34,637 nucleotides of DNA, from assembly GCA_021848025.1 (NCBI GenBank), contig JAJZND010000013.1, positions 22,174-56,810 on the forward strand. The letters run 5' to 3'. Position numbers and translations under genes: made by a program. The stretch comes from Microcaldota archaeon (GTDB lineage Archaea; Micrarchaeota; Micrarchaeia; Micrarchaeales; CABMGC01). Under the pieces are notes generated by a model, which made no database searches, was not told where the DNA came from, and saw only the letters and a list, made by a program, of their open reading frames with translations. Below, piece after piece: positions 1 to 34,637 of the stretch. The first letter of the stretch is position 1, and every line of letters begins with the position of its first letter.

Positions 1-1327
1 GATTCCCGCTTGCTATCGCTTCCATGCTGACCTTTTTATTCTCTTCAGGTATGGCCTTCACAATCAGGCTTATGGGCTTCTCCACGAAGAAAAGCCTCTT
101 TGCGTTTTTCTCTATGAGCCTGCGGTTTATGCTCAATAGCGCCTCTATGCTTGAGACGCTCTCTGACTTTCCCATGCCAAAGCTAAGCGCAAACTCCCTG
201 ATGGCTTCAGGCTTTACGCCTCTCTTCCTCAGGGCAGCTATTGTCGCCAGTCTGACGTCGTCGAAACCGGATATAAGCCCTTCTTTTATCATCTCCCTTA
301 TCTTCCTCTTTGAGGTAACATTGTTTGCTATCTCGACTATTGCAAAGCTGGTTATCCTCGGCTTCCTGAGCCCGAGCGCATCAAGGATAGCATAGTATAG
401 ATTGTCCCTCATCTCATACCGCTTGTCCCTGAGAGTGTCGGTTATTCCGTTTATTGAATCCATGATTGGAGTGCAGAAGTCGTATGTAGGCCAGACGGAA
501 TACTTATCTCCCTGCCGGTAATGCCAGGCTTTCTTTATCCTGAAGAGGGTGGGATCGCGCATCGTAGTATTTATCGCTTTTATATCTGAGTTAAAACGCA
601 GTATAGCTTCATTCTCATTGAATTCCTTTTTCATCATCTTGTCCCAGAGCTCCATGTTCGTGCTTGCATTCTGCACCTTGTGCTCGCATGGTATTCCGGA
701 TGCCCTGCCTTCCTTTATCTTTTCACCATCGCATAAGCACACATATGCTTTGCCGCCCTCGATCATTGCGCGGGCATAGTTGTATAGTATAGGTATGCTA
801 TCGCTCGCATAATACTCCTTGTCGAATTTGACGCCAAGCCACTCCAGGTCCACTTTGATCGCATCTACAAACTCCTGTTTTTCATTCTCCGCGTTTGTAT
901 CGTCAAAGTAAAGCAACAGTTTCCCATCGTAGATGCTCCTAAGCCTGTCTTCTATAAATATTGCTTTGGCATGACCGAGGTGCAGGTAGCCGCCCGGTTC
1001 CGGAGGAAATCGGGTAATGAATCTGCCTTTTTCTGCCCCAGGTATCGAGAAGTTATGCTTTGACGAACTCTCTGCCTTTGCCTGCCTTTCGGCTTCAAAC
1101 TCTTCCTTATAGAAGCTCGCTTCCTGCACTATCCCTTCCTTGCCGAGCATGTTTACTTCTTCCACAATCTTCCCAACTTCCCCGTAGAGCGTTTGCATTT
1201 CATTTTTGAGCTCGGGAAATTTTGACAGGACCTTTCCAAGCACAGCACCTGTGCTTGCGGTGCCGTACTCTGATGCATTTTTTAATGCTATCTTCCTTAT
1301 CTCCTGCCTTAGAGCACCGCTTTCCAT
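1..1327 (-). CDS. gltX: Glutamyl-tRNA synthetase, archaeal type (3' end outside window)
   Basis: Charges tRNA-Glu with glutamate in the cytoplasm. I translated the minus strand from the ATG at 1327; the frame stays open to the window edge, so about 442 N-terminal residues are seen and the C-terminal anticodon-binding part is missing. The class I signature HLGHAKA lies near residue 115 after RFPPEPGGY, and the second signature appears as TSKRK near residue 336. The roughly 100-residue extension before the HIGH motif is typical of archaeal and eukaryotic GluRS/GlnRS rather than bacterial GluRS. The gene starts 6 bases after the stop of the membrane protein at 1334-1948, so the two are probably cotranscribed. 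A GlnRS identity is less likely because archaea normally make Gln-tRNA by amidation. Confidence 0.95.
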   Translation of the reverse strand, partial: MESGALRQEIRKIALKNASEYGTASTGAVLGKVLSKFPELKNEMQTLYGEVGKIVEEVNMLGKEGIVQEASFYKEEFEAERQAKAESSSKHNFSIPGAEKGRFITRFPPEPGGYLHLGHAKAIFIEDRLRSIYDGKLLLYFDDTNAENEKQEFVDAIKVDLEWLGVKFDKEYYASDSIPILYNYARAMIEGGKAYVCLCDGEKIKEGRASGIPCEHKVQNASTNMELWDKMMKKEFNENEAILRFNSDIKAINTTMRDPTLFRIKKAWHYRQGDKYSVWPTYDFCTPIMDSINGITDTLRDKRYEMRDNLYYAILDALGLRKPRITSFAIVEIANNVTSKRKIREMIKEGLISGFDDVRLATIAALRKRGVKPEAIREFALSFGMGKSESVSSIEALLSINRRLIEKNAKRLFFVEKPISLIVKAIPEENKKVSMEAIASGN

Positions 1328-1333
1328 CTTTAT

Positions 1334-1948
1334 TCAGCCTTTGATGAGTTTCATGCTGTATATTGAGCCGTTCTGAGTTACCAGCGCCAGTATCCTGACG
1401 CTTATGCTGTTGGAAGGGCTGGAATTAAGTTGCTGAAGTACTGTCTCTTTTCTGAAGCTTGCAGGAACAAGAAGGTTATAGCTTTGTGAATTTATTACAA
1501 GGCTTACCGTAGGCGGAACGGTGACTATCGCTCCTCCGTAGAACTTCGTGCAGTTAAAGTAAGCCTGGCTCATGTTTTTGGCTATGTACCCGTAGAGCTG
1601 CCTGCCTGTCATATTCCCGGATTGCGAAAGCGCCAATAGTATAGAACTTGAATTGACAGAGGAGTAGAACAGGGTATCGTTGTCAGAGAGCGGAACCACT
1701 GCCGCTTTGACTGCATTTATTGCCGGAATGGCATTTGGCACGCATTCAGAAGTCGCCAGGAGCGTATAGTTGTATCCGATTACGATAGTATTTGCATTGC
1801 CTGAAGCATACACTGTTTGCGGAACAGTGGTGGTTGAAGCCACAGTAGTTGCAACTGAACCTGTGCCTCCGAATGCCGCATATGAGGTAAGGAAGGCTAC
1901 GGCTAAAAAGAGAAGCACTATGAATTCTATTGCACGTTTTTTGTCCAT
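1334..1948 (-). CDS. Membrane-anchored extracytoplasmic protein, unknown function
   Basis: About 204 residues from the ATG at 1948. An upstream in-frame ATG at 2014 would add 22 residues in front of the lysine-rich start and is less likely. MDKKRAIEF is followed by one hydrophobic helix (about residues 8-26), then a Thr/Ser/Val-rich linker and an outside domain with several N-glycosylation sequons (NYT, NDT, NSS, NMT, NMS, NCT). Two cysteines, in TSECVP and YFNCTK, could form a disulfide. No family recognised. It sits directly upstream of gltX in one likely operon; this says little about its role, because DPANN genomes often mix small surface proteins into housekeeping operons. Confidence 0.75.
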   Translation of the reverse strand: MDKKRAIEFIVLLFLAVAFLTSYAAFGGTGSVATTVASTTTVPQTVYASGNANTIVIGYNYTLLATSECVPNAIPAINAVKAAVVPLSDNDTLFYSSVNSSSILLALSQSGNMTGRQLYGYIAKNMSQAYFNCTKFYGGAIVTVPPTVSLVINSQSYNLLVPASFRKETVLQQLNSSPSNSISVRILALVTQNGSIYSMKLIKG

Positions 1949-2089
1949 CGTAAACACATCCGAATCAGGAAAGCTGCTTTCCACTAAGATAGAAACATAT
2001 AAATTACAGAGCAAACTTAGATAAATGTATTTTTAAGACATTGTTCAGTTATTCCATACTTTAAAACTTTCTATTTGAAACGTGATTAA

Positions 2090-2785
2090 ATGAGTTTCAG
2101 CGATGGAGATTTCGTAAAGATACAGTACAATTTATGGAGGGCTTCAGACGGCGAGCTTATACAGACAACAGACAGAAAATTGGCTGAAGAAAAGGGGATA
2201 TACAAAGAAGATAGGAAATATGTGCCGCAGCTGGTAGTTGTAGGAAAAGGAAACCTGCTAAAAAGCATTGATGCTGTGCTGAAGGAGATGAAGATAGGCG
2301 ATGAAAAGAAGATAGAACTTGAAGCCAAAGATGCCTATGGGGAGAGAAGCAAGGACCTTGTGCAGGTAATGCCTCTTTCTGAGTTCAAGAAGAGAGATAT
2401 GGATCCTTATCCAGGCATGCAGGTAGACCTTGACGGAACTATAGCGACAGTAGTGAGCGTCAACTCTAGCCGCGTTATGGTAGATGCAAATCACCCGCTT
2501 GCAGGACAAAAGCTTGCTTACGAGATAAAGGTTGTAGAGAAGGTGGAGAAGGAGAGTGAGAAAATCAAGGCTCTGGCGGAATCATACGATCTTTCTGTAG
2601 ACGGCGTTGAGGCGTCCCCAGAAACGGTAAAGGTAAGATTTGGCACAGAAATTAAAAAGGATGCAGATTATTTCTTGAACAAATCAAGGTTCACTGCAGC
2701 AGTTATGGAGTATATGCCTGGAGTGAAGAAAGTAGTCGTTGAAGAAGAGTACGCAAGGGAGAAATCCGAAAACAGTAAAAATTAG
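2090..2785 (+). CDS. FKBP-type peptidyl-prolyl cis-trans isomerase, long archaeal form
   Basis: Speeds prolyl isomerisation and probably acts as a cytoplasmic folding chaperone. 231 residues. The N-terminal part (about 1-90) carries the split FKBP fold with GDFVKIQYNLW, then VVGKGNLLKSIDAVLKEMKIGDEKKIEL. An insert-in-flap domain follows (about 90-140, VMPLSEFKKRD...PGMQVDLDGT), and the conserved NHPLAGQKLAYEIKV closes the fold as in SlyD. The extra C-terminal 75 residues match the domain added in longer archaeal FKBPs such as Methanocaldococcus FKBP26. The gene is divergent from the membrane protein/gltX pair and convergent with spt4. Confidence 0.9.
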   Translation: MSFSDGDFVKIQYNLWRASDGELIQTTDRKLAEEKGIYKEDRKYVPQLVVVGKGNLLKSIDAVLKEMKIGDEKKIELEAKDAYGERSKDLVQVMPLSEFKKRDMDPYPGMQVDLDGTIATVVSVNSSRVMVDANHPLAGQKLAYEIKVVEKVEKESEKIKALAESYDLSVDGVEASPETVKVRFGTEIKKDADYFLNKSRFTAAVMEYMPGVKKVVVEEEYAREKSENSKN

Positions 2786-2803
2786 AAGTGGGAAGAGAAG
2801 CCT

Positions 2804-2992
2804 TCAATCGTTTATGTTAAGGGCGTATGTTCCGTTTACCTTTATATCTAGCTTCTTTGCGAGTTCTGATTTTTCATAGTCAAGGATTACTATATAGCCA
2901 TTCCATTTGGATGTAAGGTCGGACTTGCCGCAGATAGGGCAGACATCTCCCTGCGCTATTATTACCCTGCAAGTTCTGCACGCTTTTTCCAT
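2804..2992 (-). CDS. spt4: Transcription elongation factor Spt4 (RpoE'')
   Basis: Small zinc protein that partners Spt5 on RNA polymerase and raises processivity. 62 residues. Four cysteines in two pairs (C5, C8 and C18, C21; CRTC and CPIC) form the zinc site, followed by the typical SKWNGYIVILDYEKSELAKKL core and the GTYAL ending. It follows rpo7 by 13 bases, the usual archaeal order rpo7-spt4. Confidence 0.95.
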   Translation of the reverse strand: MEKACRTCRVIIAQGDVCPICGKSDLTSKWNGYIVILDYEKSELAKKLDIKVNGTYALNIND

Positions 2993-3005
2993 ATATACTA
3001 CCTAT

Positions 3006-3593
3006 TCATTTCCTCCTTGGCCCGCGTTTTTCCTGGGGCTTCTTGGAAGGTACCTTTGGCTCTTTTAGCCACTCTGGCTTTCCAAGGCCTTCAGGTCTCA
3101 TTGTAAGCGCTATCTTTGTATCCTTTATATTGTTCTTCATGCTTACTGTTGAAACTTTTGCATAGACATTATCTCCCTTCTTCAAGCTCCTCCCCGTATT
3201 CCTTAGCACGAACATTGCAGATTTTCTGTCGTAATTTATGAAATCATTCGTTATCTGCGAAAGATGCACAAGGCCATCGAGCGGTCCCAGCCTTACAAAG
3301 GCGCCGAATTCAACCAGCTCAGAAACTTCTCCTTCGACTACCTCATTAACCTCAAGATTGAATGCCAGCACGTCAAACCTCACGTCATGGTGAGTAGATG
3401 GGTCTCCAGGCAGGATCACTCCGTCACTTATGTCGCGGATGTTGAAAACAGATAGTATCACGCCTATATCCTTGTCAAGCGTCCTCTCGTACTTGCTCTT
3501 GAGTATCCCATATGCTGCTTCATTGAGATCCTCTCCGAAATGGCTGGGAGGCAGGCTTATTGTATCCTTTACGCTGTATATGTAGTACAACAT
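3006..3593 (-). CDS. rpo7: DNA-directed RNA polymerase subunit Rpo7 (RpoE)
   Basis: Stalk subunit of archaeal RNA polymerase, homologous to eukaryotic RPB7, which pairs with Rpo4 and binds emerging RNA. 195 residues. The N-terminal RNP-like domain (about 1-80, MLYYIYSVKDTISLPPSHFGED) is followed by an S1 domain (about 82-165, VVEGEVSELVEFGAFVRLGPLDGLVH). The tail is basic and Pro/Lys/Arg-rich (KKPQEKRGPRRK), slightly longer than in many homologues. It lies between the PIN gene and spt4 in one minus-strand operon. Confidence 0.96.
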   Translation of the reverse strand: MLYYIYSVKDTISLPPSHFGEDLNEAAYGILKSKYERTLDKDIGVILSVFNIRDISDGVILPGDPSTHHDVRFDVLAFNLEVNEVVEGEVSELVEFGAFVRLGPLDGLVHLSQITNDFINYDRKSAMFVLRNTGRSLKKGDNVYAKVSTVSMKNNIKDTKIALTMRPEGLGKPEWLKEPKVPSKKPQEKRGPRRK

Positions 3594-3643
3594 TTCACCC
3601 TAATAAATAGCATTATATTATTGTGACTAGAATTTATAAAACT

Positions 3644-4015
3644 TTACTTAATATAGCCCTGCATACTAAGACTGAACGCTTTTATCCCTTTTTCCTTCAG
3701 TTTCCTCCTTAATGCAGTATCATTGGTGCAGACGTCGCATTTAAGCGTAAACGCCTTCCTTAGTATCCAGGAATCAACATATCCTGAGCCATCTTCAACT
3801 TCTATACCGTGCTTCCTTATTAACTCTATGCCCGTCCTGGCGTATCTTGCATATCTACCTCTTCCTGCACTTATTCCCTTAAGCTCGTTGACTACGCCTT
3901 TAGATACGATTGGCTTGTATGAAGGCTCATATGCAAGTATTGCGTTGAAGACGTCAGACCGGTGGGAGAGGCCGAATATTATTGAGCTTGTATCCACTAT
4001 TATGAACTGCGGCAT
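3644..4015 (-). CDS. PIN-domain nuclease, Fcf1/Utp24-like
   Basis: Single PIN domain of 123 residues, a predicted metal-dependent RNase. Visible acidic residues are D8 in IIVDTSS, E44 in VVNELKG, D81 in YVDSWILRKA and D97 in TNDTALRRKLKEKG, which match the four acidic positions of active PIN domains. In many archaea a PIN gene of this type lies beside eIF2-gamma and rpo7, and its eukaryotic relative Fcf1/Utp24 cuts pre-rRNA; a role in rRNA processing is therefore an inference from family and position. It is the first gene of the PIN-rpo7-spt4 operon. Not a VapC toxin by context, since no antitoxin gene lies next to it. Confidence 0.88.
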   Translation of the reverse strand: MPQFIIVDTSSIIFGLSHRSDVFNAILAYEPSYKPIVSKGVVNELKGISAGRGRYARYARTGIELIRKHGIEVEDGSGYVDSWILRKAFTLKCDVCTNDTALRRKLKEKGIKAFSLSMQGYIK

Positions 4016-4035
4016 AGGTTTATATAAGCTTAATT

Positions 4036-4047
4036 AAATATAAAAAA
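4036..4047. promoter_or_regulatory. TATA-like element between divergent PIN and uppP genes
   Basis: AAATATAAAAAA on the plus strand (TTTTTTATATTT on the minus strand) lies about 25 bases before the PIN start at 4015, as expected for a leaderless archaeal mRNA. It is about 45 bases before the uppP start and may serve both directions. Confidence 0.5.
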
Positions 4048-4087
4048 TGGTAAATTAAGGCTTAGCTTCAGGAATCTGGTTTATTTG

Positions 4088-4957
4088 ATGTTTACTCTAT
4101 GGCACTTTATAGTATCGGTAATTTTAGGCCTAGTTCAGGGCATTTCAGAGTGGCTGCCAGTAAGTAGCAAGACCCAGGTGCTCCTCGCGTCCTCTTATTT
4201 ATTGCACCTTACCTATTCCCAGGCTTATACTTTTGGACTCTTTATGGAGATAGGCACGGTCTTTGCCGCCATAATATACTTCAGGAAAGAGATATGGTCA
4301 TTGATACGTGTCATATTGCTTAGAGGCACAGAACACGAAAAAAAATTGTTCGTATACGTGCTACTGGCAACGGTAATGACCGGCATAATAGGCGCTCCTC
4401 TTTACCTATTTGCAGATTCTTTAAAGGCAATACCGCTGTACCTGCCCATGATAATAATAGGCATCGTGCTTATAGCTGATGCTTTCTTCATAAGGCATTC
4501 GCGCCGCAGGCAGCGGGAGGGATACAACACAAGGAAGTTCGAAAACCTGGGACTGAAGGATTACATAATAATAGGCATTATGCAGGGCATTGCGGCCCTG
4601 CCGGGTGTCAGCAGGTCCGGCATAACTACAAGCACTATGTTTCTAATGAAAATAGAGCCTGATGAGGCATTCAGGCTCTCCTTCCTGATAGGCATCTTCG
4701 CTTCTGTTGCTGCTTTTGGACTTACTGTTATCGTCAGCCACCAGAATGTATCTGCTGCGCTTGCCGGAATAGGGTTCGCAGGTATTGCAGTTGCAATAGT
4801 TGTTTCAGCAGTCTTCAGCATCTTCTTTATAGACTTCCTGATAAAGATAGCCGGCAGGTCCAGGATAGTTTATCTTGTTGCTGCCCTTGGAATCCTGGCG
4901 ATTGCAAGCGGGATAATGCTAGCCTTTGTGCCTGCCTGGGCTGCTGCGGCGTCTTGA
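4088..4957 (+). CDS. uppP: Undecaprenyl/polyprenyl-diphosphatase UppP (BacA family)
   Basis: Integral membrane enzyme that removes one phosphate from polyprenyl diphosphate, recycling the lipid carrier used for surface glycan assembly; in archaea the carrier is probably dolichol-type. 289 residues from the ATG at 4088 (a TTG lies one codon earlier). Both family signatures are present: QGISEWLPVSS near residues 18-28 and PGVSRSG near 171-177 with the catalytic arginine. About eight hydrophobic segments are visible. It fits with the many glycosylation sequons in surface proteins of this window. Divergent from the PIN gene; monocistronic. Confidence 0.94.
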   Translation: MFTLWHFIVSVILGLVQGISEWLPVSSKTQVLLASSYLLHLTYSQAYTFGLFMEIGTVFAAIIYFRKEIWSLIRVILLRGTEHEKKLFVYVLLATVMTGIIGAPLYLFADSLKAIPLYLPMIIIGIVLIADAFFIRHSRRRQREGYNTRKFENLGLKDYIIIGIMQGIAALPGVSRSGITTSTMFLMKIEPDEAFRLSFLIGIFASVAAFGLTVIVSHQNVSAALAGIGFAGIAVAIVVSAVFSIFFIDFLIKIAGRSRIVYLVAALGILAIASGIMLAFVPAWAAAAS

Positions 4958-5012
4958 CTTTGTTGCATTTACAAATCATTTGCCCATAGCTGGGAAAGAG
5001 TTATATTTGTAT

Positions 5013-5034
5013 TACTGCAGACTTTATACTGCAG
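5013..5034 (+). promoter_or_regulatory. Direct repeat TACTGCAG x2 around a TATA-like core, before the Fe-S scaffold gene
   Basis: TACTGCAG at 5013-5020 and again at 5027-5034, with ACTTTA between, 14 bases apart. CTGCAG is itself palindromic. The pair spans a weak TATA-like ACTTTATA about 55 bases before the scaffold gene. It looks like an operator, but no regulator is known to me for this sequence. Confidence 0.35.
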
Positions 5035-5083
5035 TGCTAATTTGCTTAATTCCATTTGTTATGCGGCTAATGATTAGCAGGGT

Positions 5084-5497
5084 ATGTTGAGTATGGAAAT
5101 GGATATGTATGCTGAGACCCTCATTGAGGCTTATGAACACCCTAAGAATAAGGGTGCTCTTGAAAAGCCGACAGTTTCAATGGATGAGGAGAACATCTCA
5201 TGCGGTGACAAGATAACCGTGTATTTAGAGGTAGATGCCGGGCGCATAAAGGAGATAAAATTCCAGGGATCAGGATGCATCATCTCAATGGCCTCTGCCG
5301 AGCTGCTTATGGACGAGCTCAGGGGGAAAAGCCTTGACGATGTAAAATTGATGACAAAAGGAGACCTGCTAAAGATAATAAATATAGATCCGGGACCGGT
5401 AAGGATGCACTGCGCTACCCTTGCGCTGCGCGCAATTAAAAAGGCTGTTTTTGCCTATCTTCATGAGCCATTGGACTCTTCAACGAAAGAACTTTAG
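5084..5497 (+). CDS. Iron-sulfur cluster scaffold protein, IscU/SufU type
   Basis: Builds Fe-S clusters on three conserved cysteines and hands them to target proteins in the cytoplasm. Up to 137 residues; ATGs at 5084, 5093, 5099 and 5105 are all in frame, so the exact start is open. Motifs: ISCGDK (C40, D42), GSGCIISMAS (C65) and RMHCATLALRA (C110), the NifU-N/IscU set. The CGDK form is the usual Asp-containing first motif. No cysteine desulfurase gene is adjacent. The stop lies 3 bases from the convergent alaX stop. A DUF59/MIP18 protein at 23318-23620 is a possible partner. Confidence 0.9.
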   Translation: MLSMEMDMYAETLIEAYEHPKNKGALEKPTVSMDEENISCGDKITVYLEVDAGRIKEIKFQGSGCIISMASAELLMDELRGKSLDDVKLMTKGDLLKIINIDPGPVRMHCATLALRAIKKAVFAYLHEPLDSSTKEL

Positions 5498-5500
5498 GCT

Positions 5501-6214
5501 CTATTCTATCTTTATCTCGATCCTCTTCCTGTGCGCACCCTTGTTCTCAAAGCTGCTCAGCTTTATGGCGCCTATTTCACTTGTATTCCTTACATGGGTG
5601 CCTCCATCAGCCTGCAAATCCACTCCCTCTATCTCAACTACACGTATGCTTGCAAGGCCCTTGATAAGCTCTTCTCCTGGCTGTGTCCTGATCAAGCCTG
5701 GAAAGGATGCTGCCTCTTCTTTCGTAAGCAGCCTTGAAGTCACTGCATGCCTTTCATCTATGATGGACTGCGTTTCTTCCACTATCTTGATCCCTAATTC
5801 ACGGTTGAGCTGCGGAAAATCAAAATCTATGTGAGCTTTGTCAGGATAGAGCATGTTTCCGGTAGACTTTCCTCCGTATTTTTTAAGCACAAGAGAGCTT
5901 AGTATGTGGATTGCTGTATGGTATTTCATGAGCGAATATCTTCTTCTCCAATCTACCTTCCCGATTACCTTGCCGCCTGGTTTTATACCCGCGTTTTTAT
6001 CTAGTATATGCACTATGTCCTCTCCTGATTTCCTTACATCATTGACTTTATAAGGCATGCCGTCCACTAAAAGCTCTCCAGTGTCATTAGCCTGTCCGCC
6101 GCCTGTTGGATAGAATGCGGTTTTGTCAAAGATTACACCTTCCGGGATCACGTTGACTACGCTTGCCTCGAATTCCTTTATATATGCGTCTTTCCAGTAC
6201 AATTTTTCTGTCAT
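5501..6214 (-). CDS. alaX: Alanyl-tRNA editing protein AlaX (AlaX-M)
   Basis: Stand-alone hydrolase that removes mischarged serine or glycine from tRNA-Ala. 237 residues, the size of the AlaX-M class, which keeps a glycine-rich domain (PTGGGQANDTG, residues 36-46) before the editing core. Zinc ligands: HTAIH (H99, H103) and the second motif GGTH (H207). The position that is cysteine in the CxxxH motif of AlaRS reads Asp here (ADGGTH, D203). I believe other AlaX-M proteins also show this, but did not check. Single gene, convergent with the Fe-S scaffold gene. Confidence 0.93.
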   Translation of the reverse strand: MTEKLYWKDAYIKEFEASVVNVIPEGVIFDKTAFYPTGGGQANDTGELLVDGMPYKVNDVRKSGEDIVHILDKNAGIKPGGKVIGKVDWRRRYSLMKYHTAIHILSSLVLKKYGGKSTGNMLYPDKAHIDFDFPQLNRELGIKIVEETQSIIDERHAVTSRLLTKEEAASFPGLIRTQPGEELIKGLASIRVVEIEGVDLQADGGTHVRNTSEIGAIKLSSFENKGAHRKRIEIKIE

Positions 6215-6495
6215 GAAATCATGCGAAATGAAAATCAGAGACTCTCTTTTTCATCACAATTCAGAAATACCTCGTCTCATCATCTTAGTAATAATGTATT
6301 GGCATAGCTATTAACTTTTCCGGCTAGTCTGCACGGCACAGGAAAGGGCAGGCAGACATATAAAGGCAGAGCCCTTATCCCTTCGCTGCCGCTTGTTTTT
6401 CTGGTAGTGATAATAATAACAGGTTATATTCTCTTGGTGCACAGGCAAGCATAAAAACAGCACATTACATGTCTCTGCACACGTTTAGATATTGT
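6215..6495. other. Intergenic stretch without a supported gene
   Basis: 281 bases between alaX and the nre gene. A TATA-like CATATAAAG lies near 6357-6365 on the plus strand. Downstream is a short hydrophobic reading frame (residues such as PLVFLVVIIITGYILLV) that ends in TAA near 6451 but has no ATG. I see no RNA fold that I can name. Confidence 0.4.
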
Positions 6496-7707
6496 TCAGT
6501 GGCTCATGAGACTTTTCTGGTAAAGCAGGTGTTTGAGCAGCGTGCTGTTCTTTATCCATGCATTAACAGGTATGTCCATCTTCTTTGAGACGTAGTTGAG
6601 AACGCCCTGCAGGCTCTCCATTACCATAGGTTCTCTTTTCAGTGCCTGCCTTACGTGCTCCCTGACGTTCCATACGCCGACAGGCATTATATATCCGGAG
6701 TGCACCTCTCGCAGTATCAGGACCTTCGCCTGCCTCTTGAGCTTTTCAAGAAGCTCGCTGACTGCAAGCCTCGCAGCATAGTAGCATCCGCCTATCTCAG
6801 CATAGGTCTTCCTTCCAGTGTAAGGTTCATAGGATGCGCCCATGTCTATAGTGGTGCTGTCAAGGTTCCAGGTAGTATTCGGATACCAGGCTTCTATGGA
6901 TTCATACTCCCATGAGCCGGGCACCATTATTATCAGCCATCTATTGTCAAGGGCAAGATTCTCAAAGACCCGTACCGCATCTATCTCAGGATAGCTCTTT
7001 ATGGACTCCAGCTTGTGCTTTGACAGCGTATCGTCAGTTGCAGTTATGCTCCATCTTGTCGGTACAAATTTTCTTCTGCCGCCTTTCCCCAGCAGGCCCG
7101 CGGCAAGAGCTTTCTGTATTTTGGAGACCACCAGACCTTTTTCGTAAAGCTCTATTATCGCATTGCTTGCTCCAAGATCCGTATCCAGATATGCGCTTTC
7201 AAGATCCCTGTCTGCACGCACGTTTCCCAGATTCATAGATGCAAGTTTGGCGCTTGGTCCGAAAGGCTGGCTATGCTCATCGAAGCTTATGCGTGATTCG
7301 GGCTTTTTGGAGAACTGCACGTCTACTTCGGTAAATTTCTCCGCCAGCGCTATCTCCTTTACCATCTCCTCAATGCGGCCATTATCCACGTTGTTTATTC
7401 TGGTAAGGTGCATGCCGCGTATAAGCATTGAACGCATCTCAACTATTTCAGGTATTGTTTTTCCAACCCATTTCTCAGGCATGCCCATGAAAGAGGTATC
7501 GCCGACTCTTGGCGGCACAAGCGGTCCTATATATACATTTGGATATCCATACCTGCCCACAAAAATATCCGGAGGCGATGAGCCGTAAAGCTCATTGCCC
7601 TTTATCAGCTCAACCGCTTTTGACCGATAATAGCGCTTGAGAAACTTTGAATCGCGCATATTCCTGTAGACGGAATACGAGCTTACAATATCGTAAGGCT
7701 GTTGCAT
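6496..7707 (-). CDS. Nre-family DNA repair protein
   Basis: Archaeal Nre proteins act in repair of DNA damage and can bind PCNA. 403 residues from the ATG at 7707 (MQQPYDIVSS); an open frame runs 40 codons further up but reads unlike a protein. A TATA box (CTTTTATAAAG on the minus strand, about 7730-7740) sits about 25 bases upstream of 7707 and supports this start. Family segments are SPPDIFVGRYGYPNVYIGPLVPP, RISFDEHSQPFGPSA, FVPTRWSITATDDTLS and IGGCYYAARLAVSELLEKLKRQAKVLILRE. The N-terminal zinc finger of NreA is absent, and the C-terminus (YQKSLMSH) is at most a degenerate PIP box, so PCNA binding is doubtful. Confidence 0.88.
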   Translation of the reverse strand: MQQPYDIVSSYSVYRNMRDSKFLKRYYRSKAVELIKGNELYGSSPPDIFVGRYGYPNVYIGPLVPPRVGDTSFMGMPEKWVGKTIPEIVEMRSMLIRGMHLTRINNVDNGRIEEMVKEIALAEKFTEVDVQFSKKPESRISFDEHSQPFGPSAKLASMNLGNVRADRDLESAYLDTDLGASNAIIELYEKGLVVSKIQKALAAGLLGKGGRRKFVPTRWSITATDDTLSKHKLESIKSYPEIDAVRVFENLALDNRWLIIMVPGSWEYESIEAWYPNTTWNLDSTTIDMGASYEPYTGRKTYAEIGGCYYAARLAVSELLEKLKRQAKVLILREVHSGYIMPVGVWNVREHVRQALKREPMVMESLQGVLNYVSKKMDIPVNAWIKNSTLLKHLLYQKSLMSH

Positions 7708-7884
7708 GCATGAAACTTGGATTATGAACTTTATAAAAGTTGGCAGGCAAGTTGTTTGTTGCGATATAACCCTTGAAATGCATATGGGTATCTTTATCTT
7801 CTTGCTCCTAGCATCCAGAATACACAATTTAATCCATGTCCCGGCAATATGCCTTTTCTCTGGCAGCCTTTATGTGCATAACAG

Positions 7885-8478
7885 CTACTTTATGAGATCA
7901 GACAGCAGCTCATAAGCCTTAAGCGTATCGCTTCTGCTTATCACAAGTATTGTCTGGGTATAGCAGGATATCAGTTCAATGAGGTTTATGTCATGCTCCG
8001 CAAAGAGAGATGTCACAAACGCCATTACTCCGGAAACGCTTTCTATCTTCTCAGCCGAATTTATTATTATCGCGGAGCAGTTTTCATATGACTTGATTAT
8101 GCTCCGTCTCTGCCTCTGCCCAAGCGCATGTGCCTTATTCTTTTCGGTAAGGTATACGTAGTAGGATTCTATCTTTACCTTCGCCGTATTCTGTATCTCC
8201 AGATCGGCGTTTGTTATGAGTACAGCTATGCCCTCCAGTAGGGTAAGGGTATTGTACTTTAACACCGACAGGGCGCGCATCTCTATATTCTGCCTGTTCT
8301 TCTTTATTGTTTCAAAGTATCTTCTTATGGCAGCCTTTACGGCCAGATAATCCTTTATGCTAAGCTCCCTTGCTATTATGCGGGCCATTGCGCTCTGATT
8401 GGCTACTCCGTTCTCCAGTGCCTCAAGCAGATATGGCTTGTTCTTGAGATACAGTCGCACGACATTAGCTATTGACAT
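7885..8478 (-). CDS. HTH-ACT domain protein, candidate amino-acid-responsive regulator
   Basis: 197 residues. The N-terminal 65 residues are helical and basic, with a winged-helix-like stretch (NQSAMARIIARELSIKDYLAVKAAIRRYF). The middle carries predicted beta strands, and the C-terminal 65 residues look like an ACT domain (VSGVMAFVTSLFAEHDINLIELIS...TILVISRSDTLKAYELLSDLI). ACT domains bind amino acids and control the attached function. The gene is transcribed divergently from the arginine operon across 118 bases, the classic layout of a local regulator. Role and ligand are inferred. Confidence 0.7.
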   Translation of the reverse strand: MSIANVVRLYLKNKPYLLEALENGVANQSAMARIIARELSIKDYLAVKAAIRRYFETIKKNRQNIEMRALSVLKYNTLTLLEGIAVLITNADLEIQNTAKVKIESYYVYLTEKNKAHALGQRQRRSIIKSYENCSAIIINSAEKIESVSGVMAFVTSLFAEHDINLIELISCYTQTILVISRSDTLKAYELLSDLIK

Positions 8479-8528
8479 GAGCGTATTTACCAGCGAAAAT
8501 ATAAAAATGTATCATTTAGAACTTTTAA

Positions 8529-8584
8529 GGCGCAAATTGTACCAAACGTGTCGCAATATTTTTATATAAAAAGGGCGCATTTCG
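8529..8584 (+). promoter_or_regulatory. Arginine operon promoter with TATA box and repeated CGCA-A/T motifs
   Basis: TTTATATAAA at 8561-8570 is a strong TATA box, 27-36 bases before the ATG at 8597, so the mRNA is probably leaderless or nearly so. Three similar motifs surround it: GGCGCAAATT at 8529-8538, TCGCAATATT at 8551-8560 and GGCGCATTTC at 8574-8583. Their cores start about 21 and 24 bases apart, near two helical turns. They could be binding sites for the divergent HTH-ACT protein. Confidence 0.5.
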
Positions 8585-8596
8585 AATACGAGAGAT

Positions 8597-9169
8597 ATGT
8601 TAGCTCAGATTGAAACTGCGAGAAAGCCCCTTGAAGCATATACTGTAACAGCCGCGCATAAGAAAGATCTGGCAGGAATACTGCGGCTAGTCAACGGAGA
8701 AGCGGAAAAATCAGGTGCTGTTCTTGGGGTTACAAAGAGGCAGGTAAAGACATGGATACGGGGAAGGAAGCTCTTTGGAAGAAAAAATAGCGGACTCTCA
8801 TTTGTTGCAAAGACACCTGACGGCACAGTAATAGGCCACCAGGCCATGCATGTATGGCCCAAGAGCGGGTGGTGGGAGCACAGGGCAGTGGTAACAGCCG
8901 AAGCTTACAGGTCAAATGGGGTAAATGCCTCAATCACTGCTGCACTGATGGAAAAAGTAGCTGAGAAAGCCCCTGATTCTACCATTGTGTCCTTAAAGAA
9001 TTCTGCATCTAACGGGCGAAGGATACTGGACCAGCTTGGTTTTACAAGAGTCGATGACCACTCCAAGATTCCCGGCGAGATATTTTCAATAGGCGCAGGA
9101 GGGAAATGGGAGGTTTTTATTGCGGCCGCGCGGGACGTAAAAGAGAATTTGCCTAGAGTGAAGCATTAA
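8597..9169 (+). CDS. GNAT-family N-acetyltransferase in arginine operon
   Basis: 190 residues. The GNAT core is visible: strand SGLSFVAKTPDGTVIGHQAMHV, then VVTAEAYRSNGVNASITAALMEKVAEKA (acetyl-CoA binding loop and helix), then NSASNGRRILDQLGFTRVDD. First gene of an operon with an M20 peptidase/deacetylase, argG, argH and an ACT protein. That context suggests N-acetylglutamate synthase or a related acetylation step of arginine or lysine-type biosynthesis, but the sequence alone shows only the fold. It has no amino-acid-kinase domain, unlike classical ArgA, so feedback control would need a separate protein. argB, argC, argD and argF are not in this window. Confidence 0.82.
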   Translation: MLAQIETARKPLEAYTVTAAHKKDLAGILRLVNGEAEKSGAVLGVTKRQVKTWIRGRKLFGRKNSGLSFVAKTPDGTVIGHQAMHVWPKSGWWEHRAVVTAEAYRSNGVNASITAALMEKVAEKAPDSTIVSLKNSASNGRRILDQLGFTRVDDHSKIPGEIFSIGAGGKWEVFIAAARDVKENLPRVKH

Positions 9170-9305
9170 AAGGCTGAAATGATAACAGGCATATAGGGTA
9201 GAGACCATACCGGAACAATCATTAGTACGTACCTTCTGCAGACTGGCAGCAATACCTTCGCCAAGCGGCAGGGAGCTTGATGTAGGCAAGCATATACTAT
9301 CGCTA

Positions 9306-10316
9306 TTGGAAGCATACGGAATAAAAGCTGGATTCGATGATTCCGGAAAGAAAACCGGCAGCAATTCCGGAAACCTGATAGCAAGAATAAAAGGTGCAGG
9401 CAAACGCATCATGTTCATCGCACATATGGACACGGTAGAGGAAGGTGAAAAGGCAGTTAGGCCTATAGTAGGCAATGGGAGGATATACACTGATGGGAGC
9501 ACTATACTTGGGGCTGACAACAAAAGTGCAATAGCTGCATTGCTGGAGGCGATGCGCGCAATGAGGGGAATGAAGAACATGCCCGATGTAACCGCGGTTT
9601 TCTCAACAGGAGAAGAAGAAGGCGAGATGGGAGCAAAGCACCTTGATATAGAGGGGATTGACTATGCTTTTGTGATAGAAGGCATAGGAAAGCCAGGAAT
9701 ATTCGTGAATAAAATATTAGGGCATGCTCAATTCGAAGTTGAGATTATAGGAAGGGCAGCCCATGCGGCTAAAGAACCGGAAAAGGGGAGGAATGCGATT
9801 AAAGCAGCTGCTTTGGCAATATCAAAGCTCAGGCTTGGAAGGTACGGCAATGGCGACACGCTGAATGTCGGAGCCATATCGGGAGGCACGTTCGTTAATG
9901 TTGTTCCAGCGAAGGCGGCGTTTACAGGGGAAGTAAGGTCCTTTAACAAACGGAATATGGAAAAGATGCTAAGACGGACTGAAGCTGTTGTTGCTGAATG
10001 CTGCAAAGTTATGCATTGCAAATACGCATTTAAGATAAGGAGCAATGAAATAGTGGATCCATTCTCAGTAAGCCCACGCTCCAGAATATTCAGCATTGCA
10101 AAGACAGCAGCAAAGGCAGAGGGTCTGCGGTTTGAGGTGGAAAAGCTCAATGCGACAACCGAAGCAAACGTGCTTGCAAAAAAGGGCGTAGAAACGATAT
10201 GCATGTTCGGCGGAGGCACAGCACCACATTCAGTTTCGGAGAGCTTGCTTGTAGAGGACATGGTGAAGCTACGGGACCTGATAGTAGCTGTAGCGAAAAG
10301 TGCAAACAAATATTAG
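9306..10316 (+). CDS. M20-family metallopeptidase / deacetylase (PepT or ArgE-like), N-terminus unclear
   Basis: Dizinc hydrolase of the M20 family. From the TTG at 9306 it gives 336 residues with ligands in FIAHMDTV (H40, D42), LGADNKSA (D71), STGEEEGEMGAKHL (E103/E104), VIEG and GGGTAPHS near the end, plus the lid segment IIGRAAHAAKEPEKGRNAIKAAA. The closest look is PepT/YqjE-like peptidases; within an arg operon it could be the N-acetylornithine deacetylase. The frame is open upstream to 9186 and reads LVRTFCRLAAIPSPSGRELDVG, the conserved N-terminus of M20 enzymes, but no ATG, GTG or TTG precedes it. An ATG at 9179 lies in another frame. Either a one-base frameshift, a sequencing error or a non-standard start is present. 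Confidence 0.85.
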   Translation: MEAYGIKAGFDDSGKKTGSNSGNLIARIKGAGKRIMFIAHMDTVEEGEKAVRPIVGNGRIYTDGSTILGADNKSAIAALLEAMRAMRGMKNMPDVTAVFSTGEEEGEMGAKHLDIEGIDYAFVIEGIGKPGIFVNKILGHAQFEVEIIGRAAHAAKEPEKGRNAIKAAALAISKLRLGRYGNGDTLNVGAISGGTFVNVVPAKAAFTGEVRSFNKRNMEKMLRRTEAVVAECCKVMHCKYAFKIRSNEIVDPFSVSPRSRIFSIAKTAAKAEGLRFEVEKLNATTEANVLAKKGVETICMFGGGTAPHSVSESLLVEDMVKLRDLIVAVAKSANKY

Positions 10317-10351
10317 TTATAATGTTTTATGGTTAAAAAAAGATGTTGATT

Positions 10352-11629
10352 ATGGCTAGAAAAAAAGTCGTATTGGCTTACAGCGGCGGTCTTGACACTT
10401 CTGTAATATTGAAGTGGCTCGTTAACAAAGGCTTTGATGTCATCTGCTTTGTAGGAAACATCGGACAGCAGGAAGACTTTGAATACGTGCGCAGAAAGGC
10501 CCTTAAGACTGGTGCATCGAAGGTTTTCATTGAAGATTTAAGGGAGGAGTTTGTAACGGATTTTATTTATCCTGCCATGATGGGAAATGCAGTTTATGAG
10601 GGGAGATATCTGCTTGGCACCTCGCTTGCAAGGCCGCTGCTGGCCAAGAAGCAGATGGAGATAGCTCATAAGGAAGGTGCAGAGTATGTCGCCCATGGAG
10701 CAACGGGAAAAGGAAACGATCAGGTAAGATTCGAGCTTAGTTACTATGCATTGGATCCTGACATAAAGATTATCGCGCCGTGGAAGGATCCTGAATTCCT
10801 CTCGGAGTTCAACGGAAGGAGCGACATGATCGCTTATGCGAAGAAGTATGATATACCGATTAAAGCTACAAAGAGCAAGCCTTATAGCGAAGACGAGAAT
10901 CTGATGCATATAAGCCATGAGGCAGGCCTTCTTGAAGATCCGCTCTTCAGGCCTTATGAGAGCATCTTTAACAGGACGGTAGATCCAAGGGAAGCCCAGG
11001 ACAGCGAGACTGTTCTTGAGATATACTTTAAAAATGGGCTGCCCAACAAAGTAGTCAACAAGAAGACCAAGGTAACAAAAACCAAGCCTCTTGAGCTCTT
11101 TTTATACCTAAATGAAATGGGAAGCAAAAACGGTATTGGGAGGGTGGACATGGTTGAGAATAGGTATATAGGGATAAAATCAAGAGGAGTATATGAAACG
11201 CCAGGAGCCACCATCCTCTGGGAAGCACACAGGGACCTTGAGGGGATAGCGATGGACAAGGAGGTTATGCATCTCAGGGATATGCTGATACCCAAGTTTG
11301 CTGAGCTTATATACAACGGCTTCTGGTTCTCTCCGGAAATGGATTTTCTTATGAGCGCATTCAGCAAGACGCAGGAAGCTATAGATGGCAGGGTTATTGT
11401 GCGGCTTTTTAAGGGATCTGTGAATGCAGTTGCCAGGGAATCTTACATAAACTTATACAACCAGAAGCTCTCAAGCATGGATGAAAAAGGCGGATTCGAT
11501 GCCACCGACTCTAAAGGATTCATAAACATAAACGCGATAAGGCTCAAGGCGCACAACCGCGCCCTGAAACAGGAGAATCCTTATGCGTGGAGAGGCAGAC
11601 TGCTGGGAAGCCTGAGAGGGTCTAGATGA
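10352..11629 (+). CDS. argG: Argininosuccinate synthase
   Basis: Condenses citrulline and aspartate to argininosuccinate using ATP, the penultimate arginine step. 425 residues from the ATG at 10352 ([17 protein letters not shown]); an ATG at 10343 would add three residues. The PP-loop motif AYSGGLDTS is at residues 9-17. [15 protein letters not shown] (citrulline/aspartate binding) and [17 protein letters not shown] follow. Length is normal to slightly long. The stop TGA overlaps the argH start in ATGA, so the two are translationally coupled. Confidence 0.97.
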
Positions 11630-12810
11630 AACTGTGGGATAAGGGATATAGGATAGATAGAGAGGCAGAAGATTATGCAGTCAGCAACAACTACCTGCTG
11701 GATCAGGCGCTTGTAAAGTATGACTGCACCGCCTCAAAAGCACATGCCGAGATGCTAGGCAGGATAGGCGTACTGGACAGGAAAGAAGTAAGTGCACTGG
11801 TCTTGGCGCTGGATGAGATAATAGAGCTGGACAGGAAAGGAAAATTCGTGATTGAGAAAAGCCAGGAAGACTGCCATACTGCAATAGAGAACTACCTTAC
11901 CGAGAAGCTTGGCGACACTGGAAAGAAGATACACACGGCAAGATCGAGAAATGATCAGATACAGGCTGCACTGAGGCTGTATTACAAGGATGAGCTGCTT
12001 AGATCGAAAAAGATGGTAATTAAACTAATAACTGATGTGAAAGGCTTTGCTAAGAGGAATGGCAGGGTAAAGATTCCTGGTTTCACGCACAGCAGAAAGG
12101 CCATGCCTTCTTCCATGGGAATGTGGAGTGGTGCACTTGAAGAGGCGCTTGTGGATGATCTCAGGCTGCTCGGTGCGGCGATGGAGCTGATAGACCAGTC
12201 GCCGCTTGGGACTGGAGCAGGATATGGTCTGCCGCTATACGTAGATAGGGCATATGTTGCAAAGAGGCTAAAGTTCAGAAAAATCCAGAAAAACCCGATC
12301 TATGTGCAGAACAGCAGGGGCAAGTTCGAAGCAACCATTGTGCATGTGCTTTCGCAGATAATGTTCGACCTCAACAAAACCGCCCAAGACGTAATAACCT
12401 TCAGCATGCCAGAATTCGGCTATTTTGTAATACCTGATGAGCTTACGACAGGCAGCTCCATAATGCCCCAGAAGAAGAATCCCGATATACTTGAGGATGT
12501 TAGAGCAAATTATCATGTCATCAATTCCTATGAGTTCAGGATAAAAGGAGTAATAGGAAACCTCCTTTCAGGATACAATACGGACTTATGGCTCACAAAG
12601 GAGCCGGTGATGAAAAGCTTCGACATTACTGACAGGAGCCTCTCAGTGGTTGGCCTTCTCTTCAGGAAGCTCAGAGTGGACAGAAAGAAGTGTGCTGCTG
12701 CCATGACAGAAGAGCTTTATGCAACTGAAAAAGCTTATGAGATGGTCAAGGCGGGAAAACCTTTCAGGGAAGCCTATAAGGCTGTTTCAAAGGAGTATAA
12801 AAAGCAGTAG
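11626..12810 (+). CDS. argH: Argininosuccinate lyase
   Basis: Splits argininosuccinate into arginine and fumarate. Fumarase/aspartase superfamily. 394 residues; the signature [12 protein letters not shown] carries the catalytic serine (S277), TARSRNDQ is at 104-111, and [10 protein letters not shown] supplies the conserved His (H154). Many homologues are about 450-470 residues, so the C-terminal domain looks reduced. The start overlaps argG by four bases. The next gene begins 18-27 bases downstream. Confidence 0.95.
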
Positions 12811-12837
12811 CCCCATATTCATTCTGTTGTGACATTG

Positions 12838-13284
12838 ATGCAGGTTCTTGGACATGTTGCAGGCCTGAAGAAGAAGATGGATTCAAAGCTAGAAGAGATA
12901 CTGAGAAAAAGCACATTCAGGGTTGAAGCAGGGCGTTTCGCATACGCAAAAGTCAGGTCGGTTCCTGCTGAAGGCAACCACTTCATGATAGCCAGGGACA
13001 ACTCTGAGATAACAGTTGTGACCGGGGAGGAGAATTTAAGGCATCTTGACTTAATAGAGCGAAACAAAGACACGTACGCACTGATAATGCTTAATGCTTA
13101 TCTTCCTTTTTACTCTACCGGCTTCATTGCGGCAGTGAGCGATGCCGTTGCCGGCACCAACAACAATGTGCTTGTAGTTTCTACATATTCAAGGGATTAC
13201 ATTCTCGTAGACATAAATGCTGTTGACGCTGCCAGGAGTGCTCTTGCCGCGCTCGGCCTCACCGAAGTTGTCAGAAGAGAATAG
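12838..13284 (+). CDS. Small CASTOR-like ACT-domain protein in arginine operon
   Basis: 148 residues from the ATG at 12838 (GTG at 12829 is possible). Two ACT-like halves: residues about 20-70 with HFMIARDNSEITVVTGEENL, and residues about 80-145 with YSTGFIAAVSDAVAGTNNNVLVVSTYSRDYILVDINAVDAARSALAALGL. This pattern matches the small DUF2241/ACT_7 proteins related to CASTOR, the animal arginine sensor. It is the last gene behind argH. An arginine-binding regulatory role, for example on the operon's GNAT protein, is my inference. Confidence 0.82.
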   Translation: MQVLGHVAGLKKKMDSKLEEILRKSTFRVEAGRFAYAKVRSVPAEGNHFMIARDNSEITVVTGEENLRHLDLIERNKDTYALIMLNAYLPFYSTGFIAAVSDAVAGTNNNVLVVSTYSRDYILVDINAVDAARSALAALGLTEVVRRE

Positions 13285-13290
13285 CGCACA

Positions 13291-13300
13291 AATATAAATT
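13291..13300 (+). promoter_or_regulatory. TATA box of the Xaa-Pro peptidase gene
   Basis: AATATAAATT lies 28-37 bases before the ATG at 13328, implying a nearly leaderless mRNA separate from the arginine operon that ends at 13284. Confidence 0.55.
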
Positions 13301-13327
13301 TTTCATTGTATACCAAAAAGTGTTCGC

Positions 13328-14422
13328 ATGCAGGAACCGATCGTGTATAGCAGGATAAAACGCGTGCTTAGCCTGTGCGACGGCGTGGATAAAATACTAA
13401 TAGCCAATACAAATAGCGTGGACCCTAATTTCTTATATTTCACCGGATTTACCAGTGGATTGTTCGAGTATAGTTATCTGATACTCGGTAATGAAGAGGC
13501 CAAGCTTATAACTTCGAAGCTCGAATACGAGACTGCGAAAGAGCAGGCTGTTCCGGGGCTGGAGGTCCTGAACTTCGAAGAGTATGAAGATGGACGCAGG
13601 TTCGTTGAGACTGAGCTCTCTGGAAAGACCATCGGAATAAACGGCTCCTTTCTTCCATATAACTCTTACAACTCCATAGAAGAGCGCTACAAGCCCGGCA
13701 GGCTCGTTGACGTCTCCAGAAGCCTTGCCCAGGCCAGGCTTGTTAAGGATGATGGGGAGATAGAGAGCATAAGGAAAGCGGTAAACATAACAAAATGGGC
13801 AATGGTATTAATACAGAAAGAGCTGAAGGAAGGAGTGTCTGAGATAGAAATCGCTTCAAAATTCGATAGCATCTCAGGGTCTCTGGGATCCAAAGAGCCA
13901 TCGTTCAGCACTATAGTCTGCTTCGGCAAGAATGCTGCGCTTCCGCATCACTCTCCGGACAGCACAACGCTTAAATATGGGGATATAGTGCTGATAGATG
14001 CCGGAGCTAAGGTAAACAACTACTGCTCAGATATAACAAGGACCATTATCTTTGGTGATGACAAGGAAAAGATAGGCGATTACATTAGGAAGGAAGAGAT
14101 GATAAGGACGGTAAAGGAGGCGCAGGTGACTGCGATACGGGCCATAAAGGCAGGTGTAAAGGGCAAAGAAATACATAACATTGCAAGCGAATATATAGAT
14201 ACGGCCAAAGGAGGCGTGTACAAAGGCACATTTATACATTCTCTTGGCCATTCAGTAGGATTAGAGGTGCACGATGGGCCGGGCTTTTCACCGCTTGCAG
14301 AACAGGAAGTGGAAAAGAACATGGTGATTACAGTAGAACCTGGCATATACATGCCTGGTTTCGGAGGAGCACGCATAGAAGATGATGTGCTTATAACAGA
14401 GAACGGGGCTGAAGTACTTTAA
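13328..14422 (+). CDS. M24-family Xaa-Pro peptidase (aminopeptidase/dipeptidase)
   Basis: Cleaves peptide bonds before proline; cytoplasmic, two metal ions. 364 residues. The N-terminal creatinase-like domain (about 1-130) precedes the pita-bread catalytic domain. Metal ligands are all present: D224 in LIDAGAK, D235 in CSDITRT, H308 in HSLGHSVG, E337 in VEPGIY and E351 in ARIEDD. The extra VHDGP motif is also there. PepQ versus PepP cannot be settled by eye. The stop codon is only 3 bases before tRNA-Pro. Confidence 0.93.
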   Translation: MQEPIVYSRIKRVLSLCDGVDKILIANTNSVDPNFLYFTGFTSGLFEYSYLILGNEEAKLITSKLEYETAKEQAVPGLEVLNFEEYEDGRRFVETELSGKTIGINGSFLPYNSYNSIEERYKPGRLVDVSRSLAQARLVKDDGEIESIRKAVNITKWAMVLIQKELKEGVSEIEIASKFDSISGSLGSKEPSFSTIVCFGKNAALPHHSPDSTTLKYGDIVLIDAGAKVNNYCSDITRTIIFGDDKEKIGDYIRKEEMIRTVKEAQVTAIRAIKAGVKGKEIHNIASEYIDTAKGGVYKGTFIHSLGHSVGLEVHDGPGFSPLAEQEVEKNMVITVEPGIYMPGFGGARIEDDVLITENGAEVL

Positions 14423-14425
14423 ACT

Positions 14426-14498
14426 GGGGAGTTAGGCTAGTCTGGCAGGCTTCCAGATTCGGGTTCTGGAGACTCGTGTTCAAATCACGAACTCCCCG
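14426..14498 (+). tRNA. tRNA-Pro (anticodon CGG)
   Basis: Folded by hand into a full cloverleaf of 73 bases. Acceptor stem GGGGAGT/ACTCCCC, D stem GGCT/GGCT with wobble pairs and an AGTCTGGCA loop, anticodon stem CCAGA/TCTGG with loop TTCGGGT, a variable loop of 4, T stem TCGTG/CACGA with loop TTCAAAT, discriminator G. No CCA is encoded and a short T run (GTTTTTC) follows. No intron is needed. It begins 3 bases after the stop of the Xaa-Pro peptidase gene, so it may be cut from that gene's transcript. Confidence 0.95.
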
Positions 14499-14588
14499 TT
14501 TTTCTTAGGAATGTAAAATAAATGAGCATATCTTATACACTAATGGTGAGTGTTGGTGAATCGCAGGCTTATTTCTGTGCATAGCAGT

Positions 14589-15401
14589 TTAAAGCCTTGA
14601 GTGCTGTGATGGCCTGGCTTTCTTTAATGTTAGCCTGTAAATGTAAGATGTGCAGGCCTGCCACCACGATGCGGAGAAATCAGCAAGTATGAAAACTATT
14701 GGAAGGAAGTACCATGCCAAAGGAGTTCCGGCCAATAGGCCTTCTACCATCACAGCAACCGCTAGAGGCAGTGAAACTGCAATATTTACAGACATTACCG
14801 AAAGCGATTGCCCGCTTAGAAAGATCCAGCTTCTATTCAGCGCCTTGTCTCTTTTGACATTCTTATCATGAAGAAAGTTCACTGCAATCGAAGAATCAAG
14901 GTTCAATATGTAAAGCATCAGTGTTACCACGAAGATCAGGAGAAAGGCAATAACGTAAAGCAGGCTGGAGCTTAGGCTTTTTATGGCCAGCACAAGAAGT
15001 ATCAGGAAGAACGCTGGTACCAGGGGCTCAAGATAGATAAGTGAGATTACCATTGAGTCTGTGTAACCTGCTGCAGCTGAATCCATGAATCTTGATTTTG
15101 AGGCGGCAGAGAGAGGGGCGGCTACAAAAATCTCAAGAATAAAGAATGCGAGGGTGTACAAGATAATATGCAATAACGATGACGAGCGCAGCAGGGCAAA
15201 CGCATAAAACGCGAAAATCAGGCCCCCAGGTATGTTAAGAATAAAGGATGATGGCTTCGAGGCTGCCAGCTTTATTCCATTCATAACAGAGTCTGCAGAA
15301 GAGATGTTTGGAGCTACTATGCGCGCGCTGTCAAGCTCACTTACATCCTCGCTGAAGGTATGCTCAGTTATCTTTTTCCTTTCAGCTTCGGTTATTGGCA
15401 T
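14589..15401 (-). CDS. Multi-pass membrane protein, unknown function
   Basis: 270 residues. A polar N-terminus (MPITEAERKKITEHTFSED) of about 50 residues is followed by about six hydrophobic helices, for example IPGGLIFAFYAFALL, LYTLAFFILEIFVAA, FFLILLVLAI, LLYVIAFLLIFVVTLMLYI and WYFLPIVFILADFSASWW. A basic tail ends the protein. No family recognised. It starts 12 bases after the stop of the YbjQ-like gene and probably shares its transcript. Confidence 0.75.
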   Translation of the reverse strand: MPITEAERKKITEHTFSEDVSELDSARIVAPNISSADSVMNGIKLAASKPSSFILNIPGGLIFAFYAFALLRSSSLLHIILYTLAFFILEIFVAAPLSAASKSRFMDSAAAGYTDSMVISLIYLEPLVPAFFLILLVLAIKSLSSSLLYVIAFLLIFVVTLMLYILNLDSSIAVNFLHDKNVKRDKALNRSWIFLSGQSLSVMSVNIAVSLPLAVAVMVEGLLAGTPLAWYFLPIVFILADFSASWWQACTSYIYRLTLKKARPSQHSRL

Positions 15402-15413
15402 TTTATCTGTCTA

Positions 15414-15818
15414 TTATTTGTCAAGCGGAAGGACAATTGTAGGCTTGCTTGACGGAGTGCTTCCTGCTTTAGTCCCAACGTATTTTACCGCGGTACCTAT
15501 TGCCGTTACTTCCATCCAGCTTCCCATTGGTATCACGCTCAGCTTGACTTCGACTACGCCATCAGCACCGAGCTTGGTGGCTTCGTCCTTCATCCTTCCA
15601 AGGGCGAGCTCTCTTGCATTATACATAAGCTCGGTTATCTGTGGAACCTCTCCTTTTGACATTCCTTTCATAGCGCTTCCCAAGCCTCCGACCACTCCCA
15701 TGCTGTACACTGAATTTCCTAAGACAAGTCCCAGAGGCATCCAGCCTTTATCCATCAGCAGCCAGAAATCCGCTGTACTGAGATCCCTCGTGAACACATT
15801 ATTGTTTGCAGAAGCCAT
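15414..15818 (-). CDS. YbjQ/UPF0145-like protein
   Basis: 134 residues from the ATG at 15818 (an upstream in-frame ATG at 15848 gives 144). The segment MYNARELALGRMKDEATKLGADGVVEVKLSVIPMGSWMEVTAIGTAVK matches the core of the YbjQ/UPF0145 family, which forms ring-shaped oligomers of unknown function, sometimes called putative heavy-metal-binding. The N-terminal half contains a weak second copy (VLGNSVYSMGVVGGLGSAMKGM). Likely cotranscribed with the membrane protein at 14589-15401. Confidence 0.78.
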   Translation of the reverse strand: MASANNNVFTRDLSTADFWLLMDKGWMPLGLVLGNSVYSMGVVGGLGSAMKGMSKGEVPQITELMYNARELALGRMKDEATKLGADGVVEVKLSVIPMGSWMEVTAIGTAVKYVGTKAGSTPSSKPTIVLPLDK

Positions 15819-15885
15819 ACTTATACCCACTTGATATTTGTTATACACCTTTAAATATATTCCTCATCTATTTATCTTTGGTAGA

Positions 15886-16509
15886 ATGCCCTCTCTTTTA
15901 GGAACTGTTTTGGCAGGATTTGGAATATTGATCCTGATAGTCGGCCTTACAGCAATCTCAGTGCAGGCATGGCTGATAGGCTTGATTATGCTCTTCTTTG
16001 CATTTGTGCTTTTGTACGTTGGATTCGCGCTGAACGTAGCACCTAATTTCAGATCCCTATATTCGCGAACATCCAGGGTGCAGATGCAGCAGTACAGAAT
16101 GAATAGATCCGGTAGCTTTTCAGGTTACAACAATTTTCAAAGTTCAGGAATGCAAGATTTCTATCGAAATCAACTTCAGTATAGAAGCCCAGGAATACAA
16201 GCTGGCGACTTCGGCGCAAGCATGTCGCAAATACGTAAAAGAAAAAAAGCCGGATGGACTCTGATTTTAGTCGGACTTCTTTTCTTTTTATTTGGCATAA
16301 TATTTAGCGGTGTACTTTTTTTGCTTATTTACGGAGCTATACTGGCTTATTCTGGCTTCAAGATTTTGAAGAATCCTAATGGAATCAACCTTAGCTACAG
16401 GCAGGCTCAGAGTTTGAAGAATCGTGGAATCGAACTTAACTACGGGCAGGCTCTCCCAAGTATGGCTCAGATAGTTCCTGAAGTAAGCCAGGATGATGGG
16501 CTGGATTAA
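15886..16509 (+). CDS. Membrane protein with N- and C-terminal helix pairs
   Basis: 207 residues from the ATG at 15886; a longer frame from 15838 is unlikely, because a TATA box (TTTAAATATA, 15850-15859) sits 27-36 bases before 15886. Two helices at the N-terminus (TVLAGFGILILIVGL, WLIGLIMLFFAFVLLYVGFAL), a Gln/Ser/Tyr/Arg-rich middle of about 80 residues (RVQMQQYRMNRSGSFSGYNN), then two more helices (WTLILVGLLFFLFGIIFSGVLFLLIYGAILAY) and a polar tail. No family recognised. Confidence 0.7.
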   Translation: MPSLLGTVLAGFGILILIVGLTAISVQAWLIGLIMLFFAFVLLYVGFALNVAPNFRSLYSRTSRVQMQQYRMNRSGSFSGYNNFQSSGMQDFYRNQLQYRSPGIQAGDFGASMSQIRKRKKAGWTLILVGLLFFLFGIIFSGVLFLLIYGAILAYSGFKILKNPNGINLSYRQAQSLKNRGIELNYGQALPSMAQIVPEVSQDDGLD

Positions 16510-16638
16510 TTTAATAGATGCAGCTAAGGGTTGTTTATTTATCTCTATTCTAAATGTGGTTTTTGGGATTAAGAACTGAAATTAAGGAGCAATTAAAAAA
16601 GAAAAAGAAATAAAAATAAGTTTTGAGCTTAAGTAGAT
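16510..16638. other. A/T-rich gap between converging genes
   Basis: About 130 bases. Contains an A-rich run and a possible 19-residue reading frame from 16554 ending in five lysines; nothing supports it as a gene. Confidence 0.4.
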
Positions 16639-16815
16639 TCAGGCTTCCTTTATAGCTGCTTTTACCTTTGCTGCCAGAGGTGCGTCTATGCTGGTTATGT
16701 TATGCGCTTTCCTCGCGTGGTTTGCTATCTTCTTCATGAGGGCGTCTTCATTGCTCGCCTGGGCCTCAAATCCGCAGTCCATCCCGATGTCTTTGCATGC
16801 AAATTTTTTGGACAT
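16639..16815 (-). CDS. DUF1059 small protein
   Basis: 58 residues, translated by me from the minus strand: begins MSKKFACKDIGMDCGFEA and ends AAKVKAAIKEA. The pattern CKDIGMDCGFEAQASNEDALMKKIANHARKAHN is the DUF1059 signature, with two cysteines and the HARKAH stretch. Function unknown; widespread in archaea and bacteria. A TATA box (TATTTATAAAC on the minus strand, about 16845-16855) lies about 30 bases before the ATG at 16815, supporting a real, leaderless, single-gene transcript. Confidence 0.88.
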   Translation of the reverse strand: MSKKFACKDIGMDCGFEAQASNEDALMKKIANHARKAHNITSIDAPLAAKVKAAIKEA

Positions 16816-16960
16816 TTTTACACCATTAAGCCCTATGGTATTTGGTTTATAAATAGCAATGCATGCTTATGGAGGCATATTTATTGCTTTCTATTTTGCA
16901 AAAGCATAAATAAGCAGTATCGTTGGCTTCATTTATCCTAGTAAATCATTATTCTCTGAA

Positions 16961-17002
16961 AACCGAAATAAAACCGAAAAAATTCACAGCTTATTTATAA
17001 AT
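16961..17002 (+). promoter_or_regulatory. Promoter with tandem ACCGAAA element, secreted protein gene
   Basis: ACCGAA at 16962-16967 and 16973-16978, 11 bases apart (one helical turn), then TATA box TTTATAAAT at 16994-17002, then the ATG at 17032. The same arrangement recurs before the membrane-bound HTH gene at 19136-19175 with spacing equal within one base. Confidence 0.6.
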
Positions 17003-17031
17003 TGGGCGGCAATCCATCTGTTGGTGAGAAT

Positions 17032-17601
17032 ATGGCCAAAATTGGAAGAATAGGATTTGTGATGGCAGCAATGGCAGTTATGTCAGCGGCGCTGCTTTCA
17101 GCTGCTATGGCTGCCTCGCTAGGCATAAGCGGCAATCTGGGCATCAGCGTAAACGCGACGCAGCAATCGGGTTTAGGCAATTCCGCTTCCGCAGGAAGTA
17201 TCTTTAATCAGAATGCTGCTGCAAATGCCGGCTCAGGCACAGGCTTGAACGCGAGTTCAGGCATCACAGTAAATACAGCTGCCAAAGTCTCTTCAGCGGT
17301 AAATGTAGCTACAGATGCAATGGCAAACGTTATTGCAGGCGTATCAGGAGATGGCAGTGAAGTGAACGGCGGCGCAGGCGGCGCACTTGCTACAGAAGAT
17401 GCAGGCTCAGGTTCCAACATTTACTCTTCGCAGCAGGCAAACAGCTCATTTGCAGGATCTGAAAACCAAGCAGCAAATGCGAACGCAAGCGTCAATGCAG
17501 AGGCCTCACAGGGCTCTGATATCGGCAGCATACTGGCCCAGATACAAACGCTATTGGATGGGGTAATGGTAGGAATAAGCACAACATTACACTTAGGGTA
17601 A
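17032..17601 (+). CDS. Secreted Ala/Ser/Asn/Gly-rich low-complexity protein
   Basis: 189 residues from the ATG at 17032, which fits the TATA box at 16994-17002. Residues 1-28 form a signal peptide (MAKIGRIGFVMAAMAVMSAALLSAAMA) with AMA before the cleavage site. The mature part is almost only Ala, Ser, Asn, Gly, Val and Gln, with no cysteine and few charges, loosely repeating (QQSGLGNSASAGS, NQNAAANAGSG, NANASVNAEAS), and ends in an amphipathic helix-like QIQTLLDGVMVGIS. Several N-glycosylation sequons. It resembles beta-rich or amyloid-like surface proteins in composition only. A strong hairpin terminator follows. Confidence 0.75.
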   Translation: MAKIGRIGFVMAAMAVMSAALLSAAMAASLGISGNLGISVNATQQSGLGNSASAGSIFNQNAAANAGSGTGLNASSGITVNTAAKVSSAVNVATDAMANVIAGVSGDGSEVNGGAGGALATEDAGSGSNIYSSQQANSSFAGSENQAANANASVNAEASQGSDIGSILAQIQTLLDGVMVGISTTLHLG

Positions 17602-17631
17602 ACCTCCACACCTAAGAAACTAAGCCTAATT

Positions 17632-17662
17632 GGCAGGTGCTGCTGCACCTGCCCTCTTTTTT
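17632..17662 (+). terminator. Hairpin with T run after the secreted protein gene
   Basis: GGCAGGTGC (17632-17640), loop TGCT, GCACCTGCC (17645-17653): nine perfect pairs followed by CTCTTTTTT. It looks like a bacterial-type intrinsic terminator and may stop transcription from both the secreted gene and the convergent phosphohexomutase gene ending at 17680. Confidence 0.75.
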
Positions 17663-17679
17663 ATTGCTTATGCAAGCAG

Positions 17680-19056
17680 TCAGTGCGCGTTTACGGCTTC
17701 AGTAGCTCTGTTGAGCTTTTCGGTAGCAACCTTAACCAGGCTGTCGAGATCTTCCTTTGATTTTGCTTCTGCTATGAGGCGCAGGTTTGGAGATGTATTA
17801 GACGCCCTTATGAGGAACCAGCCCTTATCCAGACGGGCTTTCACTCCGTCTAGCACAGATATTTTAAAACCGGCATTGGCTAGGTCCTGCTTTAGATATT
17901 CTACAATCCGGAATTTGATACCTTCTTCTACAGGTATCTCCATGGCAAATGATTCGTAGTTTGGTAATTCTGCAACAAGCTCTGAAAGCTTCTTTCTGCG
18001 TTCCGACATTATATGCGCAATTCTTGTTGTTGCGAAGAGCGGGTCATCCGCATTCCTTGCTTCTGAAAAATACATATGGCCGGATATCTCGCCTCCCAGC
18101 ACCGCTTTTTCCTTTATCATTTTTTCTGGAATAAATGCTCTTCCCACAGGGCTTATAAACCCTTTTGCACCTTTCTCGTTTATTGCCTCCTGCACAGCAT
18201 CCGAGCAGCTTACTTCGTACACAACACCGTCGCCTTTCTTTACCCAGTTTTTTACCATAAGCGCTAATGCCATATCGCCTCTCAGAACCTTCCCCTTATC
18301 ATCTACGAAGATGCCCCTGTCACCATCAGCATCAAATGCAATTCCAAAATCCAGCCCTTTCTCCACGACAAGGTTTTTAAGTTCGGATATTGACTCTGGC
18401 TTTGGTTCCGGGGTTCTTCCTGGGAAATTCCCATCAGGGAAGTCGTTTATGCTTACGATTTCCGCTCCGGATTTTTTCAATATGTCCTTTGCCAGACCGG
18501 AATACGAACCATTGCCAGGATCTATTCCTATGCTCAATCCTTTGAGATCTCCGGCTTTAGAGACTATGAATGCAGTATAGCTCCGTATCGTCTCGCCTGC
18601 AAAATCCTTGACAGAACCTTTACCCGTGTATTTCTTTGCACCTTTTTGCGCTAGTTCCTTTACCTTCTCAAGGCCTGTGCCCATCCCCATCACATGTGCG
18701 TCTTCAGAGTAGAGCTTGAAGCCGTTCCATTCCCTGGGATTGTGGCTAGCAGTTACTATGGCTCCTCCATCAAAATTGAATTCTGTAAGGCAAAAATCTA
18801 TGACAGGCGTGGGAACCACGCCAAGATCATATACATTTGCGCCTGATTCAACAATCCCAGTTTCCATCTCTTTCTTGAGAGCTATTGTACTAACCCGTAC
18901 GTCGCCTGCCAATGCCAGTTTTTTCCCTGGCCCTATAAGATTGCCAAGGGCATTGCCTATGAGATATGCCGTTTCTTCAAAGATATCTCTTGAATATATG
19001 CCGCGTATGTCATAAGCCTTGAATATCTGATCCTTTACTTTACTTTCGGAGTCCAT
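17680..19056 (-). CDS. Phosphomannomutase/phosphoglucomutase
   Basis: Moves phosphate between C1 and C6 of hexoses, feeding nucleotide-sugar and glycan synthesis. 458 residues, normal length. Four-domain alpha-D-phosphohexomutase: catalytic serine S104 in TASHNP, metal loop DADGDRG (D242, D244, D246), sugar-binding GGEISGHM (321-328) and phosphate-binding RASNTSPNLR near the C-terminus. The GEISGH form fits PMM/PGM rather than phosphoglucosamine mutase. A TATA-like AAATATAAAAG lies on the minus strand about 25 bases upstream. It may serve the same surface glycosylation as uppP. Confidence 0.94.
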   Translation of the reverse strand: MDSESKVKDQIFKAYDIRGIYSRDIFEETAYLIGNALGNLIGPGKKLALAGDVRVSTIALKKEMETGIVESGANVYDLGVVPTPVIDFCLTEFNFDGGAIVTASHNPREWNGFKLYSEDAHVMGMGTGLEKVKELAQKGAKKYTGKGSVKDFAGETIRSYTAFIVSKAGDLKGLSIGIDPGNGSYSGLAKDILKKSGAEIVSINDFPDGNFPGRTPEPKPESISELKNLVVEKGLDFGIAFDADGDRGIFVDDKGKVLRGDMALALMVKNWVKKGDGVVYEVSCSDAVQEAINEKGAKGFISPVGRAFIPEKMIKEKAVLGGEISGHMYFSEARNADDPLFATTRIAHIMSERRKKLSELVAELPNYESFAMEIPVEEGIKFRIVEYLKQDLANAGFKISVLDGVKARLDKGWFLIRASNTSPNLRLIAEAKSKEDLDSLVKVATEKLNRATEAVNAH

Positions 19057-19135
19057 AATAGCAGTACTACATGGGCTTTTATATTTATTATGATTGCAGG
19101 TTTTATGATCTTCTTTATGCCCGGGAAACCTAAAA

Positions 19136-19175
19136 ACCGAAATAAAACCGAAATAAAATGGCAGAATTTATAAAT
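19136..19175 (+). promoter_or_regulatory. Promoter with tandem ACCGAAA element, membrane-bound HTH gene
   Basis: ACCGAA at 19136-19141 and 19147-19152, again 11 bases apart, then TATA box TTTATAAAT at 19167-19175. The 18 bases from the first repeat are the same as those before the secreted protein gene (AACCGAAATAAAACCGAAA). The distance from first repeat to TATA is 31 bases here and 32 there. The likely transcript start near 19195-19200 leaves a leader of about 80 bases. Confidence 0.6.
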
Positions 19176-19279
19176 CATTTCTGCCAACTCTTCATGTTAT
19201 ATGTTTACCAATTGGATGGCGCCCCAGGTGCAGAAGCAGGGCTTATGCGGAGCTGCCATAGCGAGTTTGGTCGATATTG

Positions 19280-20902
19280 ATGACAAAAAACGGTCAGACA
19301 AAAAAGAAGATATTAGATATGCTTAGGGAAAGGCAGATGACTCTCACAGATATATCTGAGAGATTGAATCTGGCGCCCTCAACTGTTAGCCAGCATTTGA
19401 AGGAACTTCTTGCGGTAAATGCTATACGCGAAGTGGAGACGGAATACAACAGGAAATGGAAATATTATAGGCCTGTAGACGCATTTGATCCGCTTGGTTA
19501 TGGCAATGAGAACAAACCAAGGGTCATACAGAACCGTGCGAGATATTATTTAGCCATTCTTATAGCAAGCCTCGCAATCATAGGCGGTGCCAGCTATATC
19601 ACACTTTTAGGCTCCGGCCACTATATTAGTAGTTTGGGAAACCAAAGTGCGAAATCGCATAATTATTCTGCATCGCCATCTGGATACAGCAAATTCTACG
19701 TGCAGCTTACCGATCCGCCAGTTGTGCCGCATGGCACTGACTCTTTACTGCTTAATTATTCAGGAGTAGGATTACTTGTAAAATCCATTGCCAATGGGTC
19801 TATGGGCATGGAAAGGTTCGAAGTGAATGGAGGTGTGAATTTGCTGAACCTTACTAACAGCTCTAAGACTATTGCTGTAATCAATATTTCCAGCACTGAA
19901 AAGATAATGGCAGTGGAATTATTTGTAAGGAACATAAGCATAGGCATAAACAATGGCACTTACAGTGTTATTGCCTCTTCCAAGATTATAAATGCCACAC
20001 TCAATGCAAGTGCAAACGAAAGCTACGGAGCTTTGCTGGATCTGCGCCCGCAGGTGTTGGAGCTTTATGGCGCAAACACAACGTTTGTATTCATACCGCA
20101 GCTCACGGCTGTGGCGCTAAATAAGATAAGTTACATTTCGGGTTCGCAGAATGTTTCGCAGGCGGAGGTTGGAAGTGTAAGGCCATTGCCGCATGGGGTG
20201 AATCTGAAAATAAATAATACAGTGTCTATACTTAACCTTTCGGTTTACACTTCCGGAGAAGGACTTTCAAATCTAAGCGTATTAGTGAGGAACAATGGCA
20301 ACTCTGAAGTCGATGTGAAGAGGATCACAATAACCGGGAAAATGGATGAAGAGCCTTATAAGGCTATATTGCAAAAACTCGAGAGGATCGCCAATTCAGA
20401 ACTTCCGGTAACTTCCGCTACGAATGCAACACTGTTGAATATCAGCACTGCATCTGCCGCGCATCTGAAATCAGGTACAGCAAATAGCCTCGCAGTATCT
20501 GCAAGTATCAATGCCTCAGCATCGTATAATATTACCGCCGCTTCCATTAAAAGTACAGGGGCGCATTCAGACAAGGTAGCCAATATCTCGATTTCAGTCG
20601 CATCCAATTCTACCCTCCCCAATCTGTCAGGAATACTCAATTTTTCTAGAAATTACGGGGACCAGATAAGCTTCATTGTAGAACAGAACGGCAGCCTTGA
20701 AGTACCGTATACGTACGGCCAGGTAGCTTCTGGCAAAGGCCTGAAACTTATGCCAGGACAGGAAGCAGAGCTCGCATATAATGGGATTCTCTGGGTTGAT
20801 GGCGGCCAGAAGGAGGTTTACATGCTAAACAATCAGACTTATGAGGTGCAGGTGTTTACAGCCAGCTCCCAAAGTGCGTCTGCCTCGGCCAGAGCAAAGT
20901 AG
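19280..20902 (+). CDS. Membrane-anchored HTH regulator with large outside domain
   Basis: 540 residues from the ATG at 19280 (TTG one codon earlier). Residues about 5-70 form an ArsR/MarR-like winged helix: KKKILDMLRERQMTLTDISERLNLAPSTVSQHLKELLAV, then the wing EVETEYNRKWKYYRPV. One transmembrane helix follows (about 92-112, YYLAILIASLAIIGGASYI). The remaining 430 residues are outside, Ser/Asn/Ala-rich, with many N-glycosylation sequons and no cysteine that I saw. The topology is that of ToxR/CadC-type one-component sensors. The gene shares its promoter element with the secreted protein gene, suggesting self-control. It ends 3 bases from the convergent infB stop. Confidence 0.8.
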   Translation: MTKNGQTKKKILDMLRERQMTLTDISERLNLAPSTVSQHLKELLAVNAIREVETEYNRKWKYYRPVDAFDPLGYGNENKPRVIQNRARYYLAILIASLAIIGGASYITLLGSGHYISSLGNQSAKSHNYSASPSGYSKFYVQLTDPPVVPHGTDSLLLNYSGVGLLVKSIANGSMGMERFEVNGGVNLLNLTNSSKTIAVINISSTEKIMAVELFVRNISIGINNGTYSVIASSKIINATLNASANESYGALLDLRPQVLELYGANTTFVFIPQLTAVALNKISYISGSQNVSQAEVGSVRPLPHGVNLKINNTVSILNLSVYTSGEGLSNLSVLVRNNGNSEVDVKRITITGKMDEEPYKAILQKLERIANSELPVTSATNATLLNISTASAAHLKSGTANSLAVSASINASASYNITAASIKSTGAHSDKVANISISVASNSTLPNLSGILNFSRNYGDQISFIVEQNGSLEVPYTYGQVASGKGLKLMPGQEAELAYNGILWVDGGQKEVYMLNNQTYEVQVFTASSQSASASARAK

Positions 20903-20905
20903 ATT

Positions 20906-22669
20906 TTATTCGTTTTTTGGCTTCCTTGCTTTTGCTTTGACCGCTGCGGTCTTCTCGAGGAGGGCTTTCTCTTCATTGTCAAGCATATCTGTAAATTTAT
21001 ACCTAAGTGCCCTCTCGTTCTCATCATTGATGAAGACGTAAAGGGTTTCATTCTCCTTTATCTGCCTTCCGAAAGTCACGCCATCCATCGAGATCGCCAC
21101 ATTTGAGCCTGTCTTGGCTTCTTTCAAGCTGATGCCATTGTCCTGTATCTCTTTTACAGCACCTATTACCTCGCCTTCTTCATTCATTAGTGACCAGGCG
21201 GGGCGGAGCCTTCCAGATTCAACCTCTATCCCGAAGACAGCAGGGTGGGAGGCGCGGAAGCAGGAATTCGGCAGTACTTTTATTCTTCCAGGAAATATAA
21301 GAGCGCGGTTTATGGCCTCGCTCTCGCCCTTCTTCTGAACCGCAAGCCACTCTTTGTAGTCATCTATCAGTTTGTATATTATATTGCCGCTGATTATGTT
21401 GATTCCGGTAGTGTATGCTTCATTCTTCGCGTCGTCTTCTATCTTTGTGTTAAATGCGAGTATGACCGAGCTGAATGGATCTGTGGCTCTCATGGAGAAT
21501 GCGTCAAGCACATCGCGTTTTGTCACATTCCCTATTCCCTTTTTGCTTATGCTTACACCTGCATCTTTAAGCAGCTTTGATATTGCTTCTATTCCACCTA
21601 TTGTATCTGCCTTAAGCAATATCCCTGATTTTTCAACGTTGAATACCTCGGATATCTCTGACTGTATCTCGCGCTCGTAATCCTGCGCTTTTGTGGATAT
21701 TATCAGTGAACCCGGCAGTGCGTCCTCCAGGCCGTTGGCGCTTATCTTCACTCCCGAAGCAGCGCTTACTTTATCTAAATAGAAGAACTTGCTTGCCGAT
21801 TCCCTCATCTCCTGAAGCGGCTTGGGCTTGAGAAGAGCACGCACTTTTGCCATGCCTATTCCCGAAATGGTGGCAAACGCTATAGTCTCATTGACGCTAA
21901 GAGTGCCGTCATAAAGTATAACGTCTATTGTTGAGCCGAGCCCCTTTTCCTCCTTTTTTTCTATAATGCTGCCTTTGGCAGGTCCATCTGCATTGGTCTT
22001 GAGCCTCGCTTCAAGAAAACGCTGGGAAAGACCTGTCGCATAGAGCAATAGCTCTGCTATACCTTCTCCGGTCTTGGCGCTTAGAGGAACTATCAGCACC
22101 TCCTTGGTGAAATCCTTTACCCTGTCGAACCTTTCGGCATTGAAGCCAAGCTCGCTGAGCTTTCCTACCAGGTCGTATATGCGTCCTTCCAGATCTGCAG
22201 AGACGCTCTGCTGCTGCTTTTCCAGCGTCTCGAGGAAAGATTGCGTGGGATTCTGTCGCCAGCCTGTGATTAGGTCTATCTTGTTGGCTGCAAGTATGAA
22301 AGGCGTCTTGTAGTCTTTCAATATTTCAAGAGACTCGTATGTCTGCGGCTCGAAGTTCTTTGACACGTCAACTACAACTATCGCAAGGTCCGCTACCGAG
22401 CCTCCGCGCTGGCGGAGATTGGTAAATGCCTCATGGCCCGGAGTATCTATGAAGAGCAGGCCAGGTATGGTTATGTTTACATTGAATTTGGAGAGCAGCG
22501 GCCCGCATATCTTCTTTATCACATCTATAGGCACTTCGCTTGCGCCTATGTGCTGCGTTATGCCTCCTGCTTCCCTGTTTGTTATGGTGGTGTTGCGTAT
22601 CTTGTCAAGCAGGCTTGTTTTACCATGGTCTACATGTCCCATTACAACTATTATAGGCTGCCTTATCAT
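20906..22669 (-). CDS. infB: Translation initiation factor aIF5B (IF-2)
   Basis: GTPase that promotes subunit joining and initiator tRNA placement. 587 residues, the usual archaeal length without the long bacterial N-terminus. G1 GHVDHGKT (11-18), G3 DTPGH (75-79) and G4 NKID (129-132) are intact. Switch I GGITQHIGA and the later domains (LLKADTIGGIEAISKLL, and VFGIEVESGRLRPAWSLMNEEGEVIG) are in order. No intein. Divergent from ndk across 69 bases that hold both promoters. Confidence 0.97.
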   Translation of the reverse strand: MIRQPIIVVMGHVDHGKTSLLDKIRNTTITNREAGGITQHIGASEVPIDVIKKICGPLLSKFNVNITIPGLLFIDTPGHEAFTNLRQRGGSVADLAIVVVDVSKNFEPQTYESLEILKDYKTPFILAANKIDLITGWRQNPTQSFLETLEKQQQSVSADLEGRIYDLVGKLSELGFNAERFDRVKDFTKEVLIVPLSAKTGEGIAELLLYATGLSQRFLEARLKTNADGPAKGSIIEKKEEKGLGSTIDVILYDGTLSVNETIAFATISGIGMAKVRALLKPKPLQEMRESASKFFYLDKVSAASGVKISANGLEDALPGSLIISTKAQDYEREIQSEISEVFNVEKSGILLKADTIGGIEAISKLLKDAGVSISKKGIGNVTKRDVLDAFSMRATDPFSSVILAFNTKIEDDAKNEAYTTGINIISGNIIYKLIDDYKEWLAVQKKGESEAINRALIFPGRIKVLPNSCFRASHPAVFGIEVESGRLRPAWSLMNEEGEVIGAVKEIQDNGISLKEAKTGSNVAISMDGVTFGRQIKENETLYVFINDENERALRYKFTDMLDNEEKALLEKTAAVKAKARKPKNE

Positions 22670-22738
22670 AAGTCACCACGCAAGATTTAAAGGTATATAG
22701 ATTAATAGTAAACAAAAATACTTTATATCAGTGAGATT

Positions 22739-23302
22739 ATGGAAAGATGCCTTGTTTTGATAAAACCTGATGGAGTTGAGAGGGCGCTTATAGGAAAGAT
22801 AATAAGCAGATTCGAGGACGCGGGACTTCAGATTGTGGGTTTGAAGCTTATGAACGCCAGGAAAGAGATGGTGGAAAAGCATTATACTGATGATGAAGGG
22901 TGGCTTGTTTCAGTGGGAAAGAAGGCCAAGCAGTCTGCTATTGACAAAGGGGAGGTGGTAACTGAGACTGAGAAGGAGATAGGAATCAGGGTCAGAAAGG
23001 CACTTATTCATGAATTGACGCGAATGCCTATAGTCGGCTTCGTACTTGAAGGCAATTCTGCAGTTGATGTTGCGCGGAAGATCTGCGGCGCAACTGAGCC
23101 CAGAAAGGCAGATCCGGGCTCAATACGCGGAATGTATGCCAGCGACAGCTATTCGCTTGCAGATATCAAAAAACGGTCCGTAAGGAACCTGATCCATGTT
23201 TCAGAGAGCCCTGAAATTGCGGAGAAGGAGATAGAGATATGGTTCAGCAAGAGTGAGATATGCGCATATGAACGGGCAGATGAAAAGGCAATGTACGGCT
23301 AA
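22739..23302 (+). CDS. ndk: Nucleoside diphosphate kinase, long form
   Basis: Transfers phosphate from NTPs to NDPs through a phosphohistidine. 187 residues versus about 150 for the common form. Catalytic H153 in RNLIHVSES, and the N-terminal CLVLIKPDGVERALIG. Two insertions explain the length: about 24 residues at 52-90 (EGWLVSVGKKAKQSAIDKGE...) and a short one before the active site (SYSLADIKKRSVRN). I know similar long forms from CPR bacteria and DPANN archaea, which supports the lineage guess or a transfer. Confidence 0.94.
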   Translation: MERCLVLIKPDGVERALIGKIISRFEDAGLQIVGLKLMNARKEMVEKHYTDDEGWLVSVGKKAKQSAIDKGEVVTETEKEIGIRVRKALIHELTRMPIVGFVLEGNSAVDVARKICGATEPRKADPGSIRGMYASDSYSLADIKKRSVRNLIHVSESPEIAEKEIEIWFSKSEICAYERADEKAMYG

Positions 23303-23317
23303 TTGAAGGATAGCTTG

Positions 23318-23620
23318 CTACTGTAAGCTTATCCTTGCCTCTTCTGTAATCATCTCCGGAATCCAGGCAGGATCCCATACAAGATCTATGTTTACTTTTC
23401 CTACCCCTTCGAGATGTTCAAGCCTGAGCTGGACATCGGCAAGTATGATGCTGGTAACCGGGCACATTGGGCTCGTCATGGTTATCTTAAGGTCTATGTC
23501 ATTGCTTTCACTTACAGCTATCCCATAGATGAGGCCCAGATCGACTATATTAAGACCTATCTCAGGATCAACAGTGCCCTTGAGCGTCTTGGTTATCTGA
23601 TCAACTGTTATGTTTGCCAT
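23318..23620 (-). CDS. DUF59/MIP18-family Fe-S assembly protein
   Basis: 100 residues. Conserved segments VDPEIGLNIVDLGLIYGI and TMTSPMCPVTSIILADVQ with the reactive cysteine C53, and the ending VWDPAWIPEMITEEAR. Family members (SufT, PaaD, MIP18) help place Fe-S clusters in target proteins. Probably works with the IscU/SufU scaffold at 5084-5497. Convergent with ndk; short leader before the ATG at 23620. Confidence 0.92.
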   Translation of the reverse strand: MANITVDQITKTLKGTVDPEIGLNIVDLGLIYGIAVSESNDIDLKITMTSPMCPVTSIILADVQLRLEHLEGVGKVNIDLVWDPAWIPEMITEEARISLQ

Positions 23621-23745
23621 ATATAGAAAATAGGTCCGAATTCCTATTTAAACATGATGTTGAATCTGATGAAAGCAAATGCTAGGCAGCATGCTTCTTG
23701 CGCAGGTATCTGGTTGCCAGTGTCCATCTGTTGAAGAAGAGTCTT

Positions 23746-25143
23746 TCACTTGCTGCTTTCAAGCTCGGCCATCCTTCTGGTCCATTTCTCTGCCACTTCC
23801 TGGGCCTTCTCTGCGGCTATTCCCACATATTTGGAAGGATTTCTTACTATTGACATCTGCCTCGCAGTGAATTTTTTAAGGTACGGCTGTAAGCTCTTGT
23901 CTTTCAGCACAAGTTCTGTCAGCAGCTTGCCTGTTTTATATGACTCGTCTGCCAGTTTGCCAAGATACTCGTGAGAGTTTGGGTGTCCATACGTTGAAAG
24001 AAGAAGATGCAAAGGCTCTGCAAGCGCCTTGTCAGAGGAGATATTGAAGTTCTTGAGCATGTTTTGCTGATTAGGCTGAATATTTTCAGATATCCGTATC
24101 GCCCTTCTTACCGCATAGTCAAACTGATCCATAATTTGTGGTATATACCGCTGCGAAGCGGAATTGGTCAGATCTCGCTGGTGGTCGGATATCTGGTCAA
24201 GATGCATCATTAACATATATGGCATGGTCGCCTTCCACAGGCTTTTTATATTCTCAAGGCCAACCGGATTTGCCTTGTGTGGCATTGTAGAGGATCTTGA
24301 AACATCTTTGCCTCTGGGCTGGCCTATCTCTGCTATTTCCGGCCTTTGAAGGTTGCGCAAGTCATCCGCCCAGTTGGCCAGTATGGTAAAGCTGCTTATC
24401 ATATGATGCATAAGGTCGGCCATTGGCTCCTGCTGTACTATCTGGGTGGAAATTTCAGTAGCCTTCAGTCCAAGCTCTGACAATACCTCCTCTTCGAACT
24501 TCTCTGGATCGTCTACAAAGAGAGATAATGCGTTGTACGCACCAACTGCCCCGGAAAACTTTCCCCTCAGATCAAGAACTGCATCTTTTACCTTGAGTAT
24601 CTGGTTGCCGAATCTGCTAACGTACCATGCCATGCTGAAGCCGAATGTTATAGGCTCGGCATGCTGCAGGTGCGTCCTGCCGATCTGCAATGTGTATTTT
24701 TCCTTCTCTGCGATGCCTATCCACAATTTTTCAAGAGTAATCATATCTGGCAGTATGATATTGTTGAATGCGTCCTTGTAACGCAGCATGTTGGCCGAAT
24801 CCACTATGTCGCATGAAGTTGCAGCCCTATGCACGCCGGCAGCGGCTTCACTGCTGACATTTCTGCGAATCACGTTCACCTGCGCTATTATGTCATGGCC
24901 TGTCTTTGCTTCCTCTTCGTAGACCTCCTTTGCCCTTACCTTCTCTGAAGCTTTTTTAATTTCTGCTGCCGATGAAGTACTTATCATGCCTCTCTTCGCA
25001 AGTACGATTGCGAGTGCAGCCTCTACCTTCGACTTGTATTTTACATACGCCTCCTCTGAAATGTAGGGTATAAGCTCCTTTACGAAGTATCTGTAGTCTG
25101 ATGGAGAAATCAGGTCATACACGGAAACATTTTCATCTCTCAA
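23746..25143 (-). CDS. purB: Adenylosuccinate lyase
   Basis: Acts twice in purine synthesis, splitting SAICAR and adenylosuccinate with release of fumarate. 465 residues. Signature SRSSTMPHKANPVGLEN with the catalytic loop serine (S284-S285), GRTHLQHAEP (H158, H161) and TGHDIIAQ (H83). No ATG opens the frame: a TTG at 25143 gives MRDENVSVYDLISPSDYRY, and a GTG at 25122 gives the more usual short start before YDLISP. It begins 4 bases after the small frame at 25148-25414. Confidence 0.95.
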   Translation of the reverse strand: MRDENVSVYDLISPSDYRYFVKELIPYISEEAYVKYKSKVEAALAIVLAKRGMISTSSAAEIKKASEKVRAKEVYEEEAKTGHDIIAQVNVIRRNVSSEAAAGVHRAATSCDIVDSANMLRYKDAFNNIILPDMITLEKLWIGIAEKEKYTLQIGRTHLQHAEPITFGFSMAWYVSRFGNQILKVKDAVLDLRGKFSGAVGAYNALSLFVDDPEKFEEEVLSELGLKATEISTQIVQQEPMADLMHHMISSFTILANWADDLRNLQRPEIAEIGQPRGKDVSRSSTMPHKANPVGLENIKSLWKATMPYMLMMHLDQISDHQRDLTNSASQRYIPQIMDQFDYAVRRAIRISENIQPNQQNMLKNFNISSDKALAEPLHLLLSTYGHPNSHEYLGKLADESYKTGKLLTELVLKDKSLQPYLKKFTARQMSIVRNPSKYVGIAAEKAQEVAEKWTRRMAELESSK

Positions 25144-25147
25144 TGCA

Positions 25148-25414
25148 TCAACTGAATGGCTGCCCTGACATGGCTTCGGACGGTGTTGTGCATATGCCGC
25201 TGACTATTTTTGTAATCTCACGCATAGATGCAGGTATTAGAAACCAAGGAACATTCCCTTTCCTAGCCCGCATGGACAGGAAATAGTGGCGTACTCTCTC
25301 CAGTAAACAGTTTGGACTTCCATGGTGACTATAATTAATTGTCATGACGCCACTAGTAAGTTTCTGTTTCTCCGGCAAGCTGCCACCGCAGACTATTCCA
25401 ATCCTGTTTTTCAT
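25148..25414 (-). CDS. Possible small protein upstream of purB
   Basis: 88 codons from an ATG at 25414, ending 4 bases before the purB start. The product begins MKNRIGIVCGGSLPEKQKL and has three cysteines, many basic residues and no membrane segment. No family recognised and no clear promoter. Its position in the gap between the beta-helix gene and purB, with no better reading frame, is the main support. It could instead be the purB leader. Confidence 0.3.
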   Translation of the reverse strand: MKNRIGIVCGGSLPEKQKLTSGVMTINYSHHGSPNCLLERVRHYFLSMRARKGNVPWFLIPASMREITKIVSGICTTPSEAMSGQPFS

Positions 25415-25446
25415 AAATATGAGAGCCCAGGCCGTTCATTATTAGC

Positions 25447-28400
25447 TTAACTTATATCGCCTGAAATGGTGCTTATAAGGCTTCCGAAATCTGGCTTTGA
25501 TACGCTTGGCTGGAAATTGTATGTGAGAACCACTACTGCTGTGCCTTTCCACCCTATTAATATATATAAATCCCCGGATATCGCCTCTGTGTAAGAGAAT
25601 CCGTTAGACGTTCCAGTAGAATAGGAATATCCTTTTTGTGATGGGTAGTATAGCTTTGAGCCGTTAACAAACAACGAATAGACGGCCAGAGGCTGGGCGG
25701 TATTTATTATACCCTCATTGCCTGATGCGCTTGCAGTTTGATTCCGGAATGTGACAGACCACCCTGAATTCAGAGTTGCGTTGATCTCCTGGTTAAATTC
25801 TTTTTCAGCTGCTTTGACTTCCGAAGTAATAGCTGTTGAATTTTCATATGATACGTTGTAATATGTCTGGGTTCCAAAAATGGCATTTATTTGGCTCTCG
25901 GAGAGATAGTTTAGTGGAGCATTCCCGCTTGAAGTGCTGCTGCTCGAAGTACTGACGCTTGATGTAGTGCTGGTAGAGGTACTTATCGCGCAAGAGCCTG
26001 AGCCCGTCATCCAGCTGCATTGGTAATTTGAGGAGCAGACGTTGTTGCCTGCATCCTTGTTCAGGTTTGAGTTAGAGCCCGATCCTTGCGCGCAGTATAT
26101 TCCATAAAGTGAGTTGTTGAGCAGCCGGTTGTTTCCTACTGTTGTTATTGAAGAATTGACAAGGTAAAGGCCGGTTACGCTTCCCTGTTCGGAATTGCCT
26201 TCTACTGTGAAGCCAGTATCTCCTGCAAGCTCCATGCTGACATTTGAATTGGCTATGAAGTTGTCTTTTATGGTTGCATAGTAGCCATTGCCATAGTATA
26301 TGCCATAAGATGAATTGCTTATCGAATCATTATATATCAGGGAGTGCTTCGACCCGCTTAGGAGTATTCCGTACTGTGCGCCTGCAATCGTATCGTTCAG
26401 CAGGGTAACCGAGCCTGTTGTAGTGCCTTTTACCGCATAATCGAAACCTATTATCTTGCAGTTTGCAACAGTCACATTAGTCACGTTGTTTATATCTACG
26501 AATGTTCCGCCGCTTGTTGAGAGCACAGTATGCCCCCCGCAGTTTATCTCTGAGCCTGAGCCCGAGGTAACGGCAGCATTTGTCACATCTATGCAGGTGG
26601 ACCCGTAAGTATAGATCACGTCTTCAGTATATCTCACGTAGCTTGGGCTTGAGAGGTCATAGCATGCCGTCTGTGCCTTCTCTATTGCATTTACTTCTAC
26701 AAGCCAGCTGCAGTTATGTTTTGTTGCCCCGCTATTTACCCCCAAGTCATCAGCATATATGCCGGAACTGGAAGGAGAGCAGAAATAATCAATATTGTTT
26801 GAGTAAGCAGTATTGTTTGATATCAGGTTTGAACGTGAATTTATTATATTGAAGCCATTTCCGCCATTCAGGCCAGAAGTATTGTTTACAATTATATTAT
26901 AGCTGGAGTTGGAGAGCACAAATCCGGGGGTTGTGCCCAGAAGCCCGTTATATGAGCCGTCCTGCGTTATTATAGAATCATTTACATTGTCTAGCACAAA
27001 ACCAGATGAGCTTGCAAGGTTGGATACTGTACCCACTACAACTACTCCAGTATCGTTCTGCAGATATATGGAATATTCGGATGAGGTTACCGTGTTGTTT
27101 CTCAGAATTAAGTATGGTGAATTGAGGGCTTTTATTCCGTATGACAGATCTAGCATATTGCATCCTGAAATTGCAACGCCTGGCATGTTATCTACGCTTA
27201 CGCCTGTGCCTGCTTCGTTTCCTTTTATTAGATGGCCATCACACGCAAGATTCACGTCCTTGGCCTTTATATCCAGGCATGAGCCTGAACCGCTATATAC
27301 CATATTGCTAGTAACTTCGTAATTTCCTGACAGGCTTATGACCCCGCATGAACTTATATGCTGCGTAGGCAGCGGAGGAAGCTGGTATGAGACGCACTCG
27401 CTGGCCCAGTTGCAGTCAGTAGACTGGCATGTGCTTGACTGCAGTATGTTTAGGCTTGAGTTGTACGAGTCTGCTGAGCAGTAGAAGTCGGTATTGGAAT
27501 TGCCTTTAAGCGTGGCATTGGAGAAGGTATCGCCTGTTCCGTTCTGGAAGTATATGCCGTAAGGATTTTCAGAGGAGGATAGCCTGTCAACCGAGATGCC
27601 CGAAACATTGCCCAGGTACAGGCCGGCCTCTCCGTCATTTGAAAAGGAAGTGTTTATAAGCAAACCTTTTAAGCTGTTCAGCATGTAAATGCCGAAGCCG
27701 CTTGAATATGCAGATGTGTTTCTTATGCTCGAGTTAAACACGCCATAGAGATATGCGCCATAGGTGTCGTTCGAAAGCCTGCAGTTGTCTACCTGCAGGT
27801 TATAAACGCCTGAAGCAGCAATGCCATAGTGTGCACCGCTTATTCCCCTGCCCATGCAGTTTAGATTCACATCAGATGCATTCACTTCTATGCATGCGGC
27901 ATTCGCATAAGCAGGTTCTGATGTGTTTACATAGTCTGGAAGGTAGAGGTTCGATGAGAGTGCGTAGTTTCCTGGAGCATCTATAATGCCGCAGCTGTTT
28001 ATTGTATTATGCAAGGTCAGGTTGGCCAGGTTTATAGGCACATTGCGTATTGAACAGAATGTAGACTGGCAGAACGCATTTGTTTCGCATGAAACCCCTG
28101 AGAATGTATTTTGCTTGCGGTATCCTGCATTTGCAACGCAGAGCAGATCCGAGATCGGGTTGCTCTTGTACGAACCGCCTACGAAGGTATTACCGGTTGA
28201 GTTTATTACCATTCCGTAGTAGGCGTTTCCGCTTGCTGTATTATTCTGAAGCCTGTTGCCAGTGCCGCCCACCAGTGTTATGCCTCCATTGTTGCTTGAG
28301 GTCCCAACTGCCGAGTCATTTAAGAAAAGTCCATTCAATGAATTGAGGATATAAAGGCCAGAGATTGTAGCATTGTAGAGTGATACGTTTGATACATGTG

Positions 28401-29049
28401 CATTTTTCACATTAGATAGGTATACATTATAAGAGAAGCGGTAGATGCCAAGGCCGTCTATGCTGACATTGCTCTGGTTTTTTACAGAGACGCCATATGA
28501 ATATGGCGCCTGAAGCTTGAATGGGCCGTTGCCATGTATCAGATGCCCCCTTCCTTCCAGTGCCACATTGCTGCTCTCTATGCTTATGCACGAACCGTCC
28601 TGTATGTTCGTGCTTATATCCTGGGTCAGATAATACGTGCCTGGCGAGTTTATTGCTTCGCATGAACTTATTGCATAGCTTTTCGCATTCGGAATCGTAG
28701 TAGTGTGTGGCTGGTTAATGTAGGGGTTGTTGATCCAGACATATGCGAAGATAGCAAGTATTATCGCTACGGCAGCAATAGCTATTAGAATCGTGGGCAC
28801 TTTGGCTTTATGAGGTGACGGCTGGGGCTTTTGAGGTTGCTCTGGCTGGGGAGATTCGGATGGGGGTTCCGGTGCCGGCTGCGTGTATGCTGTTTGCTGC
28901 GAACTTGCAGGTTGCCCTTCATTTTGATTTTCAGTAACCTCAACTACAGTATCTGAAGATTGCTGCGTCTGAAGAATCCAGTGCTTCCGATAAATATCTG
29001 CGTGCATTATATCAATTCTTGGTTCACTGGTTTTTATATCCTTTTCCAT
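25447..29049 (-). CDS. Giant membrane-anchored parallel-beta-helix surface protein
   Basis: Up to 1200 residues; a second ATG at 29007 is better placed for a TATA box (GATATAAAAACC near 29038 on the minus strand). Inside part of about 85 residues, rich in Pro, Gln and Ser, then one helix (VPTILIAIAAVAIILAIFAYVWI). Outside are four modules of about 215-230 residues beginning near residues 126, 351, 565 and 795, each opening with SCG.I..PG.Y-like text, continuing with NosD/PbH1 beta-helix coils rich in Asn, Ser, Gly and Tyr, and closing with paired cysteines and often a Trp. A Ser/Thr linker near 1040 precedes a separate C-terminal domain of about 150 residues (NYLSESQINAIFG...). Dozens of sequons. 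Likely glycan-binding or adhesive; enzymatic activity is not evident. Confidence 0.88.
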   Translation of the reverse strand: MEKDIKTSEPRIDIMHADIYRKHWILQTQQSSDTVVEVTENQNEGQPASSQQTAYTQPAPEPPSESPQPEQPQKPQPSPHKAKVPTILIAIAAVAIILAIFAYVWINNPYINQPHTTTIPNAKSYAISSCEAINSPGTYYLTQDISTNIQDGSCISIESSNVALEGRGHLIHGNGPFKLQAPYSYGVSVKNQSNVSIDGLGIYRFSYNVYLSNVKNAHVSNVSLYNATISGLYILNSLNGLFLNDSAVGTSSNNGGITLVGGTGNRLQNNTASGNAYYGMVINSTGNTFVGGSYKSNPISDLLCVANAGYRKQNTFSGVSCETNAFCQSTFCSIRNVPINLANLTLHNTINSCGIIDAPGNYALSSNLYLPDYVNTSEPAYANAACIEVNASDVNLNCMGRGISGAHYGIAASGVYNLQVDNCRLSNDTYGAYLYGVFNSSIRNTSAYSSGFGIYMLNSLKGLLINTSFSNDGEAGLYLGNVSGISVDRLSSSENPYGIYFQNGTGDTFSNATLKGNSNTDFYCSADSYNSSLNILQSSTCQSTDCNWASECVSYQLPPLPTQHISSCGVISLSGNYEVTSNMVYSGSGSCLDIKAKDVNLACDGHLIKGNEAGTGVSVDNMPGVAISGCNMLDLSYGIKALNSPYLILRNNTVTSSEYSIYLQNDTGVVVVGTVSNLASSSGFVLDNVNDSIITQDGSYNGLLGTTPGFVLSNSSYNIIVNNTSGLNGGNGFNIINSRSNLISNNTAYSNNIDYFCSPSSSGIYADDLGVNSGATKHNCSWLVEVNAIEKAQTACYDLSSPSYVRYTEDVIYTYGSTCIDVTNAAVTSGSGSEINCGGHTVLSTSGGTFVDINNVTNVTVANCKIIGFDYAVKGTTTGSVTLLNDTIAGAQYGILLSGSKHSLIYNDSISNSSYGIYYGNGYYATIKDNFIANSNVSMELAGDTGFTVEGNSEQGSVTGLYLVNSSITTVGNNRLLNNSLYGIYCAQGSGSNSNLNKDAGNNVCSSNYQCSWMTGSGSCAISTSTSTTSSVSTSSSSTSSGNAPLNYLSESQINAIFGTQTYYNVSYENSTAITSEVKAAEKEFNQEINATLNSGWSVTFRNQTASASGNEGIINTAQPLAVYSLFVNGSKLYYPSQKGYSYSTGTSNGFSYTEAISGDLYILIGWKGTAVVVLTYNFQPSVSKPDFGSLISTISGDIS

Positions 29050-29070
29050 AGAGATATTTATATAGCTTCC

Positions 29071-29115
29071 TTGGATGCCAAAATAAGTTAAGATAGCTCA
29101 GTTGGCATTTTGGAT
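29071..29115 (+). repeat. Duplicated TTGGATGCC flanking a tRNA-like D-arm fragment
   Basis: TTGGATGCC occurs at 29071-29079 and 29110-29118, the second copy running into the first bases of tRNA-Thr. Between them, CCAAAAT (29078-29084) and ATTTTGG (29107-29113) form an inverted repeat around AGATAGCTCAGTTGGCA (29091-29107), which reads as the 5' half of a tRNA D arm with no matching 3' strand. Confidence 0.6.
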
Positions 29116-29187
29116 GCCCCGGTAACTCAGTGGCAGAGTGCCAGTTTCGTAAACTGGAAGTCGAGGGTTCGACCCCCTCTCGGGGCT
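29116..29187 (+). tRNA. tRNA-Thr (anticodon CGT)
   Basis: Hand-folded cloverleaf of 72 bases. Acceptor GCCCCGG/TCGGGGC (one G-T pair), D stem ACTC/GAGT with loop AGTGGCA, anticodon stem CCAGT/ACTGG with loop TTCGTAA, variable loop AAGTC, T stem GAGGG/CCCTC with loop TTCGACC, discriminator T as usual for archaeal tRNA-Thr. No CCA encoded, no intron. A TATA-like TTTATATA near 29057-29064 would start transcription near 29088, inside the fragment upstream. Confidence 0.96.
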
Positions 29188-29214
29188 TGAAGTCAATAGG
29201 CGTGGTTATACGCC

Positions 29215-29628
29215 TTAAACATCTTTTATCAGCTTAGAAAGCTTTCTTTTAGCTTCTGATCTTATTTCAGCACTAACTTCATCATCTTCTGCAGTTTCAA
29301 CAAGATCGCTGATCTTAAAAAGCCTATTCAAAATGCCTAGCGTTATTGCTTCTTCCTTGAACTTAGAATATATGACTACTCCGGAAAGTAGAAACTTGCC
29401 AGCCTCGAATACCTTTTCATTATTTATAAGCAATTCTACGCTCTGCCCGGGAAATCTGACTACAAGGCGCATTGTCATGTTTTTGCATTCTACTGATCTC
29501 CAATTACTAGGCAGTATACCGTGCCCATACATAACAGCATCATGTATTATGTCAATTAGCTGATAGCTAAGGGTATAGTATTTCCTTTCCTTTGGAAACT
29601 TTATAGTTGGTGTTTTTTGTTTGTCCAT
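29215..29628 (-). CDS. Uncharacterised cytoplasmic protein
   Basis: 137 residues from the ATG at 29628 (an ATG at 29679 lies upstream in frame, but a TATA box AATATATAAG about 24 bases before 29628 supports the shorter form). Begins MDKQKTPTIKFPKERKYYTL. A mixed alpha/beta middle (MRLVVRFPGQSVELLINNEKVFEAGKFLLSGVVIYSK) precedes an acidic, then basic helical tail (ETAEDDEVSAEIRSEAKRKLSKLIKDV). No membrane segment, no family recognised. Divergent from the HTH-CBS gene across 83 bases. Confidence 0.72.
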   Translation of the reverse strand: MDKQKTPTIKFPKERKYYTLSYQLIDIIHDAVMYGHGILPSNWRSVECKNMTMRLVVRFPGQSVELLINNEKVFEAGKFLLSGVVIYSKFKEEAITLGILNRLFKISDLVETAEDDEVSAEIRSEAKRKLSKLIKDV

Positions 29629-29711
29629 TTGAACCACAATAGGCTTATATATTTTACTGAATATAAATATTTTTGACAAATATTTCTTTTTAGGAAATAT
29701 ATTAGGATATT

Positions 29712-30257
29712 ATGGCAGCAATACCAGAATTGAAGAGTATCATAGCGGAGATACGCATCTCAAGGCAGAGGCACGGCATAAAGTCTTCTGCTCTCGCTAG
29801 AGCAAGCGGGATAAGCCCTTCTGCGATGTCTAAGCTTGAAAAAGGCGCTCTGAAGCCCAGCTACGAGCTTGTTTACAAGGTGTTGGATGCTCTCGACGAT
29901 CTTATAGCAGAGCAGGGTGCTTCTGCTACAATAAGTGCAAAGATGACCAGAAGCGTGATAAGCGTATCCATAATTGATACAATATCAAGGGCGCAGGAGA
30001 TAATGAAGAAGAATGATATATCCCAGCTTCCAGTAGTAGACAATGATGGAAGGATATTCGGACTTGTCACAGAAAAGAGCATCTTAGACAATCCAGAAGA
30101 GGTAACTTGCGGCAAAGCTTTGGATTTTTCTTATGCTGTTCTAGGGTCAGACGCAAACCTTGAAAAGGCGCGCCAGATTATCAGGAACACGCAGGCAATA
30201 TTGGTTGTAAAAGAAGGCAAGCTCATTGGCATTCTCACCAAGGCCGATTTTCTCTAG
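29712..30257 (+). CDS. HTH-CBS transcriptional regulator
   Basis: 181 residues. An XRE-type helix-turn-helix at about 8-62 (SRQRHGIKSSALARASGISPSAMSKLEKGALKPSYELVYKVLDAL) is followed by two CBS motifs (about 78-130 and 132-181; DTISRAQEIMKKNDISQLPVVDNDGRIFGLVTEKSI and NTQAILVVKEGKLIGILTKADF). CBS pairs usually sense adenine nucleotides or SAM. This architecture is common in archaea and mostly uncharacterised. A/T-rich promoter, short leader. Targets unknown; the divergent neighbour is a candidate. Confidence 0.92.
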   Translation: MAAIPELKSIIAEIRISRQRHGIKSSALARASGISPSAMSKLEKGALKPSYELVYKVLDALDDLIAEQGASATISAKMTRSVISVSIIDTISRAQEIMKKNDISQLPVVDNDGRIFGLVTEKSILDNPEEVTCGKALDFSYAVLGSDANLEKARQIIRNTQAILVVKEGKLIGILTKADFL

Positions 30258-30429
30258 AAGCGAAAGCAGGCACGCTTATCCTAGGCCAGAAATGAATGAG
30301 ACCTGCACCACAGCAAAGTTTATTACTTAATGTTTAAGGCCTTTTATTGCAGCAGAAGCGCTATTTTCGAACCCGTAGGAAGAACAGCAGGGGAGAAGAT
30401 TTTTTAAGATTTAACTATGATACTAAACT

Positions 30430-30999
30430 GTGGCTTTTATACGCAAAAGAGCAAAGAGAGCAGAGCAAAGCATAACCGGGGAAGGATCTTATATTAGATT
30501 AAAAAAACGCATAGTACCCGCGGCGCTTGGAGGCATAACGCTTTCTATGCTGGTCCTGCTTCTTGAATACTTTAAGACTGACGTGATTTACGGCTATGGA
30601 ATTTCCCTAGTAATATTCGCTTCCTTTGCAGGCAGCATATTTATCATGTTTATAATGCCGAATTCACGGGCTGCGAAGGTTGGCAAATTTGTAAAAAGTT
30701 ATATATTGGCCGGGATTGTGGGGTATTTTGGTAGCCTGGCGGTAGGCATATTGCCGTTGTTTTTGATATCAGGAATAGTTCTCTTTGCTCTTACTGTGCT
30801 CCTGATACTTACAGATAGTGAACATCCTCCAGCAGCCGCAATCGCCTTCGCCTTTGTCCTGTTTCACGTCGGCATATTAGGCATCCTGATAATATTCTTA
30901 TGCATAGCGATAATCCTGCTATTCAGGTACATACTTGAAAAGAGCATCTTTGATCTGGAGCGCAAGGTGAAGAAGATAGAAAAAGCAAGGCTTAAGTAG
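30430..30999 (+). CDS. HPP-family membrane protein
   Basis: 189 residues from a GTG at 30430. Basic N-terminus (MAFIRKRAKRAEQ), then about five to six hydrophobic helices and a charged, coiled C-terminal tail (EKSIFDLERKVKKIEKARLK). The SEHPPAAAIAFAF stretch carries the HPP motif that names the family. Some HPP proteins carry nitrite in chloroplasts; the substrate here is unknown. The 170 bases before it show no gene. Confidence 0.8.
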   Translation: MAFIRKRAKRAEQSITGEGSYIRLKKRIVPAALGGITLSMLVLLLEYFKTDVIYGYGISLVIFASFAGSIFIMFIMPNSRAAKVGKFVKSYILAGIVGYFGSLAVGILPLFLISGIVLFALTVLLILTDSEHPPAAAIAFAFVLFHVGILGILIIFLCIAIILLFRYILEKSIFDLERKVKKIEKARLK

Positions 31000-31099
31000 C
31001 AAACAGGATCTTGGCATTATTGAGCCTCTCGTACTGCCTTGATAGCTGGCCTAATTCAAAATACAACGCTTATTAAACGCTTAACTTCTTAATGGATTT

Positions 31100-32317
31100 A
31101 TGCTCAATGCAAGGTCAATGCGGCTTAGGGCACTGGCGTTTACCTCTTTAGGACACTTCAGCAATGACTTCACGACATTGCTTTTCTCTGTGCTTATAAT
31201 ATATTACAATAAGGATTTCGGCCTGAGCCTCGCGCTGCTGGGCGTGGTCGCAATAGCATACAACACTATAAGCGGATTCCTTAGCACTCCGGTAGGCAGG
31301 TTTGCAGACAGGACAAGGATGTATCGCGGCCTGATGGCAGTTGGCATAGCAGTACTTGGAGTATCAATGATACTTTTTGCAATATCATTCGTCTCAGGCA
31401 CATTCATCATACCTGCGATGCTTACTGCAGCAATACTGCTAGGAATTGGTGAAGCTTTCTACCATCCGCTCGGAGCATCTGTTATTAATATAGTATACTC
31501 AGATAACTCTGCTTCTGCTCTAGGCGTAAACGGCTCGTTCGGCAGCATTGGAAGGGCACTGCTGCCCATAGTGCTCATACCCCTTATACTTAAGATAGGT
31601 GAATTTTACGCACTGCTGATACTTGGGGCATATGCGATACTTGCAGGCATGGTAATATTTCTGGGCCTAGGATTTCTGAAGGCTGGAGAAACGCGCAGAA
31701 AAGATACAGCGATAAAGGCCGTTAGCAACAGGAAGGCGTTCAGGCGTTACAGGCCAATGCTTGTTATCCTTGTTGCAATGGTATTTGTAAAAGCAATGTT
31801 CCTTGTCGGCACAACCACATACATATCAGAATACCTGCTGACTCAGACTCACTCAGAAATAATGGTCAGCTACGTTCTCACGTTAAGTTTTGTCGCTGCC
31901 ATAGTAGGGCAGCCTATCTTCGGAAAGCTTACTGACATGTACGGCGGCAAGGCAACTATAAGCATAACAACCGCTTTCTCCGCACTTCTCTTCTTACTCT
32001 TCATGCTCTCCGGTTCAGACCTGGTGCTGATTGTTGTCTTCTATGCCATTTTCATATTTCTCTCATTCACAGGATTCCCCGTACTGCTCGGCTATGTGAA
32101 TCAGGTAGTACCGAAGGACATCACAACAACAGCCCACGGGATGGTATGGGGGATAGGAAACACGGTAGGGGGAGCGGCGGGGATAGCGGTGATGTCCCTT
32201 CTTCTGTACCTTGGAGTAAGCCTTACACATACGATGTGGGTCATGCTTGCATTCGGAATCGCGTCGATCTGCTTCATACCATTTATACCCGGGGAGGGCA
32301 AGAAACACATAAAATAG
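31100..32317 (+). CDS. MFS transporter
   Basis: 405 residues with about twelve hydrophobic helices in two halves and a charged loop in the middle (GETRRKDTAIKAVSNRKAFRRYRPM). The loop between helices 2 and 3 carries the MFS motif as GRFADRTRMYRG; the matching loop in the second half is GKLTDMYGGKA. LGHFSNDFTTLLFSVLIIYY resembles the fosmidomycin-resistance (Fsr)-like group. Substrate not predictable. Confidence 0.9.
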   Translation: MLNARSMRLRALAFTSLGHFSNDFTTLLFSVLIIYYNKDFGLSLALLGVVAIAYNTISGFLSTPVGRFADRTRMYRGLMAVGIAVLGVSMILFAISFVSGTFIIPAMLTAAILLGIGEAFYHPLGASVINIVYSDNSASALGVNGSFGSIGRALLPIVLIPLILKIGEFYALLILGAYAILAGMVIFLGLGFLKAGETRRKDTAIKAVSNRKAFRRYRPMLVILVAMVFVKAMFLVGTTTYISEYLLTQTHSEIMVSYVLTLSFVAAIVGQPIFGKLTDMYGGKATISITTAFSALLFLLFMLSGSDLVLIVVFYAIFIFLSFTGFPVLLGYVNQVVPKDITTTAHGMVWGIGNTVGGAAGIAVMSLLLYLGVSLTHTMWVMLAFGIASICFIPFIPGEGKKHIK

Positions 32318-32632
32318 CCGTATAGCTTAAGCAAGGGCATTCTTATATTCAAGAAGATTAACTCCAGAGCATGTCTACTGTAGAGGTTGCCCAGAATATG
32401 ATGCAAACGATGTTTAATGTGGCCTGGGAAGGAAGGCATGATTCATAGGCATGCACTGAAGGCGTACCCACCTCTTACTTGGCCACATACGTTGCCTTCA
32501 TCTATCTATTGTAAAATACAGTATATATTGCAGCGTACCTGGAAGTATATACTGGAATAAAAATATAGGATTTAGGCTTTAGCTATCCCTATTTTCGTAT
32601 AATCCTTATGCCTATGTCAACTTATGCTGCAT
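32318..32632. other. Gap between converging genes with an inverted repeat
   Basis: 315 bases without a supported gene. Near 32394-32460 lie weak C/D-box-like sequences (ATGATGC, ATGATTC, CTGA). At 32519-32527 and 32546-32554, CAGTATATA and TATATACTG form a perfect nine-base inverted repeat with an 18-base spacer; it could be a weak bidirectional terminator or a protein-binding site. Confidence 0.45.
32519..32554. repeat. Inverted repeat CAGTATATA / TATATACTG
   Basis: Nine perfectly complementary bases per arm, spacer of 18. No T run follows on the plus strand. It sits between the ends of the MFS gene and a minus-strand membrane protein gene. Confidence 0.6.
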
Positions 32633-32983
32633 TTATCTTGACTTTCCTCTGCCTGAAGCCTGCGCAGACTGAGACTCCTCATCTGAGAGATGCACCATCT
32701 TTATCCCCAAATCAACTATCTTGTATCCTATGCTTGCGAAGAGGAAGAGAAGGAGCACTGCCACTCCGAAATAAATGAAAGTGGAGACGTTTAGCGTTAG
32801 TGTGCCCAGGCTGCTGTTTATGTTGCTCAGTGTTGCATTGATTCCGCTTCCCTGGCCCTGCTGCTGCACAGGAGAATATGCCTTCGAGATAACGCTCTCG
32901 TAAAGGCCGTAGCCGAGATAGAGAGAAAAGAGAATGATGAGTATTCCAACCACCATGAGAATATTGCCTGCCATTGCACTCAT
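32633..32983 (-). CDS. Two-helix membrane protein, unknown function
   Basis: 116 residues from the ATG at 32983 (the frame extends upstream to 33109 but overlaps glyS and reads poorly). Helix 1 NILMVVGILIILFSLYLGYGLY, an outside loop of about 45 residues rich in Gln, Ser and Asn with several sequons (NAT, NSS, NVS), helix 2 FIYFGVAVLLLFLFASIGYKIVDLG, then a polar tail ending in GRGKSR. No family recognised. Divergent from glyS with an A/T-rich promoter zone near 33020-33032. Confidence 0.75.
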   Translation of the reverse strand: MSAMAGNILMVVGILIILFSLYLGYGLYESVISKAYSPVQQQGQGSGINATLSNINSSLGTLTLNVSTFIYFGVAVLLLFLFASIGYKIVDLGIKMVHLSDEESQSAQASGRGKSR

Positions 32984-33071
32984 TTTACCACTATTACAGA
33001 CACAATAGATTTTCCAGGCATAACTATAAATATGCGATACGGGAAGTATTCCTGCTAATGCTGGTGTTACA

Positions 33072-34544
33072 GTGATTAATGAAGGAAGCCAGGAGAGTGT
33101 TGCAAGCATAGTGGAGAGGAGGGCTATTTACTACAGGTCGTTTGGAATTTACAGCGAGATTGGAGGCTTGTATGATTATGGGCCGGTAGGACTAAGGATA
33201 AGGAGGAATATAGAGGAGGCATGGCGAGATCTCTTTGTCGAGCATATAGGTGCGCTTGAGATAGAAACGGCCAATATGCTCTCCGAGGACGTACTCAAGG
33301 CAAGCGGGCATGTGGCTGCATTTACAGATCCTGTCGCAACATGTATGAACTGCAAGACGCCGCATAGGATAGACAAACTGCTGGAAGAGTTCTATGAAAA
33401 GAAAGGCGATGCCAAGGCAGCTGCTTCTGTGAAAAAAATGAATATTGAGCAGCTGGAGGAGCAGGGAGAGAGAAACGGACTTGTATGCACCAAGTGCGGA
33501 GGCAGGCTTTCGAAGATAGAGAAGTTCAATCTCATGTTCAAGACGACTGTAGGACAGGGGGATACTGTTGTATATCTGAGGCCAGAGACAGCGCAGAGCA
33601 TCTTTCTTGATTTCAAGACCATCTTCAGGTCAAATGGCCTCAAGCTGCCTGCGGTGATCTGCCAGATAGGGCGGGCTTACAGGAACGAAATCTCAGCCAG
33701 GCAGCAGCTGGTGAGAATGCGCGAATTCACCCAGATGGATACGGAAATCTTCTTCGATCCTGAACTGGAAAGCACAGATCTTGGCTACGTGAAAAGCGAA
33801 CACGTTTTAAAGACAAGGGTAAAGTTTATTTCAGCAGGAGAGGAGGCAGAGAAGGAATGCCTGCTTGCGGATCTGCTCAAGGAAGGCAGAATTCCGAACC
33901 TCTACTTTGCATATCTAATCTATTTGGAGAAAAAGCTGCTAGAGCGCATGGGAATAAGCGGGGAGAGATATAGATTCAGGCAGCTTGAAAAGGAGGAACT
34001 GCCACATTACTCAAGAGGCAATGTCGATTTAGAGATAGCTACGCGATACGGCTACATAGAGGCTGCAGGAAATGCACACAGAGGCGACTTCGACCTCTCA
34101 AACCATGCCAAGTTCTCCGGGCAGGACCTTGGGGTAATAAACGGAACCAAGAAGACAGTGCCGCAGATCATAGAGGCTACGCTTGGACTTGACAGGCTCT
34201 TCTTTGCACTGCTTGATGACGCGTTTACAGAAGAAGGTAGGGAGTGGCCGTGGCTGAGGCTCAATGAGAAGATGGCACCTTATTCATATGCGATTTTTCC
34301 GCTTCAGAAGGACGAGAAGCTTATAGCCGTTGCCCAGGAGCTGCACAGGAAGCTGCTTGGCAAGAAAGTTGCCTGCTATTACACTGACACTGCAAGCATA
34401 GGCAAGAGATATGCAAAAGCAGATGAGATAGGTGTTCCGCGATGCATAACTGTAGACTTCCAAACTTTGGAAGACCAGACAGTTACTGTGAGGGACAGGA
34501 ACACTACAGAACAGATAAGAAGAAAGATTGATGAGATAGCGTAG
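33072..34544 (+). CDS. glyS: Glycyl-tRNA synthetase (homodimeric type)
   Basis: Class II synthetase charging tRNA-Gly. 490 residues from a GTG at 33072; the nearby ATG at 33058 is closed by a stop. Motif 2 region GRAYRNEISARQQLVRMREFTQMD (200-223), motif 3 TLGLDRLFFALL, and the C-terminal anticodon-binding domain (YSYAIFPLQKDEKLIAVAQELHRKLLGKKV). Two cysteine pairs, C91/C94 and C139/C142, suggest a zinc site in the insertion. Shorter than many archaeal GlyRS proteins (often about 570), so an insertion is reduced. Confidence 0.96.
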   Translation: MINEGSQESVASIVERRAIYYRSFGIYSEIGGLYDYGPVGLRIRRNIEEAWRDLFVEHIGALEIETANMLSEDVLKASGHVAAFTDPVATCMNCKTPHRIDKLLEEFYEKKGDAKAAASVKKMNIEQLEEQGERNGLVCTKCGGRLSKIEKFNLMFKTTVGQGDTVVYLRPETAQSIFLDFKTIFRSNGLKLPAVICQIGRAYRNEISARQQLVRMREFTQMDTEIFFDPELESTDLGYVKSEHVLKTRVKFISAGEEAEKECLLADLLKEGRIPNLYFAYLIYLEKKLLERMGISGERYRFRQLEKEELPHYSRGNVDLEIATRYGYIEAAGNAHRGDFDLSNHAKFSGQDLGVINGTKKTVPQIIEATLGLDRLFFALLDDAFTEEGREWPWLRLNEKMAPYSYAIFPLQKDEKLIAVAQELHRKLLGKKVACYYTDTASIGKRYAKADEIGVPRCITVDFQTLEDQTVTVRDRNTTEQIRRKIDEIA

Positions 34545-34637
34545 GTAGCCGCCATATACTGCCACTGCTTTAGTCGTGACATCTTCTCCGCCAAGGAATG
34601 ATCCTCTAATCCTGCGCACTTGTGAAGGATTGGGCCT
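34545..34637. other. Window end after glyS
   Basis: 93 bases. The minus strand is open here in several frames (one reads VRRIRGSFLGGEDVTTKAVAVYGG) but each runs on into glyS without a stop, so I do not call a gene. Confidence 0.3.

Follow-up and report, generated by a model that had tools for sequence, protein, structure and literature searches.

Transmembrane transcription regulators (TTRs), both of the ToxR/CadC type and in archaea, carry a DNA-binding domain and a transmembrane (TM) segment in one protein, most commonly in a single-pass form (PMC10269533). The membrane-bound one-component archaellum activators ArnR and ArnR1 of Sulfolobus acidocaldarius have an N-terminal helix-turn-helix (HTH) domain and are anchored in the membrane; their sites are paired and lie upstream of the BRE/TATA, their targets are surface structures, and the ArnR boxes are inverted repeats of the form TCGAC-N5-GTCGA (PMC6396743). 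MsvR of the methanogens is a redox-sensitive regulator with a V4R domain; it binds the inverted repeat TTCGN7-9CGAA, and CGAA half-sites occur in the regulators' own promoters across the family (PMC3729527). The text of the TTR survey mentions neither Micrarchaeota nor ArsR (PMC10269533), and no described regulator-site pair for Micrarchaeota was found in the literature searched.

The DNA analyzed here (the window) is a stretch of 34,637 nucleotides from a Microcaldota archaeon. It encodes an HTH protein with a predicted DNA-binding domain and at least one TM segment, as in the TTRs, and this protein is predicted to be a transmembrane one-component regulator of a known kind, here with direct-repeat sites. 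In comparison with the TTRs, the outside domain, the type of site and the putative order-wide self-regulation are new. The protein shares with ArnR and ArnR1 the N-terminal HTH domain, the membrane anchor, the paired sites upstream of the BRE/TATA and the candidate surface targets, a likeness of features. However, the half-sites of the window element are directly repeated with a period of 11 bp, and the large outside domain is DUF4382-like, whereas ArnR has a sensing domain and a HAMP-like part. MsvR is the best NCBIfam match of the HTH domain (9e-9, 35.4 bits against a cutoff of 220, covering the HTH part only), and its CGAA half-site is common to the window element, ACCGAA. In contrast to MsvR, the HTH protein has no V4R match in Pfam, and its gene is preceded by the ACCGAA direct repeat rather than by TTCGN7-9CGAA, which was seen only before some paralogues with an SKH motif. 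Compared with DUF4382 proteins, the outside part is here fused to an HTH domain through the membrane, its match to DUF4382 being sub-threshold. The comparisons below make it probable, in our judgement, that the HTH protein uses the tandem element as its operator and through it controls both its own gene and that of a secreted protein.

Genes around the tandem element

The HTH protein (540 aa, positions 19280-20902, plus strand) comprises a winged HTH domain (aa 1-65), a TM segment at about aa 90-110 and an outside part (aa 111-540). The winged HTH domain matches HTH_5 of Pfam (1.1e-10, 41.7 bits, over the cutoff of 22), and structures of the ArsR type, PH1932 among them, match its profile. Hydropathy analysis showed a single hydrophobic segment with a peak of 2.13 at aa 91-110, and the aligned relatives also show a hydrophobic stretch. 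All 27 N-X-S/T sequons are located in the 430-residue outside part, which is probably glycosylated. Residues 138-255 of this part contain a TDPP motif and match DUF4382 (PF14321) at 5e-4, with 20.7 bits against a gathering score of 25.

The second gene preceded by the element (17032-17601, plus strand) encodes a secreted or membrane-anchored protein of 189 aa that is rich in Ala, Ser, Gly and Asn and has a hydrophobic N-terminus (signal or TM). This protein has no Pfam or NCBIfam family match, and no homologue was detected in the 78 other genomes of the family. Its transcript is predicted to have a short leader. Both gene calls agree with an earlier reading made from the sequence alone, in which the product of 17032 was of a secreted type and that of 19280 combined an HTH domain with a membrane anchor. 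The same reading had placed a phosphohexomutase gene in the opposite direction between them, and an archaeal GlmM-like phosphohexomutase is indeed encoded at 17680-19056 on the minus strand (PGM_PMM domains; TIGR03990 at 3e-109, under its cutoff), divergent from the HTH gene. As far as tested, this gene is outside the circuit.

The start codon of the HTH gene is ~105 bp past its TATA box, whereas the distance is about 40-60 bp in most orthologues; the mRNA would therefore have a leader of ~80 nt. An open reading frame of 41 codons (19201-19326, plus strand, by translation) lies in this leader and runs across the HTH start in a different reading frame. It begins approximately where transcription should begin, and any role for it would be conjectural. 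A leader of such length is missing in most orthologues. Elsewhere in the window, a large surface protein of 1200 aa with NosD/beta-helix features and a hydrophobic segment after its N-terminal part is encoded at 25447-29049 (minus strand), and CBS domains fused to HTH_3 are encoded at 29712-30257 (plus strand).

Two copies of the tandem element

Direct reading of the plus strand showed 21 identical bases, AAAACCGAAATAAAACCGAAA, at 16959-16979 (copy 1) and 19133-19153 (copy 2), within which AACCGAAATAAAACCGAAA occupies 16961-16979 and 19135-19153. Each copy contains two ACCGAA half-sites in direct repeat with an 11-bp period, at 16962-16967 and 16973-16978 in copy 1 and at 19136-19141 and 19147-19152 in copy 2, the latter being a conserved putative autoregulatory site. 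An identical TATA box, TTTATAAAT, follows on the same strand at 16994-17002 before the secreted-protein gene and at 19167-19175 before the HTH gene. The distance to its first base is 32 and 31 bases, respectively, when counted from the first ACCGAA, and 20 and 19 nt when counted from where the second CCGAA begins. The spacings given in the sequence-only reading, 11 bases between the ACCGAA copies and 31-32 bases from the first copy to the TATA box, are thus confirmed.

A pattern search of the window for exact ACCGAAN5ACCGAA matches returned these two sites only. Similarly, the two window sites are the only matches to AACCGAANNNAAACCGAA at 0 or 1 mismatch in the organism's own genome (1,047,449 bases in 31 contigs, 88% complete), a small, symbiont-type Micrarchaeota genome assembled from metagenomic data, and the next best site has 2 mismatches. 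The expected number of perfect matches to this 18-mer is 0.0008 per genome under a first-order Markov model with the composition of the window. Sites with 2-3 mismatches total 28 in the own genome, compared with 52 for the reversed control, and thus show no excess; those inspected are within genes or wrongly spaced. The claim that the element stands before the TATA boxes of two genes only therefore holds for both the window and the genome.

Conservation of the element across the order

The element was compared in 79 genomes of the family, 164 of the order and 137 outside the order, most of which are draft and incomplete, so that absences are provisional. Relatives of the HTH protein are found in 77 of the 79 family genomes, many of them outside-domain paralogues without the HTH domain. 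Reading of the upstream regions showed that most HTH-bearing relatives are preceded by this tandem, likewise with a period of 11 bp, and 60 of 79 family HTH genes have a tandem of the general kind scoring above 99% of the null. An unbiased pattern search of the order returned 96 matches with at most one mismatch, compared with 22 for the reversed pattern, and 32 perfect matches, compared with none for the reversed control. Outside the order, the 2 perfect matches in 137 genomes are at the level of background (5 in the control). A search for the HTH protein in contigs of named genomes found no relatives. The neighbouring IF2 gene has its best relatives in Micrarchaeota metagenome-assembled genomes, and the four contigs that match best by IF2 contain no homologue of the HTH or the outside domain. 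The sole congener examined (G001, 80% complete) is without the HTH gene, the element and the secreted-protein gene.

The surrounding DNA could be examined for 95 distinct sites with at most one mismatch. HTH genes lie just downstream of 72 of these sites, 62 of them with a recognized outside domain, and 7 more precede outside-domain genes without the HTH. The remaining 16 sites precede something else. These include the secreted-protein gene of the window, two further secreted proteins in one genome (L188 and L189 in G074), and two operons, from two genera of the sister family, in which a secreted protein is encoded together with a MacB-type ABC ATPase (L224, which also has a permease, and L259, which adjoins a divergently oriented HTH gene). 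Also among the 16 are L243, an S-layer-like gene whose site is weaker, and L234, a disrupted-looking HTH gene; the sites that lie within genes look like chance occurrences. Two further arrangements were observed. At L036 and L040, a tandem reversed in orientation (TTTCGGTCATATTTCGGT) precedes HTH genes. At L009 and L010, an HTH-less DUF4382-like gene has a single half-site 18 nt before the TATA, CCGAA in G001 and CCTAA in the own genome, which is possibly a half-operator.

A role as a general Micrarchaeota promoter element would account for the adjacency to TATA boxes, but is refuted by the distribution: a genome has roughly one site at most, and almost all sites lie before members of a single gene family. 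Two of the three outcomes that the sequence-only reading had named as refuting it were thus not observed: the searches in the genome and across the order did not show the element to be frequent upstream of unrelated genes, and HTH orthologues throughout the order are preceded by it. The two window copies, which are 2.2 kb apart and identical over 21 bases, could also have arisen by local duplication of a promoter and have no regulatory meaning. However, the flanks and the stretch between the element and the TATA box differ between the copies, and copy 1 retains the functional spacing. The HTH copy is kept across the order, so at least this copy should be functional, and a meaningless duplication is very unlikely.

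Covariation of the recognition helix and the site

That a site is conserved upstream of a gene does not tell which protein binds it. An alternative to binding by the HTH protein is that another, soluble factor binds the element and has the HTH gene family as a conserved target; the outside-domain genes without the HTH, the secreted-protein genes and the ABC operons bear the element as well. Dimeric proteins of the ArsR type do not usually bind direct repeats, which counts against binding by the HTH protein.

However, the site sequence shifts with the recognition helix of the HTH protein encoded downstream. Recognition helices with a Lys before the invariant His (STVSKH) are accompanied by (A/G)CGAA half-sites in 11 of 11 cases, whereas those without this Lys are accompanied by CCGAA or CCTAA half-sites in 72 of 75. 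In a tree from which the helix columns were left out, the change of the Lys and the change of the site coincide at two places, the SKH clade and L169. L168 and L171 are exceptions, having a Gln yet retaining the (A/G)CGAA site. A formal test of independence between helix and site has only 3 independent pairs, too few for significance, and the signal is mostly one deep split between clades, so the covariation is supportive evidence rather than proof. Shifts of the same kind are seen between paralogues within one genome, which differ in both operators and helices (for example in G043 and G073). The second HTH-TM paralogue of the own genome (L013, G000:C7:56528) has a tandem of the CCTAA type upstream, GCCTAACCAAAACCTTACC, whose spacing to the TATA box is the same, and this tandem is a predicted separate operator. 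Three SKH paralogues (L160, L164 and L166) have an inverted TTCG...CGAA without direct repeats, like the MsvR boxes.

The covariation, together with the half-site shared with MsvR, a relative of the HTH domain, makes a separate soluble binder unlikely. The conservation before HTH orthologues, the site changes that track the helix and the MsvR half-site point to direct autoregulation as the best reading, and regulation of its own gene by the HTH protein is strongly supported by these comparisons.

Position of the element relative to the core promoter

A TATA-like box begins 19-22 nt downstream of the first base of the second CCGAA in 63 of the 79 promoters that belong to HTH or outside-domain genes, a range that includes the window pair. 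Thus, the tandem lies directly upstream of the BRE/TATA and not over it. ArnR binds fragments upstream of the core promoter, for example -38 to -79 and -41 to -82 (PMC6396743). In comparison, MsvR represses its own promoter, and its boxes overlap the BRE/TATA or the start site (PMC3729527). The placement of the element is like that of ArnR and unlike that of MsvR, and activation is therefore the better guess; we infer that activation is considerably more probable than repression.

The HTH protein might instead bind the element and repress its genes until released by an outside signal, in the manner of MsvR. ArsR-type proteins are mostly repressors, and MsvR itself is a repressor of this kind. 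However, the core promoter is here left free, and the second half-site, 19-22 nt before the TATA, is placed as are the regions bound by the activator ArnR (-38 to -82). Repression by the HTH protein is thus somewhat unlikely.

Discussion

Taken with activation as the favored sign, the proposed circuit is as follows. The cytoplasmic ArsR-type winged helix would bind both ACCGAA half-sites, which are directly repeated on the same face of the DNA, immediately upstream of the BRE/TATA. The bound HTH protein would regulate, and more likely activate, its own promoter, and in the Microcaldota archaeon of the window it would also regulate the promoter of the secreted low-complexity surface protein. 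The likely input would be the outside domain, which is probably glycosylated. The DNA sites, their rarity, the constant distance to the TATA box and the conservation before HTH genes throughout the order were observed, whereas direct binding, activation and sensing by the HTH protein are all inferred here.

A circuit of this form, with self-control and control of the secreted protein, had been suggested from the window sequence, and its two arms now differ in strength. Self-control is reinforced by the conservation, the helix tracking and the MsvR half-site, whereas control of the secreted-protein gene is plausible from the perfect site and spacing in one genome. The perfect site, the correct spacing and the very low chance expectation make this gene a credible target, one that is species-specific so far as the 78 other family genomes show. 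In other genomes, the element precedes different secreted or envelope genes, suggesting that a conserved receptor has surface targets that change rapidly.

Micrarchaeota are reduced archaea, and their cultured members rely on other archaea. More speculatively, and with doubt about the picture as a whole, the HTH proteins may be order-wide Micrarchaeal surface receptors that read the outside, possibly host contact, via DUF4382-like domains and drive small, insulated envelope regulons. Paralogues in the same cell would then have separate, co-evolved operators, each amplifying its own expression and switching on fast-changing, species-specific surface proteins. The pairs of paralogues and operators form a natural set for the rules of HTH recognition. 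The predicted order-wide operator, with its membrane-spanning regulator and a surface-protein target, would give a testable entry into surface sensing and remodelling.
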